A DNA stretch of 64,000 nucleotides from Micromonospora carbonacea (GTDB lineage: Bacteria > Actinomycetota > Actinomycetes > Mycobacteriales > Micromonosporaceae): contig NZ_JACHMZ010000001.1 of NCBI RefSeq assembly GCF_014205165.1, positions 434,001 through 498,000 of the forward strand, given 5' to 3'. A model generated the notes under the pieces. That model saw only the letters and a list, made by a program, of their open reading frames with translations. It made no database searches and was not told the origin of the DNA. Both the position numbers and the translations under genes were made by a program. This document shows positions 1 to 64,000 of the stretch, in pieces (within the stretch, counting starts at the first letter, position 1; the number at the start of each line of letters is the position of its first letter).

Positions 1-304
1 CGGTGAGGTGGTGCCGGGCGAAGCCGGCCGCGTACCGGCCGATCAGCAGGCCCTGGCCGACGCTGGCGGCGGCCTGCTGGGTGGCCAGGTCGCGCGGGCG
101 GCGGCTGAGCCCGAGCGGGGCGAGCCCGGCGGCGATCGCGCCGGAGGAGACCAGCACCACCTCGCGGCCGTCGGCGGCGAGCCGGGCGAGGGTGTCGACG
201 AGCGCGTCGACGCGGGCGTCGTCGAGGCCCCCGGACGCGGTGGTCAGCGAGGACGAGCCGATCTTGACGACGACCCGCCGGGCCGAGGTGACTGCGAGAC
301 GCAC
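1..304 (-). CDS. proB: Glutamate 5-kinase, N-terminal part (runs off the left edge)
   Basis: Only the N-terminal ~100 residues are present. The reverse strand reads VVVKIGSSSLTT, then REVVLVSSGAIAAGL and LATQQAAASVGQ, the ATP-grasping and glutamate-binding motifs of the amino-acid kinase fold as found in glutamate 5-kinase, the first step of proline synthesis in the cytoplasm. I chose the GTG at 304 because actinobacterial ProB usually begins a few residues before VTSARRVVVKIG; an in-frame ATG at 352 would add 16 residues of unconserved sequence. The gene is divergent from the alkyltransferase-like gene, so the short gap between them should hold both promoters. Identification is firm; the start is less so. 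Confidence 0.88.
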   Translation of the reverse strand, partial: MRLAVTSARRVVVKIGSSSLTTASGGLDDARVDALVDTLARLAADGREVVLVSSGAIAAGLAPLGLSRRPRDLATQQAAASVGQGLLIGRYAAGFARHHLT

Positions 305-365
305 CCGCCCATTCTGCGCGGTCGGGTCGGCGGGCCCCGGCGGCGTTCCCATATCGTGGCAGCTC

Positions 366-680
366 GTGACACCTGCGGAGTACGTCGAGGCGGTCCTGGA
401 GCTGGTCGAGCGCATCCCACCTGGCCGGGTGATGTCCTACGGCGCGGTCGCCGACGCGCTGGCCGAGCGCTCGGGGCGGGCGTCGGCGCGGCTGGTCGGC
501 TCGATCATGGCCCGGCACGGGGGCGGGGTGCCGTGGCACCGGGTGGTCACCTCGGCGGGCCGGCTGCCGCCCGGCCACGAGGTCGAGGCGCGGGCCCGGC
601 TGCGCGCCGAGGGCGCCCCGCTGGGCGGGACGGGGGTGGACATGGCCGCGGCGGCCTGGTCGCCGGAAGAGGGGATGTGA
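366..680 (+). CDS. MGMT-family alkyltransferase-like (ATL) protein
   Basis: A 104-residue protein made only of the DNA-binding domain of O6-alkylguanine-DNA alkyltransferase: helix-turn-helix around SYGAVADALAERSG, the RLVGSIMARH region, and the active-site loop VPWHRVV. The reactive cysteine of PCHRV is tryptophan here (about residue 57), the hallmark of ATL proteins, which bind O6-alkylguanine without repairing it and hand the lesion to nucleotide excision repair. The role is taken from the family. The GTG at 366 starts just before the first conserved helix. No Shine-Dalgarno is visible, and a TATCGT hexamer sits 8 bases upstream, so the mRNA may be leaderless. Confidence 0.85.
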   Translation: MTPAEYVEAVLELVERIPPGRVMSYGAVADALAERSGRASARLVGSIMARHGGGVPWHRVVTSAGRLPPGHEVEARARLRAEGAPLGGTGVDMAAAAWSPEEGM

Positions 681-712
681 CCGCGACCGTAACGTGAGTA
701 ACATTCGGCGTC

Positions 713-2158
713 ATGACGCTGCCGCCCGCCGGACCCGGGACGCCGCCCGCGGCCCAGGCGCCGCAGCCCGGCGCGGGCGGGGCCGCTCCGCAGTCCGGCG
801 GCCACGTCCTGCCCCGCCGGGTGCACGCCGGCTATGCCCTCGGCTCCCTGGTCACCGGGGCTTTCGGCACCGTGCCGGGGCTGCTGCTCCTGCCCTACCT
901 GACCGACACCCTCGGCGTCGCCGCCGGGGTGGCCGCCCTGCTGGTGCTCCTGCCGAAGGCGTGGGACGTGCTGGTCAACCCCGTCGCCGGGCGGATCTCC
1001 GACCGCACCCGGTCGCGCTGGGGGGCCCGCCGGCCGTACCTGCTGCTCGGCGGGCTCGCCCTCGCCGTGCTGTTCGCCGCGATCTTCGCCGCCCCGTTCG
1101 ACGCCGGACCGGCCGCCGGGGCGTACGTCGCGCTCGCCTTCCTCGCCACGGCGACCGCGTTCGCGTTCTTCCAGGTTCCCTACGTGGCGATGCCGGCCGA
1201 GCTGACCGACGACTACGCCGAACGTACCCGGCTGATGAGCTGGCGGATCGCGGTGCTGGCGGTGGCCATCCTGGTCTCCGGCGCGGTGGCCCCCGCCGTG
1301 GTGACCGCCGGCGGCGACGGCGTCGCCGGGCACCGCTGGATGGGCCTGTTCGTCGCCGCGCTGATCGTGCTCGGCACCCTCGGCGCGTTCCTCGGCACCC
1401 GGGGCGCGCCCACCGGCACGGCCGGCGAGAGCGAGCCGACGCTGCGCGCCCAGCTCGCCGTCGCCGCCCGCAACCGGCCGTTCCGGGCGCTGCTGGTCTG
1501 CTTCGTGATCCAGTCCGCCGGGGTGGCCACCATCCTGGCCGGGGTCAGCTACTTCGCCGACCAGGTGCTGCGCGACCCCACCACCGGCCCGACCGTGCTG
1601 TTCGCCTGCTTCGTCGGGCCAGCGCTGCTGGTGATGCCGCTGTGGACCCGCGTCGGCGCGCGGGTCGGCAAGCGGTCCGCGCTGGTCGCCGCGTCCGTGC
1701 TGCTCACGGCGGGTGCCGCCGGCCTGGTCGCCGCGCCGGCGCTGCCGGCCGTCGCGGTCTACCTCGTGGTCGCGGTCATCGGCGTCGGGTACGCCGGCCA
1801 GCAGGTCTTCGCGCTGGCCATGCTGCCCGACTGCATCGCGTACGACACGGCGCGCACCGGCCGCCGGCAGGCCGGCGTGTTCACCGGCCTGTGGACGGCG
1901 GGCGAGACCCTCGGCCTCGCCCTCGGCCCCGGCATCTACGGGCTGGTGCTCCAGCTCAGCGGCTACGTCTCCTCCGCCACCGGCACGGCGGCAGCGCAGT
2001 CCGACGCGGCCCGCCTCGGCGTGCTGCTGGGCTTCACCGTGCTGCCCGCCCTGCTGGTCGGCCCGCCCCTGCTCCTGCTGCGCCACTACACGCTCACCCG
2101 GGACGACCTGCTTACCGTCGCCACCGGCCACCACGAGAGGAACGTCACCGCCGCATGA
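713..2158 (+). CDS. MFS transporter, glycoside-pentoside-hexuronide (MelB-like) type
   Basis: A 481-residue membrane protein with about 12 hydrophobic segments after a Pro/Gly-rich cytoplasmic tail of ~35 residues. The segment ending NPVAGRISDRTRSRWGARRPYLL is the loop-2 signature of the GPH cation-symporter family (MelB-like, MFS_2), and the QVPYVAMPAEL stretch in helix 4-5 is also typical. It probably moves a sugar or small organic solute with a cation, but nothing here shows the substrate. The stop overlaps the ATG of the next gene by 4 bases, so the two are translationally coupled. The ATG at 713 has a TAACAT hexamer 8 bases upstream and no Shine-Dalgarno. Confidence 0.82.
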   Translation: MTLPPAGPGTPPAAQAPQPGAGGAAPQSGGHVLPRRVHAGYALGSLVTGAFGTVPGLLLLPYLTDTLGVAAGVAALLVLLPKAWDVLVNPVAGRISDRTRSRWGARRPYLLLGGLALAVLFAAIFAAPFDAGPAAGAYVALAFLATATAFAFFQVPYVAMPAELTDDYAERTRLMSWRIAVLAVAILVSGAVAPAVVTAGGDGVAGHRWMGLFVAALIVLGTLGAFLGTRGAPTGTAGESEPTLRAQLAVAARNRPFRALLVCFVIQSAGVATILAGVSYFADQVLRDPTTGPTVLFACFVGPALLVMPLWTRVGARVGKRSALVAASVLLTAGAAGLVAAPALPAVAVYLVVAVIGVGYAGQQVFALAMLPDCIAYDTARTGRRQAGVFTGLWTAGETLGLALGPGIYGLVLQLSGYVSSATGTAAAQSDAARLGVLLGFTVLPALLVGPPLLLLRHYTLTRDDLLTVATGHHERNVTAA

Positions 2159-3702
2159 GCGACGACCAGGACAACGGCCAGGACACCGGCCGGGCGCTGC
2201 CGGAGCGCGGGCTGCCGGCCGAGCGGGTGCTCGGCGACGTCAAGGCGCTGCGCGCGGGCGACCGGCCCACCCACGGCGGGCGGCTCTTCGCGTACGTCTA
2301 CGACCCGGCCGTGCCGGGCCTGGACGAGCTGGCCGCCGCCGCCCACGCGGGCAGCGCGCACGTCAACGGGCTCGACCCGACGGCGTTCCCGTCGCTGCTG
2401 GCGATGGAGAACGCGCTGGTCGGGGCGGCGTCCCGGCTGCTCGGCGGCGGCACCGGCACGAACGCCCCCGACGTCGTCGGCAGCGTGACCAGCGGCGGCA
2501 CCGAGTCGCTGATCCTCGCCGTGAAGGCCGCCCGCGACGCCCGCCCCGACGTCGCCGCGCCCCGCATCGCGGTGCCGGTGACCGCCCACGCGGCGTTCGC
2601 CAAGGCCGCCCACTACCTGCGGGTCGCCCTCGACCCGGTGCCCGTCGACCCGGTGACCCTGCGGCCGTCCGCCGCCGCCGTGGCCGCCGCGATCGGCCCC
2701 GACACGGTCCTGGTGGCCTGCTCCGCCCCCTCGTACGCGCACGGTGTCGTCGACCCCGTCGCCGAGATCGCGGCGGTGGCCGCCGGGGCCGGGGTGCGCT
2801 GCCACGTCGACGCCTGCTTCGGCGGCTGGACGCTGCCCTGGCTGCGCCGCCTCGGCGAGCCGGTGCCGCCGTTCGACTTCGCCGTCGCCGGGGTCACCTC
2901 GATCTCCGTCGACCTGCACAAGTACGCGTACGCCCCGAAGGGCGTCTCCGTGCTGCTGCACCGCACCCCGGCGCTGCGCGCCCCGCAGTTCTTCGCGTAC
3001 GCCGACTGGCCCGGCTACACGATGGTCAACCCGGTGATCGCCTCCACCCGCTCCGGCGGCCCGATCGCCGCCGCGTACGCCACCCTGCGCCACCTCGGCG
3101 AGGACGGCTATCTGCGGCTCGCGGCGGCGACCCGCGACGCCGTGGCCGGGCTCGCCGACGCGGTACGCGGCACCCACGGGCTGCGGCTGCTGGCCGAGCC
3201 CGAGTCGACGGTGGTCTGCTTCACCTCCACCGACCCGACGCTGGACCTGTTCGTGCTGGTCGACGAGCTGACCGCGCGCGGCTGGCACACCCAGCCCCAA
3301 CTCTCGTACGGTGACCTGCCGGCCAGCGTGCACCTCACCGTGACCGCCGCGGTGGCCCCCCGGGTGGCGGAGTTCGGCCCCGACCTGGCCGACGCGGCGG
3401 CGGCGGCCCGCGCCGCCGGCCCGGTGAAGCTGCCCGCCGAGCTGACCGCGCTCGCGGCGACGCTGACCCCGGACGCGCTCACCCCGGAACTGGTCGCCGG
3501 CCTGGCCGCCGCCCTCGGCCTCGGCGGTGCGGCGGCCGGTGCCGTTGGCGCTGCGGCCGGGTCTGGTGGCGCTGCGGTTGGCTCCGGCGGCGGCTTCGCG
3601 CCGGACGCCACCGTCAACGCCCTGCTCGACGCCGCCCCGCCGGCCCTGCGGGAGCGGCTGTTGGTCGAGTTCGTCGGCCTGCTGCAACGCCCCACCTACT
3701 GA
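2155..3702 (+). CDS. PLP-dependent lyase/decarboxylase, sphingosine-1-phosphate-lyase-like
   Basis: A 515-residue fold-type I PLP enzyme. The cofactor-binding motifs are [10 protein letters not shown], the aspartate in HVDACFGGW, and the Schiff-base lysine in [13 protein letters not shown] (K256). The last two resemble sphingosine-1-phosphate lyase more than glutamate or aromatic decarboxylases. The bacterial group is usually annotated only as PLP-dependent decarboxylase or aspartate aminotransferase family protein, so the substrate is open. Unlike eukaryotic S1P lyase there is no N-terminal membrane segment. The C-terminus carries an Ala/Gly-rich linker (about residues 460-485) before a short helix. 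The ATG overlaps the upstream transporter stop, suggesting joint uptake and cleavage of one compound. Confidence 0.78.
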
Positions 3703-3787
3703 GCTGCCCCTGAGCCGCCGCCCTGAGCTGTCCCGTTCGGGGCGGGCGGCGGCTGTGGTTGACTGGCGCGGAGGAGAGGAGGCGGTC

Positions 3788-4369
3788 GTGCAGCTGCCGG
3801 CAGTGCTCGGGGAGCCGATCCGGTTCGTGCTGAACTGGGGCCGCCGCTACTCGCTGTGGGTGTTCAACTTCGGCCTGGCCTGCTGCGCGATCGAGTTCAT
3901 CGCCACCAGCATGGGCCGGCACGACTTCATCCGGCTCGGGGTGATCCCGTTCGCCCACGGCCCGCGCCAGGCCGACCTCATGGTGGTCTCCGGCACGGTC
4001 ACCGACAAGATGGCCCCGGCGATCAAGCGGCTCTACGACCAGATGCCCGAGCCCAAGTACGTCATCTCCTTCGGCGCGTGCTCCAACTGCGGCGGCCCCT
4101 ACTGGGACTCGTACTCGGTGACCAAGGGTGTCGACCAGCTCATCCCCGTCGACGTGTACGTGCCCGGCTGCCCGCCCCGCCCGGAGGCGCTGCTGCACGG
4201 CATCCTGCGCCTGCAGGAGAAGATCGCCGCCGAGCAGTCCGGCATCGGTGGCGTCCCCCGCCCCGACCCCCTGGCCTCCCCGGCCGACGCGGAGGCCGCA
4301 CCGGCCGGCGGCCGGTCCCCCCGTTCGGTGGAGTCGCTGGCCGCCCCGCCCATCCGCCGCCCCGACTGA
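3788..4369 (+). CDS. nuoB: NADH-quinone oxidoreductase subunit B (NuoB), second-type cluster
   Basis: A 193-residue NuoB homologue, the complex I subunit that carries iron-sulfur cluster N2 at the quinone site. It contains the tandem cysteines ACCAIEF (C32-C33), [10 protein letters not shown] (C98, C101) and the distal CPPRPEALL (C128), so all N2 ligands are present. The C-terminal ~45 residues are a low-complexity Pro/Ala tail. The GTG at 3788 follows a strong GGAGGAGAGGAGG ribosome-binding stretch. It is separated by about 5 kb of unrelated genes from nuoC, unlike the usual contiguous nuoA-B-C-D. It probably belongs to a secondary complex I set rather than the main 14-gene operon. Confidence 0.9.
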
Positions 4370-4527
4370 GTCCCGCCCCGATTGAGCGCGCGTGACGGAT
4401 GCGGACCTCGGCAGGACACCGTGTCCGGGCTCCGGTTCGTGCGTGCCCTGCCCCGGCATAATCAGCCGTGTCGAAGCTCGATGTTCCGGGTGGCCCGCCA
4501 GCGAGTCGAGGCGAAGAGGGGACCGCA

Positions 4528-5277
4528 GTGGCAGTGCCAGAAGACGTGCCGAGGAACCAGAATCCCGACGAGCGGCCGACCCTGCGGCGACGCCTGAGCC
4601 GCCACTACAACGAGAGTCTGGACGGCAGCGGCAGGGGGGCCGTGCTGAGCGCCCTCATCGGCCTGGTGACAGCCCTGCTCGGGGCTGCGGTGGCGATCTA
4701 CGTGGCGACCAGGGGCGACGACAAGGACGCTCCACCGGACGCCAGGCCGAGTGCCGGAGCGAGCAGCCCGGCCAACGCGCCGCCGGTGCCGAGTTCCCCG
4801 GCCGCGCCGGGTCCCACGGCCACCCCGAGCCCTACGGCCACCCCGAGCCCTACGGCCACTTCGTCGACCGGGCCGGGCCCCACCGTGGCCGCCCCGTCCG
4901 ACGGGGAGGTCCGGTGGAGCGGTGAGGTGCAGTTCGCCACCCACGGCGTCGATCTCGACACCGTGCCGGCGGCGGTGCAGAGATACTGGTCGACCGACGC
5001 GGACCTCAGTCGGGACTCGGCGAGCGCGGATGACGGGCTGCACGCGGAATGGGGACAGCTCGCCTTGTGGCCGGGGCCGGGCACGCCCTCGCGGCAGCAA
5101 TGCGCCGAGCGCGTCTCCACGCACGGCGCGGAGTGGGTTCACGTCCCGGTCGGCAGAATCGGTTGCCTGACCACCAACAAGGACCACGTTGCCATGTTCA
5201 AGGTCATCCGCTATCCGGACGACTCCTTCCAGGTAACCGCCCATGTCACGGTCTGGAACCCGCCAGAGGGCTCCTGA
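4528..5277 (+). CDS. Membrane-anchored protein with an extracytoplasmic domain, unknown function
   Basis: About 249 residues. A short cytoplasmic N-terminus (RRRLSRHYNESLDG) is followed by one hydrophobic segment (LSALIGLVTALLGAAVAIYVA), then a Pro/Thr/Ser linker with a tandem TATPSP repeat encoded by an 18-bp DNA repeat, then a ~110-residue domain with two cysteines (QQCAER and GCLTTN) that could form a disulfide outside the cell. I do not recognise the domain. I chose the GTG at 4528 because GAGGGG lies 8 bases upstream. An in-frame GTG at 4468 sits 5 bases after a CATAAT hexamer and could instead start a leaderless message. It lies alone between nuoB and an inverted-repeat region. Confidence 0.6.
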   Translation: MAVPEDVPRNQNPDERPTLRRRLSRHYNESLDGSGRGAVLSALIGLVTALLGAAVAIYVATRGDDKDAPPDARPSAGASSPANAPPVPSSPAAPGPTATPSPTATPSPTATSSTGPGPTVAAPSDGEVRWSGEVQFATHGVDLDTVPAAVQRYWSTDADLSRDSASADDGLHAEWGQLALWPGPGTPSRQQCAERVSTHGAEWVHVPVGRIGCLTTNKDHVAMFKVIRYPDDSFQVTAHVTVWNPPEGS

Positions 5278-5629
5278 CCCATCCCGCCCGCGCCGTTGCC
5301 CGCCCCCGCAGGATGCCGATCGCTCTCGCCACCGAGGCTCTGTCGGGGACGCCCCAGCGGGACGGGACATGGTGGGTGCCGACTGACGGCGGCGAACCGG
5401 ACACGGGCCACCCCTGAATAGCTGGGGCCGGTGTCGAAGCCGACCCACCGCGGCCCGCATGGGTGGGTTCTGGAGCACCTGAGGTGGGCCTGCACAACAA
5501 GATCGTGCTCGATCAGTGAACGCGTGGCCTTGTTGCGGCGAGGAGGCCACCCTTTCCGGGATCGAGCGCGACCTCGCATCCCTGCCCAAGCCGCAGCGCT
5601 CCTGCGACGCCACCCGCTCCGAAGTTCAC

Positions 5630-5679
5630 AGATCTTGGAAGCGGACGGCCCCTCTGGGGGCCGAGAACTTCCAAGATCT
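5630..5679. repeat. Inverted repeat 1 with AGATCTTGGAAG arms
   Basis: A 12-bp perfect arm AGATCTTGGAAG (5630-5641) is matched by CTTCCAAGATCT (5668-5679). Inside is a second stem of GGCCCC and GGGGCC with a 4-base loop. The nested stem-loop is not followed by a T-run. It is one of a pair with the element at 5732. Confidence 0.75.
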
Positions 5680-5731
5680 ACCCCATCCCGCTCCCCCGCA
5701 CGATGCGCCCCTGGCGCAGCCCTCACCCCCG

Positions 5732-5800
5732 CGATCTTGCAGTTTCGGCCCAGGCAAAGCGGGCGAAACGCCCTTCTCGGGGGCCGCAAGTGCAAGATCG
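5732..5800. repeat. Inverted repeat 2 with CGATCTTGCA arms
   Basis: The arms CGATCTTGCA (5732-5741) and TGCAAGATCG (5791-5800) enclose a weaker GGCCC/GGGCC pairing and a small inner hairpin GGGCG-AAA-CGCCC (5761-5773). The GATCTTG core of the outer arm is shared with the element at 5630, so both look like members of one palindromic repeat family. Confidence 0.7.
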
Positions 5801-5826
5801 GCGCGGGCGGACGGGGTGAGGGTGAG

Positions 5827-6021
5827 TCAGGTGGGTTCTTCGTCGGCGAGGGGACGGTTGCGGCGTTCGGCGTATGTCCGGATCTCGGCGGCGTCCCAGA
5901 TGCGCCCGACGGTGAGCGTGTCGATGGGGGCGGGGAAGTCGGGCCGGTCGACCAGGATCGCGGCGCGCTGGCGTGAGACGCCCAGATAGGCGGCGACCTC
6001 GGACAGCGCCATGACTCGCAC
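5827..6021 (-). CDS. Small helix-turn-helix protein, AlpA/excisionase-like
   Basis: A 64-residue winged-helix DNA-binding protein. ALSEVAAYLGVSRQRAAILVDRP is a MerR/excisionase-type helix-turn-helix, and VGRIWDAAEIRTYAERRNRP matches the wing and C-terminal helix seen in AlpA and Xis-like regulators. I chose the GTG at 6021 because GGAGGG lies 7 bases upstream; the longer frame to an ATG at 6060 has no such site. It is divergent from the three-gene small-protein cassette beginning at 6104 and probably controls that shared promoter region. Such proteins are common in integrated elements, but no integrase is visible nearby. Confidence 0.7.
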   Translation of the reverse strand: MRVMALSEVAAYLGVSRQRAAILVDRPDFPAPIDTLTVGRIWDAAEIRTYAERRNRPLADEEPT

Positions 6022-6103
6022 GGGCGGACCCTCCGATGACAGAGGTAGGCAAGTTGTCATCAGGGGGATTGACTACCTGTCAATAGGCTGCCAGTGTGGC
6101 CGT

Positions 6104-6238
6104 ATGCCCACACTCCGTGAACCCAAACCCGTACCTCTCGCTCCCTCCCACCGCCGGACGTGGCGTTCGTGCTGGCGGCGCTGTTCGTGTGGCCTGCCGG
6201 CCCCCTGCCCGGATCGCTTCACACCGGGCCGCTGGTGA
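6104..6238 (+). CDS. 44-residue cysteine-containing protein, first gene of a small cassette
   Basis: A 44-residue basic protein beginning MPTLREPKPVPLAPSHRRTW and continuing CWRRCSCGLPAPCPDRFTP. Four closely spaced cysteines (CWRRCSCG...C) suggest a small metal-binding knuckle. I do not know a function. I accept it as a gene because its TGA overlaps the GTG of the next gene by 4 bases and that gene overlaps a third in the same way, an operon layout unlikely by chance. The region just upstream is AT-richer than its surroundings (TTGACTACCTGTCAATAG) and probably holds the promoter shared with the divergent regulator. Confidence 0.5.
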   Translation: MPTLREPKPVPLAPSHRRTWRSCWRRCSCGLPAPCPDRFTPGRW

Positions 6239-6528
6239 CGGCGCGGGCGATCAGGGCGGGCGACCTGCTGCACCTGACCCGCGCCGCGAGCCCGCAGTTC
6301 GTCCGCCCGATCGTCGTGCGGGCGATCCGGGAGCTGACCGACCGGCACACCTACCACGGTTGGACCTGGATCGAGGCGTACGAGTTGGACGCCCGGGGCG
6401 AGGCGGTCGCCAAGCGTGAGTTGTTCGTCCGGCGGAACGGGCTGCGGTGGTTGACCCCGGGTCAGGCGGTGACGACGGCGACCCGCCGTCCCGGCCGAGC
6501 CGCCCGCAGCGTGCGGGTGCCCGCATGA
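6235..6528 (+). CDS. Conserved small hypothetical protein, second gene of the cassette
   Basis: A 97-residue protein with a compact predicted beta-rich core: GDLLHLTRAASPQFVRPIVVR, then THGW-like HTYHGWTWIEAYELDARGEAVAKRELFV and RNGLRWLTPGQA. The aromatic cluster YHGWTWIEAY and the alternating hydrophobic pattern look like a small beta-barrel. It is soluble, with no signal peptide or membrane segment. The function is not known to me. The GTG at 6235 overlaps the upstream stop (GTGA), which is why I prefer it to the longer frame reaching back to 6160. The ATG of the third gene overlaps its stop in turn. Confidence 0.6.
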   Translation: MTARAIRAGDLLHLTRAASPQFVRPIVVRAIRELTDRHTYHGWTWIEAYELDARGEAVAKRELFVRRNGLRWLTPGQAVTTATRRPGRAARSVRVPA

Positions 6529-6761
6529 GGCGGCCGGAGCACGCCCCGAGCCGACCCACCTGGCGCTGCCGAGCGTGCGGGATCGCCTGGCCTTGCTCGC
6601 CCGCCAAGCTGCGTCTCCTGGCGGTGTACCGGGAGGACCGTGACGGCCTGCTGAGCCACCTCGCCGCCCTGATGGAGGAAGCTGCCGTCGAGCTGGGCGG
6701 TGCTGTCCTGCCTGCCCGGCTGGCCGAGCGCTTCACCGGCTGGGCGCGACCCAGGGCGTAG
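6525..6761 (+). CDS. Conserved small zinc-ribbon-like protein, third gene of the cassette
   Basis: A 78-residue protein. The N-terminus TWRCRACGIAWPCSPAK has a CxxC plus a third cysteine, resembling half of a zinc ribbon, followed by a helical segment (LLAVYREDRDGLLSHLAALMEEAAVEL). Small proteins of this kind in actinobacteria have sometimes been labelled flavin reductase. I see no flavin-binding feature and consider that label unsupported. Its ATG overlaps the stop of the preceding gene. It ends 50 bases before the DUF2252 gene, which has its own promoter signature. Confidence 0.6.
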   Translation: MRRPEHAPSRPTWRCRACGIAWPCSPAKLRLLAVYREDRDGLLSHLAALMEEAAVELGGAVLPARLAERFTGWARPRA

Positions 6762-6811
6762 GGCGGGACCGGGTAGGCGGGACGGTGGCGGGGTGGGATT
6801 AGCCTGCGGCC

Positions 6812-8128
6812 ATGAACCAGTCTGCGGACAAGCGTTCCGCTTTCATCGTCGACGTGCTGACCGAGGAGTTCGGCGCGTCGATGGCGCTCGACCCGGCGGC
6901 GTTCCGCCGCAAGTTCCGCAAGATGGCCGCCTCGCCGTTCGCCTTCTACCGGGGCAGCGCCTCGCTCTTCTACGCCGACCAGCGGGGCGACTTCGCCGAC
7001 GACGCGTTCCTCGACGAGCGCACCAGCCGGGTGTGGATCCACGGGGACCTGCACGCGGAGAACTTCGGCACCTACATGAACGCCTCCGGGCGGCTGGTGT
7101 TCAACGTCAACGACTTCGACGAGGCGTACGTCGGGCCGTTCACCTGGGACCTGCGCCGCCTCGCCGCCAGCGTCGCCCTGCTCGGCTACGCCAAGGCGCT
7201 CTCCGACCGCGCGATCGGTGACCTGGTCGCCGGCTTCGCCCGGTCGTACCTCACGGAGCTGCGGGCCATCGCCGCCGGCGGGGACGACGCGATCGGCTCG
7301 ATCACCCTCGACAACGCCGACGGGGTGCTGCGCCGGGTGCTCCAGCAGGCCCGGCTCAACACCCGGGTGGACCTGCTCGCCGCGCAGACCACCGTCGACA
7401 ACTACGAGCGGCGGTTCTCCCTCGGCGACGGGGTGTTCGAGATCGACGGCGACACCCGGGAGAAGGTCTGCGCCGCGTTCGCCGACTACCTCGGCAGCCT
7501 GCCCGAGTCCTCGGCGAACCTGCGCCCGGTCTCCGCGCACATCAAGGACGTCGTGCTGCGCAAGGGGGTGGGCATCGGCTCGGCCGGGCTGCCGTCGTAC
7601 AACCTGCTGCTGGAGGGGCACACCGAGGCGCTGGAGAACGACGTCGTCATCTACATGAAGCAGGCCCAGGTGCCGGCGGTCGCCCGGCACATCGACGACG
7701 AGCGGGTGCGGTCGTACTTCCGGCACCAGGGGCACCGGACGGCGGAGTCGCAGCGGGCGCTCCAGGCCCACGCCGACCCGTGGCTGGGCTTCACCGAGCT
7801 GGACGGGGCGGGGCAGCTCGTCGCGGAGGTCTCCCCGTACGCCGCCGACCTGGACTGGGCGGACGTCAACGAGCCGGAGGAGCTGGCCGGGGTGCTGGCC
7901 GACCTGGGCCGGGCGGTGGCCCGGATGCACTCGGTCGCCGACGACGAGTCCAGCCACGACCTGGTCGACTACTCCACCGAGGAGGCGATCGTCGCGGCGG
8001 TCGACACGGACCCCGACGGGTTCGTCGCGGGCCTGGTGGAGTTCGCCCACGCGTACGGGCTGCGGGCCCGCGAGGACCACCAGCTCTTCGTCGACCTGTT
8101 CCGCAACGGCCGGCTGCCCGGCATCTGA
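6812..8128 (+). CDS. DUF2252 family protein (kinase-like fold)
   Basis: A 438-residue cytoplasmic protein of the DUF2252 family. It has the family's aminoglycoside-phosphotransferase-like motifs: HGDLHAENFG (about residues 77-86), which corresponds to the catalytic loop HGDxxxxN, and VNDFDEA (about 99-105), which corresponds to the metal-binding D. An upstream FYRGSASLFYADQ segment and a distal AVARMHSVAD segment also match. The substrate is unknown for the family. It is monocistronic. TAGCCT lies 6 bases before the ATG with no Shine-Dalgarno, pointing to a leaderless mRNA. It sits in the block that separates nuoB from nuoC. Confidence 0.85.
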   Translation: MNQSADKRSAFIVDVLTEEFGASMALDPAAFRRKFRKMAASPFAFYRGSASLFYADQRGDFADDAFLDERTSRVWIHGDLHAENFGTYMNASGRLVFNVNDFDEAYVGPFTWDLRRLAASVALLGYAKALSDRAIGDLVAGFARSYLTELRAIAAGGDDAIGSITLDNADGVLRRVLQQARLNTRVDLLAAQTTVDNYERRFSLGDGVFEIDGDTREKVCAAFADYLGSLPESSANLRPVSAHIKDVVLRKGVGIGSAGLPSYNLLLEGHTEALENDVVIYMKQAQVPAVARHIDDERVRSYFRHQGHRTAESQRALQAHADPWLGFTELDGAGQLVAEVSPYAADLDWADVNEPEELAGVLADLGRAVARMHSVADDESSHDLVDYSTEEAIVAAVDTDPDGFVAGLVEFAHAYGLRAREDHQLFVDLFRNGRLPGI

Positions 8129-8149
8129 GCCGACCCGGGGCCGGGCCGC

Positions 8150-9196
8150 TCACCGGGTGAAGTCCAGCACCACCTTGATGTCGTCGCCGGTGGGGGTGTA
8201 CGCCTCCGCGTACGCCGCCACCGGCACCCGGCGGGTGATCAGCGCGTTCAGCCAGGACTGGTCGGCGCGGGCCAGCGCCGTGGCGGCCAGGTCCCAGTGC
8301 CGCCGGTTGGCGTTGACCGAGCCGAACACCACGTTGTTCTCCAGCACCAGCTCCCGGTTGAGCGCCCCGGCGTCGAAGTCGAGGGTCCGGCCGCCGCTGG
8401 ACACGCCGGTGAGGCAGACGATGCCGGTCGGCCCGGCCTTGCACATCGCGTCGAGCACGACCGCCGGCGCGCCGGTGCACTCCACCACCACGTCCGGCAC
8501 GAGGTCGAGTTCGCTCACCGGCCCCGTGTGGTACGTCGCGCCCAGCGCCCGGACCAGGTCCGGCTTCGGCCCGGTCTCGGCGCGGTCCAGCACGTGCACG
8601 GCGAACCCACGCTGGGTGGCCAGCAGCGCCGCCAACAGGCCGATCGGCCCGGCCCCGGTGACCAGCGCGGTCTGCGGCTGCCACTCGGCGCGGGCCCCGA
8701 TGCGCTCGATGTGGTCCCACGCCTTCGCCACCACGCTGGTCGGCTCCAGCAGCATCCCCACCGGGGCGAGGACGGGGTCCAGCCCGACGGCGAAGCGCGG
8801 CTGCACCCGCCACCGGTCCCGGGCGAAGCCGGGCAACCCCTTGATGCCGTGCTCCGTGTACTCGCCGTTGCGGCACATGTCCCACTCGCCGACCGCGCAG
8901 TTGGCGCAGGGCACCGGGTCCGGGTGCCGGACGATGCCGACCACCAGGTCGCCGGGGTGCAGGATGCCACTCGGGTCCTCCACCACCCGGCCCAGCGACT
9001 CGTGCCCGAGCACCAGGGCAGCCGCGCCGGGCGGGGCCTCGCCGAAGGTGCCCTCGACGATCTCGTGGTCGGTGCCGCAGATCCCCACGGCCAGCGCCTC
9101 GACGAGGATCGCCCCCTCCTCGGCGTGCGGCTCCGGGTAGTCGTCCACCAGGCGCAGCGAGTCGCGGACTCCGGGGTTGACGGTCACGGCGCGCAC
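8150..9196 (-). CDS. Zinc-dependent dehydrogenase, glucose 1-dehydrogenase-like
   Basis: A 348-residue medium-chain dehydrogenase. Catalytic zinc ligands are visible as GICGTDHE (C40) and LGHES (H65-E66). CANCAVGEWDMC gives three structural-zinc-type cysteines. VTGAGPIGLLAALLA is the Rossmann nucleotide-binding loop. The long insert and the ELVLENNVVFGSVNANRRHW segment match the glucose 1-dehydrogenase branch (Glu_dehyd_C), so it likely oxidises an aldose with NAD(P). The exact sugar is not shown. I chose the GTG at 9196 (VRAVTV...) because AAGGA lies 7 bases upstream and family members begin this way. It converges on the DUF2252 gene and diverges from nuoC. Confidence 0.82.
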   Translation of the reverse strand: MRAVTVNPGVRDSLRLVDDYPEPHAEEGAILVEALAVGICGTDHEIVEGTFGEAPPGAAALVLGHESLGRVVEDPSGILHPGDLVVGIVRHPDPVPCANCAVGEWDMCRNGEYTEHGIKGLPGFARDRWRVQPRFAVGLDPVLAPVGMLLEPTSVVAKAWDHIERIGARAEWQPQTALVTGAGPIGLLAALLATQRGFAVHVLDRAETGPKPDLVRALGATYHTGPVSELDLVPDVVVECTGAPAVVLDAMCKAGPTGIVCLTGVSSGGRTLDFDAGALNRELVLENNVVFGSVNANRRHWDLAATALARADQSWLNALITRRVPVAAYAEAYTPTGDDIKVVLDFTR

Positions 9197-9321
9197 GACC
9201 CCATCCTTCACCGCCGGGCGCGCCGCCGCTCGGCGAATCCGGCATCCGGCCCGCCGCCCGCCCGGCAGAACCGGCATCCGGGCCGCCCCGGGTGACCGGC
9301 GTCGGTCATAGGATCAGCGGC

Positions 9322-10005
9322 ATGACTCCCGAAGAGGTCGGCCAGCGACTGGTCGCGCTGCTCGCGCCCGTCGAGGCCACCGCGTCGGTGTCCGGCGGCC
9401 AGGCGTACGCGCGGGCCACCGTCGACGTACCCCCGGCGAGCTGGCGGGACGCGCTGCGCGCGGCCCGCGACGACGCCGACCTGGGCTGCGACTTCTTCGA
9501 CTGGCTCTCCGCCGTCGACCAGCTCGCCGACGGCTGCGAGGTGGTCGCCCACCTGTGGTCGACGGGGCGTCGGCACGGCCTGCTGCTGCGCACCCGGGTG
9601 CCGTGGGACGCGCCCCGGGTGGACTCGGTCGTCGACCTCTACCCCGGCGCGGCCTGGCACGAGCGGGAGACGTTCGAGATGTTCGGCGTCGACTTCCCCG
9701 GGCACGGCGAGCTGCGTCCGCTGCTGCTGCCGCCCGAGTTCGAGGGGCACCCGTTGCGCAAGGAGTTCGTGCTCGCCTCCCGGGTGGCGAAGCCGTGGCC
9801 GGGCGCGAAGGAGCCGGGCGAGTCGACCGCCGCCGGTGGCCGCCGCGCGGTGCGCCCGCCTGGGGTGCCGGCCCCGGGCGAGTGGGGGCCGACGTCGCCA
9901 CCGGCCGCCGGGCCGCCCGCCGGCGCGACGCGGGGCGAGAGCGCGACGCGGGGCGAGAGCGCGACGCGGGGCGACGGCGGCGCGGGCGACGGGGGCGCGG
10001 CCTGA
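9322..10005 (+). CDS. nuoC: NADH-quinone oxidoreductase subunit C (NuoC)
   Basis: A 227-residue protein. The first ~165 residues are the 30-kDa complex I subunit: CDFFDWLSAVDQ, VDSVVDLYPGAAWHERETFEMFGVDFPGH, and LRPLLLPPEFEGHPLRKEF, the canonical NuoC signature. The remaining ~60 residues are a low-complexity tail that contains ATRGES repeated in tandem. NuoC bridges NuoB and NuoD in the peripheral arm; no NuoD gene lies in the window. The ATG at 9322 is preceded at 7 bases by TAGGAT and has no Shine-Dalgarno, a leaderless signature that gives this part of the nuo cluster its own promoter. The stop overlaps the nuoH start. Confidence 0.9.
   Translation: MTPEEVGQRLVALLAPVEATASVSGGQAYARATVDVPPASWRDALRAARDDADLGCDFFDWLSAVDQLADGCEVVAHLWSTGRRHGLLLRTRVPWDAPRVDSVVDLYPGAAWHERETFEMFGVDFPGHGELRPLLLPPEFEGHPLRKEFVLASRVAKPWPGAKEPGESTAAGGRRAVRPPGVPAPGEWGPTSPPAAGPPAGATRGESATRGESATRGDGGAGDGGAA
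9925..9978 (+). repeat. Three tandem 18-bp repeats in the 3' end of nuoC
   Basis: Units at 9925-9942, 9943-9960 and 9961-9978. The first two are identical, and the third differs near its end. Each keeps frame and encodes ATRGES (ATRGDG in the last). Copy number in such a tract can change by slippage without breaking the protein. Confidence 0.85.
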
Positions 10006-10967
10006 TGCCCGACTGGTTGGAGGCCGTGCTGCGGGTGGTCGGCGTGCTGGTCGCCTTCCTCACCCTGCCGCTCGTCGTCGGGCAGGCCGAACACAAGGTG
10101 ATGGCGCACATGCAGGGCCGCCTCGGCCCGATGTACGCGGGCGGCTTCCACGGCTGGGCGCAGCTCGTCGCCGACGGGGTCAAGTTCGTGCAGAAGGAGG
10201 ACGTGACCCCACGGGAGGCGGACCGGGCGGTGTTCCGGCTGGCCCCCGTGGTGGCCCTGGTGCCCTACCTGCTCGCCCTGCTGGTGATCCCGCTCGGGCC
10301 CGGCGACCTGGTGGGCCAGCCGCTGGACATCGGCCTGTTCTTCGTCCTGGCCGTGGTCGGGGTGGGCGTGGTGGCGGTGCTGATGTCGGCGTGGGCGTCC
10401 GCCAACAAGTACAGCCTGCTCGGCGGGCTGCGCGGGGCCGCCCAGCTCCTCGGCTACGAGCTGCCGCTGGTGCTGGCCGCCGCGTCGGTGGCGATGGCGG
10501 CCGGCACGCTGAGCCTGCCCGGCATCGTCGAGGCGTGGCGGCCCTGGTGGCTGCTCTGGCAGGCCCCCGCGATGATCGTCTTCTTCGTGGCCGGCTTGGC
10601 CGAGATCCGGCGGCCCCCGTTCGACATGCCGGTCGCCGACTCGGAGCTGGTCTTCGGCTACCTGACGGAGTACACGGGGCTGCGCTTCGCGTTCTTCCTG
10701 CTCGCCGAGTACGTCGGCATCGTGGTGATCGCCGCGCTGACCACCGTGCTCTTCCTCGGCGGCTGGCAGGGCCCGTTCGCCGACGCCCAGCTCGGCTGGC
10801 TGTGGACGCTGCTGAAGGTCTTCGCCGTCTCGTTCGTGATCATCTGGCTGCGGGTGTCGTACCCCCGGCTGCGCGAGGACCAGCTCCAGCGGCTGTGCTG
10901 GCTGGTGCTGGTGCCGGCATCCCTCGCCCAGCTCGTCCTCACGGCCACCGTCCGCGTCTGGATGTAA
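10005..10967 (+). CDS. nuoH: NADH-quinone oxidoreductase subunit H (NuoH)
   Basis: A 320-residue membrane subunit with about 8 transmembrane segments, which forms part of the quinone cavity and the first proton channel. Signatures are ERK-like GQAEHKVMAHMQGRLGP near the N-terminus, DGVKFVQKEDVTP, RGAAQLLGYELPL, AEIRRPPFDMPVADSELVFGYLTEY, and the acidic loop. The ATG shares bases with the nuoC stop, so it is translationally coupled. A hairpin directly after the stop ends this two-gene transcript, and an inverted protease gene follows. nuoI resumes nearly 4 kb later. A typical quinone-chamber E at AEHKV is retained. Confidence 0.92.
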   Translation: MPDWLEAVLRVVGVLVAFLTLPLVVGQAEHKVMAHMQGRLGPMYAGGFHGWAQLVADGVKFVQKEDVTPREADRAVFRLAPVVALVPYLLALLVIPLGPGDLVGQPLDIGLFFVLAVVGVGVVAVLMSAWASANKYSLLGGLRGAAQLLGYELPLVLAAASVAMAAGTLSLPGIVEAWRPWWLLWQAPAMIVFFVAGLAEIRRPPFDMPVADSELVFGYLTEYTGLRFAFFLLAEYVGIVVIAALTTVLFLGGWQGPFADAQLGWLWTLLKVFAVSFVIIWLRVSYPRLREDQLQRLCWLVLVPASLAQLVLTATVRVWM

Positions 10968-11014
10968 GGAAGGGCCCCCTGTTAACGCATTCTGTTGTAC
11001 AAGGGGCCCTTCCT
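10967..11014. terminator. Bidirectional terminator hairpin between nuoH and the subtilase
   Basis: The 14-base arm 10967-10980 (AGGAAGGGCCCCCT) pairs with 11001-11014 (AAGGGGCCCTTCCT) with one mismatch, around a 20-base loop. It sits between two converging genes and begins inside the nuoH stop codon. The arms start AGGA and end TCCT, so it can act in both directions. I believe similar AGGAAGGGCCCC hairpins recur in Micromonospora genomes, but that is from memory. Confidence 0.75.
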
Positions 11015-11022
11015 AACACTCG

Positions 11023-12285
11023 TTACGGGGCGGCGTAGAGCAGGCGGTTCGGCGAGCCGGGGCCCGGGTCGATCACCACGCCGGTGGTGGCGGCGGCGAT
11101 CAGCGCGCTCTTGGCCTGCGCGAGCGTGGCCGTCGGGAACTGCTGCCGGTAGCGCGCCATCCAGCCCGTGACGTGCGGCGCGGCCATCGAGGTGCCCGAC
11201 CAGCCGGACGCGACGGCCGTGTTCGAGGCGATGCCGGCGGAGGTGATGTTGACGCCGGGGGCGAAGACGTCGACGCAGGTGCCGTAGCTGGAGAACGAGG
11301 CCCGGGTGTCCGTGACGTCGGTCGCGGCGACGGTGACGCCCCGGGACGACCGGGGGCCGTTGGTGCAGGCGTCGGTGTTGAAGTTGTTGGCGATGAAGAC
11401 GGTGTGCACGCCCGAGTCGATCAGGTTCTCGGCCGCGGTGTTGGGGGTGGTGCCGTACCCCTGGAGGCTGAAGTTCGCCACCGACACCGGGTCGTGGTGG
11501 GTGGCGATCCAGTCCATGCCCTCGATCAGGTCCGTCGTCCAGCCGGAGTTGTCGCACTGGAGGACCCGTACGGCCTTGATGGTGACGGACTTGGCCACCC
11601 CGTACGTCGCGCCGCCCACGGTGCCGGCGACGTGCGTGCCGTGGCCGTGGCAGTCGTTGGTGCCGTTGCCGTCGCCGACCGCGTCGTAGACGCCGCTGGC
11701 CCGGCCGCCGAAGTCGACGTGGCTGGCCCGGATGCCCGAGTCGACCACGTAGACGGTGACGCCGGACCCGGTCGACGTGTAGCCGAAGCTGTTGTTCAGC
11801 GGCAGGTAGTGCTGGTCGATGCGGTCCAGCCCCCAGGACGGCGGGTTCGACTGGACGGCCTGCGTCGAGAAGTCGTCGGCGCCGCCGCCGTAGATGCGGC
11901 TGTCCCGTTCGACGTACGCGACGGCGGGGTCGGCCCGCACGGCGGCGAGGGCCGCCGGGGAGAGCTGGGCGGCGTACCCGTCGAGAACCCGGGTGTAGCG
12001 GTTGAGCACGGTGCCGCCGGCGCGCTCGGCGACGGCGGCGGCCCGGCTCGTGCGGGCGGTGCGCGTGGCGCGGTCGGTGCCGGCGGGCGGGTCGGCGAGC
12101 ACCACGATGTACCGGTCCGGCGCGGCCTCCGGTCCGCCCGGACGCAGCGGGGCGGGCGCGGGACGCCCGGGCTCCGCCGCGCCGGGGGCGGCCGACGCGG
12201 GTACGGCGAGGGTGGTGACGAGCGCTCCGGTGATCATGCCGGCCAGCACACCGAGGCGTGCCGTTCTGCGACCTGGCTTCCGCAA
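11023..12285 (-). CDS. Secreted subtilisin-like serine protease (S8 family)
   Basis: A 420-residue exported protease. Signal peptide: RRTARLGVLAGMITG then ALVTTLAVPASA, cleaved near residue 32. Inhibitor-I9 propeptide: DRYIVVLADPP to AVAYVERDSR (about 57-130). Catalytic domain: D182 in VVDSGIRASH, H215 in GHGTHVAG, N301 as oxyanion residue in the unusual FIANNFN (normally AAGN), and S366 in GTSMAAPHVTG. It ends soon after the catalytic domain, with no P-domain or other C-terminal domain. The TTG at 12285 follows GAGGAG at 7 bases, and the longer frame to 12351 would disrupt the signal peptide. Likely a nutrient-scavenging exoprotease. Confidence 0.9.
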   Translation of the reverse strand: MRKPGRRTARLGVLAGMITGALVTTLAVPASAAPGAAEPGRPAPAPLRPGGPEAAPDRYIVVLADPPAGTDRATRTARTSRAAAVAERAGGTVLNRYTRVLDGYAAQLSPAALAAVRADPAVAYVERDSRIYGGGADDFSTQAVQSNPPSWGLDRIDQHYLPLNNSFGYTSTGSGVTVYVVDSGIRASHVDFGGRASGVYDAVGDGNGTNDCHGHGTHVAGTVGGATYGVAKSVTIKAVRVLQCDNSGWTTDLIEGMDWIATHHDPVSVANFSLQGYGTTPNTAAENLIDSGVHTVFIANNFNTDACTNGPRSSRGVTVAATDVTDTRASFSSYGTCVDVFAPGVNITSAGIASNTAVASGWSGTSMAAPHVTGWMARYRQQFPTATLAQAKSALIAAATTGVVIDPGPGSPNRLLYAAP

Positions 12286-12489
12286 GGCTGATCTCCTCAA
12301 CTGTGGACAGCCTGCGCCGAACACCGGCGAAAAGCCGGCGGCGCAGGCCACTCAAGTCGATCAGCCTGAATTGAAGCGAGTGTTAACCAGTGAAGATTAT
12401 CGATTAATTCGAGGTGCTCGTCGGATGCCCCGCAGGTGCCCGCCGCCTGCTCAGCGGGTGCCCTGCGGGTGCGCGGAACGCCCCCGGTC

Positions 12490-13569
12490 TCAGCCCAGCG
12501 GGGTGTGCGCCGGGTCGACCCGCTCGGCGGGCGGCGGGGGCGGCGGCGGGGTGCCGTCGCCGAAGGGTCGGCCGCCGAGGGCCTCCCGGCCGTGCGGGGT
12601 GAGCCAGTTCGCCAGGTCCGGGCCGAGCGGGACGACCCCGGTCGGGTTGATGTCCCGGTGCACCTCGTAGTAGTGCCGCTTGATGTGGTCGAAGTCGATC
12701 GTGTCGCCGAACCCGGGGGTGGTGAACAGGTCCCGGGCGTACGCCCACAGCACCGGCATCTCCGACAGCTTGCTCCGGTTGCACTTGAAGTGGCCGTGGT
12801 AGACCGGGTCGAAGCGGACCAGCGTCGTGAACAGCCGCACGTCGGCCTCGGTGATCGTGTCGCCGACCAGGTACCGCTGCCCCGACAGCCGCTCGGTCAG
12901 CCAGTCGAGCCGGTCGAACAGCCGCCGGTACGCCGTCTCGTACGCCCCCTGGCTGCCGGCGAAGCCGCACCGGTACACGCCGTTGTTGACGTCGGCGAAG
13001 ACCACGGCGTTGACCTCGTCGATCTGGTCGCGCAGCCGGGCCGGGTACAGCTCGGGCGCGCCCTCGCGGTGGTACGCCGTCCACTCCGTCGACAGGTCCA
13101 GGCTCATCTGGGCGTAGTCGTTGGTGACCACCTGCCCCGTCGGCACGTCCACCATCGCCGGCACGGTGATCCCCCGCTCGTAGCCGGGGAACCGCTTGAA
13201 GTACGCCTCCTGGAGGCGCTCGATGCCGAGCACCGGGTCCCGCCCGCCCGGGTCGAGGTCGAACGTCCAGCTCCGGGCGTCGTGGGTCGGCCCGGCCACC
13301 GCCATCGAGAGGACGTCCTCCAGGCCGAGCAGCCGGCGCACGATGATCAGCCGGTTGGCCCAGGGACAGGCGCGGCTGACCGCCAGCCGGTAGCGTCCCG
13401 GCTCCACCGGCCAGCCGTCCCGCCCGTCGGCGGTGATCCGGGTGGCGATGTACCGCTGGTCCCGGGTGAACTCCCCACCGGGCTCCACGTACTTGCCGCC
13501 GGTCGTCGCGCCCGCCTCGTCGCCCACGTCGCCCCCTGCTGTCCGCCTCGCCGTCTCCGTCCGTCCCAT
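12490..13569 (-). CDS. Glutathionyl-hydroquinone reductase-like (Xi-class GST)
   Basis: A 359-residue protein of the Xi-class glutathione transferase family. The N-terminal thioredoxin fold carries the active-site SRACPWANR (C68), followed by VTNDYAQMSLDL and the C-terminal helical domain (RYLVGDTITEADVRLFTTLVRFDPVYHGHFKCN). The family reductively removes glutathione from hydroquinones. Actinobacteria normally make mycothiol rather than glutathione, so the physiological thiol here is probably mycothiol or another donor, which is an inference. The C-terminus has a run of prolines. The start is either ATG 13569 or GTG 13527; the latter has AGGGGG just upstream. It is divergent from the SnoaL-like gene. 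Confidence 0.85.
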   Translation of the reverse strand: MGRTETARRTAGGDVGDEAGATTGGKYVEPGGEFTRDQRYIATRITADGRDGWPVEPGRYRLAVSRACPWANRLIIVRRLLGLEDVLSMAVAGPTHDARSWTFDLDPGGRDPVLGIERLQEAYFKRFPGYERGITVPAMVDVPTGQVVTNDYAQMSLDLSTEWTAYHREGAPELYPARLRDQIDEVNAVVFADVNNGVYRCGFAGSQGAYETAYRRLFDRLDWLTERLSGQRYLVGDTITEADVRLFTTLVRFDPVYHGHFKCNRSKLSEMPVLWAYARDLFTTPGFGDTIDFDHIKRHYYEVHRDINPTGVVPLGPDLANWLTPHGREALGGRPFGDGTPPPPPPPAERVDPAHTPLG

Positions 13570-13710
13570 CTTGACCGATCCGCCGCCCCGGGGCCCGCCG
13601 AGCCCCGATCCCCGCGTCCCGCGCCCGCCGAGCCCCGATCGCCACGCTCCCGGCCCGCCGAGAGCGCCGCACCCCGGCGTACGGGAGGACCGGCTGGCTA
13701 GGCTGCCCCG

Positions 13711-14151
13711 GTGAGCGACAGGGATGCGGCGGCGGTGCCCGACGGGGAGGCGGCGGCCCGGCGCTTCGTCGCCGACGTGTGGAACGCCGGGCGCGAGGAG
13801 TCCGCGTACGAGCTGGTGGCGGCGGGCTGCCCCGGGCTGGGCGGGACGGGCCCGGAGGCGGTCCTGGCGTGGCACCGGGAGCGGCGGGCGGCCTTCCCCG
13901 ACCTGCGCTACAAGCTCGTCGACGTGGTGGCCGCCGCCGACCGGGTGGCGGTGCGCTGGCGGGCCGCCGGCACCCAGGCCGGCCCGTTCGGGCCGGTGCC
14001 GCCCACCGGGCGGGTGGCGAGCTTCTCGGGGGCGACGTTCCTGCGCTTCGACCCGGCGGGGCGGATCGTCGACGTGTGGCACGCCACCGAGCTGTTCCAG
14101 CTCCTCCAGCAGCTCGGCGTCGAGATGCTCCCGCCGCTCACCGGCCCCTGA
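13711..14151 (+). CDS. SnoaL-like (nuclear transport factor 2 fold) protein
   Basis: A 146-residue single-domain protein. RRFVADVWNAG, AWHRERRAAFPDLRYKLVDVVAAADRVAVRWRAAGTQAG and FDPAGRIVDVWHATE match SnoaL-like polyketide cyclases/ester cyclases, the NTF2-like cone fold. The central H and D residues lining the pocket (WH, FPD, DVWHA) are kept. No biosynthetic cluster surrounds it, so it is more likely an orphan small-molecule-binding or isomerase-type protein than a true polyketide cyclase. TAGGCT lies 6 bases upstream of the GTG and no Shine-Dalgarno is seen, suggesting a leaderless message. Confidence 0.75.
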   Translation: MSDRDAAAVPDGEAAARRFVADVWNAGREESAYELVAAGCPGLGGTGPEAVLAWHRERRAAFPDLRYKLVDVVAAADRVAVRWRAAGTQAGPFGPVPPTGRVASFSGATFLRFDPAGRIVDVWHATELFQLLQQLGVEMLPPLTGP

Positions 14152-14232
14152 CGGCCGCCCGGCGACGACCGACGTCGCGGCTGGCGACCCGGCGGCGGGC
14201 GGTGACGTCGCCCGGCCGCGCGGCGGGACCCG

Positions 14233-14808
14233 TCACAGGTGCCGGGGCGTGATCCGGGCGATCGACAGGTTCACCGGGAACGGCTCGCCGGTGTCGACGA
14301 ACTTCGTCCAGCGGCCGGTTTCCGTGTAGACCTCGTCGACCGGGTCGATCCGGTGGGTGTGGACGGCCAGCTCGCCGTCGCCGGTCTCGATCCGCCAGTA
14401 GAACGGGATGCCGGCCTGCGCGTAGAGGGCCGGCTTGAGCACCCGGTCGATCGAGCGGGTGCTCGGGGAGACGACCTCGACGGCCAGCACCACCTCGTGC
14501 GGCGCGTACCGCGACGGCGAGCGCCGGGCGGCCTCCGCCGTGGTGACCAGCACGTCCGGGATGAAGCAGCGGGTCCGGTTGATCCGCACCTCGACGCCCT
14601 GGGTCACGTCGTACTCGTCGGGGCACTCCTCGACGAGGGCCGCCATGAGAAGACCGGCGATGGTCTGGTGGATGCGGGTGGGGGAGGGGGACAAGAGCAA
14701 CACTCCGTCGAGCAGTTCGCGGCGGCGACCGTCCTCGGGCAGCCCGTCGAGGTCGTCGGTCGTCCACCCGCCCTCGGGCGGGAAGTCGCTCTGCAACGCG
14801 GCGGTCAT
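14233..14808 (-). CDS. Uma2 family endonuclease-like protein (DUF820)
   Basis: A 191-residue protein of the Uma2/DUF820 family, which has a restriction-endonuclease-like PD-(D/E)xK fold. Seen here are the [28 protein letters not shown] start, then FIPDVLVTT with the metal-binding D, and [36 protein letters not shown], which contains the E-x-V core and the downstream K. The function of these proteins is unsettled despite the name. The ATG at 14808 has AAGGA upstream. It is inverted between the SnoaL-like gene and nuoI, inside the second block that splits the nuo genes. Confidence 0.82.
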
Positions 14809-14912
14809 GGGACAGGTCCTTCCCGGCGTGTCGTTCTCCCCGCCGTCACCGTACCGCGCGAAGGGCCGGGTGGTGGTCGCGCGCGCCGGGGGCACAGGGC
14901 AGGATGGTCGGC

Positions 14913-15557
14913 ATGGGCGAGACGAGTGGGCGGGGCGTGCCCGGCGAGGGGCTGGCGAAGGGGCTGGCGGTCACGCTGCGCACGATGACCCGCCGCTCGA
15001 CCACCCAGCAATACCCGGACGTCGCCCCCGAGCTGCCGCCCCGCTCGCGGGGCGTGATCGCGCTGCTGGCCGAGAACTGCACCGTCTGCATGCTCTGCGC
15101 CCGCGAGTGCCCCGACTGGTGCATCTACATCGACTCGCACAAGGAGGAGGTGGCGGTGCCCGGCGCCGCCCGCCCCCGGCAGCGCAACGTGCTCGACCGG
15201 TTCGACATCGACTTCTCGCTCTGCATGTACTGCGGCATCTGCGTCGAGGTCTGCCCCTTCGACGCGCTCTACTGGTCGCCCGAATTCGAGTACGCCGAGT
15301 ACGACATCCGGGACCTGCTGCACGACAAGGACCACCTCGGCGAGTGGATGGCCACCGTCCCGCCGCCGCCCGCGCACGACCGCAACGGCGAGCCGGCGAA
15401 GGAGGAGGCCACCGCCGCGCGCAAGGCCGCCGCCCCCGCCGGGTCCGCCGCCCGGCCGACTCCCGCCCGGGTACGCCCCGAGCCCGGCCCCGCCGCCCGC
15501 CCGGCCCCCGAGCCCCCGGCGGACGGTTCCCCCACCGACCCGGGTGCCGCCCCGTGA
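14913..15557 (+). CDS. nuoI: NADH-quinone oxidoreductase subunit I (NuoI)
   Basis: A 214-residue protein with two 4Fe-4S motifs: [12 protein letters not shown] (C56, C59, C62, C66) and [16 protein letters not shown] (C104, C107, C110, C114). These hold clusters N6a and N6b, which pass electrons towards NuoB. The C-terminal ~70 residues are a Pro/Ala-rich tail absent from standard NuoI. An alternative ATG at 14904 is possible. I prefer 14913 because CAGGAT lies 7 bases upstream, consistent with a leaderless start. It is the first gene of a six-gene coupled operon, and its TGA overlaps the nuoJ GTG. Confidence 0.92.
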
Positions 15558-16126
15558 CCGGAGCGGACGCGCTGCTGCTGGCCCTCGGCGCGGTGGCGGT
15601 CGGCGCGGGGGCGCTGGTGGTGACGACCCGCCACCTGGTCCGCGCCGGCCTCTACCTGGTGGTCTGCCTGGGCGCGCTGGCCGGCGTCTACCTGGTGCTC
15701 GCCGCCGAGCTGGTGGCCTGGGTGCAGGTGCTGATCTACGTGGGCGCCGTGGTGGTCCTACTGCTGTTCGCGGTGATGCTGACCCGCGCCCCGATCGGCG
15801 CGTCCGACGACCTGGACCGGCCGGGCTGGCCGGCGGCCCTGATCGGCGGCGGCGTCGGCCTCGGGCTGGCCGCCCTGCTTGTCGACGCCTACCGCTGGAC
15901 CCGGGTGGACCTGCCCGCGCCGGGCACCGCCGAGCGCCTCGGCGAGCAGGTGTTCCGCACCTGGGTACTGCCGTTCGAGGTGCTGTCGGTGCTGCTGCTG
16001 TCCGCCCTGGTGGGCGCGGTCGTGCTGTCCCGCCCCGACATCGGCCGCCGTCCGGCCGAGGGCACGGACCGGGGCGCAGCGGGCGGCGCGGTAGCCGGCC
16101 AGGACCGCGCGGGAGGCCGCCCGTGA
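15554..16126 (+). CDS. nuoJ: NADH-quinone oxidoreductase subunit J (NuoJ)
   Basis: A 190-residue membrane protein with five hydrophobic segments. [45 protein letters not shown] is the classic NuoJ (ND6) helix 2-3 region with the pi-bulge motif [11 protein letters not shown]. It lies in the membrane arm next to NuoK and NuoA and helps relay protons. The C-terminus has a short charged tail. The GTG overlaps the nuoI stop and its own stop overlaps the nuoK GTG, so expression is tightly coupled. Confidence 0.92.
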
Positions 16127-16515
16127 GGCCCGTCGTCCCGTACGTCACCGCCGCGCTCCTGTTCGGCCTCGGCACCTACGGCGTGCTGCGCCGCCGCAAC
16201 GCGGTGCTCGTGCTGATGGCGGTGGAGCTGATGCTCAACGCCGTCAACCTGATCCTGGTCATCGCCGACGCGACGGTCCGGGCGGCGCTGCCGCACGCGG
16301 GGCAGGTGTTCGCGCTGTTCGTGATCGTGCTGGCCGCCGCCGAGATCGGCGTGGGGTTGGCCATCGTGCTCCAGCTCTACCGGCTGCGGGCCAGCGTCGC
16401 CGTCGACGAGGTGCCGCTCACCGAGCCGTCACTGACCGGGGTGCCGCTGACCGAGCCGCCGGCCGGTGGGCTGGCCCAGGCGGGCACCCCGACCACCGGC
16501 GAGGTGACCCGGTGA
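16123..16515 (+). CDS. nuoK: NADH-quinone oxidoreductase subunit K (NuoK)
   Basis: A 130-residue membrane subunit with three transmembrane helices. LLFGLGTYGVLRRRNAVLVLMAVELMLNAVNL contains the NuoK (ND4L) signature and the membrane-buried glutamate in MAVELMLNA. A second glutamate in AAAEIGVGLAIV is also kept; both serve the proton pathway. The C-terminal ~35 residues extend beyond normal NuoK and contain the near-repeat PLTEPSLTGVPLTEPP. The start GTG overlaps the nuoJ stop, and the stop overlaps the nuoL start. Confidence 0.92.
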   Translation: MRPVVPYVTAALLFGLGTYGVLRRRNAVLVLMAVELMLNAVNLILVIADATVRAALPHAGQVFALFVIVLAAAEIGVGLAIVLQLYRLRASVAVDEVPLTEPSLTGVPLTEPPAGGLAQAGTPTTGEVTR

Positions 16516-18455
16516 CCGGGCTGCTCGGGGCGCTGCTGCCGGCCGTACCCCTGGTGGCGGGTCTGGTGGGGTTGCTGCTGCCGCCCGTGTCGCGCGGCGG
16601 GGGCGCGCGGGCCGGGGCGGACCCGGCCCGGCGGGTCGCCGTCGGGCTCGGCGTGGCCGGCGCGGCCGGCGCGCTGCTGGTCGCGGTCGCGCTGCTGGCC
16701 CGGGTCGGCGCGCCCGTGGAGACGTCGACCACCTGGGTCGACCTGGGCGGCCTGAGGGTCACCCTCGGCGTCCGGCTCGACGGCGCGGCGGCCCTGGTCG
16801 CCGTCGCGGTGGCGGCGGTGGCGCTGGCCGTGCAGGTCTACTCGGTCGGCTACCTGCGGGCCGGCCCGCACGACGAGGCCGGCGTCGACGTCGACCACCG
16901 CTACCCGCCGTACGCGGCGCAGATCAGCCTCTTCACCGCCGCGATGCTGCTGGTGGTCGTCGCCGGTGACCTGGTCATGCTGCTGGTCGGCTGGGAGGTG
17001 ATGGGCCTCTGCTCCTACCTGCTCATCGCCCACGACCGCCGGCTGCCCGGCGCGCCGGCCGCCGCGATGAAGGCGTTCCTGGTCACCCGCGCGGGTGACG
17101 TCGGCTTCCTGCTCGGCATCGCCCTGCTCGGCGTCTCGGCGGGCAGCTTCCGCATCGCCGACGTGCTCGCCCACGACCACGCCGCCGGCACGCTCACCGC
17201 CGCCTGCCTGCTGCTGCTCGCCGGGGTGGCCGGCAAGAGCGCCCAGTTCCCGCTGCACACCTGGCTGCCCGACGCGATGGCCGGCCCCACCCCGGTCTCC
17301 GCGCTGATCCACGCCGCCACCATGGTCGCGGCCGGGGTCTACGCGGTCACCCGCCTCTTCCCGCTGTTCGGGCGGGCCCCGGCGGCGCTGGCCGTGCTCG
17401 GGGTGCTGGCCTCGGTGACCCTGCTGCTCGGCGCGCTCGCCGCCACCGCCCAGGACGACCTGAAGCGGGTGCTGGCCTGGTCGACGGTCTCCCAGCTCGG
17501 CTACCTGACGGGCGCGCTGGCCGTCGGCGCGCCCGCCGCCGCGCTGTTCCACCTGCTCACCCACGCCGCGTTCAAGGCGCTGCTGTTCCTCGCCGCCGGT
17601 GCGGTGATCCACGCCCTCGGCACCCCGCTGCTGTCCCGTATGGGCGGCCTGCGGTCGGCGATGCCCGTGACGTTCTGGTGCACGGCGCTGGGCCTCGGCG
17701 CGCTGGCCGGCGTCCCCCCGCTGGCCGGCTTCTGGAGCAAGGACGGCGTGCTCGCCGCCGCCCAGGCCGCCGCGCTCGACTCCGCCGGCCCGGCCCCCGC
17801 CTGGGTGGGCTGGCTGGTGTGGCTGGCCGGGCTGGCCGGCGTCGCCGTCACCGCCTGGTACGCCACCCGGCTGCTGCTGCGCGCGTTCCTCGGCGCGGCC
17901 CGCCCGCCGCTGCCGCAGCACGACCGGCCGATCTCGCTGCACCCGCACGACCCGCCGGCCGTGATGCGGGTGCCGATGCTGCTGCTCGCGGTGCCGGCCG
18001 CGCTGCTCGGGCTCGCCGCGTTCTGGCCGGCGTTCACCGGCCGGCTCGGCGCGGGCGAGGGGGAGTGGACCCACGTCGGCCCGGCGCTGCTGCTGCCGCT
18101 GGCGCTGCTGGTCGCCGGGGCCGCCCTCGCCTGGGCCGGCTGGCGGCGGGACACCGCCGCCGACCCGGCCCGCGCCCTCGGCCCGCTGGGGCCGGTGTTC
18201 GCGGCCGGCTTCCGGCTCGACGACGTGCAGCACGCCCTCGTCGTACGCCCGGTGACCGCCCTCGCCCGGTTCGCCCGCGCCGCCGACGAGCGGGTGGTCG
18301 ACGGCGCGGTGGAGGGCACCGGCCGGGGCGCTGCTGGCCTCGGCGGGGCGCTGGCCGGGCTGCACCGGGCCGCGCTGCCCCGGGCGGCGGCCGGGGTGCT
18401 GGCCGGGGCGCTGCTGATCGGCCTGGCCGCCGTGCTGATCGGGGGAGCCGGATGA
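16512..18455 (+). CDS. nuoL: NADH-quinone oxidoreductase subunit L (NuoL)
   Basis: A 647-residue antiporter-like subunit of the complex I membrane arm. Conserved stretches are WEVMGLCSYLLI, the FPLHTWLPDAMAGPTPVSALIHAATMVAAGVY block with its essential lysine in AGKSAQFPLH, QDDLKRVLAWSTVSQLGY, and HAAFKALLFLAAGAVIH. The C-terminal part provides the lateral helix region. A glutamate in GWEVMGL corresponds to the conserved proton-channel E of helix 5. The GTG overlaps the nuoK stop. The gene is of normal length. Confidence 0.93.
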   Translation: MTGLLGALLPAVPLVAGLVGLLLPPVSRGGGARAGADPARRVAVGLGVAGAAGALLVAVALLARVGAPVETSTTWVDLGGLRVTLGVRLDGAAALVAVAVAAVALAVQVYSVGYLRAGPHDEAGVDVDHRYPPYAAQISLFTAAMLLVVVAGDLVMLLVGWEVMGLCSYLLIAHDRRLPGAPAAAMKAFLVTRAGDVGFLLGIALLGVSAGSFRIADVLAHDHAAGTLTAACLLLLAGVAGKSAQFPLHTWLPDAMAGPTPVSALIHAATMVAAGVYAVTRLFPLFGRAPAALAVLGVLASVTLLLGALAATAQDDLKRVLAWSTVSQLGYLTGALAVGAPAAALFHLLTHAAFKALLFLAAGAVIHALGTPLLSRMGGLRSAMPVTFWCTALGLGALAGVPPLAGFWSKDGVLAAAQAAALDSAGPAPAWVGWLVWLAGLAGVAVTAWYATRLLLRAFLGAARPPLPQHDRPISLHPHDPPAVMRVPMLLLAVPAALLGLAAFWPAFTGRLGAGEGEWTHVGPALLLPLALLVAGAALAWAGWRRDTAADPARALGPLGPVFAAGFRLDDVQHALVVRPVTALARFARAADERVVDGAVEGTGRGAAGLGGALAGLHRAALPRAAAGVLAGALLIGLAAVLIGGAG

Positions 18456-19957
18456 GCCTCGGACAGGTCCTGCTCGTCGCGGCGCTGGCCGTCCCGGCCC
18501 TCGGCGCGGCAGTGGTCGCGCTGCTGCCCGGCGACCGGGCGGCCCGCGTCGTCGGCACGGTGGCGGCCGGGCTGACCCTGCTGGCGACCCTGCCCCTGGC
18601 CACCGGCGACCGGAGCTGGACGGCCTTCGGGCCCGCCCCGGCGGTGCGCCCCTGGCACCGGCTCGACCTGCCCTGGGTGCCCGCCCTCGACCTGCGCTTC
18701 CACCTCGGCGTCGACGGCATCTCCTACCCGCTGGTCGTGCTGACCGCGCTGCTCACGCTGCTCTGCTGCGCGTACACCCTGTGGAAGGTGCCCGACGGCG
18801 GCGGCAGCGGCCGGGCCCTCGTCGCGCTGCTGCTGGTCGTCGAGGTCGGCATCCTCGGCACCTTCCTCGCCCTCGACCTGGTCCTGTTCTTCGTGTTCTT
18901 CGAGGTCGTCCTCCTGCCGATGTACGCGATCATCGCCGGCTGGGGCGGGGCCGACCGGCGGCGGGCGGCGGCCAAGTTCGCCCTCTACACGCTGCTCGGC
19001 TCGGTGCTGCTGCTCGTCGGCGTCTACGTGGTGGTGGCCGCCGCCGGCACCGCCGACCTCCTCGCGCTCACCGGCGGCACGGGGCTGTCGCGGGGCACCC
19101 AGCTCGCCGCGTTCACCCTGCTCGGGCTCGCGTTCGCGGTGAAGAGCCCGCTGTGGCCGCTGCACTCCTGGCTGCCCGACGCGCACACCCAGGCGCCCAC
19201 CGTCGGCAGCGTCATCCTCGCCGGGGTGCTGCTCAAGATGGGCACGTACGGGCTGATCCGCGTCGCCGTCGGGGTGGCCCCGGAGGGGGCCCGCTGGGCG
19301 GCCCCGGTGCTCGGGGTGCTCGCCGTCGCCGCCATCATCATCGGCTCGCTGGTCTGCCTCGCGCAGGGCGAGTTGAAGCGGCTCATCGCCTACTCCAGCG
19401 TCGGCCACATGGGGTTCGTGCTGCTGGGGGTGGCCACGCTCACCGCCACCGGCCTCCAGGCCGCGCTGATCGGCAACGTCGCGCACGGGGTGATCACCGG
19501 CCTGCTGTTCTTCCTCGCCGGGGCGATCAAGGACCGCGCGCACACCGGGGCGCTGGCCGAGCTGTCCGGGCTGCGGGAGACCGCGCCCCGCCTCGCCGGG
19601 CTGCTCGGCTTCGCCGCCGTCGCCTCGCTGGGGCTGCCCGGCCTCGCCGGCTTCTGGGGCGAGGCGTTCGCCGTGGTCGCCGCGATCGGGCGGGGCGGCC
19701 CGCTGTGGACCACCCTCGGCGTGCTCGCCGCCGTCGGCGGGGCGCTGACCGCCGCGTACCTGCTGCGGCTGCTGCGCCGGGTCACCCACGGCCCGGCCAG
19801 CCCGGCGGTCGGCCGGATCGGCCCCGGCCTCGCCGCCGCCGAGTGGACGGCCTGGGCCCCGCTGGTGCTGCTCGCCCTCGCCGTCGGCCTCGCCCCCACG
19901 CTGGTCCTCGGCGTCGCCGCCGACCCGGTGGCGGCCCTGTTGGAGGCAGTCAGATGA
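18452..19957 (+). CDS. nuoM: NADH-quinone oxidoreductase subunit M (NuoM)
   Basis: A 501-residue antiporter-like membrane subunit. It has FFVFFEVVLLPMYAIIAGWGG with the conserved channel glutamate, GLAFAVKSPLWPLHSWLPDAHTQAPTVGSVILAGVLLKMGTYG with the key lysine, and GELKRLIAYSSVGHMGFVLLG, followed by HGVITGLLFFLAGAIKDRAHT. This is the complete NuoM (ND4) motif set. It translocates protons in the distal half of the membrane arm. The ATG overlaps the nuoL TGA, and its stop overlaps the nuoN ATG. Confidence 0.93.
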   Translation: MSLGQVLLVAALAVPALGAAVVALLPGDRAARVVGTVAAGLTLLATLPLATGDRSWTAFGPAPAVRPWHRLDLPWVPALDLRFHLGVDGISYPLVVLTALLTLLCCAYTLWKVPDGGGSGRALVALLLVVEVGILGTFLALDLVLFFVFFEVVLLPMYAIIAGWGGADRRRAAAKFALYTLLGSVLLLVGVYVVVAAAGTADLLALTGGTGLSRGTQLAAFTLLGLAFAVKSPLWPLHSWLPDAHTQAPTVGSVILAGVLLKMGTYGLIRVAVGVAPEGARWAAPVLGVLAVAAIIIGSLVCLAQGELKRLIAYSSVGHMGFVLLGVATLTATGLQAALIGNVAHGVITGLLFFLAGAIKDRAHTGALAELSGLRETAPRLAGLLGFAAVASLGLPGLAGFWGEAFAVVAAIGRGGPLWTTLGVLAAVGGALTAAYLLRLLRRVTHGPASPAVGRIGPGLAAAEWTAWAPLVLLALAVGLAPTLVLGVAADPVAALLEAVR

Positions 19958-21450
19958 GCAGCCTCGTGCAGAGCGTCGACAACGTGGCGCTGCTCCCGGC
20001 CTACCTGGCCGCCGGCACCGCCGTCCTGGTGCTGCTGGCCGACCTGCTGGTGGCCCGCGCCGCCGCGACGGTCGCCGTGGCCGCTGCCGGGGCGGTCGCC
20101 ACCGCGCTGGGCAGCGCGGTCGTCGGGGCGGGCGGGCAGCGGTCCACCTTCTGCGTCGCCACCGACTGCTCATACGTCTACGGCGGCCGGGCCGCCCTCG
20201 TCGGGGCGCTGTTCGCGCTGCTCACCCTCGGGGTGCTGGCCCTGTCCGGCCCGGCGCTGCGCGCCGGGCGGTCGCCCGTCGGCGAATACTGCTTCCTGCT
20301 CGCCTGCTCGATGACCGGCGGCGTGGTGCTCGGCGCGGCCGGCGACCTGATCACCCTGATCGTGGCGCTGGAGACGCTGACCCTCCCGCTGTACGTGCTC
20401 GTCGGCCTGCGCCGGGGGAGCCTCGCCTCCGCCGAGGCGGCGGTCACGTTCTTCGTGGTGAGCGTGGTCGCCACCACCGTCACGCTGCTCGGCGCGGCCC
20501 TGCTCTACGCGGTCACCGGCGGCCTGCACCTCGACCGGGTCGGCGCGCTGCTCGCCGGGCGGCCCGACCTGCTGGACGTGCCGCTGACCACGGCGGCGGT
20601 GGCGCTGGTGCTGCTCGGGCTGGCGTTCAAGGTGGCCGCCGTGCCGTTCCACGCCTGGGCCCCGGCCACCTACGACGGCGCGCCGCTGCCCGTGGCGGCC
20701 TACCTGTCGACCGCGTCGAAGCTGGGCGGCGTGGTGGCCCTGCTCGCGGTGGTGCAGCGGGCCCTGCCCGCCGAGGTGACCGGCCCGGTGCTGGCCGGGC
20801 TCGCCGTGCTCACCATGACCGTGGGCAACCTGGTGGCGCTGCGCCAGCGCCGCACGGTGCGGCTGCTCGCCTGGTCGTCGGTGGCCCAGGCCGGCTACAT
20901 CCTCGCCCCGCTGGGCGCGCTCGCGCTGGCCGCCGGGCGCACCGCCGACGCCCGCGCCGCCGCGTACGCCGCCGCCGTGGCGTACGCCGTGTTCTTCGTG
21001 GTCCTGGAGCTGGCCGCCTTCGCGGCGCTGGTGGCCCTGCGCCCGGCCGGCGCCGACGGCGGCAGCCTCGCCGACCTGCGCGGCGCGGCCCGGCGGCGGC
21101 CCTGGGTGGCGGCGGCGTTCGCGCTGGCCCTGGTCGGGCTGGCCGGGCTCCCGCCGGGGCTGGCCGGCCTGTTCGCCAAGGTGACCGTGGTCCGGGCGCT
21201 GCTGGACGGCGGCGCGGGCTGGCTGGCGCTGGTGGTGGCGGTGAACGCGGTGATCGGCCTGGCCTACTACCTCCGCCTCGCCGCCACCCTCTACGCCCCG
21301 CCCGCCGAGGCGGCCCCGTCCGCCGGGGCTGTGGGGACCGCCGGCACCCGGCCCGCCTGGGCGGTGCTCGTCACCCTCGCCGTGGCCACCCTGGTCGCCC
21401 TGGCCGTCGGCGTCGCCCCGCAGCTCGTGCTGGACCTGGCCGCCCGCTGA
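19954..21450 (+). CDS. nuoN: NADH-quinone oxidoreductase subunit N (NuoN)
   Basis: A 498-residue antiporter-like subunit. ALETLTLPLYVLVGLRRG carries the channel glutamate. GLAFKVAAVPFHAWAPATYDGAPLPVAAYLSTASKLGG is the ND2/NuoN hallmark with the critical lysine. RTVRLLAWSSVAQAGYILAPLGAL and LVGLAGLPPGLAGLFAKV follow. It closes the nuoIJKLMN operon; its ATG overlaps the nuoM stop. No terminator hairpin is obvious in the 156 bases before htpX. Confidence 0.92.
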   Translation: MSSLVQSVDNVALLPAYLAAGTAVLVLLADLLVARAAATVAVAAAGAVATALGSAVVGAGGQRSTFCVATDCSYVYGGRAALVGALFALLTLGVLALSGPALRAGRSPVGEYCFLLACSMTGGVVLGAAGDLITLIVALETLTLPLYVLVGLRRGSLASAEAAVTFFVVSVVATTVTLLGAALLYAVTGGLHLDRVGALLAGRPDLLDVPLTTAAVALVLLGLAFKVAAVPFHAWAPATYDGAPLPVAAYLSTASKLGGVVALLAVVQRALPAEVTGPVLAGLAVLTMTVGNLVALRQRRTVRLLAWSSVAQAGYILAPLGALALAAGRTADARAAAYAAAVAYAVFFVVLELAAFAALVALRPAGADGGSLADLRGAARRRPWVAAAFALALVGLAGLPPGLAGLFAKVTVVRALLDGGAGWLALVVAVNAVIGLAYYLRLAATLYAPPAEAAPSAGAVGTAGTRPAWAVLVTLAVATLVALAVGVAPQLVLDLAAR

Positions 21451-21606
21451 GCGGTCGCCGGGCCACCGCCCCCGAGTCGCCCCCGACCCAGTGTTTCCGC
21501 AGGTCGATCCCAGGCAACTCACAGCGTTGAGACGGATGGTTGGCGGGTACCGAGGTGTTGTACCGGTCAGCGGATCCCGCGCGGTCCGCGCACCGAAGGA
21601 GCGATC

Positions 21607-22485
21607 GTGCATCACAACCGTCTGAAGACCGCAGCGCTGCTCGGCCTGCTGACCTCGCTGATCCTCGCGGTCGGCTACTGGTTCGGTGGCAGCGGCGGGC
21701 TCGTCCTCGCCGTCGTCGTCTCGTTGGTGATGAACGGCGTGACCTACTTCTACTCCGACAAGCTCGCCCTGCGCTCGATGCGGGCGCAACCGGTCAGCGA
21801 GGCACAGTTCCCCGAGCTGTACCGGATGGTCCGCGAGCTGGCCACCGAGGCGCGCCAGCCGATGCCCCGCCTCTACGTCAGCCCCACCTCCCAGCCCAAC
21901 GCGTTCGCCACGGGCCGCAACCCGGCCAACGCGGCGGTCTGCGTGACCCAGGGGATCACCGAGATCCTCGACTACCGGGAGCTGCGGGGCGTGATCGGGC
22001 ACGAGCTGTCGCACGTCTACAACCGGGACATCCTCATCTCCAGCGTCGCCGCCGGCCTCGCCGGCATCATCACCATGTTGGCCAACATCGCCTGGTTCAT
22101 CCCGCTCGGCGGTGGCGACGACGAGGACGCCCCCAACCCGGTCGTGCTGCTGCTCACCCTGATCCTCGGCCCGCTCGCGGCCACCGTGATCCAGCTCGCG
22201 ATCAGCCGCAGCCGCGAGTTCCAGGCCGACGAGTCGGGGGCCCGGCTCACCCGGGACCCGCTGGCCCTGGCCAGCGCCCTGCGGAAGATCCACCTAGGCA
22301 CCCAGGCCCGGCCGCTGCCGGCCCAGGGGCAGCTCACCAGCACCGCCCACCTGATGATCGACAACCCGTTCAAGCGGGGCGGCGGCATCGCCGCGCTCTT
22401 CTCCACCCACCCCCGGATGGAGGAGCGGGTGGCCCGGCTGGAGCGGATGGCCGCCAGCGCCGGCCCCGTGCAGTTCCAGCGCTGA
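21607..22485 (+). CDS. htpX: Zinc metalloprotease HtpX
   Basis: A 292-residue M48 membrane protease that degrades damaged membrane proteins at the cytoplasmic side. Two N-terminal hydrophobic segments are followed by [19 protein letters not shown], the zinc site [13 protein letters not shown] (H132-E133-x-x-H136), two more membrane segments, and the third ligand region [17 protein letters not shown]. The C-terminal [16 protein letters not shown] is typical. The GTG at 21607 has AAGGAG 6-7 bases upstream. A strong hairpin after the stop ends the transcript. Confidence 0.93.
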
Positions 22486-22505
22486 CCCGTCCCGACCCCG
22501 ATCCC

Positions 22506-22534
22506 GCCCGCGCCCGGTCCGACCGGGCGCGGGC
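22506..22534 (+). terminator. Terminator after htpX
   Basis: The 14-bp perfect stem GCCCGCGCCCGGTC (22506-22519) pairs with GACCGGGCGCGGGC (22521-22534), followed by GTTTCGT. It lies 20 bases after the htpX stop. Confidence 0.8.
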
Positions 22535-22669
22535 GTTTCGTCTGGTACGCGGCGAGACGCGCACCATAACCTGTTCACTCCCGCCGGGCTGCGGCGTTAG
22601 GGTCGGAACGTTTCCGGCTCGTTACAAGCCCTCGTTGTACCCCTCTCGTTTGCACCCCTGGAGGTTCCC

Positions 22670-23929
22670 GTGGCCGCACTGCGCCAGTACCTCGGCGTAT
22701 GGCGGATCCCCGGCGCGCCGATGCTGCTCGTCCTCGGCGTCATCGGCCGGCTCGGGATCGGCATGACGCCGCTGGCGCTGCTGCTCGTCGTGCAACAGGT
22801 CACCGGGCGCTACTCGCTCGCCGCCGTCGCCGGTGGCATCTACGCCCTCGCCGGTGCCGCGCTCAGCCCCGTCGCCGGCCGCGTCGCCGACCGGGTCGGC
22901 CCCACCCCCGTGCTGCTGGCCACCGCCGTCGCCCACCCCCTCGCCCTCGGCGGGCTGCTCTGGGCCAGCCGCGCCGATGGGGCCAGCATCGCCCTGATCT
23001 ACCTCGCCGCCGGGGTGGCCGGTGCCACGTATCCTCCGTTGACCGCCGCGCTGCGCGGCGCCTGGAACGACCTCACCAGCCCCGCCACCGGCCGGTACCA
23101 CCTGCGCAACACCGCCCTCGGCGCGGAGACCGCGCTCCTCGAAGTCGTCTTCGTGCTCGGCCCGCTGCTGGTTGCCGCGTTCGTCCTCATCGCCGACGCG
23201 GCAGCCGCCCTGGTCGGCGCGGCCGTGGTCACCCTCGTCGGCACCGTCGCCGTGGCGCTCGGCCGGGTCATGCGCGGCTGGCAGCCCCACCCGAAGGAGA
23301 ACCACGCCCGGGGGCTCGGCCCGCTGCGCGTCGGCGGCTTCCCCGCCCTGCTGCTCTGCATCGCCGGCCTCGGCATCGCGTTCGGGGCCGCCGGGGTCAT
23401 CGTCCCGGCGTTCGCCGGCAACCAGCCCACCGACGACCCGGAGAGCATGGCCGGCGTCCTGCTCGCCGTCTGGGGCCTCGGCAGCGCCGCCGCCGGCTTC
23501 TGGTTCGGCGTGCGCAAGCCCGCGGCCAACATGACCCGCCAGTTCGCCTGGCTGCTCGCCGCCGTCGCCGCGACCTTCGCCGTGTACGCGGTGATGCCCG
23601 GCCCGCTCGCCCTCGGCGTCGCGCTGGTCGTCGGCGGGGCGGCCATCGCCCCCGCGCTCACCCTGGAGAACACCCTCGTCGGGCGCATCGCCCCGGCCGG
23701 CATGCTCAACGAGGCGTACACCTGGGCGGTGACCATCATGGTCGCGTCCAGCGCCGCCGGTGGCGCGGTGGCCGGGCTGATCATCGACCACGCGGGCGGC
23801 GTGCCGTGGGCGTTCGTCTTCGCCGGGTCGGCCGTCGCCGTCGGGGCCGCCGTCGCCGCGCTGCCCGCCGGCCCCATCGCCCGCGCCGAGGCCACGGCGG
23901 TACGCGTCGAGCAGACCCTCGCCGCCTGA
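22670..23929 (+). CDS. MFS transporter, unknown substrate
   Basis: A 419-residue, ~12-helix major facilitator protein. [26 protein letters not shown] is the MFS loop 2-3 motif (GRxxDRxG), and a second half begins near residue 215 with [23 protein letters not shown]. Family resemblance is to actinobacterial drug-efflux or tetracycline-resistance-like carriers, but no substrate can be read from the sequence. The GTG at 22670 has GGAGG seven bases upstream. It is transcribed alone; a TTAGGGT hexamer some 70 bases upstream may be the -10. Confidence 0.78.
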
Positions 23930-23981
23930 GCGCCTCGCTGCTCACCGCTGCGCCGGGCTGCTCGGCGCGGCGTGGGGCTGG

Positions 23982-24317
23982 TCAGCCGTTGCGTGGCGCG
24001 TACATGATGACGGCGACCCCGACCAGGCAGATGGCCGCGCCGACGACGTCGTAGCGGTCGGGCCGGAACCTGTCGACGACCATGCCCCAGGCGAGGGACC
24101 CGGCGACGAACACCCCGCCGTACGCGGCGAGGATGCGGCCGAAGTTCGCGTCGGGCTGGAACGTGGCGACGAAGCCGTAGAGCCCCAGCGTGACCACGCC
24201 GCCCGCGATCCAGAGCAGCCCCCGGTGCTCCCGCCAGCCCTGCCACACCAGCCAGGCCCCGCCGATCTCGGCGAGGGCGGCGAGCAGGAACAGCAGGATC
24301 GAGCGGGCGACCGTCAT
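23982..24317 (-). CDS. YnfA family small membrane protein (UPF0060)
   Basis: A 111-residue protein with four hydrophobic helices and almost no loops. [65 protein letters not shown] carries the YnfA/UPF0060 signature, a family related to small multidrug resistance exporters with a conserved membrane glutamate (E in LAEIGGA). YnfA has been linked to drug efflux in enterobacteria. The ATG at 24317 lies 7 bases after TACGGT (minus strand) without a Shine-Dalgarno, suggesting a leaderless mRNA. It is divergent from the CRISPR leader region. Confidence 0.9.
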
Positions 24318-24346
24318 GCGTCAGACCGTAGCCCTGTGATCCCTCG

Positions 24347-24375
24347 TCAGCGGTAGTTGGTGTGGAGTTGCCGAA
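24347..24375 (-). repeat. Left direct repeat: relic of the yajQ 3' end
   Basis: AGCGGTAGTTGGTG at 24349-24362 repeats exactly at 25804-25817, where it is the last codons and stop of yajQ. On the minus strand the left copy also encodes TNYR then TGA. Flanking TGGAG and TGCCGAA blocks also match the yajQ end with two small gaps. The two copies bracket the CRISPR leader and array. Confidence 0.75.
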
Positions 24376-24672
24376 CGGTCGTGGGGGTAGGGGTGGGTGT
24401 GCGATCCGGTTCACCGCCTACTCAGGCAGAGCCGAGCGGGCCGGGGCCGGCATGGTCGTTCGTCCTGTGGGGCGCTCCACCTTGTCGCCTTGGCCCCCTT
24501 CTCCGTCGTGGGGGTCGGCGTAGGACGGGATGGCGGGGGCATGGTGTGCGCCAAGCGCGACGAGTCAGCGGTACCTTGTCACCAGTAGACGGGCGGCACG
24601 GGCGGAGAGATCTTGGTCAGGCAAGTGAATGAAATCGACGTTGTTGATCTTTAGCGGCCCAGGTCAGGAAGT
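24376..24672 (+). promoter_or_regulatory. CRISPR leader region
   Basis: Non-coding stretch just before the first repeat. The last ~60 bases are visibly AT-richer than the surroundings (AAGTGAATGAAATCGACG, TTGTTGATCTTTAG) and end CAGGTCAGGAAGT directly at the first repeat. Repeat polarity and the decayed repeat at the opposite end both place the leader here. The exact promoter is not resolved. Confidence 0.7.
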
Positions 24673-25676
24673 CTGCTCCCCGCGCACGCGGGGGTGATCC
24701 CGGTGGTCTCCAGGGTGGCCGTGGAGTCCTCGTCTGCTCCCCGCGCACGCGGGGGTGATCCGGCTGCGGCGGCGTTCCCCGGCATCATCGAGGACTGCTC
24801 CCCGCGCACGCGGGGGTGATCCGCGCGCCCGCCTGGTCCTGGCGACCGGTCGCACCTGCTCCCCGCGCACGCGGGGGTGATCCGACCGACCCGACGTTCA
24901 GCATGAGCGGATTCCGCTGCTCCCCGCGCACGCGGGGGTGATCCCGTGTCGAGCGGCGTGCGGGCCGTGAGTGTCGGCTGCTCCCCGCGCACGCGGGGGT
25001 GATCCCATGAAATTGGGCGGGGACGACTGGACGGTCACCTGCTCCCCGCGCACGCGGGGGTGATCCCCGTCGACACCCGACATCGGGGCCCAGTCCAGAC
25101 TGTTCCCCGCGCACGCGGGGGTGATCCGTCGACGGTGGTGGGGGCGGTGCGGGTCAGCAGCTGTTCCCCGCGCACGCGGGGGTGATCCGGGATGAGATGG
25201 CACGCACGTTGCCGCCGATGCCTGTTCCCCGCGCACGCGGGGGTGATCCCGGGCCCGGGCAGGGGGCAAGCTTCGACATCGACTGTTCCCCGCGCACGCG
25301 GGGGTGATCCCGAAAGTCTCAGCCCTCGGCTCGGTCGGTGAGACTGTTCCCCGCGCACGCGGGGGTGATCCCTGCCCGTACGTGAGCGCCAGGTCGGTGC
25401 CCCGCTGTTCCCCGCGCACGCGGGGGTGATCCTAGCTGGGCCGCCGCATGGGCGTATCCGGCTCACCTGTTCCCCGCGCACGCGGGGGTGATCCGTGGTT
25501 TTCGGGCACCGAGCAACCCGGCGTTCGTTGTTCCCCGCGCACGCGGGGGTGATCCCACGGTCCGGTCTACGTCCGGTGAGGGCGGGCCCTGTTCCCCGCG
25601 CACGCGGGGGTGATCCCACCGCTTCTTCCGGTAGGGCCCGGCCGTGGGCCTGTTCCCCGCGCACGCGGGGTGGTCC
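24673..25676 (+). CRISPR. Type I-E CRISPR array, 17 repeats and 16 spacers
   Basis: Repeats of 28 bases start at 24673 and recur every 61 bases (spacers of 33 bases), with one 34-base spacer before 25528. The core is TCCCCGCGCACGCGGGGGTG ending ATCC, a short palindrome typical of type I-E arrays read in this direction. The first seven repeats begin CTGCTCC. The remaining ten read TGTTCC at that point; the one at 25528 has T as its first base. The last repeat, at 25650, has lost one G and has a GGTCCC ending, marking the old, leader-distal end. No cas gene lies in the window, so processing would need cas genes elsewhere. I could not identify spacer targets. Confidence 0.97.
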
Positions 25677-25783
25677 CACCCGGTAGCGGACCCAGGCCGT
25701 CAAAAGGCCGGAGGAGGGCGACCAACGACGACCAGAGCCGCCGAGGTTCGCCCAGCTCACACGGCGCGGCTCGCTGCCCGGCT

Positions 25784-25803
25784 AAGAGCCCGACCGGGCC
25801 CTT
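25784..25803 (-). terminator. Probable terminator of yajQ
   Basis: On the minus strand AAGGGCCCG pairs with CGGGCTCTT across a 2-base loop, beginning inside the yajQ stop codon. One G-T pair. It lies inside the right boundary of the CRISPR-containing insert. Confidence 0.5.
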
Positions 25804-26296
25804 AGCGGTAGTTGGTGAACTGGAGCGCGATGCCGAAGTCCTCGCTCTTGAGCAGGGCGATGACGGCCTGGAGTTCGTCCTTCTTCTTGCCGGTGACCCG
25901 GAGCTGGTCGCCCTGGATCTGCGCCTGGATGCCCTTCGGGCCCTCGTCGCGGATCTTCTTGCTGATCGCCTTGGCCTTGTCCGAGTCGATGCCCTGGACC
26001 ACCTTGGCCTCGATCCTGAAGACCTTGCCCGAGGCGCGCGGGTCGCCCGCGTCCAGGGCCTTCAGCGAGACGTTCCGCTTGACCAGCTTCTCCTTGAAGA
26101 CGTCCAAGGCGGCCAGGACCCGCTCCTCGGTCTCCGCCTGGAGCCTGATCGCCTCGTCGCCCGTCCAGGAGATCTCCGCGCCGGTGCCCCGAAAGTCGAA
26201 CCGCGACGCGAGCTCCTTCTCCGCCTGGCGGAGGGCGTTGTCGACCTCCTGCCGGTCGACCTTGCTCACGATGTCGAACGACGGGTTCGCTGCCAT
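25802..26296 (-). CDS. yajQ: YajQ family nucleotide-binding protein
   Basis: A 164-residue cytoplasmic protein with the YajQ double ferredoxin-like fold. It reads [33 protein letters not shown] at the N-terminus, [13 protein letters not shown] in the middle and [29 protein letters not shown] at the end, matching the family at full length. In Xanthomonas a homologue binds cyclic di-GMP and acts with a regulator; whether this one does is not shown. The window also holds a GGDEF-EAL protein. AGGAG lies 7 bases before the ATG. Its last 16 bases are duplicated on the far side of the CRISPR array. Confidence 0.95.
25804..25817 (-). repeat. Right direct repeat within the yajQ 3' end
   Basis: AGCGGTAGTTGGTG, identical to 24349-24362. 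Here it is the genuine end of yajQ, starting in the stop codon. Confidence 0.8.
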
Positions 26297-26446
26297 GCTG
26301 ATGCTCCTGCTGTCCGGCGGTGGTCAGTGCACGTACGCGCCGCCAACCAGCGGCACGACCCCCTGACGGTACCCGGTTGCGCTCGCCCCGGGAGCAACCG
26401 CTATCCTTGGCTCCGCTGCCACGCCACGGCGCGGCGGTGACGCCCT

Positions 26447-26530
26447 GGCGGGTTGCCCGAGCGGCCAATGGGAGCGGACTGTAAATCCGTCGCGAAAGCT
26501 ACAGAGGTTCGAATCCTCTACCCGCCACCA
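26447..26530 (+). tRNA. tRNA-Tyr (GTA)
   Basis: The acceptor stem GGCGGGT (26447-26453) pairs with ACCCGCC (26520-26526), discriminator A and an encoded CCA at 26528-26530. The anticodon GTA is at 26481-26483 in the loop CTGTAAA. The long variable arm GTCGCGAAAGCTAC is typical of bacterial class II tRNA-Tyr. The T loop is TTCGAAT. A terminator hairpin follows at once. Confidence 0.96.
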
Positions 26531-26537
26531 GGTGCAA

Positions 26538-26577
26538 AACGGCCCCTGAACAGCAGGAATGCTGATCGGGGGCCGTT
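26538..26577 (+). terminator. Terminator after tRNA-Tyr
   Basis: AACGGCCCC (26538-26546) pairs with GGGGCCGTT (26569-26577), and a nested CAGC/GCTG stem lies inside. CTCGTTG follows. Confidence 0.8.
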
Positions 26578-26710
26578 CTCGTTGAGCCGGTGAAGGTCCG
26601 CCGAGTCCAGCCGCTCGGGGCTGCTTCCGTCAGGGCGGCGAGATCAGCGGCGCTTGCGCATGATGACCCCTTCGCTTCCATCCGGCATGCGGTCGGCGCA
26701 TCCTGCTGCC

Positions 26711-26982
26711 ATGAACGTCTTCGTCGCCCTGGCTGCGGTGATCATTCAACTGTGGCTTCCGCTGTTGATCATCCTCTCTGTCGTCGCGGTGGCGGGATGG
26801 CTGGCATGGGCGGCGGTTCGTCGACCGAAGGGTGCGCTTCCTGAGCGCCCCGACCCAGGAAAGGGGCGCATCCGAGCGCGAGCAGGGGCCCTGCGCGCCA
26901 GTCGGGAGGCCGGGTCAGCTCGACGTCTGGCGAGTTCTTCAACGATGCCCGCGACGTCTGGCCGATGCCTCCGGAAGGCTGA
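26711..26982 (+). pseudogene. Small membrane protein, apparently frameshifted copy
   Basis: The ATG at 26711 opens a frame whose first ~37 residues are one strong membrane segment (MNVFVALAAVIIQLWLPLLI, then ILSVVAVAGWLAWAAV) followed by RRPKG. The frame carrying the expected C-terminus is a different one: it ends GEFFNDARDVWPMPPEG before the TGA at 26980-26982, closely matching the end of the intact gene at 27084 (GRPFNDSRDVWPTPTDD). A shift of one base between about 26845 and 26920 would join the two into a ~90-residue protein. The plain frame from 26711 stays open to 27454 but its later part does not look like protein. Could also be programmed or a sequencing error. Confidence 0.5.
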
Positions 26983-26990
26983 GACCCTCG

Positions 26991-27083
26991 ATGCACGAGC
27001 TGTGCCGCACCCACGGGCTGCGCATAATTCGTCGCGGCTTTGGGGCGATGGCCTGCCTGACCCTGCTGAGCGAGAATGCGTAA
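26991..27083 (+). CDS. Possible 30-residue ORF between the two membrane-protein copies
   Basis: ATG at 26991 reads MHELCRTHGLRIIRRGFGAM, then ACLTLLSENA, ending TAA one base before the GTG of the next gene. It is basic, with no recognisable motif and no clear ribosome-binding site. Its tight junction with the following gene is the only support. It could be a leader ORF for that gene or chance. Confidence 0.25.
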   Translation: MHELCRTHGLRIIRRGFGAMACLTLLSENA

Positions 27084-27320
27084 GTGATCTTCAAGCTGGC
27101 GTTCCTGTGTCTGGCGCTGATGGTGCTGGGCTTGGTGGCGGTTTTCGCTCTGTGGTACCTGGCGAACTGGCTGCGGTGGTCGGTGCCCCGTGCGGTTGTC
27201 TCCCTGGGGCACTGGGCTGTCTCCCTGCCTCGCCGAATGAGGTCGCTGACGGTCGACTCACCGCAGGGCCGGCCCTTCAACGACTCGCGCGATGTCTGGC
27301 CGACGCCAACGGACGATTGA
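27084..27320 (+). CDS. Small single-span membrane protein with FNDxRDVWPxP tail
   Basis: A 78-residue protein: a membrane segment at about residues 4-30 (FLCLALMVLGLVAVFALWYL), a basic stretch (PRRMRS) and a C-terminal GRPFNDSRDVWPTPTDD. The N-in or N-out topology is unclear. The tail motif is shared with the apparently frameshifted copy just upstream, so this is a tandem duplication of a gene family I do not recognise. The GTG start follows an overlapping-looking TAAGTG junction. Base composition here is less GC-rich than in the neighbouring core genes, consistent with acquired DNA. Confidence 0.5.
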   Translation: MIFKLAFLCLALMVLGLVAVFALWYLANWLRWSVPRAVVSLGHWAVSLPRRMRSLTVDSPQGRPFNDSRDVWPTPTDD

Positions 27321-27658
27321 GCTGTTCCTCGCTGGCCGCCGACTATGAGCCCGTCCGGTCGCCTCGAAAGTCCGGATTCGCTTGGCCGCGACTACCGGCA
27401 GGCTCCGCCGCCCCACCCAAGATTCAGCCGCCACCTGGTTTGGGTCGTCGGTGACTCTGATAATCGCGCGGCTTTGCCGCACCTTCCAGCAGATGGCATT
27501 CTCACCGCGAGATTGGGTGATGCCGCCATATGGGTTGATTTCGGCTTCTGCTGTATCCGTCCGCGATCGTCGTTACGTTCAAGCAGCGCCAAGCCTCCCC
27601 CTTACCTCTCTGTAGTCGTTCGATTATCGTGAGTGATCCCTATGGGAGGAGATGGCCA
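27321..27658. other. Intergenic stretch with no convincing gene
   Basis: About 340 bases of comparatively AT-rich sequence. Open frames are short and without known motifs. The last part (TTCGATTATCGTGAGTGATC) probably holds the promoter and leader of the trefoil-like gene. Confidence 0.5.
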
Positions 27659-28177
27659 ATGCCGTTGTCAGTAGCGGACTTCGCGGCGCTCGGAAACAAG
27701 CCGATCACGATCCAGTCGACGTTCTTTCCGAACGTCTATCTGCGTATGGACGGGGCCGGGGTGACCACGTTCACCGGGTCCGGCGGTGGGACGGTCAATT
27801 GTCAGTTCGGCGCAGGCCCCCTGGAGAAGTTTAGGCTCCACGCTAATTCGGACGGTTCGTACTCCTTCGAGTCGGTGGTCTCTCCGAACGTGTATCTCCG
27901 AATGGACGGTGCCGAGCTGCCGCCCATCACCTCAGGTCCCGGTGGTGGGACGGTCAACTGCCAGTTCGGCGTGGAGCCCTACGAGAAGTTCAAACTTCGC
28001 GCGCAGGCGGACGGCTCGTTCTCCTTCGAGTCGGCGACGGCCTTTCCGAACGTGTATCTGCGCTTGGTCGGCTCCGGGGTGACGGCCTCCACCGATGCTG
28101 GCGGCGGGATCGTCAACTGTCAGTTCAACGCCAATGGTGGCGGCCACGAGAAATTCCTGCTGAACGTGGCCGGTTAG
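27659..28177 (+). CDS. Three-repeat beta-trefoil-like protein (fascin/lectin-like)
   Basis: A 172-residue protein built from three repeats of 52-54 residues. Each has PNVYLRxxG (residues 24, 76, 130), a Gly-rich turn, (T/I)VNCQF, then EKFxL and, in the first two units, ADGS(Y/F)SFES. Threefold repetition of this size with VYLR and VNCQ strands suggests a beta-trefoil of the fascin or ricin-B-lectin type. That is a fold inference from the repeat; no enzyme domain is attached. There is no signal peptide. GGGAGGA lies 8 bases upstream of the ATG. It may bind a sugar or protein. Codon use is less GC-biased than the flanking core genes. Confidence 0.7.
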   Translation: MPLSVADFAALGNKPITIQSTFFPNVYLRMDGAGVTTFTGSGGGTVNCQFGAGPLEKFRLHANSDGSYSFESVVSPNVYLRMDGAELPPITSGPGGGTVNCQFGVEPYEKFKLRAQADGSFSFESATAFPNVYLRLVGSGVTASTDAGGGIVNCQFNANGGGHEKFLLNVAG

Positions 28178-28376
28178 TCGCAGCGCTGGTCTTCCGGTCG
28201 GCACCGCGCTGCCCACTAGTGGCTCTTTTGCGGTGACGATCCTGCATCTCCGGGCCTGTCGGGGCCGGGCGACGGGTGTCCCGAAAGGAACTCTCGGTCA
28301 CCCGGCCCTGGTTGCGTGCGCAGCCGGCGGCCTGGGGGCGTCGTCCGTCCGGTGTGGCCGACCCGAGATGTACGGG

Positions 28377-29300
28377 TCAGTCGGGTGCTGGCCGTCGAGG
28401 ACGGCCTGCTGTTCGTGGCTTCCTACTGAGGGTGATCCCGGCGAGCACCAGAACGATGCCGACCACGACGGCGGCGGTGATGCCTTCCCCAAGGAACAGC
28501 CAGCCGAAGGCGATGGCGACGATGGGCAGCAGGTAGGTGACGACGGATGCTGCGGTCGGTCCTTCGTCGTCGATGATCCGGTAGTTCAGGACATAGGCGG
28601 CCCCGGTGCCGAGGACGCCGAGCACCAGCAGGCTGACCAGGGCGTCGCCCCGCCATGTTGGCGTTTCCAGGCCGGCGAACGGCATCGTGACGGCCAGCAG
28701 CGCGGTTGCTGCGCCGAGTTGACTCGCCGACAGCATCAGAGGCGGAATGCCGCGCCCGGTCAGAAAGCGGCCCATGTAGACGTAGCCGACGCCGTAGCTC
28801 GCGGCTGCGGCGAGGCAGGCGAGCCCGCCCCAGCTCGCGATCTCGCCAGCGGACCTCCAGGGCGAGAAGATGACCACCACCCCGAGGAACCCGAGGACGA
28901 TGCCGGCGGCCTTCTTCGCGGTGACGGCTCGGTCAACGCCGACCAGGAACGCCAGTAGCAGGGTCCATAGCGGGGTGGTGGCGTTGAGAACACCGGCCAC
29001 GTTCGACCCGACGGTCTCCTCTCCAATGCCGAACAGCACGTACGGCACAGCGTTGGCGACCAGGGCGGCGGCGAACAGGTGTGCCCATGTGCGTCCCTGC
29101 CTGGGGAAGCGTAGACCGCGCGACAGGGCGACGGGGGCCAGGACGGCGAAGCCGAGCAGGAGCCGCCCGAAGACGATCTGTACGGGGTTGAAGCCGCGTA
29201 GCGCGAGCTTGATCCAGAGGTAACTGGAACCCCACAGGAGGGCCAGGGCGGCCACCCGGACGAGTCCAGCCCGGCTGACGCCCTGGTGCTCAGTCGTCAA
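28377..29300 (-). CDS. EamA/DMT family exporter
   Basis: A 307-residue membrane protein with ten predicted helices in two EamA repeats. The first repeat starts ALLWGSSYLWIKLALRGFNPVQIVFGRLLLG, and the second ends DEGPTAASVVTYLLPIVAIAFGWLFLGEGIT, both signatures of the RhaT/EamA drug-metabolite group. The substrate is unknown. The TTG start at 29300 lies inside the 3' end of the GntR gene (11-base overlap), so the pair is transcribed together and translation is coupled; the regulator therefore probably responds to the exported compound. Confidence 0.83.
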   Translation of the reverse strand: MTTEHQGVSRAGLVRVAALALLWGSSYLWIKLALRGFNPVQIVFGRLLLGFAVLAPVALSRGLRFPRQGRTWAHLFAAALVANAVPYVLFGIGEETVGSNVAGVLNATTPLWTLLLAFLVGVDRAVTAKKAAGIVLGFLGVVVIFSPWRSAGEIASWGGLACLAAAASYGVGYVYMGRFLTGRGIPPLMLSASQLGAATALLAVTMPFAGLETPTWRGDALVSLLVLGVLGTGAAYVLNYRIIDDEGPTAASVVTYLLPIVAIAFGWLFLGEGITAAVVVGIVLVLAGITLSRKPRTAGRPRRPAPD

Positions 29301-30063
29301 CGGGCATCTCGTAGTCCAGGCCGTTCACGTCGGCGCGCAGGACGAACCGCGTCACCTCGAAGGCCCGCCCGTTGCCGTCGATGCTGGTGTGCAGCACCTC
29401 GATCACTGGCACGCCCGGCGGCATCGCGAGGCCCCTCGACTCCTCCGGTGTCGGCATCCGGGAGCTGACCTCTTCCCGGATGCGGGCGATGGGGTAGCCG
29501 AGATCCTCGAACCGCTGGTAGATGCTTCCCCGGCCGAGCTTCTTCTCGGTTGCCAGGGGTGACCCCGCGACGATGGCGGTGGGGATGAAGGTCACCCCGA
29601 CCTGCACGGGCTCGTCGTCCGCGAAGTACCAGTTCTCGCGGCGGACGACGTCCTGGTCGGGGCTCAGCCCGAGTCGGTCAGCCACGTCGGCTGGCGGCGG
29701 CACGACGGTGACCGATCGACACTCGGTGTGCGGCGTGCGGCCCTGCTGCTGCACCTCGATGCGGAACGGCGACAGCCCGGTCTCGTCTCGGGCCTGGCGG
29801 GAGTACCTGTCCCGGCCCATCCGCACGAGTGGACGGCGCTGACGCACGAAGACGCCTCGGCCGTGTTGGGCGACGGCGAGGCCCTCGGCTTGCAGGATGC
29901 CCAACGCCTCGCGGGCCGTGTTGCGGGCGGTGGAGTACCGGGACGCCAGCTCGCGCTCCGAGGGCAGCCGGTCGCCGTCCGCGAGACCGCCTGCTGTGAT
30001 CGCAGTCCGTAGGTCATCGGCGATGCGGCGGCTCGGGGGTCGTCGGTCTTCCTGATCGGTCAT
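29290..30063 (-). CDS. GntR family regulator, HutC type
   Basis: A 257-residue regulator. The N-terminal winged helix runs through SRRIADDLRTAITAGG, then DRLPSERELASRYSTARNTAREALGILQAEGL (about residues 12-62). The C-terminal UTRA ligand domain includes VVRRENWYFADDEPVQVGVTFIPTAIV and the closing VIEVLHTSIDGNGRAFEVTRFVLRAD. HutC-type members bind small ligands and usually repress their own operon. Two CTGGCT-type palindromes upstream are the likely operators. It is the first gene of a two-gene operon with the EamA exporter. Confidence 0.9.
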   Translation of the reverse strand: MTDQEDRRPPSRRIADDLRTAITAGGLADGDRLPSERELASRYSTARNTAREALGILQAEGLAVAQHGRGVFVRQRRPLVRMGRDRYSRQARDETGLSPFRIEVQQQGRTPHTECRSVTVVPPPADVADRLGLSPDQDVVRRENWYFADDEPVQVGVTFIPTAIVAGSPLATEKKLGRGSIYQRFEDLGYPIARIREEVSSRMPTPEESRGLAMPPGVPVIEVLHTSIDGNGRAFEVTRFVLRADVNGLDYEMPVDD

Positions 30064-30103
30064 CAGATCACCTGCTTCTCGATGTGGCTCCAGGCTAGCG
30101 CAA

Positions 30104-30117
30104 CTGGCTCAAGCCAG
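30104..30117. promoter_or_regulatory. Operator candidate 1 for the GntR regulator
   Basis: CTGGCTCAAGCCAG, a palindrome with one mismatch, lying 41 bases before the GntR ATG. It matches the element at 30148 at 13 of 14 bases; the centres are 44 bp apart, about four helical turns. Confidence 0.65.
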
Positions 30118-30147
30118 CTATTGACAGTCGGGCCACCCTAACGCAAT

Positions 30148-30161
30148 CTGGCTTAAGCCAG
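30148..30161. promoter_or_regulatory. Operator candidate 2 for the GntR regulator
   Basis: CTGGCTTAAGCCAG, a perfect 14-bp palindrome, extended on both sides by GCAA/TTGC-like bases. TTGACA at 30121-30126 on the plus strand is spaced so that a -10 would overlap this site, so the divergent XRE cassette could be controlled too. Confidence 0.65.
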
Positions 30162-30224
30162 TTGCGGTGCGGCTGGCAGTTGTCCGCGGACGTCAGCGGA
30201 GACCGACGCGACAGGAGGTAGGGC

Positions 30225-30392
30225 ATGGTCCGCACACGATTGAGCTCCCGATCCGTTCGACGGCGCCCATCCGCAGGCTGCACGGTGCCTGGGTGCACAG
30301 CCGGTGGTGGGATTCGACAGGCGTGGGCAGGACTGCGGGCGACCTCGCCTGTGCGTACCTCTGACCTGCGCAGGAATCGGGAGCCCTCGTGA
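30225..30392 (+). CDS. Possible 55-residue basic protein ahead of the XRE cassette
   Basis: ATG at 30225 follows a good AGGAGG (spacing 7) and opens MVRTRLSSRSVRRRPSAGCT, an Arg/Ser-rich 55-residue frame whose TGA overlaps the GTG of the next small gene. No motif is recognised apart from two cysteines (GCTVPGC). The ribosome-binding site and coupling support it; the composition does not. An alternative frame through the same DNA is also open, so the assignment is tentative. Confidence 0.35.
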   Translation: MVRTRLSSRSVRRRPSAGCTVPGCTAGGGIRQAWAGLRATSPVRTSDLRRNREPS

Positions 30393-30532
30393 TCTCCGGG
30401 GTCGTGTCGATTGTGTTCGGTGGGCTGGTGCCGGGCTTCCTGCTCGGGCTGCTCGCCTTCCGGGTCAAGTCCCGCTGGTGCCCCCGCTGCGGCGAGCACA
30501 CCCTGGCCATGCCCCCGGAGCTGGACAGATGA
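30389..30532 (+). CDS. 47-residue membrane protein with CxxC
   Basis: A very small protein: one membrane helix (GVVSIVFGGLVPGFLLGLLAF), then RVKSRWCPRCGEHTLAMPPEL, with a CxxC (C31, C34) that may bind zinc. Its GTG overlaps the previous stop, and its TGA overlaps the ATG of the XRE regulator, so it is co-translated with that regulator and may be a membrane partner for it. The function is unknown to me. Confidence 0.55.
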   Translation: MISGVVSIVFGGLVPGFLLGLLAFRVKSRWCPRCGEHTLAMPPELDR

Positions 30533-31716
30533 GCGACCGGGACGAGGTGCCGATCGGGCGGCGGATGGCCGAGCTGCGGGCCCGCCGGGGGATGAGTCAG
30601 CAGGTCTTCGCCGACCGGATCGGCAGGTCGAAGAGCTGGGTCGACAAGGTCGAACGAGGCGTACGCACCCTCGACCGGCTCTCCGTCATCGAAACCGTGG
30701 CCGCCGCCCTCGGCGTCACCCCGACGATCCTGCTCACCGGCAGTCCCCGCCGGGAAGGCGTCACCGACACCGACGCCGCCGTGGAACGCATCCGCGCGGC
30801 GCTGGCCCGCCACGACCCACCCGGGGCCGACGCCGACAGCCCCACCGTGCGGCAGCTCGACGACCGGGCCGGGCACGCCTGGGCCGCGTACCGCAACGGC
30901 CACCACACCCAGGTCCTGCGCGCCCTGCCCGACCTGCTCGCCGCCACCCGGCACACCGGCCGCGCCGGGCCGGCGGCCGACCTGCCCGTCCGCGTCTACC
31001 GGCTGACCGCCCAGACGCTGGTCAAGCTCGGCCAGCCCCACCTCGCCTGGCTGGCCGCCGACCGCGCCATGACCGCCGCCACCGGCGACCCGCACCGCAC
31101 CGCGCTCGCCGCCGTCTCCCTCGCCCAGGCCCTGCGCGCCCTGCACCGGGGACGCCTCGCGCAGGCCGCCGCGCTCAGCGCCGTACACCAGCTCGACCCG
31201 GCGGCGCACGACGGCCCGCCGGACCCGGGCCTCGCCGGGACGCTGCTGCTCGAAGCCGCCCTCGCCGCCGCCACCTACCGCGACGCCGCCACCGCCCACG
31301 ACCTCGCCGAGCGCGCCGCCCACCTCGCCGCCGCGCACGACGGCCAGCAGGGTGACGGCGACGGCATCGCCTTCGGCTCCGCCGCCGTCACCCTCGCCCG
31401 CGCCCTGGTCGCCACCCGGCTCGGCGACCACCACCGGGCCGTCACCATCCATCGGTACGCCACCAGCGGCGACGGCTGGCACCAGCTTCCCGCCGAGCAC
31501 CGCGCCGCACACCTCATCGACATCGCCCGCGCCCACCTCGATCTGGGCGACCCGCGGGCCGCCGGCCGCGCCCTGATCGCCGCCGACCGGATCGCCCCCG
31601 CCGAGGCGCGCACCCGCCCCGCCGCACGCGCCGCCCTCACCGCAGTCGTCCGCACGGGGCTCACCGCCGCCGACGTCGCCCGCCTCGCCGCCACCATCGG
31701 ACTCACCCGGCAGTAG
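30529..31716 (+). CDS. XRE family regulator with a helical repeat C-terminal region
   Basis: A 395-residue protein. The N-terminal helix-turn-helix GRRMAELRARRGMSQQVFADRIGRSKSWVDKVERG (about residues 10-44) is an XRE/Cro-type domain, continuing LSVIETVAAALGV. The remaining ~320 residues are Ala/Leu-rich helices (HLAWLAADRAMTAATGDPHRTALAAVSLAQALRALHRG, HLIDIARAHLDLGDPRAAGRALIAAD) that look like TPR-type repeats. Actinobacterial regulators of this build sense ligands through the helical region. It closes a coupled cassette beginning at 30225 or 30389, divergent from the GntR-EamA operon. Confidence 0.82.
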   Translation: MSDRDEVPIGRRMAELRARRGMSQQVFADRIGRSKSWVDKVERGVRTLDRLSVIETVAAALGVTPTILLTGSPRREGVTDTDAAVERIRAALARHDPPGADADSPTVRQLDDRAGHAWAAYRNGHHTQVLRALPDLLAATRHTGRAGPAADLPVRVYRLTAQTLVKLGQPHLAWLAADRAMTAATGDPHRTALAAVSLAQALRALHRGRLAQAAALSAVHQLDPAAHDGPPDPGLAGTLLLEAALAAATYRDAATAHDLAERAAHLAAAHDGQQGDGDGIAFGSAAVTLARALVATRLGDHHRAVTIHRYATSGDGWHQLPAEHRAAHLIDIARAHLDLGDPRAAGRALIAADRIAPAEARTRPAARAALTAVVRTGLTAADVARLAATIGLTRQ

Positions 31717-32081
31717 GCACCTGCCCGATCTCGCCGCACTACTGCCGTCGCGCCGCCGGCCCTGCGGCCCCGCCCGACAGTGCTGCCGGCTCCGGCACCG
31801 CCCGACGGTCGGCCACGAAGATCGCCTGTCGGGTACCGGCGTCCGGCTCGGCGTGTCGCGCCGGTGACGAGCAGACGATCAAGGTGTTGCCATCCGGGCA
31901 CGAGTGGGGTCGGGATGGCGCTTCGGGAGTGCGGCCGGGCGTCGTGCGTGATGTCGTATCTGACTCAGCTCCCTATGCGCGGCAGAAGCCGCCCGCCGGG
32001 GCAATGGCAATGGGCGGCGGCTCCGCCCTTTTCGGGATAATCGAATCGGCACGCGGCATCGCGCCGCCCAGCCTCGCGAAG
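31717..32081. other. Intergenic stretch with no convincing gene
   Basis: About 365 bases between the XRE regulator and the methyltransferase. The methyltransferase frame stays open back to 31884 but without conserved sequence, so I place its start downstream. No repeat or hairpin stands out. Confidence 0.5.
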
Positions 32082-32708
32082 ATGGACGATCCTGACGAGC
32101 GGGGCTTGGTCGAGCGCGGATACGACGCGTTGTCATACCACTACCGAGCGGACGATGCCGGGGACGGCCAATACGCTCCGTGGCTCGCCGCTTTGCACCG
32201 GCGCCTGCCGGGTGCGGCAACGGTTCTCGATCTCGGCTGCGGCTGCGGCGTGCCGGCCGCCCGCTTCCTCGCCGCCGCCGGGCACCACGTCACGGGCGTC
32301 GACATCAGCGCCGTGCAGGTCGAGCGGGCCCGCCGCCTGGTGCCCACCGGGACCTTCCTCCGCGCCGACGCCACCCGCGTCGACCTGCCGCCGGGCTCGT
32401 TCGACGCCATCATCTGTTTGTACGCCCTCATCCACCTGCCCCTGCCCGAGCAGCCCCGCCTCATCGGGCGGATCGCCACCTGGCTGCGCCCGGGCGGCTG
32501 GCTGCTGGCCACCGTCGGCGACAGCGCCTGGACCGGCACCGGGGAGAACTGGCTCGGCGGTCCCGCCCCGATGTGGTGGAGCCAGGCCGACGCGTCGACC
32601 TACCGCTCCTGGCTGCGGGAGGCCGGGCTGCTGGCCACCGCCGAGGAGTTCGTGCCCGAGGGGACGAGCGGGCACGCCCTCTTCTGGGCCCGCCGACCCC
32701 CGGCCTGA
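32082..32708 (+). CDS. SAM-dependent class I methyltransferase
   Basis: A 208-residue Rossmann-fold methyltransferase. Motif I is VLDLGCGCGVPAARFLAAAG, motif II is VTGVDISAVQVERAR, then FLRADATRVDLPPGSFDAIICLYALIHLP and LRPGGWLLATVGD. This is a small-molecule-type enzyme (Methyltransf_11/25); the acceptor is unknown. The ATG at 32082 begins MDDPDERGLVERGYDALSYHY, a usual start for this group; ribosome binding there is weak. The GHALFWARRP end is intact. It stands alone between the XRE cassette and the peptide gene. Confidence 0.8.
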   Translation: MDDPDERGLVERGYDALSYHYRADDAGDGQYAPWLAALHRRLPGAATVLDLGCGCGVPAARFLAAAGHHVTGVDISAVQVERARRLVPTGTFLRADATRVDLPPGSFDAIICLYALIHLPLPEQPRLIGRIATWLRPGGWLLATVGDSAWTGTGENWLGGPAPMWWSQADASTYRSWLREAGLLATAEEFVPEGTSGHALFWARRPPA

Positions 32709-32732
32709 CCAGGCGTTCTGTCCCAGCGTCCC

Positions 32733-32787
32733 GATGTCGGGGAGGTGGCGGTGTCCCGGTCGCCGGATGCCCCCATGTCGCCGACGT
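32733..32787. repeat. Copy 1 of a dispersed ATGTCG(G/C)CGA repeat
   Basis: GATGTCGGGGAGGTGGCGGT then GTCCCGG, followed by CCCATGTCGCCGACGTG: two diverged copies of one ~17-base unit in inverted orientation. Related pairs occur at 51586 and 53508. Confidence 0.55.
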
Positions 32788-33080
32788 GCCGGGCCCGGCC
32801 CGGCCCGCCCGGGCCCGTCGCGCACCGCCCTGGAGGGGTCGACGTGGGTTCGGGACGAAGGTCCCTTTCGATATCTCGTCGTCTGTGGTGTGCTGTTTCC
32901 CGATGCGTGGCGCCAGGGGGCTGGAGCATGCATTCAATGAATTTCCATGATTGGCGCGCTAGGTCCGAGTGTTCGCCAAATGAAGGACGGCGTGGAACGC
33001 GGGAACGCAGGGGTATCACCCCGCCAGGCAGGGCGTCCTGCCGATCGGTCGGACTTGTTGCCGTCCAGGCGGAGCCAGGC

Positions 33081-33106
33081 CACTGAGGGCTTTGTTGCCC
33101 TCAGTG
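33081..33106. promoter_or_regulatory. Hairpin upstream of the secreted-peptide gene
   Basis: CACTGAGGGC (33081-33090) pairs perfectly with GCCCTCAGTG (33097-33106) around the loop TTTGTT. It lies 66 bases before the peptide ATG and could be a terminator, a leader structure or an operator. Confidence 0.5.
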
Positions 33107-33172
33107 CGTGTGGCACCATCATGGAATCTTCACGCCCCCCGTGCTGCCCGTTTCGTGACAGGAGCCCCACAG

Positions 33173-33319
33173 ATGCCTACTCAAAAGCTGGGTCGGCTGC
33201 TCGGCATGACCCTGATGCTGTTCGCGCTCGCCTCCGGGGTCGCCTCGGTCGCCTCTGTCGCCGGTGCCCCGGCCTCAGCCTCGGGCGGCCTGGTGAACCT
33301 CGAGTTCGAGTGGAACTAG
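33173..33319 (+). CDS. 48-residue secreted peptide precursor
   Basis: A basic start (MPTQKLGRLLG), a hydrophobic core (MTLMLFALASGVASVASVAG) and a signal-peptidase-I site APASA-S near residue 36 leave a mature product of only about 12 residues (SGGLVNLEFEWN). AGGAG lies 9 bases upstream of the ATG. It has its own upstream hairpin and downstream terminator, so it is a single-gene unit just before the GGDEF-EAL gene. I do not recognise the peptide. It may be a signalling peptide, or an exported fragment with no role. Mature length depends on the cleavage site. Confidence 0.6.
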   Translation: MPTQKLGRLLGMTLMLFALASGVASVASVAGAPASASGGLVNLEFEWN

Positions 33320-33340
33320 GTTCTTCGCAGTTCGTGTGAC

Positions 33341-33377
33341 GCCGCCGTCGCCCGGCCACCCACCGGGCGGCGGCGGC
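33341..33377 (+). terminator. Terminator of the peptide gene
   Basis: GCCGCCGTCGCCCGG (33341-33355) pairs with CCGGGCGGCGGCGGC (33363-33377) with one G-T pair and a 7-base loop, 21 bases after the stop. Confidence 0.7.
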
Positions 33378-33429
33378 AACGGTCAGGCGTCGGCGCGGAG
33401 TTCACTCTCGGTGACAACAAGGGAGCAGG

Positions 33430-35970
33430 ATGACGAGCCGAGCGGCAGCCGTGCGACGACGCGGGACTGACCTGGCCTGGCTGATCACCGGGCCGCTGGC
33501 GTTCCTGGCGGTCATCTGCTGCCTGCTGATCGCGCTGGTCACCGAGGACAAGAAGGACGCCTACGGCGAGTGGGGCTTGGGCCTGCTGCTGCTCACCGCC
33601 CTGGTCGCCGCCCACCTGCCGGTGCTGAGCTTCATCGTCCGGCGGCAGACACTCTCCGCCACGATCACCGAGATTCCCCTGGTCCTGGCGCTCTACTATC
33701 TCCCGCCGCTGACCCTGGTGCTGGTGGCCACCCTGGCCGCCCTGATCGCCCAGTTCCGGCGGCGGCTCGGCCCGGCCAAGTTCGCGTTCAACGTCGCCCG
33801 GTCGGCCGCGGCCACGTCCCTGGCCGGCCTGGTGCTGCTGGCGTTGCCCCCGATCCGGGGGGTGGGCCCCGGCACGTGGGGCATCCTCTTCGCGGCGGTC
33901 AGCACCGTCACCCTGGTCACCCTCGCCGCCGTGGTCGGCGTGATCACCCTGCTCCAGGGCTGGCAGGCCGGCCTTGAGGTGGTCCGGACGTCCACCGTGC
34001 CGCTGCTCGCGGCGGCGGTGAACGCGACCGTCGGCCTGATCATCCTGCTCGCGCTGAAGGCCACCTACTGGTCGCTGCTGCTGCTCGCCGCGCTCGCGCT
34101 CACGGTGGCGCTGGTCTACCGGGCGTACGCCCAGTTCCTCCGCCAGCACCGCACGCTGGCCGACATCTACGACCTGACCCGGGCGATGACCCGCAGCGGC
34201 CAGGACGGCACGCTGCCGGACGCGCTGCTCGGCCGGGTCCGCGCCCTCATGCAGGCCGAGTACGCGACGCTGTGGCTGCCCGCCCAGGGCCGGCACCCGG
34301 AGGTGCTGCTGACCGCCCGGATCGACGGGCGGGGCCTGCTCGACTTCTCGAAGATCCCGGCGTCGGTGCGGGAACAGGTGGTGCAGCAGCGGCAGACCGT
34401 CGCGCTCGGCGCGCGCCTCGGCGGTGACCGCGTGCAGTTGGCCATGCTCCGGGCGGAGTCGACCAAGGACGCGATCGTCGTGCCGCTGCGCTCCGGCGAG
34501 GCGGTCATCGGCACGCTGGAGGTGGTCAACCGGCTCAGCGACGTCGGCCACTTCACCCCGTCGGACGTGCCGGTGCTCGAGACGGTCGCCGCGCACGCGG
34601 CGGTGGCCCTGGAGAACTCCCGGCTGGTCGACCGGCTGCGCCACGACGCCTACCACGACACGCTGACCAAGCTGCCCAACCGGCGGCGGATCAGCGCGGC
34701 GCTCGACGAGGCCGTGAAGATCCGGGCCCCGGGCGAGGTGGTGGCCGTCCTGCTGTTCGACGTCGACGGGCTGCGCCAGGTCAACGAGTCGCTCGGCCAC
34801 GCCGCCGGCGACCAGGTGCTCGCCGAGGTCGCCGTCCGGCTGCGCGCCTCCGCGCCCTCCTCGGCGCTGGTCGGCCGGGCCGGCGGCGACGAGTTCCTGG
34901 TGACGCTGCGGCTGGAGAACGCCGAGGCGGCGCTGGACCTGGCCGCCCGGCTGCGCGAGGAGATCCGCGCCGAGATGGTCTTCGACGCGTTCACGCTCGA
35001 CGTCGACACCGCCGTCGGGGTGGCCGTGCACCCCGACCACGGCAGCGACGCCGCGACCCTGCTGCAACGGGTCGACCTGGCCGCGACCGCGGCGAAGTCC
35101 ATGCCGGGCAGCATCCAGCTGTTCAACCCGGCGCTGGAGTCACGCTCGTTGCGCCGCCTCGGCCTCGCCGGCGACCTGCGCAAGGCCCTCGACGACGGCG
35201 CGCTGGAGGTCTACTTCCAGCCGAAGGTGACGCTGCGGCACCGCCGCCTGGTCGGGGTGGAGTGCCTGGCCCGCTGGGAGCACCCGGCGCACGGCGAGGT
35301 CGCCCCGGAGGACTTCGTGGCCGTGGCGGAGCACACCGGCCAGTTGGGCCGGCTCACCGAGGTGGTGCTGCGGGAGGGGCTGCGGCGCAGCCGGGACTGG
35401 GCGCACGCCGAGCAGCCGCTCGCCGTCGCGGTCAACCTCTCCGCGCGTACGCTCACCGACCGGCACTTCCCCGACCGCGTGCGCGAGCTGCTCGCCGAGT
35501 ACGACGTGCCCCCGCAGCGGCTCACCTTCGAGATCCGCGAGGCCGGGGTGCTCGACGGCACCGACCGCCCGATCCCGACGCTGCACCGGCTGCGCGACCT
35601 CGGGGTGCGGCTGTCGGTGGACGACTTCGGCACCGGCTCCTCCTCGCTGGCCTACCTGCGCCGGCTGCCCGTGCACGAGGTGAAGGTCGACCGCTCCTTC
35701 GTGCAGGGCATGGCCACCGACCCGGGCGACCTGGCCATCGTCAACGCCGTGGTCACCCTCTCCCAGCAGTTCGGCCTCGCGGTGGTGGCCGAGGGGGTGG
35801 AGAGCGAGCTGACCCTGGAGCTGCTCCAGGACATCGGCTGCGAGATCGGCCAGGGCTTCCTGTTCAGCCGGCCGCTGCCGTACGAGCGGCTGGAGGCGTG
35901 GTTCGGGGCCCAGCTGGAGTCCGAGGCGTTCGTCACCCCGGACGTCCGGCGGCTGCGCATCGTCCCCTGA
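33430..35970 (+). CDS. Membrane GGDEF-GAF-EAL cyclic di-GMP signalling protein
   Basis: An 846-residue protein. About seven membrane helices occupy residues 15-240. A GAF-like domain follows (about 255-400; LMQAEYATLWLPAQ to VAAHAAVALENSRL). The diguanylate cyclase domain has an intact GGDEF at 485-489. The phosphodiesterase domain reads ECLARW (E611) in place of EALxRW, then VNLSAR, FEIREA, DDFGTG (D731-D732) and AEGVE. Metal ligands therefore look mostly kept, so both synthesis and hydrolysis are possible. The ATG follows GGGAGCAGG. It is monocistronic. Confidence 0.92.
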   Translation: MTSRAAAVRRRGTDLAWLITGPLAFLAVICCLLIALVTEDKKDAYGEWGLGLLLLTALVAAHLPVLSFIVRRQTLSATITEIPLVLALYYLPPLTLVLVATLAALIAQFRRRLGPAKFAFNVARSAAATSLAGLVLLALPPIRGVGPGTWGILFAAVSTVTLVTLAAVVGVITLLQGWQAGLEVVRTSTVPLLAAAVNATVGLIILLALKATYWSLLLLAALALTVALVYRAYAQFLRQHRTLADIYDLTRAMTRSGQDGTLPDALLGRVRALMQAEYATLWLPAQGRHPEVLLTARIDGRGLLDFSKIPASVREQVVQQRQTVALGARLGGDRVQLAMLRAESTKDAIVVPLRSGEAVIGTLEVVNRLSDVGHFTPSDVPVLETVAAHAAVALENSRLVDRLRHDAYHDTLTKLPNRRRISAALDEAVKIRAPGEVVAVLLFDVDGLRQVNESLGHAAGDQVLAEVAVRLRASAPSSALVGRAGGDEFLVTLRLENAEAALDLAARLREEIRAEMVFDAFTLDVDTAVGVAVHPDHGSDAATLLQRVDLAATAAKSMPGSIQLFNPALESRSLRRLGLAGDLRKALDDGALEVYFQPKVTLRHRRLVGVECLARWEHPAHGEVAPEDFVAVAEHTGQLGRLTEVVLREGLRRSRDWAHAEQPLAVAVNLSARTLTDRHFPDRVRELLAEYDVPPQRLTFEIREAGVLDGTDRPIPTLHRLRDLGVRLSVDDFGTGSSSLAYLRRLPVHEVKVDRSFVQGMATDPGDLAIVNAVVTLSQQFGLAVVAEGVESELTLELLQDIGCEIGQGFLFSRPLPYERLEAWFGAQLESEAFVTPDVRRLRIVP

Positions 35971-36096
35971 ATCCACCGCAAACACGGTGCTGAGCTGGGG
36001 AAACGTTGCGACGCGCAAGGGTGGGGGGATCCGATTTCACCTGCGGCGCGGGGCCGTGTACTCTTACCTCTGCGCGGCCACCGAGTGATCGCGCAG

Positions 36097-36169
36097 GCCC
36101 CCTTAGCTCAGTCGGCAGAGCGTCTCCATGGTAAGGAGAAGGTCTACGGTTCGATTCCGTAAGGGGGCT
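36097..36169 (+). tRNA. tRNA-Thr (GGT)
   Basis: The acceptor GCCCCCT (36097-36103) pairs with AGGGGGC (36162-36168), discriminator T. The anticodon loop ATGGTAA gives GGT. D arm GCTC...GAGC and T arm TACGG/CCGTA are complete; 73 bases, CCA not encoded. Confidence 0.95.
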
Positions 36170-36194
36170 CAAAGGGTCCGGCTGGACCCGCCAC

Positions 36195-36267
36195 GGCGGT
36201 GTAGCTCAGATGGCAGAGCAAGCGGCTCATAATCGCTGTGTCGCCGGTTCAAGTCCGGCCACCGCTA
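36195..36267 (+). tRNA. tRNA-Met (CAT), elongator type
   Basis: The acceptor GGCGGTG (36195-36201) pairs with CACCGCT (36260-36266) with a G-T first pair, discriminator A. The loop CTCATAA gives CAT. It lacks the three G-C anticodon-stem pairs of an initiator (stem AGCGG/TCGCT), so it is the elongator. It follows tRNA-Thr by 25 bases and probably shares its transcript. Confidence 0.92.
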
Positions 36268-36400
36268 CTCTCGTCCTCCGGGCCAGCTTCCGGTGGTCGG
36301 TGGGATGGGCGCCATAGGCGCCCACTTTGCATGTCCGCGTCGCCAGCGCGTAGGCTGAGGCGCTGTAGTTGTTGTCCGTTAGCGAGGAAGGCACTCCGCC

Positions 36401-36568
36401 GTGGCGAAGGCTACCGATGTCCGGCCGAAGATCACTTTGGCGTGTGTGGAGTGCAAGGAGCGCAACTACATCACGCGCAAGAACCGCCGCAACGACCCGG
36501 ACCGCATCGAGCTGAAGAAGTTCTGCCCCCGGGACGGCAAGCACACGGTCCACCGCGAGACCCGCTGA
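36401..36568 (+). CDS. rpmG: 50S ribosomal protein L33
   Basis: A 55-residue L33: [40 protein letters not shown] and [12 protein letters not shown]. The first zinc pair CVEC is present. The second pair reads FCPRD, so the usual fourth cysteine is aspartate. The GTG at 36401 follows GAGGAAGG. It sits between tRNA-Met and hadA, the standard actinobacterial place for the L33 copy next to secE. Confidence 0.95.
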
Positions 36569-36691
36569 CCCGTCGCCGGCATCCGCCGGCCAGCACGACA
36601 CCCCGATCGCCGATCCGGGGCGAGACACGGCCATCCGGCCGACCGTCCGCCCCCGGGTCGGCTTTCGTGCTTCCCGTGTAGGTTCTCGGGC

Positions 36692-37138
36692 ATGTCCCTG
36701 GACCCGTCCTACGTCGGCCGGACCTATCCGCCGACCGCCCCCTACCAGGTGGGCCGTGAAAAGATCCGCGAGTTCGCCACGGCGATCGGCGCCGCCGACC
36801 CGGCGCACCACGACCCGGAGGCCGCCCGCGCGCTCGGGCACCCGGACGTGGTCGCCCCGCCGACCTTCCCCGTGGTGATCACGATGGCCGCCACCCGGCA
36901 GATCGTCGACGACCCGGCCCTCGGGGTCGACTACAGCCGGGTGGTCCACGGCGACCAGCGGTTCGCCTACACCCGGCCGGTGGTGGCCGGCGACGAGCTG
37001 GTCTGCGTGAACACCATCGAGGACATCACCAGCCGGGGCGGGCACGACTTCCTGACCACCCGCACCGACGTGAGCACGGCCGCCGGCGAGCCGGTGGTCG
37101 CCGTCTGGTCCAAGCTCGTCGTACGCGGGGAGGCCTGA
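36692..37138 (+). CDS. hadA: (3R)-hydroxyacyl-ACP dehydratase subunit HadA-like
   Basis: A 148-residue hot-dog-fold protein (MaoC N-terminal dehydratase type). It reads VGRTYPPTAPYQVGREKIREFATAIGAADPAHHD, then VVAPPTFPVVI and VVHGDQRFAYTRPVVAGDEL, the HadA pattern. With HadB it dehydrates 3-hydroxyacyl-ACP during type II fatty-acid elongation. TAGGTT stands 7 bases before the ATG with no Shine-Dalgarno, a leaderless signature. hadB follows after one base. No hadC is present, fitting an organism without mycolic acids. Confidence 0.88.
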   Translation: MSLDPSYVGRTYPPTAPYQVGREKIREFATAIGAADPAHHDPEAARALGHPDVVAPPTFPVVITMAATRQIVDDPALGVDYSRVVHGDQRFAYTRPVVAGDELVCVNTIEDITSRGGHDFLTTRTDVSTAAGEPVVAVWSKLVVRGEA

Positions 37139-37139
37139 C

Positions 37140-37532
37140 ATGGAGCTGTCCACCCAGACCTTCCGGGTCACCCGGGCCGACCTGGTCCGCTACGCGGGCG
37201 CGTCGGGCGACTTCAACCCGATCCACTGGAGCGACCGGGTCGCCAGCGGGGTCGGCCTGCCCGGGGTCATCGCGCACGGCATGTTCACCATGGCCCTGGT
37301 CGGCCGGGCGGTCGCCGAGTGGGCCGGCGCGCCCGACGCGGTGGTCGACTACGGGGTCAGGTTCGCCCGTCCGGTGGTCGTCCCCGACGACGACGCCGGC
37401 ACCGAGATCGAGGTGTCCGCGAAGGTCCGCGAGGGCGCGGGGGAGGGCCTGACCAGGCTCGACATCACCGCGACGTGCCGGGGCGAGAAGGTGCTCTCGC
37501 AGGCTCGGGCGGTGATCCGCGCGCCCCGCTGA
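37140..37532 (+). CDS. hadB: (3R)-hydroxyacyl-ACP dehydratase subunit HadB
   Basis: A 130-residue MaoC-like hydratase. The catalytic pair is in ASGDFNPIHWSD (D24, H29), followed by GVIAHGMFTMALVGRAV, the hydratase-2 motif. It supplies the active site of the HadAB dimer. The ATG lies one base after the hadA stop, so expression is coupled. The gene order rpmG-hadA-hadB-tRNA-Trp-secE matches other actinobacteria. Confidence 0.92.
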   Translation: MELSTQTFRVTRADLVRYAGASGDFNPIHWSDRVASGVGLPGVIAHGMFTMALVGRAVAEWAGAPDAVVDYGVRFARPVVVPDDDAGTEIEVSAKVREGAGEGLTRLDITATCRGEKVLSQARAVIRAPR

Positions 37533-37563
37533 GGGGGTCGCGCCACGCGCGGGGGCAGACCGG

Positions 37564-37593
37564 TTGGGAAAGTCGGGTCGGTACCCGTACACT
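37564..37593 (+). promoter_or_regulatory. Promoter of tRNA-Trp/secE-nusG
   Basis: TTGGGA (37564-37569) and TACACT (37588-37593) with an 18-base spacer, a housekeeping-sigma pattern about 60 bases before the tRNA. Confidence 0.6.
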
Positions 37594-37659
37594 GGTCCGC
37601 CGTGGGGCAAGTGACCCCGCCCGGTGCGTCATGGCCGGGTCGGGCGAGCGTTGCCGCAC

Positions 37660-37732
<73 letters not shown>

Positions 37733-37941
37733 CGCCTCAGGCCTGACCGTTCCCGTGGGTCGCGCCGCCAACCGGCGGCGTCCGGCCCGTGGTGGTGGCA
37801 TCGGCGGGGTGGTTCCGAGGCATCGGGGCCGTCCGTCGATCCGCCGGCCGCGGCCCGTCGCGGGACGGTTGGTCCGGCCGGCGTGACCAGCGCCGCGCAC
37901 GCCGCACGGCGTGCGACCCGATTCCCGCGACGGAGGGCGAA

Positions 37942-38337
37942 GTGGCCGAGAACAAGCGGCGCAGCGAGGACGCCGGCGACGACGACCGTCTGAACGACGA
38001 GGTCGCCGACGACGTTGCCGCCGACGACGACGCCACCGACGCGGACGAGCCGGTCTCCCGCGGTGGCACGGCCACCCGGGCGCGGGCCAAGGCCGAGTCG
38101 GCCGACGAGAGGAAGACCCGCAAGGACACCGAGCGGATCGGGCTGTTCGCCCGCATCGCGCGGTTCTTCCGCGAGGTCGTGGCCGAACTGCGTAAGGTCA
38201 TCTGGCCGACCCGCAAGGAGCTGCTGACCTACACCGCGGTGGTGGTCACCTTCGTCGCCGTGATGCTGACGATCGTGGCCGGCCTGGACTACGCCTTCGC
38301 GAAGGGCGTGCTGTGGGTCTTCGGCAACCCCAGCTGA
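37942..38337 (+). CDS. secE: Preprotein translocase subunit SecE
   Basis: A 131-residue protein: an acidic, low-complexity N-terminal ~65 residues, then the SecE domain RIARFFREVVAELRKVIWPTRKELLTYTAVVVTFVAVMLTIVAGLDYAF, with the amphipathic helix and the single membrane helix that clamp SecY. The actinobacterial form has one membrane segment. The GTG at 37942 follows GGAGGG. nusG follows after 38 bases, presumably on the same transcript. Confidence 0.94.
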   Translation: MAENKRRSEDAGDDDRLNDEVADDVAADDDATDADEPVSRGGTATRARAKAESADERKTRKDTERIGLFARIARFFREVVAELRKVIWPTRKELLTYTAVVVTFVAVMLTIVAGLDYAFAKGVLWVFGNPS

Positions 38338-38375
38338 CCGGCTGATCCAGCCGATAGTTACGGAAGTGAGCGAGC

Positions 38376-39098
38376 GTGCCTGAGTACGACGAGACCGCCG
38401 AAACCACGGACGAGCAGTCCGCGGTGGCGACGGCGGCCAACGATGAGTCGGTCGAGGCCGCCAGCGAGCCGGACTTTCCGACCACCGAGCCCGCCCCGGA
38501 CGAGGACTACGACCCGGTCGCGGAGCTGCGCCAGAAGCTGCGCTACGCACCGGGCGACTGGTACGTGGTGCACTCGTACGCCGGCTACGAGAACAAGGTC
38601 AAGACCAACCTCGAGACCCGGATCACGTCCCTCGACATGGAGGACTACATCTACCAGGTCGAGGTGCCGACCCGGGAAGAGGTCGAGGTCAAGAACGGCA
38701 AGCGGTCCCAGATCCAGGCCAAGGTCTTCCCGGGCTACATCCTGGTCCGGATGGAGCTGACCGCCGAGTCCTACTCCTGCGTGCGGAACACGCCGGGGGT
38801 CACCGGCTTCGTGGGGGCGACCGACCGGGCCGACCGGCCCGCGCCGCTGAGCCTCGACGAGGTCCTCAAGTGGCTGGCCCCGGCGGTCGAGACCGAGCAG
38901 AAGAAGGCCAAGCCCGAGATCAAGGTCCTCGACTTCGAGGTGGGCGACTCGGTGACCGTCACCGACGGCGCGTTCGCGTCGCTGCCGGCGACGATCAGCG
39001 AGATCAACGCCGACCAGCAGAAGCTCAAGGTGCTCGTGTCGATCTTCGGCCGGGAGACGCCGGTCGAGCTGAACTTCAACCAGGTCACCAAGATCTGA
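38376..39098 (+). CDS. nusG: Transcription antitermination protein NusG
   Basis: A 240-residue NusG. An acidic N-terminal extension of ~55 residues precedes the NGN domain ([50 protein letters not shown]) and the KOW domain ([48 protein letters not shown]). It binds RNA polymerase and couples it to Rho or ribosomes. The GTG at 38376 is preceded by GAAGTGAG-type purines. A hairpin follows the stop. Confidence 0.95.
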
Positions 39099-39106
39099 CG
39101 TTCCGT

Positions 39107-39142
39107 CTCGCCGGCGGTGGGCAGCGGCCCGCCGCCGGCGAG
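39107..39142 (+). terminator. Terminator after nusG
   Basis: CTCGCCGGCGG (39107-39117) pairs perfectly with CCGCCGGCGAG (39132-39142), 9 bases after the stop, followed by GCCGTTT. Confidence 0.75.
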
Positions 39143-39291
39143 GCCGTTTCCGTGCCCGGTGCCGGCCCCGGCGGACCTCGCCGCATCCGGTGGCGGAGCC
39201 TTGCGCTAACCTAGAACGTCGACCGTCGCATCGCGCTGACCGTGCGCGCCCCGGCCGGCACCTTTCCCAGTTCCAAGCCCCAGGAAGAGAC

Positions 39292-39723
39292 ATGCCTCCG
39301 AAGAAGAAGCTCGTCAAGACGTTCACGCTTCAGCTGAAGGCGGGCCAGGCGACCCCGGCGCCGCCGGTCGGCCCCGCGCTCGGCCAGCACGGCGTCAACA
39401 TCATGGAGTTCTGCAAGACCTACAACGCGCAGACCGAGGCCCAGCGGGGCGACATCGTCCCCGCCGAGATCAGCGTCTACGAGGACCGCAGCTTCACCTT
39501 CGTGCTGAAGACCCCGCCCGCCGCCCAGCTGCTGATCAAGGCCGCCGGTGTGCAGAAGGGCTCGGGCAACCCGCACAAGGAGAAGATCGGTTCCGTCACC
39601 CGCGCCCAGCTGCGGGAGATCGCCGAGAAGAAGATGGTCGACCTCAACGCCAACGACCTCGACCAGGCTGAGAAGATCATCGCCGGCACCGCCCGGTCGA
39701 TGGGCCTGACCGTCGGCGACTGA
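39292..39723 (+). CDS. rplK: 50S ribosomal protein L11
   Basis: A 143-residue L11: [34 protein letters not shown] at the N-terminus, including the proline-rich helix that thiostrepton and related antibiotics contact, and the rRNA-binding C-terminal domain ([40 protein letters not shown]). The ATG at 39292 follows AGGAAGAG. It is co-transcribed with rplA. Length and motifs are normal. Confidence 0.97.
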
Positions 39724-39808
39724 CCTCGCCCCACCGCCTCACCCGATCAGTTCGTGGGAGGGCACGCGGAGCGCCGCGGCCCGCCATAGACCACAGGAGT
39801 AAGCAGAG

Positions 39809-40522
39809 ATGCAGCGCAGCAAGACCTACCGCAAGGCCGCCGAGGTCATCGACCGGTCGAAGCTCTACACGCCGGCCGAGGCGGTCAAGATCGCCAAGGA
39901 CACCACCAGCACCAAGTTCGACGCCACGGTCGAGGTCGCCATGCGCCTCGGCGTCGACCCCCGCAAGGCGGACCAGATGGTCCGCGGCGTGGTCAACCTG
40001 CCGCACGGCACCGGCAAGACCGCCCGCGTGATCGTCTTCGCCGCCGGCGCGAAGGCCGAGGAGGCCGTCGCCGCGGGTGCGGACGAGGTGGGCACCGACG
40101 AACTCGTCGCCCGGATCCAGGGCGGCTGGCTCGACTTCGACGCGGCGATCGCCACGCCGGACCAGATGGCCAAGATCGGCCGGATCGCGCGGATCCTGGG
40201 CCCGCGCGGCCTGATGCCGAACCCGAAGACCGGCACGGTGACCATGGACGTCACCAAGGCCGTCTCGGACATCAAGGGCGGCAAGATCACCTTCCGGGTG
40301 GACAAGCACTCCAACCTCCACCTGATCATCGGCAAGGCCTCGTTCTCCGAGACCCAGCTGATCGACAACTACGCGGCGGTCCTCGACGAGGTGCTGCGCG
40401 CCAAGCCCTCGGCGGCCAAGGGCAAGTACCTCAAGAAGGTCACCCTCACCACCACGATGGGCCCGGGCGTGCCGGTCGACCCCAACCTGATCAAGAACCT
40501 CCAGGAGGGCGTCGAGGCCTGA
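39809..40522 (+). CDS. rplA: 50S ribosomal protein L1
   Basis: A 237-residue L1 with the expected motifs: [61 protein letters not shown], and [24 protein letters not shown]1 forms the mobile stalk at the ribosomal E site and in many bacteria represses its own operon. The ATG follows AGGAGTAAGC. A very strong hairpin ends the rplK-rplA transcript. Confidence 0.97.
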
Positions 40523-40537
40523 GCACCACCGCCTCGC

Positions 40538-40570
40538 CGGGGCCCCGCCACGACTCGTGGCGGGGCCCCG
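40538..40570 (+). terminator. Terminator after rplA
   Basis: A 16-bp arm CGGGGCCCCGCCACGA (40538-40553) pairs with its exact complement at 40555-40570; in practice a 3-base loop. It lies 15 bases after the rplA stop. Confidence 0.85.
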
Positions 40571-40600
40571 TCCGTCTGTCCGGTGTGGCAGGCTCACGGA

Positions 40601-41485
40601 ATGCGCTGGGAGGATGTCTGGCTCCGCTACCACCGGCGCGGTCCGTGGGTGCTGCGGCAGGTCGACCTGCGGCTGGGCGCCGGCGAGGCCGCCGTGGTGC
40701 TCGGCCGCAACGGCGTCGGCAAGTCCACGCTGCTCCAGCTCGCGGCCGGGGTGCTCCGGCCGGCCCGGGGCCGCGTCGTCGACCGGCCCCGGCACGTCGG
40801 CTGGGTGCCGGAGCGGTTCCCCGCCGACCAGCCGTTCACCGTGGGCCGCTACCTCGACGGCATGGCCCGCGTCGCCGGCCTGGGCGGGGCCGAGGCCGGC
40901 GCGGCCGTGCGGCGGTGGACCGAGCGGCTGGGCCTGGGCCCCTTCCACGGGGTGCGGCTCCCCGAGCTGTCCAAGGGCACCGCCCAGAAGGTCGGCCTGG
41001 CCCAGGCCATGCTCCGCCGGCCCGGCCTGCTCATCCTCGACGAGCCCTGGGAGGGCCTCGACGCCGCCGCCCGCGACCTGGTCCCGGCCCTGATCGACGA
41101 GGTGCTGGCGGCCGGCGGGTCGGTGCTGGTCAGCGACCACCGGGGCGAGACCGCCCGGCTGCCGGGCGCGGCCCGCTGGACGGTCGCCGACGGCACGGTC
41201 TCCGCGCAGGCTCCGACCGACACGTCGCCGGGGGCGCTCGTCGTGGTCGAGGTGGCGGTCCCGGCCGCGCGGGCCGCGGGGGCCGTGGCCCGGCTCCGTG
41301 CCGACGGGCACCACGTCCTTCGCGTACGCGCCGACCCCGCCCCGCCCGACGCCCCCGTGCCCGCCGACGCCCCGCCGGCCCCGGCTCCCGGGGGCGGCCC
41401 GCCGATCGCCCCGCAGGCGGGGGAGGCCGACCCGGAGACCGGGCCGGTGGACGCCGCCGGGGCGGGCGGGCAGGTGCCCCGGTGA
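40601..41485 (+). CDS. ABC transporter ATP-binding protein
   Basis: A 294-residue ATPase. Walker A is GRNGVGKST (residues 35-43), the signature is LSKGTAQK (a variant of LSGGQ), Walker B is LLILDEPWEGLD, and the switch region is VSDHRGE. After residue ~215 there is an added domain and a Pro/Ala-rich tail (PPDAPVPADAPPAPAPGG). It resembles ATPases of small two-gene exporters. The ATG at 40601 has CAGGCT 6 bases upstream and no Shine-Dalgarno (leaderless type). The stop overlaps the permease start. The pair is inserted between rplA and rplJ. Confidence 0.85.
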   Translation: MRWEDVWLRYHRRGPWVLRQVDLRLGAGEAAVVLGRNGVGKSTLLQLAAGVLRPARGRVVDRPRHVGWVPERFPADQPFTVGRYLDGMARVAGLGGAEAGAAVRRWTERLGLGPFHGVRLPELSKGTAQKVGLAQAMLRRPGLLILDEPWEGLDAAARDLVPALIDEVLAAGGSVLVSDHRGETARLPGAARWTVADGTVSAQAPTDTSPGALVVVEVAVPAARAAGAVARLRADGHHVLRVRADPAPPDAPVPADAPPAPAPGGGPPIAPQAGEADPETGPVDAAGAGGQVPR

Positions 41486-42171
41486 CCGCGCTCGTGCGGC
41501 TGCGGCTGGCGGGCTTCCTGCGTACCGGCCGGGCGGTCGCCCCGCTGCTGGCCGGCCTGCTCGCCCTCGGCATCCTCTACGGCGGCGGCCGGGCCCAGCC
41601 GGCGGAGGCCTACGGCGTGTCGGCGGTGGTGCTCTTCCCCGTGCTGGCGTGGCAGACCAAGCTCCTGCTCGACGTCGAGCCGGACGTCCAGCGCCGGCTG
41701 GCCCTGGTGCTCGCCGGCGCCGCCCGGGAGTGGGCCGCCGGGCTGCTCGCGGCGCTGGTGGCCGGGCTCGGCACGGTCGCCGTCGCGCTGGTCTTCCCCT
41801 GGCTGGTGGGCGGGGTGACCGGCCAGGCGGAGCCGGGCGGCCCGTCGGTGGCCGCCGGGGTGGCCCTCGGCGTCTGGGCGCACCTGCTCGCCCTGCCCGC
41901 CGCGGTGGCGCTGGGCGCGCTGGCCAGCCGGGCGGTGACGGGCAGCGCCGGCTACGGGGTGGCGGTGCTGGCGCTCGGCGCGGTCGGCTCGTTGGTCCTC
42001 GGCCTGTCGGACTCGGTGGCCCCCTGGCTCGCGCCCCCGGTGCTGCCGGTCGCCCGGGCCGCGGCCGCCGGCCCGTCCCCCGCCGCGGTGGCCCTGTTCA
42101 CCGCGTGGGCCGTCGCCTGGAGCGCGGCGGCGCTCACCGGGTACGCCTGGCGGCGGCGCGCCCGCGCCTGA
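41482..42171 (+). CDS. ABC transporter permease
   Basis: A 229-residue protein with about six hydrophobic segments ([85 protein letters not shown] and the C-terminal [21 protein letters not shown]). It has no sequence motif for a substrate. The GTG overlaps the stop of the ATPase gene, so the two form an exporter of ABC-2 type. What it exports is unknown. Confidence 0.75.
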
Positions 42172-42239
42172 GGGGCGCGGGCGGCGGGGGAGTGACGGGG
42201 CGCACCCGGGGGCGATTTGGTGCTCACGGGGCGTGTCGC

Positions 42240-42430
42240 GTAACCTTGCGGCGAAGTACCACCCAGAGACCGCTGGTCACCGTGCTCCGGCACGGTCGAA
42301 GGTCCCGATCCGACGGGCGACCCGCGCAGGGCGGCAAGCGAAACTCGGCTGTGTTCCCGTGGTCCGCCGACTGCGGTGCGACCGGCCGGCCCTCGCCCCG
42401 TGCGCCCTGCGCCGGGGCTTTTCTCGTTGT
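42240..42430 (+). ncRNA. Ribosomal protein L10 leader with attenuator
   Basis: The non-coding ~250 bases before rplJ contain GAGACCGCTGGTCACC, GAAGGTCCCGATCC, CGACCCGCGCAGGGCGGCAAG and CGAAACTCGG, which resemble the L10 leader RNA bound by the L10-L12 complex for autoregulation. It ends in a terminator-like hairpin, GCCCCG (42395-42400) with CGGGGC (42413-42418), followed by TTTTCTCGTT. This suggests feedback by attenuation. The match to the RNA family is by eye only. Confidence 0.65.
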
Positions 42431-42502
42431 CGTGGCCCTCCGGTACCGGGAGGCCTGCCGGCCTGCTGGTGGATCAGCCTGGAGCAACGAGAGAGGAGGG
42501 AC

Positions 42503-43051
42503 ATGGCGGACAAGCCGATCCGGGCCGACAAGGCCACGGCAGTCGCTGAGATGACCGACAGCTTCCGCAACGCGGGAGCTACGGTGCTGACCGAGTACCG
42601 TGGTCTGACGGTTTCCCAGCTCACCCAGCTGCGGCGCTCGCTCGGCAAGGAGACCACCTACACGGTCGCGAAGAACACGCTGGCGAAGCGTGCCGCGGCC
42701 GACGCGGGCATCTCCGGCCTCGACGAGCTGTTCACCGGTCCTACCGCGCTGACTTTCGTTTCGGGCGACGTCGTCGAGGCGGCGAAGGGGCTTCGCGACT
42801 TCGCGAAGGCCAACCCGAAGCTCGTCATCAAGGGCGGCGTCTTCGAGGGCAAGGCCATCTCGGCGGCCGAGGTCACGAAGCTCGCCGACCTGGAGTCCCG
42901 CGAGGTGCTGCTGGCCAAGCTGGCCGGTGCCATGAAGGGCAACCTGAGCAAGGCCGCGGCCCTGTTCCAGGCGCCGCTCTCCAAGGCCGCCCGCGCGGCG
43001 GCCGCCCTGGCGGACAAGAAGCGCGAGCAGGAGGGCGCCGAGGCGGCCTGA
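42503..43051 (+). CDS. rplJ: 50S ribosomal protein L10
   Basis: A 182-residue L10: [82 protein letters not shown]. The C-terminal helix ([10 protein letters not shown]) anchors the L7/L12 dimers. It is the base of the ribosomal stalk and the likely feedback regulator of this operon. GAGAGGAGGG lies upstream of the ATG. rplL follows after 54 bases. Confidence 0.97.
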
Positions 43052-43105
43052 GGCCGCGTCCGGCGCACCCACGTTCTTAGACAACCGTTAGAAAGGACGC
43101 CAGCC

Positions 43106-43495
43106 ATGGCGAAGCTCAGCACCGACGAGCTGCTCGACGCGTTCAAGGAGATGACGCTGATCGAGCTCTCCGAGTTCGTGAAGCAGTTCGAGGAGACCTT
43201 CGAGGTCACTGCGGCCGCCCCGGTCGCGGTCGCCGCCGCCGGTGGCGCCGGTGGCGCCGCCGCCGCGCCGGCCGAGGAGGAGAAGGACGAGTTCGACGTC
43301 ATCCTCGAGGCCGACGGTGGCAAGAAGATCCAGGTCATCAAGGTCGTGCGCGAGCTGACCGGCCTGGGCCTCAAGGAGGCCAAGGACGCGGTCGAGGCCG
43401 CGCCGAAGGCCATCCTGGAGAAGGTCAACAAGGAGACCGCCGACAAGGCCAAGGCCAAGCTCGAGGGCGAGGGCGCCAAGGTCACCCTCAAGTAA
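43106..43495 (+). CDS. rplL: 50S ribosomal protein L7/L12
   Basis: A 129-residue L7/L12: the N-terminal dimerisation domain ([30 protein letters not shown]), a flexible Ala/Gly hinge ([22 protein letters not shown]), and the C-terminal factor-binding domain ([40 protein letters not shown]). It recruits translation GTPases. GAAAGGA lies upstream of the ATG. A 17-bp hairpin follows 59 bases after the stop. Confidence 0.97.
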
Positions 43496-43554
43496 TTGAG
43501 GTAGGACTCAGGCGTGCGCCCGGCTCGCCACGTGAGCCAGGGCACATCGCGTCG

Positions 43555-43592
43555 CGGCGGGCGGTGATCCGATTCCGGATCACCGCCCGCCG
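43555..43592 (+). terminator. Terminator/attenuator between rplL and rpoB
   Basis: A 17-bp perfect stem: 43555-43571 (core GGGCGGTGATCCG) pairs with 43576-43592 (CGGATCACCGCCC...), loop ATTC, followed by TGTTCGTG. Confidence 0.85.
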
Positions 43593-43918
43593 TGTTCGTG
43601 TGGTGACTCCCTGACAGCGTCGTGAGCAGGGCGGCGACGCTCCACGCCCGACGGCGGGGCGCTTCGGGGCCGTCGCCCACGCGTGGGAAACACCTGTCGC
43701 GCACGAGACGGGCCCTTGACGCGGCCCCCGGCTGCCAGGCACGCTGACACCTGCAAGACCTTCCGCGCTTGCGACGGCCACCATCCGGGTATTGGCAGCG
43801 GCGGCACCATCGCCCGCTGCACCTGGGCGGTCCGTGGGTATGCCGCGTTCCGAGCGGCCCGGTGAGGCCCCGTTTCGGGGGCCCCGAGGCACGTTCCGCG
43901 GCGACCTGCGGGTTGGGC

Positions 43919-43947
43919 TGGACAGCGGTTAGCCTCTCGGCTACACT
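43919..43947 (+). promoter_or_regulatory. Likely rpoB promoter
   Basis: TGGACA (43919-43924) and TACACT (43942-43947) spaced by 17 bases, in a locally AT-richer stretch 128 bases before the rpoB start. Confidence 0.65.
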
Positions 43948-44074
43948 GCTAGTTTGCGCTGCCTTCCGACTTGACCCCTGCGCAGAAATGTCCGATTACG
44001 GGTATTTCTGGTGGGGTCATTGGAGTGCACGCGTACCAGCCGTTCTGCAGCACCGGTCCTCGGAAGGACGCATC

Positions 44075-47000
44075 TTGGCAGCTTCCCGCCCTGCGAAGAC
44101 CAGTCGTACGTCGAGCGCTTTCGCACCCCGCCGAGTTTCATTCGGCAGGATCACCGAACACCTCGAGGTCCCCAACCTCCTCGCCATCCAGAACGAGTCC
44201 TTCGACTGGCTCGTCGGCAACGAGGCTTGGCAGGGCCGGTCGGCGGACGACCCGCACGCACGCTCGGGTCTCGCGGAAATCCTCGACGAGATCAGTCCCA
44301 TTGAGGACTTTTCCGGCACCATGTCGCTCTCCTTTTCGGCGCCGCGCTTCGACGAGGTCAAGGCCTCGATCGAGGAGTGCAAGGAGAAGGACCTGACCTA
44401 CTGCGCCCCGCTGTTCGTGACGGCGGAGTTCACCAACAACACCACCGGCGAGATCAAGAGCCAGACGGTGTTCATGGGTGACTTCCCGATGATGACGCCC
44501 AAGGGCACCTTCATCATCAACGGCACCGAGCGCGTCGTGGTCAGCCAGCTCGTCCGGTCCCCGGGCGTCTACTTCGACAAGCAGCCGGACAAGACCTCCG
44601 ACCGCGACCTCTCCAGCGTCAAGGTCATCCCGAGCCGGGGTGCCTGGCTCGAGTTCGACATCGACAAGCGCGACACCGTCGGCGTCCGCATCGACCGCAA
44701 GCGCCGGCAGGCCGTCACCGTCCTGCTCAAGGCCATCGGTTGGTCGGCCGAGCGGATCCGCGAGAAGTTCGGCTGGTCCGAGCTGCTGATGACGACGCTC
44801 GAGAAGGACCACATCGCCGGCCAGGACGAGGCGCTGCTAGACATCTACCGCAAGCTCCGCCCCGGCGAGCCGCCGACCCGTGAGAACGCCCAGACCCTGC
44901 TCGACAACCTCTTCTTCAACCCGAAGCGGTACGACGTCGCCAAGGTCGGTCGGTACAAGTTCAACAAGAAGCTCGAGCTGAGCGTGCCGATCACCACCGG
45001 CACGCTCACCGAGGACGACATCGTCGCCACCGTGGAATACCTCTGCCGGCTGCACGCCGGTGAGGACGGCTACGAGGCCGACGACATCGACCACTTCGGC
45101 AACCGGCGCCTGCGCACCGTGGGCGAGCTGATCCAGAACCAGGTCCGCGTCGGCCTGTCCCGGATGGAGCGGGTCGTCCGCGAGCGGATGACCACCCAGG
45201 ACGTCGAGGCGATCACGCCGCAGACCCTGATCAACATCCGTCCCGTCGTGGCGGCGATCAAGGAGTTCTTCGGCACCTCGCAGCTGTCCCAGTTCATGGA
45301 CCAGACCAACCCGCTGGCGGGCCTGACCCACCGGCGTCGGCTGAGCGCGCTCGGCCCGGGTGGTCTGTCCCGGGAGCGGGCCGGCTTCGAGGTCCGCGAC
45401 GTGCACCCGTCCCACTACGGCCGGATGTGCCCGATCGAGACGCCCGAAGGCCCGAACATCGGCCTGATCGGCGCCCTGTCCACCTTCGCCCGGGTCAACC
45501 CGTTCGGCTTCATCGAGACGCCGTACCGGAAGGTCGTCGACGGTCGGGTCACCGACCAGATCGACTACCTGACCGCGGACGAGGAGGACCGGTTCGTCAA
45601 GGCGCAGGCCAACGCGCCGCTGAAGGCCGACGGCACGTTCGCCGAGGACCGGGTCCTGTGCCGCCGTAAGGGTGGCGAGACCGAGGACGTGGTCCCGGCC
45701 GCCGTCGACTACATGGACGTCTCGCCGCGGCAGATGACCTCGGTCGCGACCGCGATGATCCCGTTCCTCGAGCACGACGACGCCAACCGGGCCCTGATGG
45801 GCGCGAACATGCAGCGCCAGGCGGTGCCGCTGGTCAAGGCGGAGTCGCCGCTGGTCGGCACCGGCATGGAATACCGTGCCGCCGTCGACGCCGGTGACGT
45901 GGTCGTGGCCGAGGTCGGCGGTGTCATCGAGGACCTCTGCGCCGACTACATCACCATCCACCAGGACGACGGCCACCGCCGGACGTACCTGCTGCACAAG
46001 TTCCGCCGCTCCAACGCCGGCTCCTGCGTCAACCAGAAGCCGGTCGTCTTCGAGGGCGACCGCGTCGAGGCCGGCCAGGTCATCGCCGACGGTCCCTGCA
46101 CCGACGAGGGCGAGATGGCGCTCGGGCGCAACCTGCTGGTCGCGTTCATGTGCTGGGAGGGCCACAACTACGAGGACGCGATCATCCTGTCGCAGCGCCT
46201 CGTGCAGCAGGACGTGCTCACCTCGATCCACATCGAGGAGCACGAGGTCGACGCGCGGGACACCAAGCTCGGCCCGGAGGAGATCACCCGGGACATCCCG
46301 AACGTCAGCGAGGAGATGCTCGCCGACCTCGACGAGCGCGGCATCATCCGGATCGGCGCCGAGGTCGTCCCCGGCGACATCCTGGTCGGCAAGGTCACGC
46401 CCAAGGGCGAGACCGAGCTGACCCCGGAGGAGCGGCTGCTCCGCGCGATCTTCGGCGAGAAGGCGCGCGAGGTCCGGGACACCTCGCTGAAGGTGCCGCA
46501 CGGCGAGACCGGCACGGTCATCGGCGTACGCACGTTCTCCCGCGAGGACGGCGACGAGCTGCCCCCGGGCGTCAACGAGCTGGTCCGGGTCTACGTCGCC
46601 CAGAAGCGCAAGATCCAGGACGGCGACAAGCTCGCCGGCCGGCACGGCAACAAGGGCGTCATCTCGAAGATCCTGCCGATCGAGGACATGCCGTTCCTGG
46701 AGGACGGCACCCCGGTCGACATCGTGCTCAACCCGCTGGGTGTGCCGTCCCGGATGAACATCGGCCAGGTGCTGGAGACGCACCTCGGCTGGGTGGCCAA
46801 GACGGGGTGGAGCGTCGACGGTGACGACGCCGAGTGGAAGCGCCAGCTGCGCTCCATCGAGGCGCACGAGTCCGAGCCGGACACCAACGTGGCCACGCCG
46901 GTCTTCGACGGTGCCCGCGAGGAGGAGATCTCCGGTCTGCTCGCGTCGACCCTGCCCAACCGGGACGGCAAGCAGCTGATCGGCTCCTCCGGCAAGGCGC

Positions 47001-47506
47001 AGCTGTTCGACGGTCGCTCCGGCGAGCCGCTGCCGGACCCGATCGCGGTCGGCTACATCTACATCCTGAAGCTCAACCACCTGGTCGACGACAAGATCCA
47101 CGCCCGGTCGACCGGTCCGTACTCGATGATCACGCAGCAGCCGCTGGGTGGTAAGGCGCAGTTCGGTGGCCAGCGCTTCGGTGAGATGGAGTGCTGGGCG
47201 ATGCAGGCGTACGGCGCCGCGTACGCCCTGCAGGAACTGCTGACCATCAAGTCCGACGACGTCCTGGGCCGGGTCAAGGTCTACGAGGCGATCGTCAAGG
47301 GCGAGAACATCCCGGAGCCGGGCATTCCGGAGTCGTTCAAGGTGTTGCTCAAGGAGCTCCAGTCGCTGTGCCTGAACGTCGAGGTGCTCTCCAGCGACGG
47401 CGTGGCCCTGGAGATGCGCGAGACCGACGACGAGGTGTTCCGGGCCGCGGAGGAGCTGGGCATCGACCTGTCCCGGCGCGAGCCGAGCTCGGTCGAAGAG
47501 GTGTAA
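44075..47506 (+). CDS. rpoB: RNA polymerase beta subunit
   Basis: A 1,143-residue RpoB of normal actinobacterial length. The rifampicin region reads [17 protein letters not shown] then [21 protein letters not shown] (about residues 398-440). The usual histidine and serine contacts are present, while the residue after MDQ is Thr (about 411) where most bacteria have Asn. Downstream are [26 protein letters not shown]-type [17 protein letters not shown], and the C-terminal [18 protein letters not shown]. The TTG at 44075 is preferred because GGAAGGA lies 6-7 bases upstream; the open frame extends much further without conservation. Confidence 0.97.
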
Positions 47507-47513
47507 GTGGTGT

Positions 47514-47585
47514 GGGTTGGGGGCCGGCCGCCCCGCTCCGGGCGGTCAGGCTTGATCCCTCCGCGGGGCGGCCGGCCCCCAACCC
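47514..47585. repeat. Long perfect inverted repeat between rpoB and rpoC
   Basis: A 22-base arm (47514-47535, starting GGGTTGGGGGCCGGCCGCCC) has an exact complement at 47564-47585, separated by 28 bases. It starts 7 bases after the rpoB stop. The predicted RNA stem is far more stable than a normal intra-operon spacer and could act as a partial terminator or RNase processing site. Confidence 0.85.
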
Positions 47586-47627
47586 CGCCCGTGATCTAGC
47601 TGTAAAGACGACGACATAGGGGACATA

Positions 47628-51515
<3,888 letters not shown>

Positions 51516-51530
51516 GGATCACGTACTGAC

Positions 51531-51565
51531 GACGAGGCCCCCGGCGCACCGCCGGGGGCCTCGTC
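51531..51565 (+). terminator. Terminator after rpoC
   Basis: A 16-bp perfect stem, GACGAGGCCCCCGGCG (51531-51546) with its complement at 51550-51565, 15 bases after the rpoC stop, loop of 3. Confidence 0.88.
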
Positions 51566-51585
51566 GCGTCGGGCCGTGCGCCCGC

Positions 51586-51635
51586 CATGTCGCCGACCTG
51601 GCGGGGACGCAGGCTCGGGATACCGCCATCTGTCC
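51586..51635. repeat. Copy 2 of the dispersed ATGTCG(G/C)CGA repeat
   Basis: CCATGTCGCCGACCTGGCGG, then after a gap GGGATACCGCCATCTGTCC. The second half is the inverted form of the first, and GGGATACCGCCATCT recurs exactly in the copy at 53508. Confidence 0.65.
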
Positions 51636-51679
51636 GGGGTCGACTGGAGTCGACGCGGGGGACGGGCATGATGGAGGGC

Positions 51680-52048
51680 ATGACGATCGCACCCGGGCAG
51701 GTGCCCGTCGCCCCGCACGGGGCACGCCATCCGCTCGACCCCGACCCGGTGCGCTCCAGCAAGGCGCGGGCGGTCTTCGCGCTCGGCCTGATGGGCGCGC
51801 TGACCGGGCTGTTCGTCGGCGGTGTGGTGCCGGCCACGCTCGCTCTCGTGCTCGCCCGGCAGGCCCGCCGCGAGGCGTACGCCTCGGGGGGTTTCCTCAC
51901 CGGCGCGGCCTGGTTGCGGCGCGGGGAGCGCCTGGCCTGGGCCGGGCTGGTCCTGGTCGCGGCGGTCGTGGTGGCGGCCCTGGTGATCGGCCTGGTCCGG
52001 TCGGCCGGCACGCCGTTCGGCCACGACTACGCCCCGAACGTGGACTGA
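51680..52048 (+). CDS. Small DUF4190-like membrane protein
   Basis: A 122-residue protein. A short Pro-rich cytoplasmic start (HPLDPDPVRSSKARAVFALG) leads into two hydrophobic segments (LMGALTGLFVGGVVPATLALVLA and LAWAGLVLVAAVVVAALVIGLV) separated by a basic loop RQARREAYASGGFLTGAAWLRRGERL. That two-helix layout with ARQA-x-R-E matches DUF4190-type actinobacterial proteins of unknown function. I chose the ATG at 51680 because GGAGG lies just upstream; ATGs at 51668 and 51671 are alternatives. It precedes another DUF4190-like gene. Confidence 0.6.
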   Translation: MTIAPGQVPVAPHGARHPLDPDPVRSSKARAVFALGLMGALTGLFVGGVVPATLALVLARQARREAYASGGFLTGAAWLRRGERLAWAGLVLVAAVVVAALVIGLVRSAGTPFGHDYAPNVD

Positions 52049-52161
52049 CCGCCCCGCGCGGGGGAGACGTCGACGCGCGACCACGGGGCTGGCCGGGCGG
52101 CGGTAGCCTGGCCGGTGTCCGTCGCGCGGCGACGGGCGACGACCGGTGACAGGAGGCCCTC

Positions 52162-53358
52162 GTGACGGAACCGGCGCGGCCCTCGGGCGAGTCGGCGGAG
52201 GGATCCGCCGCGCTCCCGGATCCGGCGGGGTCGCCGGCAGCGCCGGAGGAGTCCCCGTGGGCCCGGCCCCCCGCCGACGCCGATCCGCAGGCACCGGGCG
52301 TGCCCGCCGCCGACGCCTCGTCGGTCTCCCCGTCGATCGGGAGCACCGGGCCTTCCGCCGGTGCGTTCCCGCAGCCCGATCCGTTCCCCGGGCCCGGTCC
52401 CGGCCCGTCGGCCGGCGCTCCGCCGCAGTTCGGTCCCGGTGGGGCGGCCGGCTCTCCACCGCAGCTCGATCCTGGCCGGGCGGCCGGCCCGTCGCCGCAG
52501 TCCGGCCCCTTCGGCCCCGGCCTGGGAGCCGGTGATGCCGCGCGGTCGAGTTCCGGGTCACCGCCGGCCTCCGCCGTGCCCCCGGGTCCTTCGGCGGCGC
52601 AGCCTGACTCCTCTGCGCGGCCGGCTTCCCCTGCGCAAGCTGGTCCTCCTGCGCAAGCCGCTTCGCCTGCGCAGCCGGGTGCCTCGGCACCGCCCGCCTC
52701 CTTCGGGCAGCCGTTCTCTCCCGTGCAGCCGGGCCCTGCCACGCAGTCGGCTCCTGCCACGCAGCCGGCTACCGCTGTGCAGCCTGGCCCAGCCCCACAG
52801 CCGCCGGCCTGGCCGCAACCGGGTCCCGCCCCCTGGGCGGGGCATCCCGTTGCAGCCCAGGCGGGGAGCGCGCCGGGGGGATACCCGGGCCAGGCACCGG
52901 GCGGCGCCTGGGGCGGGCCGGGCACCGGCTGGGGGGCGGCGCCCCCGCCGCCGAAGGAGGCGGCCCGGCCGCCCAAGCGGGTCGACCCGGTGCCGGGCAC
53001 CCCGTTCGGCGTGGTGCACCTCGACGTGCCCCCGGTGACGTCCGGGCTCGCGATCGGGTCCCTGGTGGCGGGCATCGCCTCCACCCTCGTGTCGTTCCTG
53101 GTGATCTGTCTCGGGGCGACCGCGGGCAGCCAGGGGGCCTGGGCCGCCGGCGTGTTCACGGTCCTGGGACTGCTCGCGGGCACGGCGGCGGTGGTGGCCG
53201 GCCTGCTCGGCCGGCGGCAGATCCGGCGTCCGGCACCCCCGCCCGCGGTGCGCTTCACCGGCGGTGGCCTGGCGGTGGCCGGGATCAGCTGCGGCGCGGT
53301 GGGTATGGTGCTCAGCCTGCTGGGTCTCGGCCTGGCCCTGCTGCTCGCCCTGGCCTGA
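52162..53358 (+). CDS. Proline-rich protein with a C-terminal DUF4190-like membrane domain
   Basis: A 398-residue protein. The first ~270 residues are a low-complexity Pro/Ala/Gly/Gln/Ser stretch with degenerate repeats ([20 protein letters not shown] and similar), probably disordered. The C-terminus has three hydrophobic segments (VTSGLAIGSLVAGIASTLVSFLVICLGA, GVFTVLGLLAGTAAVVAGLLG, GGGLAVAGISCGAVGMVLSLLGLGLALLLAL), the DUF4190 pattern. The GTG at 52162 has AGGAGG upstream. Proteins of this build are common and uncharacterised in actinobacteria. The repetitive DNA gives long spurious frames on other strands. Confidence 0.7.
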   Translation: MTEPARPSGESAEGSAALPDPAGSPAAPEESPWARPPADADPQAPGVPAADASSVSPSIGSTGPSAGAFPQPDPFPGPGPGPSAGAPPQFGPGGAAGSPPQLDPGRAAGPSPQSGPFGPGLGAGDAARSSSGSPPASAVPPGPSAAQPDSSARPASPAQAGPPAQAASPAQPGASAPPASFGQPFSPVQPGPATQSAPATQPATAVQPGPAPQPPAWPQPGPAPWAGHPVAAQAGSAPGGYPGQAPGGAWGGPGTGWGAAPPPPKEAARPPKRVDPVPGTPFGVVHLDVPPVTSGLAIGSLVAGIASTLVSFLVICLGATAGSQGAWAAGVFTVLGLLAGTAAVVAGLLGRRQIRRPAPPPAVRFTGGGLAVAGISCGAVGMVLSLLGLGLALLLALA

Positions 53359-53507
53359 GCCTCCGCCCTGCGCTAAGCCCCCTCGTCGGGCCTGAGTCAC
53401 CCCTGGGGCCTGCGCCGCTGTCTGCTCCCTCTGGCCTGGCTCTGTCTGGGCTGGCTTCGGCTGGGGCGGGCTCCGGGTGTGGCCCGGTGTGGCCCGGCTT
53501 GATCGAC

Positions 53508-53576
53508 TCCATGTCGGCGACATGGTGGGGTTGTGGGTGCCGGGATACCGCCATCTCGCCGACATGGCGGCTCAGC
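53508..53576. repeat. Copy 3 of the dispersed ATGTCG(G/C)CGA repeat
   Basis: CCATGTCGGCGACATGG, then after 20-odd bases GGGATACCGCCATCT and CGCCGACATGGCGG. The two 17-base ends are inverted copies differing at one position, so the element can form a hairpin. This is the best-preserved of the three copies seen. Confidence 0.7.
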
Positions 53577-53755
53577 CCGGGGCGGCTCGGCCTGAACCGG
53601 GCAGGTGGCGGGCGGGGCGGGAGGCGTTCCCAGGGCCGACGGGCCGGGTGCCGGGGTAGCCGTTACACTTGTTTCTGTAGGTGCCCATCGCGGGTGGGCA
53701 GGCGCGACGGTTCGGCCGGCAGGGCGGTGACGCCGATCTCCGGGACCTCTCCGTT

Positions 53756-53784
53756 TTGACCTGTGCGGCTGTGATAGGTACTCT
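53756..53784 (+). promoter_or_regulatory. Likely promoter of the rpsL operon
   Basis: TTGACC (53756-53761) and TACTCT (53779-53784) with a 17-base spacer, just before an AT-richer stretch, about 300 bases upstream of rpsL. Confidence 0.65.
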
Positions 53785-54091
53785 TTCCCCTTGTGCCCGG
53801 GCTCGCCCGGGCAACTCGTGCGTGCGTTGGAACCGGATGCCCGGTGATCGCGCGGCAGCACGACAGAGCCAAGAAGACCCGGCGCGCGGTGACCGTGTGC
53901 CGGTGACAGAAAGCCGGTGCGCGCGCGAGCGACTGCGCCGGAACCGTGAGCCGGGCGACACGCCCGACCGCGGGTGCCGGGACCTCCGCGAGGTGGGCCT
54001 GGCCGGAATGTAGGAGAGCCTTTCCACGAGGGATGGCTACGAGCAGACGGCGCGGTCGCCGGAAGGCGGCCGAAGGGAGCGGAGAAACCCG

Positions 54092-54466
54092 GTGCCCACG
54101 ATCCAGCAGCTGGTCCGAAAGGGCCGCCAGGCGAAGACGAGCAAGACCAAGACCCCGGCGCTGAAGGGTTCCCCTCAGCGGCGCGGCGTGTGCACCCGTG
54201 TGTACACCACCACCCCGAAGAAGCCGAACTCGGCGCTGCGCAAGGTCGCTCGTGTCAAGCTCAGCAGCCAGATCGAGGTGACCGCCTACATCCCGGGCGT
54301 GGGTCACAACCTGCAGGAGCACTCCATCGTGCTCGTCCGCGGCGGCCGGGTGAAGGACCTCCCCGGCGTGCGTTACAAGATCGTCCGCGGCTCGCTGGAC
54401 ACCCAGGGTGTCCGCAACCGCAAGCAGGCGCGCAGCCGTTACGGCGCGAAGAAGGAGAAGAGCTGA
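54092..54466 (+). CDS. rpsL: 30S ribosomal protein S12
   Basis: A 124-residue S12: [42 protein letters not shown], and [21 protein letters not shown]. Lysines K43 and K88, at the positions where substitutions give streptomycin resistance, are the sensitive type. S12 controls decoding accuracy. The GTG at 54092 follows GGGAGCGGAG. It starts the rpsL-rpsG-fusA-tuf str operon. Confidence 0.97.
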
Positions 54467-54467
54467 G

Positions 54468-54938
54468 ATGCCGCGTAAGGGACCTGCTCCGCGGAAGCCG
54501 CTGGTCGCTGACCCGGTGTACAACTCGCCGTTGGTCACCCAGCTGGTGAACAAGATCCTGCTGCGCGGCAAGCGCCAGCTCGCCGAGCGCATCGTGTACG
54601 CGGCCCTGGAGGGCTGCCGCGAGAAGTCCGGCACCGACCCGGTCGTCACCCTGAAGCGGGCGATGGACAACGTCAAGCCGACCCTCGAGGTGCGCAGCCG
54701 CCGTGTCGGTGGCGCCACCTACCAGGTCCCGGTCGAGGTCCGCCCGGCCCGGGCGACCACCCTGGGCCTGCGCTGGCTGGTCACCTACTCCCGCGCCCGG
54801 CGCGAGAAGACCATGGTCGAGCGGCTGATGAACGAGCTGCTGGACGCGAGCAACGGCCTCGGCGCCGCCGTCAAGCGGCGCGAGGACACGCACAAGATGG
54901 CCGAGTCGAACAAGGCCTTCGCGCACTACCGCTGGTAA
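54468..54938 (+). CDS. rpsG: 30S ribosomal protein S7
   Basis: A 156-residue S7: [63 protein letters not shown] and [21 protein letters not shown]. It nucleates assembly of the 30S head. The ATG lies one base past the rpsL stop. The frame is complete and of standard length. The 28-base palindrome that follows separates it from fusA. Confidence 0.97.
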
Positions 54939-54944
54939 CACATC

Positions 54945-54974
54945 TGGTTCCGGCGCCCGCGGGCGCCGGAACCA
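54945..54974. terminator. Perfect palindrome between rpsG and fusA
   Basis: A 14-base arm GGTTCCGGCGCCCG (54946-54959) followed at once by its complement (54960-54973), extended by one T-A pair. There is no T-run. It could reduce read-through or be an RNase processing site within the operon. Confidence 0.65.
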
Positions 54975-55013
54975 CCACCAGTTGTGTCGAGACGACGATA
55001 AGTAGGGATTGAA

Positions 55014-57110
55014 GTGGCCGCCGCAGACGCGCTCGCCAACGTACGCAACATCGGCATCATGGCGCACATCGATGCCGGTAAGACCACTACCACCGAGCGG
55101 ATCCTCTTCTACACCGGTATCACGTACAAGATCGGTGAGGTCCACGAGGGCGCTGCCGTCATGGACTGGATGGAGCAGGAGCAGGAGCGTGGTATCACCA
55201 TCACCTCCGCTGCCACCAAGTGTGAGTGGAAGGGCCACACGATCCAGATCATCGACACGCCCGGTCACGTCGACTTCACGGTCGAGGTCGAGCGGTCGCT
55301 GCGGGTGCTGGACGGTGCGGTCGCGGTCTACGACGGCGTCGCCGGTGTGGAGCCGCAGACGGAGAACGTCTGGCGTCAGGCCGACAAGTACAACGTCCCG
55401 CGGATGTGTTTCGTCAACAAGCTCGACCGGACCGGCGCGGACTTCTTCCGCTGCGTCCAGATGATGATCGACCGGCTGAACGCCACCCCGCTGGTGCTCC
55501 AGATCCCGATCGGGCTCGAGGGCGACCACATCGGCGTCGTCGACCTGATCGGCATGCGTGCCCTCACCTGGCGCGGGGAGACCCAGAAGGGTGAGGACTA
55601 CGCGATCGAGGAGATCCCGGCCGACCTCGCCGACTCCGCTGCGGAGTGGCGCGAGAAGCTGATGGAGACCCTGGCCGACGTCGACGACGCGGTGATGGAG
55701 AAGTACCTGGAGGGCGAGGAGATCTCCGTCGAGGAGATCAAGGCCGCCATCCGGCGGGCCACGATCGCCAGCAAGGCCAACCCGGTGCTGTGCGGTTCGG
55801 CGTTCAAGAACAAGGGCGTGCAGCCCATGCTCGACGCCGTGGTCGACTTCCTGCCGTCGCCGCTGGACATCCCGGCCATCGAGGGCACCGCCACCGACGG
55901 CGAGACGCCGTTGCAGCGGAAGCCGTCGAAGACGGAGCCGTTCTCCGGTCTCGCCTTCAAGATCCAGACCGACAAGCACCTCGGCAAGCTCACCTACGTC
56001 CGGGTCTACTCCGGCGTGGTCGAGTCCGGGTCCCAGGTGGTCAACTCCACCAAGGACCGCAAGGAGCGGATCGGCAAGATCTACCAGATGCACGCCAACA
56101 AGCGGGAAGAGCGCGGCTCGGCCCAGGCTGGCGACATCATCGCGGTGCAGGGTCTGAAGCAGACCACCACCGGTGACACGCTGTGCGACCCGGCGAACCC
56201 GGTCATCCTGGAGTCGATGACCTTCCCGGAGCCGGTCATCGAGGTCGCCATCGAGCCGAAGACCAAGGCCGACCAGGAGAAGCTCAGCACCGCCATCCAG
56301 CGGCTGGCCGAGGAGGACCCGACCTTCCGCGTCAAGCTGGACGACGAGACCGGCCAGACGGTCATCTCCGGCATGGGCGAGCTGCACCTGGACATCCTGG
56401 TCGACCGGATGCGCCGCGAGTTCAACGTCGAGGCGAACATCGGCAAGCCGCAGGTGGCGTACCGCGAGACCATCCGCCGCAAGGTGGAGAAGGTCGAGTT
56501 CACCCACAAGAAGCAGACCGGTGGTTCCGGCCAGTACGCCCGGGTCATCATCAGCCTGGAGCCGCTGCCGCTGGACAACGACGCGCCGACCTACGAGTTC
56601 GCGAACGCCGTCACCGGTGGCCGGATCCCCCGGGAGTTCATCCCGTCGGTGGACGCCGGCGCCCAGGACGCCATGCAGTACGGCATTCTCGCCGGCTTCC
56701 CGCTGGTGGGTGTCAAGCTGACGCTGGTGGACGGCCAGTACCACGAGGTCGACTCGTCCGAGATGGCGTTCAAGATCGCTGGTTCGATGGCGCTGAAGGA
56801 GGCGGCCCGCAAGGCCGACCCGGCGCTGCTCGAGCCGGTGATGTCCGTCGAGGTCACCACTCCCGAGGAGAACATGGGTGACGTCATCGGCGACCTCAAC
56901 TCCCGCCGTGGCATCATCCAGGCGATGGAGGAGCGCAGCGGCACCCGCATCGTGAGGGCGCTGGTGCCGCTGTCGGAGATGTTCGGCTACGTCGGCGACC
57001 TGCGGTCGAAGACCCAGGGCCGGGCTAGCTACAGCATGCAGTTCGACTCCTACGCCGAGATTCCGGCCTCGGTGGCCAAGGAGATCATCGCCAAGGCGAC
57101 TGGTGAGTGA
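55014..57110 (+). CDS. fusA: Elongation factor G
   Basis: A 698-residue EF-G translocase GTPase. G1 is AHIDAGKTT (about 17-25), G2/switch I is [11 protein letters not shown]3 is DTPGHVDF, and G4 is [11 protein letters not shown]. Domains II to V follow, ending with [31 protein letters not shown]. All are intact. The GTG at 55014 follows GTAGGGATTGAA. It is the only EF-G in the window. Confidence 0.97.
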
Positions 57111-57333
57111 CGCTCGCCTGAGCTGATCCGATGAACCAGGGCTGGTCGCGGGAGGGTGCTCCCGCCCGCGGCCACCTCGGTCGGGTTGTGTGAGACCGGG
57201 CCTGTAGGCTTCATCGCCGCAGAACCCACAAAAGCTCTCCGGCCGCAAGGCCGGAAAGGCTGTCGACAGAGTCCTAAGCGCCTACCTGGCGTGCCGGGGC
57301 GAGAAGAACCAAGAAGTCCACAGGAGGACACCA

Positions 57334-58527
57334 GTGGCGAAGGCGAAGTTCGAGCGGACTAAGCCGCACGTCAACATCGGCACCATTGGTCACATCGACC
57401 ACGGTAAGACGACGCTGACGGCGGCCATCACCAAGGTCCTGCACGACCAGTTCCCGGACCTGAACCCGTACACCCCGTTCGACGAGATCGACAAGGCGCC
57501 GGAGGAGAAGGCCCGCGGCATCACGATCTCCATCGCGCACGTCGAGTACCAGACCGAGGCGCGGCACTACGCGCACGTCGACTGCCCCGGGCACGCCGAC
57601 TACATCAAGAACATGATCACCGGTGCCGCGCAGATGGACGGCGCGATCCTGGTGGTGGCGGCGACCGACGGCCCGATGCCGCAGACCCGCGAGCACGTGC
57701 TGCTGGCCCGTCAGGTCGGTGTGCCGTACATCGTCGTGGCGCTCAACAAGAGCGACATGGTCGACGACGCCGAGCTCCTGGAGCTCGTCGAGCTCGAGGT
57801 CCGCGAGCTGCTCTCCTCGCAGGAGTACCCGGGCGACGACCTGCCGGTCGTGCAGGTCTCCGCGCTGAAGGCGCTCGAGGGCGACCCGGTGTGGACCGAG
57901 AAGCTGCTCGAGCTGATGAACGCGGTCGACACCGCGATCCCGCAGCCGGAGCGCGAGACCGAGAAGCCGTTCCTCATGCCCGTCGAGGACGTCTTCACGA
58001 TCACCGGTCGTGGCACCGTCGTCACTGGTCGTGTCGAGCGTGGCGTGCTGCTCCCGAACGAGGACGTCGAGGTCGTCGGCATCCGCGAGAAGGGCTTCAA
58101 GACCAAGGTCACCGCGATCGAGATGTTCCGGAAGACCCTGGACGACGCGCGCGCGGGTGAGAACGTCGGTCTCCTGCTGCGTGGCACCAAGCGCGAGGAC
58201 GTCGAGCGCGGCATGGTCGTCATCAAGCCGGGCACCACGACCCCGCACACGGAGTTCGAGGCGACGGTCTACATCCTCTCCAAGGAGGAGGGCGGCCGGC
58301 ACACCCCGTTCTTCCAGAACTACCGCCCGCAGTTCTACTTCCGCACCACGGACGTCACCGGCGTCGTCACGCTGCCCGAGGGCACCGAGATGGTCATGCC
58401 GGGCGACAACACCACGATGAGCGTCAAGCTCATCCAGCCCATCGCGATGGAGGAAAACCTCAAGTTCGCGATCCGGGAGGGTGGCCGTACGGTCGGCGCG
58501 GGTCGGGTCACCAAGATCGTCAAGTGA
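57334..58527 (+). CDS. tuf: Elongation factor Tu
   Basis: A 397-residue EF-Tu: G1 GHIDHGKT (19-26), switch [33 protein letters not shown], and domains II/III ending [37 protein letters not shown]. It delivers aminoacyl-tRNA. The GTG at 57334 follows AGGAGGA. The 223-base gap after fusA contains a small CCGGCC-GCAA-GGCCGG hairpin and may hold a separate tuf promoter. Confidence 0.97.
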
Positions 58528-58884
58528 ACTGGGTAACCCCGATTAGCGTGGCCGCCGGTCGTGCGGCATACTAGTCAGGTTGCGTAACGGCAGTTCCTCG
58601 CCCGTGTCCGGCATCCGTTGGACCTCCGGGTCGTTGAACAGTCGCGCGTAGGGTGGTTGGCCTGCCACTGGGCGGCCAACCACCCTCGCACGGCGTCCGG
58701 GTCGCGGTGAACGCGATCGGCGCCATTGACCCACCGCATGGCCAGCAGAGCTCCGGGGTCCCGGGGCGGAGCCTGGTCCGAGGGCGCGACACGCCCGACC
58801 GCGGGGGTCGGCGGAAGTGGGCCTGCACCAGCCGGTGCAGGCGCCCGCAACACAGCGGCATCGAGAGAAGGAACAGAAGCCACC
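58528..58884. other. tuf-rpsJ intergenic region
   Basis: About 360 bases without a gene. It holds a 12-bp perfect hairpin at 58651 that probably ends tuf transcripts. CATACTAG near 58567 could be a -10. The rest is presumably the S10-operon leader, with no structure I can name. Confidence 0.6.
58651..58685 (+). terminator. Hairpin in the tuf-rpsJ gap
   Basis: GGGTGGTTGGCC (58651-58662) pairs perfectly with GGCCAACCACCC (58674-58685), 11-base loop. No T-run follows. Confidence 0.65.
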
Positions 58885-59193
58885 ATGGCGGGACAGAAGA
58901 TCCGCATCCGGCTCAAGGCCTATGACCACGAGGTCGTCGACTCCTCGGCTCGGAAGATCGTCGAGACGGTGACGCGTACCGGGGCGCAGGTCGCTGGCCC
59001 GGTGCCGCTGCCCACGGAGATCAACCGTTTCTGCGTTATCCGCTCGCCGCACAAGTACAAGGACTCGCGCGAGCACTTCGAGATGCGTACGCACAAGCGG
59101 CTGATCGACATCATCGACCCGACCCCGAAGACGGTCGACTCGCTCATGCGCCTCGACCTGCCGGCTGGCGTCGACATCGAGATCAAGCTGTAG
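58885..59193 (+). CDS. rpsJ: 30S ribosomal protein S10
   Basis: A 102-residue S10 (NusE): [66 protein letters not shown]. It is both a 30S head protein and a transcription antitermination factor. GAGAAGGAACAG precedes the ATG. It is the first gene of the S10 operon; all genes to the end of the window follow in the canonical order. Confidence 0.97.
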
Positions 59194-59204
59194 GGACCGG
59201 ACAA

Positions 59205-59870
59205 ATGGACAGGCAAGTCAAGGGGATCCTGGGCGCCAAGCTCGGCATGACCCAGGTCTGGGACAACAACAAGGTTGTGCCCGTGACCGTGGTTCAGGCC
59301 GGCCCGTGCGTCGTCAGCCAGGTTCGTAGCGCCGAGAAGGACGGTTACTCCGCGGTCCAGCTCGCGTACGGCACGATCGACCCGCGCAAGGCCAAGAAGC
59401 CGCTCGCCGGGCACTACGCCAAGGCGGACGTGGCGCCGCGCCGGCACATCGTCGAGCTGCGCACCACGGACGCCGCGGACTACTCGCTGGGCCAGGAGGT
59501 CACGGTCGAGGAGTTCCCGGTGGGCGTCACCATCGACGTCACCGGCAAGACCAAGGGCAAGGGCTACGCCGGCCCGATGAAGCGGCACGGCTTCCACGGT
59601 CTGCGCGCCAGCCACGGTGTCGAGCGCAAGCACCGCTCGCCGGGCTCCATCGGCGCCTGCGCCACCCCGGGTCGCGTCTTCAAGGGCACCCGGATGGCGG
59701 GTCGGATGGGTGGCGTGCGCTACACCGTCCAGAACCTGACCGTCCAGGCGGTCGACACCGAGAACAACCTCCTGCTCGTCCGCGGCGCCATCCCCGGCCC
59801 GAAGGGCGCGCTGGTCCTGGTCCGCACCGCGGCCAAGGTCAAGGCGAAGAAGGGCGGTGCGGCCAAGTGA
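59205..59870 (+). CDS. rplC: 50S ribosomal protein L3
   Basis: A 221-residue L3: [31 protein letters not shown] at the start; [46 protein letters not shown] is the long loop that reaches the peptidyl-transferase centre. Normal length. The ATG lies 12 bases after rpsJ. The stop overlaps the rplD GTG. Confidence 0.97.
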
Positions 59871-60517
59871 CCACCGTTGACGTGCTCAACGTCGAAGGCA
59901 CGAAGAGCGGCACCGTCGAGCTGCCCGCCGACGTCTTCGACGTCCAGGCCAACATCGCGCTGATGCACCAGGTCGTGGTGGCCCAGCTCGCGGCCGCCCG
60001 GCAGGGCACGCACAAGACCAAGACCCGCGGCGAGGTCGCCGGTGGCGGCAAGAAGCCGTACAAGCAGAAGGGCACCGGTCGGGCCCGCCAGGGTTCGATC
60101 CGCGCGCCGCAGTTCGCCGGCGGTGGCGTGGTCCACGGCCCGGTGCCGCGCGACTACAGCCAGCGGACCCCGAAGAAGATGAAGGCCGCCGCCCTGCGTG
60201 GCGCCCTCTCCGACCGGGCCCGCGCCGGCCAGGTGCACGTCGTCGAGGCGTTCGTCTCGGGCGAGAAGCCGTCGACCAAGGCCGCCCTGGCCACGCTGAC
60301 CAAGCTGACCGAGGCGCGGCGCGTCCTGGTCGTGCTGAGCAGCACCGACGAGCTGAACTGGGTGTCGCTGCGCAACGAGCCGCGGGTGCACCTGATCGAG
60401 GCTGGCCAGCTCAACACGTACGACGTGCTGGTGGCCGACGACGTGGTCTTCACCAAGGACGCCCTGGACGAGTTCCTGGGTGTGCCGGCCGAGACCACCG
60501 AGGAGGGTGACAAGTGA
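59867..60517 (+). CDS. rplD: 50S ribosomal protein L4
   Basis: A 216-residue L4: [60 protein letters not shown] is the extended tunnel-lining loop that touches the macrolide site. The C-terminal globular part ([24 protein letters not shown]) is normal. The GTG overlaps the rplC stop, and the stop overlaps the rplW start. Confidence 0.97.
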
Positions 60518-60816
60518 GCACGATCGCCGATCCGCGTGACGTCATCATCGCGCCGGTCGTCTCGGAGAAGAGCTACAGCGAGCTGAACCGGAACTGGTAC
60601 ACCTTCCTGGTGCACCCGGACGCCAACAAGACCGAGATCAAGATCGCTATCCAGCAGATCTTCAACGTCCGCGTCCTGACGGTCAACACGCTCAACCGCG
60701 AGGGCAAGCGCAAGCGCACCAAGACCGGCTTCGGTCAGCGCAAGGCCACCAAGCGGGCGATCGTGAAGCTGGCTGACGGTGACCGTATCGAGGCCTTCGG
60801 CGGCCCGGTCAGCTGA
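60514..60816 (+). CDS. rplW: 50S ribosomal protein L23
   Basis: A 100-residue L23: [78 protein letters not shown]. It forms the docking site for trigger factor and SRP at the tunnel exit. The GTG overlaps the rplD stop. Confidence 0.97.
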
Positions 60817-60828
60817 GGGGTGTAGACA

Positions 60829-61668
<840 letters not shown>

Positions 61669-61680
61669 GGGAGATAAGAC

Positions 61681-61962
61681 ATGCCTCGCAGCCTGAAGAA
61701 GGGCCCGTTCGTCGACGACCACCTGCTCAAGAAGGTGGAGACGCAGAACGACAAGGGCTCGAAGAACGTCATCAAGACCTGGTCGCGGCGCTCGACGATC
61801 ATCCCCGAGATGCTCGGCCACACGATCGCCGTGCACGACGGACGTAAGCACGTCCCGGTGTTCGTCACCGAGGCGATGGTCGGGCACAAGCTCGGCGAGT
61901 TCGCGCTGACCCGCACCTTCAAGGGTCACGAGAAGGACGACCGGAAGAGCCGCCGGCGCTGA
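61681..61962 (+). CDS. rpsS: 30S ribosomal protein S19
   Basis: A 93-residue S19: [70 protein letters not shown]. It binds 16S rRNA in the head with S13. GAGGGAGATAAG precedes the ATG. Confidence 0.97.
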
Positions 61963-62001
61963 GCCGCGGGCATACGGATAGAGGAACAAGGGGTTACAGC
62001 G

Positions 62002-62460
62002 ATGCCAGGAAAGGGCGACGCTCCGGTGCTTCCGGGCGCGCGGGCGGTTGCGCGGCACGTGCGCATCTCGCCGATGAAGGCGCGCCGGGTGGTCAACCTC
62101 GTCCGCGGCCTGCCCGCGAAGGAGGCGCTCACGGTGCTGCAGTTCGCGCCGCAGGCTGCGAGCGAGCAGGTTTACAAGGTGCTCGCTAGCGCGATCGCCA
62201 ACGCGGAGAACAACGAGCGGCTGGACCCCGACGCGCTGCTCGTCAGCGAGGCGTTCGTCGACGAGGGCCCGACCATGAAGCGGTTCCGGCCGCGGGCGCA
62301 GGGCCGGGCGTACCGGATCCGCAAGCGCACCTGCCACATCACCGTGGCGGTCGAGGCGGTCGCGCCGGCCGCGCCGAAGAAGTCCGCGGCGAAGAAGGCC
62401 GCCCCGGCGCAGCAGCCTGCGGCCGCTGAGACGGAGAGCAAGACGGAGGGCGCCGAGTAA
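62002..62460 (+). CDS. rplV: 50S ribosomal protein L22
   Basis: A 152-residue L22: [82 protein letters not shown] (tunnel hairpin). A lysine/alanine-rich C-terminal tail ([20 protein letters not shown]) extends it beyond the E. coli length. The TAA shares its last base with the rpsC ATG. Confidence 0.97.
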
Positions 62461-63314
62461 TGGGTCAGAAGGTTCACCCCACTGGGTTCCGGCTCGGCAT
62501 CTCGACCGACTGGAAGTCCCGCTGGTTCGCGGACAAGCTCTACAAGGACTACATCGGCGAGGACGTCAAGATCCGCCGGATGATGTCCAAGGGTCTGGAG
62601 CGGGCCGGCATCTCCAAGGTCGACATCGAGCGCACCCGGGACCGGGTCCGCGTCGACATCCACACCGCCCGGCCGGGCATCGTCATCGGCCGTAAGGGTG
62701 CGGAGGCCGACCGGATCCGCGGCGAGCTGGAGAAGCTCACCGGCAAGCAGGTGCAGCTGAACATCATCGAGGTGAAGAACCCCGAGTCGGACGCGCAGCT
62801 GGTCGCCCAGGGCGTCGCCGAGCAGCTCTCCAGCCGGGTCAGCTTCCGTCGGGCGATGCGCAAGGCGATGCAGTCGGCGATGAAGAACCCGGTCTGCAAG
62901 GGCATCCGGGTGCAGGTCTCGGGCCGCCTCGGCGGCGCCGAGATGAGCCGGACCGAGTTCTACCGCGAGGGCCGGGTTCCGCTGCACACGCTGCGGGCCA
63001 ACATCGAGTACGGCTTCTTCGAGGCCCGTACCACCTTCGGCCGGATCGGCGTGAAGGTCTGGATCTATAAGGGCGACGCGGTGCCGGGTCGGGAGACCCC
63101 GGCCGAGGCTCCGTCGCGCCCGCGCCGTGAGCGCGGCGACCGCCCCGAGCGGCCGCGCCGTGGTCGGTCCGGTTCGTCCGGCACGACCGCCGGTGGCACC
63201 GAGGCCGGCCGGGCTGCCGCGACCACGATCGCGCAGCAGGCCGAGACGCCGAGTGGCGAGCCGGTGGACACGTCCGCCGTCGCCGCCGCGGCAGAAACGC
63301 AGCAGGAGGGCTGA
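62460..63314 (+). CDS. rpsC: 30S ribosomal protein S3
   Basis: A 284-residue S3: [22 protein letters not shown], the KH domain ([35 protein letters not shown]), and the C-terminal domain ([38 protein letters not shown]). The last ~70 residues ([19 protein letters not shown] and an Ala/Thr/Glu tail) are an added, probably disordered extension. Its ATG overlaps the rplV stop by one base. Confidence 0.97.
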
Positions 63315-63317
63315 CAG

Positions 63318-63743
63318 ATGCTGATGCCGCGCAAGCCCCCGAAGGGCTTCCGCAAGCCGCACCACCCGGACCGCCACGGCGCGTCCAAGGGTGGCAACCG
63401 CGTGGTGTTCGGCGAGTTCGGGATCCAGGCTCTCGAGCCGGCGTACGTGACGAACCGGCAGATCGAGTCGGCGCGTATCGCGATGACCCGCCACATCAAG
63501 CGTGGCGGCAAGGTCTGGATCTCGATCTTCCCGGACCAGGCCCTGACCAAGAAGCCGGCCGAGACCCGGATGGGTTCCGGCAAGGGCTCGCCCGAGTGGT
63601 GGGTCGCGAACGTCAAGCCGGGGCGGATCCTGTTCGAGATGTCCTTCCCCAACGAGCAGATCGCGCGAGAGGCGATGCGTCGCGCGATCCACAAGCTCCC
63701 GATGAAGTGCCGCATTGTTACGCGCGAAGTGGGTGAATCCTGA
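63318..63743 (+). CDS. rplP: 50S ribosomal protein L16
   Basis: A 141-residue L16: [80 protein letters not shown]. It positions tRNA in the A site. It starts 3 bases after rpsC, and its stop overlaps the rpmC ATG by one base. Confidence 0.97.
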
Positions 63744-63979
63744 TGGCAGCGGGCGTTAAGGCCTCCGAGCTGCGTGAGCTCTCCGAGGAGGAGCTGGTCA
63801 CGAAGCTGCGCGAGGCCAAGGCGGAGCTGTTCAACCTCCGCGTGCAGGCCGCAACCGGTCAGCTGGACAACAACCGGCGGTTGCAGGTCATCCGTCGGGA
63901 GATCGCCCGGATCTACACGATCATGCGTGAGCGCGAGCTGGGTCTCTCGGCCGCGCCGACTGAGGTGACTGCGTCATGA
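63743..63979 (+). CDS. rpmC: 50S ribosomal protein L29
   Basis: A 78-residue L29: [62 protein letters not shown], the two-helix L29 fold, with a short extra C-terminal tail. It lies near the tunnel exit with L23. The stop overlaps the rpsQ ATG. Confidence 0.96.
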
Positions 63980-64000
63980 GTGAGAACACCGCCACCACCG
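63976..64000 (+). CDS. rpsQ: 30S ribosomal protein S17, first codons only (runs off the right edge)
   Basis: The ATG at 63976 overlaps the rpmC TGA and reads MSENTATT before the window ends. The call rests on operon order (rplP-rpmC-rpsQ is nearly universal) and the coupled start, not on conserved sequence. Confidence 0.75.

Follow-up and report, generated by a model that had tools for sequence, protein, structure and literature searches.

AICEs combine int, tra and rep components, with int adjoining the attachment site (att), and in the parts of the published account used here their tyrosine recombinases target mostly the 3' ends of tRNA genes (PMC3218068). The portion considered of a second survey places AICEs in protein-coding genes as well (14/51 sites), and describes empty sites in sister strains, decayed copies between direct repeats, and truncated integrases (PMC9513070). 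The locus analysed here, a CRISPR array beside the gene yajQ, can be compared with both accounts. An element of the pSAM2 type lies at yajQ in a relative (G060), with a tyrosine integrase by the att core, RepSA, FtsK-like and GntR genes, and cores in direct repeat; the copy under study is without these genes, and its target is the end of a protein-coding gene, whereas mostly tRNA targets are given in the parts used of PMC3218068. With the decayed AICEs in the portion considered of PMC9513070 it shares flanking direct repeats, a relative with an empty site and a protein-coding target; it differs in that what is left between the repeats is a CRISPR leader plus array and in that the integrase is gone altogether. 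The Vibrio CRISPR-Cas systems on genomic islands, judged by the titles and abstract openings of two papers (PMC6360697, PMC5109276), offer a further likeness, CRISPR DNA inside an integrated mobile island, but there, by the titles, the cas genes travel too, whereas here the array and leader stand alone.

Our search of the literature, judged by titles and abstract openings, found no matching case, and no paper of the library searched names both yajQ and integrase (as whole words). A decayed, att-flanked remnant of an AICE is termed a CIME. Casposons, in turn, make a duplication of about 14 bases at the 3' end of a gene, encode Cas1 and have terminal inverted repeats. The present locus also has a duplication of about 14 bases at a gene 3' end, but it differs from a casposon in that there is no cas1 in the insert and no terminal inverted repeats were found among the matches listed (25 of 28 pairs).

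The duplicated end of yajQ

The window, that is, the whole 64-kb stretch of DNA analysed, corresponds to positions 434001-498000 of contig C1 in a 7.53-Mb genome (G000) from the genus of M. haikouensis. A CRISPR leader (24363-24672, plus strand) and a type I-E-like array (24673-25677, plus strand; 17 repeats of 28 nt and 16 spacers of 33-34 nt) are placed between two minus-strand genes, with the leader on the left. These genes are an ORF named ynfA in the sequence-only reading (23982-24317), which is chromosomal and lies on the far side of the insertion, and yajQ (25802-26296; DUF520, PF04461), the 3' end of which we propose as the attachment site. A tRNA-Tyr (26447-26530, plus strand), the sole match of the Rfam search, lies beside yajQ and outside the element.

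Leader and array are bracketed by two exact copies of the 14 bases AGCGGTAGTTGGTG, at 24349-24362 and 25804-25817, just where the sequence-only reading had located them. Allowing two mismatches gave the same two copies and no third in the window (dinucleotide shuffles averaged 0.23). Under a first-order Markov model, the probability of this 14-mer is 3e-6 in 1500 positions, and that of a match in 2 kb to any 14-mer of the terminal 60 bases of yajQ is 5e-4; on these figures, chance is a poor explanation for the duplication. As that reading had also proposed, on the minus strand the left copy, CACCAACTACCGCTGA (24347-24362), encodes TNYR-stop with a TGA stop, and the right copy, CACCAACTACCGCTAA (25802-25817), is the true and present end of yajQ, with a TAA stop. 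The 16-base form CACCAACTACMGSTRR occurs twice in the genome (7.5 Mb), both times at this locus, and the idea that the same repeats might surround other arrays was not borne out, since the core occurs nowhere else.

In the closest relative found, M. haikouensis DSM 45626 (G147), ynfA and yajQ are joined through a single copy of the 14-mer, with no array and no left relic. The two regions of similarity, at about 95% identity, overlap in exactly these 14 bases, where one ends and the other starts; on the ynfA side, the identity to the window is 95% over 1192 bases and 97% over 363. An array-free strain with one yajQ end and no relic is what the sequence-only reading had predicted, and this site supports its proposal that DNA was inserted at the 3' end of yajQ, rebuilding the gene and leaving a copy of the target behind. 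The end of yajQ in G147, CCGCTGA, is that of the left copy in the window, whereas yajQ in the window ends in CCGCTAA. By these stop codons, TGA on the left as in G147 and TAA on the right, the native end seems to survive, displaced, in the left copy, and the right copy seems to have arrived with the insert. A foreign yajQ end imported together with the array was considered and rejected: over its final 200 bases, yajQ is 98% identical between the window and G147, with no increase in divergence there.

The two ends of the inserted segment

On the left, similarity of the leader to two other loci of the same genome (83% to G000:7072957-7073318 and 77% to 6628460-6628633) begins in both cases exactly at 24363. 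Given this common starting point, the outer part of the leader is cut at the 14-mer, while the paralogous loci run on with unrelated sequence. Blocks of TGGAG and TGCCGAA near the left copy had been taken for further remains of yajQ; they prove to be leader sequence. Their minus-strand form, CGTTCGGCAACTCCA, recurs in the outer leader or a leader fragment at three other loci of G000 and one of G147 (L002, L003, L004 and L289), none of which is at yajQ and in all of which the string continues into other sequence. The loci at 7.07 and 6.63 Mb also share with each other a duplicate of about 570 bases that includes the outer leader (L002 1683-2248 and L004 1495-2061, 93% identity). At 6.63 Mb the match to the window is limited to the outer leader, and the gene seemingly beside it is one that we take to be IS110-like.

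On the right, window positions 25692-26582 align with a relative (G013) that likewise has ynfA next to yajQ, the two separated by about 1.2 kb of other DNA. DNA downstream of yajQ was then compared among 108 distinct relatives, drawn from 159 other genomes of the genus, and about a third of them share some 140 conserved bases, which we term the D-box, beginning at the yajQ stop codon. A first D-box model contained the window's sequence, and its E value of 1e-15 for the window, not being independent, was replaced by that of a model built from 16 D-boxes located away from yajQ to avoid circularity. This independent model places a D-box right after yajQ in 38/108 relatives and has one match in the 64-kb window, at 25692-25768 on the minus strand (E = 4e-8). 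A wider model, extending the match to 25688-25803, includes the window's sequence and is likewise not independent. The D-box of the window is divergent (28 bits, model positions 37-112 of about 144), which we count against the remnant interpretation developed below.

The core also occurs at 22 sites other than yajQ and the far copies, 20 of which were examined (the other two are in G037 and G035). A D-box adjoins the core at 16 of these 20 and is lacking at four; some of the sites lie in genomes whose own yajQ is without a D-box, and four of the 16 (within L268-L287) belong to a single genome, G084. The possibility that the D-box is an ancestral flank of yajQ was rejected on this basis, 16/20 core sites away from yajQ carrying a D-box and the model built from those 16 finding the D-boxes at yajQ. 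The D-box is thus the end of an integrative element and not just a flank of yajQ, and its occurrence with the core at 16 extra sites implies an element family that has spread over many sites or leaves solo ends.

These two ends bear on the suggestion, made in the sequence-only reading, that the array and leader moved as one transposing unit of about 1.45 kb. In its explicit form, a transposase or Cas1-like enzyme would have moved a 1441-base leader-array unit (24363-25803) into the end of yajQ, duplicating 14 bases of the target. The exact 14-base repeat, the clean single-copy site in G147, and leader homology to two other loci that begins exactly at the junction would all be expected from such an event. 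Against it, the right end of the segment is the end of an integrative element, which follows yajQ in the 38/108 relatives above in the absence of any array (1.0-6.9 kb downstream); the leader is truncated relative to its paralogs and has no defined end point; none of the remaining arrays of this genome has the core; and the two ends share no terminal inverted repeats among the same 25 of 28 matched pairs. We regard this transposition as very unlikely. A transposon- or casposon-type insertion with a 14-base duplication was rejected as a candidate, the right end of the insert being homologous to the DNA downstream of yajQ in relatives. What stands of the sequence-only reading is thus the insertion at the 3' end of yajQ; what is not supported is the leader-array unit that transposes, its yajQ-side end being an element end and the 14-mer the core of that element.

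Cores, integrases and an intact element in other genomes

A second exact core on the same strand was found downstream of yajQ in 9/39 genomes with a D-box and in 0/68 others (Fisher p = 6e-5), the 39 being defined by the first D-box model and G000 and G147 having been searched too. It lies 1.8-13.8 kb downstream, in G021, G022, G031, G060, G075, G087, G097, G107 and G152; in G097 the yajQ end departs from the core pattern, and the far copy alone matched. Just inside the far core, the C-terminus of a tyrosine integrase, whole or partial, is encoded in eight of the nine, the exception being G152 (the query was taken from G022, itself one of the eight positive genomes). The motif CAGTT precedes the far core in all nine relatives; the far copy in the window is without it, and the leader abuts the core. 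ORFs between the cores vary from genome to genome. The remaining 30/39 D-box genomes have no second exact core, a further point counted against the remnant interpretation; in these the element may be longer, decayed, at a contig end or associated with another core type.

Looser copies were less informative. A first scan had found six D-box relatives with a further copy resembling the yajQ end 1.0-2.5 kb downstream, four of them exact, one with one mismatch and one with three; genomes with inexact second copies are G108 (one mismatch) and G016 (three mismatches). Loose copies, with two or three mismatches, exceed shuffled expectation both in genomes with a D-box (8 vs 1.6 expected, the window's own included) and in those without (15 vs 2.4), so they prove nothing, and it is the exact and one-mismatch copies that discriminate. 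In G157, which has no D-box, a core lies on the opposite strand 1.3 kb away. In G035 (L094), also without a D-box, two imperfect yajQ ends with two mismatches each lie 25 and 64 bases past the yajQ stop and are perhaps footprints of repeated integration.

The longest of these intervals, 13.8 kb in G060, has the following order from the yajQ side: core, D-box, GntR, FtsK/SpoIIIE, RepSA, Phage_integrase and core, with other ORFs as well. RepSA (PF20199) matches with E = 9e-118 on the first 450 of 618 residues and FtsK_SpoIIIE (PF01580) with E = 7e-11. The integrase has 432 residues (13025-14323 in L258; PF00589, E = 7e-17), and the core follows at 14374. Because integrase, RepSA, FtsK-like and GntR genes are found between cores, the G060 element at yajQ has the make-up of an AICE; the family search for replication and transfer functions covered this genome only. 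In the insert of the window, int, rep and tra genes are absent, the interval between the cores being taken up by leader, array and D-box. With the D-box, the second cores and the integrase pieces in relatives, the 14-mer is most readily interpreted as an attachment core.

The same genomes weigh on the alternative of an ancestral array between yajQ and ynfA, lost from M. haikouensis by deletion between chance 14-base copies. Deletion between short direct repeats is common, and such a deletion would yield the site in G147 exactly. This account would have to accept a chance 14-mer that is improbable (3e-6, as above), and the same core duplication is present, with the element end, in nine other genomes; as the cores recur in this way, a deletion in G147 is the less likely course, and we consider the alternative very improbable.

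Array, leader and origin of the segment

The 28-nt repeats at a spacing of 61 bases, the leader and a type I-E cas1 elsewhere in the genome fit an array of type I-E; its last repeat is degenerate. Seven leader-side repeats have CTGCTCC where the later ones have CTGTTCC (one TTGTTCC), as if newer acquisitions had copied a variant leader-end repeat. No convincing match to the spacers was found, the fetched loci giving partial matches of at most 21 bases. When the array as a whole was used as a query against phages and plasmids, matches reached up to 94-95% of the query, mostly at 60-80% identity, and these look to be driven by the repeats. The one cas1 match in the genome, a type I-E Cas1, lies at G000:6529840-6530637 (TIGR03638, 360.8 bits vs a cut-off of 215.6), and the array may be served in trans by the type I-E system of the genome, cas1 being the gene examined. 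Eleven more clusters of 2-27 related repeats are scattered over the chromosome.

The position of five other arrays of G000 was compared with that in G147 through their ten flanks (3037 of 5400 flank bases compared). One array has both flanks on one contig at nearly equal spacing and seems to have kept its place; among the other four, two have one flank matched, one has none, and one has its flanks on two contigs. For those four, the comparison would seem neither to support nor to exclude movement. L294 (G000:5129841-5130523) holds a pair of short facing arrays, the leaders on the outside, and both flanks have about the same spacing in G147; this pair seems to be conserved in place.

No array was found beside yajQ by repeat pattern in the 108 downstream stretches (1.0-6.9 kb, median 3.0), nor, by a simple pattern, beside cores in 158 locus-strands. 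In a control on the window, the first array pattern recovered 16/16 steps and the second none, and the first pattern and a 20-mer test were those counted. The 20-mer test gave a single hit, in G070 (L112), where about 5.8 kb past yajQ three copies of one 20-mer recur every 59 bases; this sequence is unlike the I-E repeat of the window. As no array adjoins a core or D-box in any other genome examined, the association of an array with the element is known from one genome only.

From the two cores, the D-box, the single-core site in the nearest relative and the related elements, intact or decayed, at the yajQ site of other genomes, we propose, at a probability of roughly 0.84, that the array sits in a decayed AICE remnant at the yajQ attachment site. 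The last 14-18 bases of yajQ would be the attB of a Micromonospora AICE family, whose integration would swap the 3' end of yajQ for the element's own copy and leave the native end at the far side. An element of this kind would have integrated in the G000 genome and then lost its integrase, replication and transfer genes, leaving between the cores the D-box, the type I-E array, and a leader cut at the far core. Cores in direct repeat, an empty site in a relative and an element end inside the segment are the marks of a decayed AICE or att-flanked remnant; the integrase-side end of the element is missing in the window, which counts against this interpretation. We infer that an integrase made this particular insertion, and any order of deletion and array arrival is likewise a reconstruction.

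Within the AICE-remnant interpretation, the remnant may have come first, the array being brought in later by recombination unrelated to the integrase. This is a sub-question of that interpretation, and its likelihood, which we place somewhat below even, is not exclusive of it. Both ends of the element stop at the array segment, the D-box match ending in a GACGGCCTGG repeat and the far core following the cut leader, and the ORFs between cores differ among genomes, both of which favour a later arrival; the search for a source speaks against it, in that no close leader-array was found, the best leader elsewhere being 82-83% identical.

As for present mobility, the G060 integrase has no close relative in the G000 genome (best E = 5e-5, 29%), so movement of the segment by its own genome's means is now unlikely, and with a far core that lacks CAGTT, its excision or mobilisation by a helper integrase would be doubtful. 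A bolder version, in which helper AICEs still excise a minimal cassette without integrase (att core, leader-array, element end) and carry it between Micromonospora strains, its spacers being handed on without cas genes and plugging into resident type I-E systems, is in our judgement improbable.

A decayed remnant would account for a gene end that is duplicated on either side of a CRISPR array, and no new mechanism of transposition would be needed. It also indicates the 3' end of yajQ, with cores such as CACCAACTAC, as the place where a family of Micromonospora AICEs attaches. Remnants of conjugative elements between att sites would offer a concrete route by which orphan arrays are gained and lost between close species and, if a helper element can still move the segment, sets of spacers would travel apart from the cas genes.
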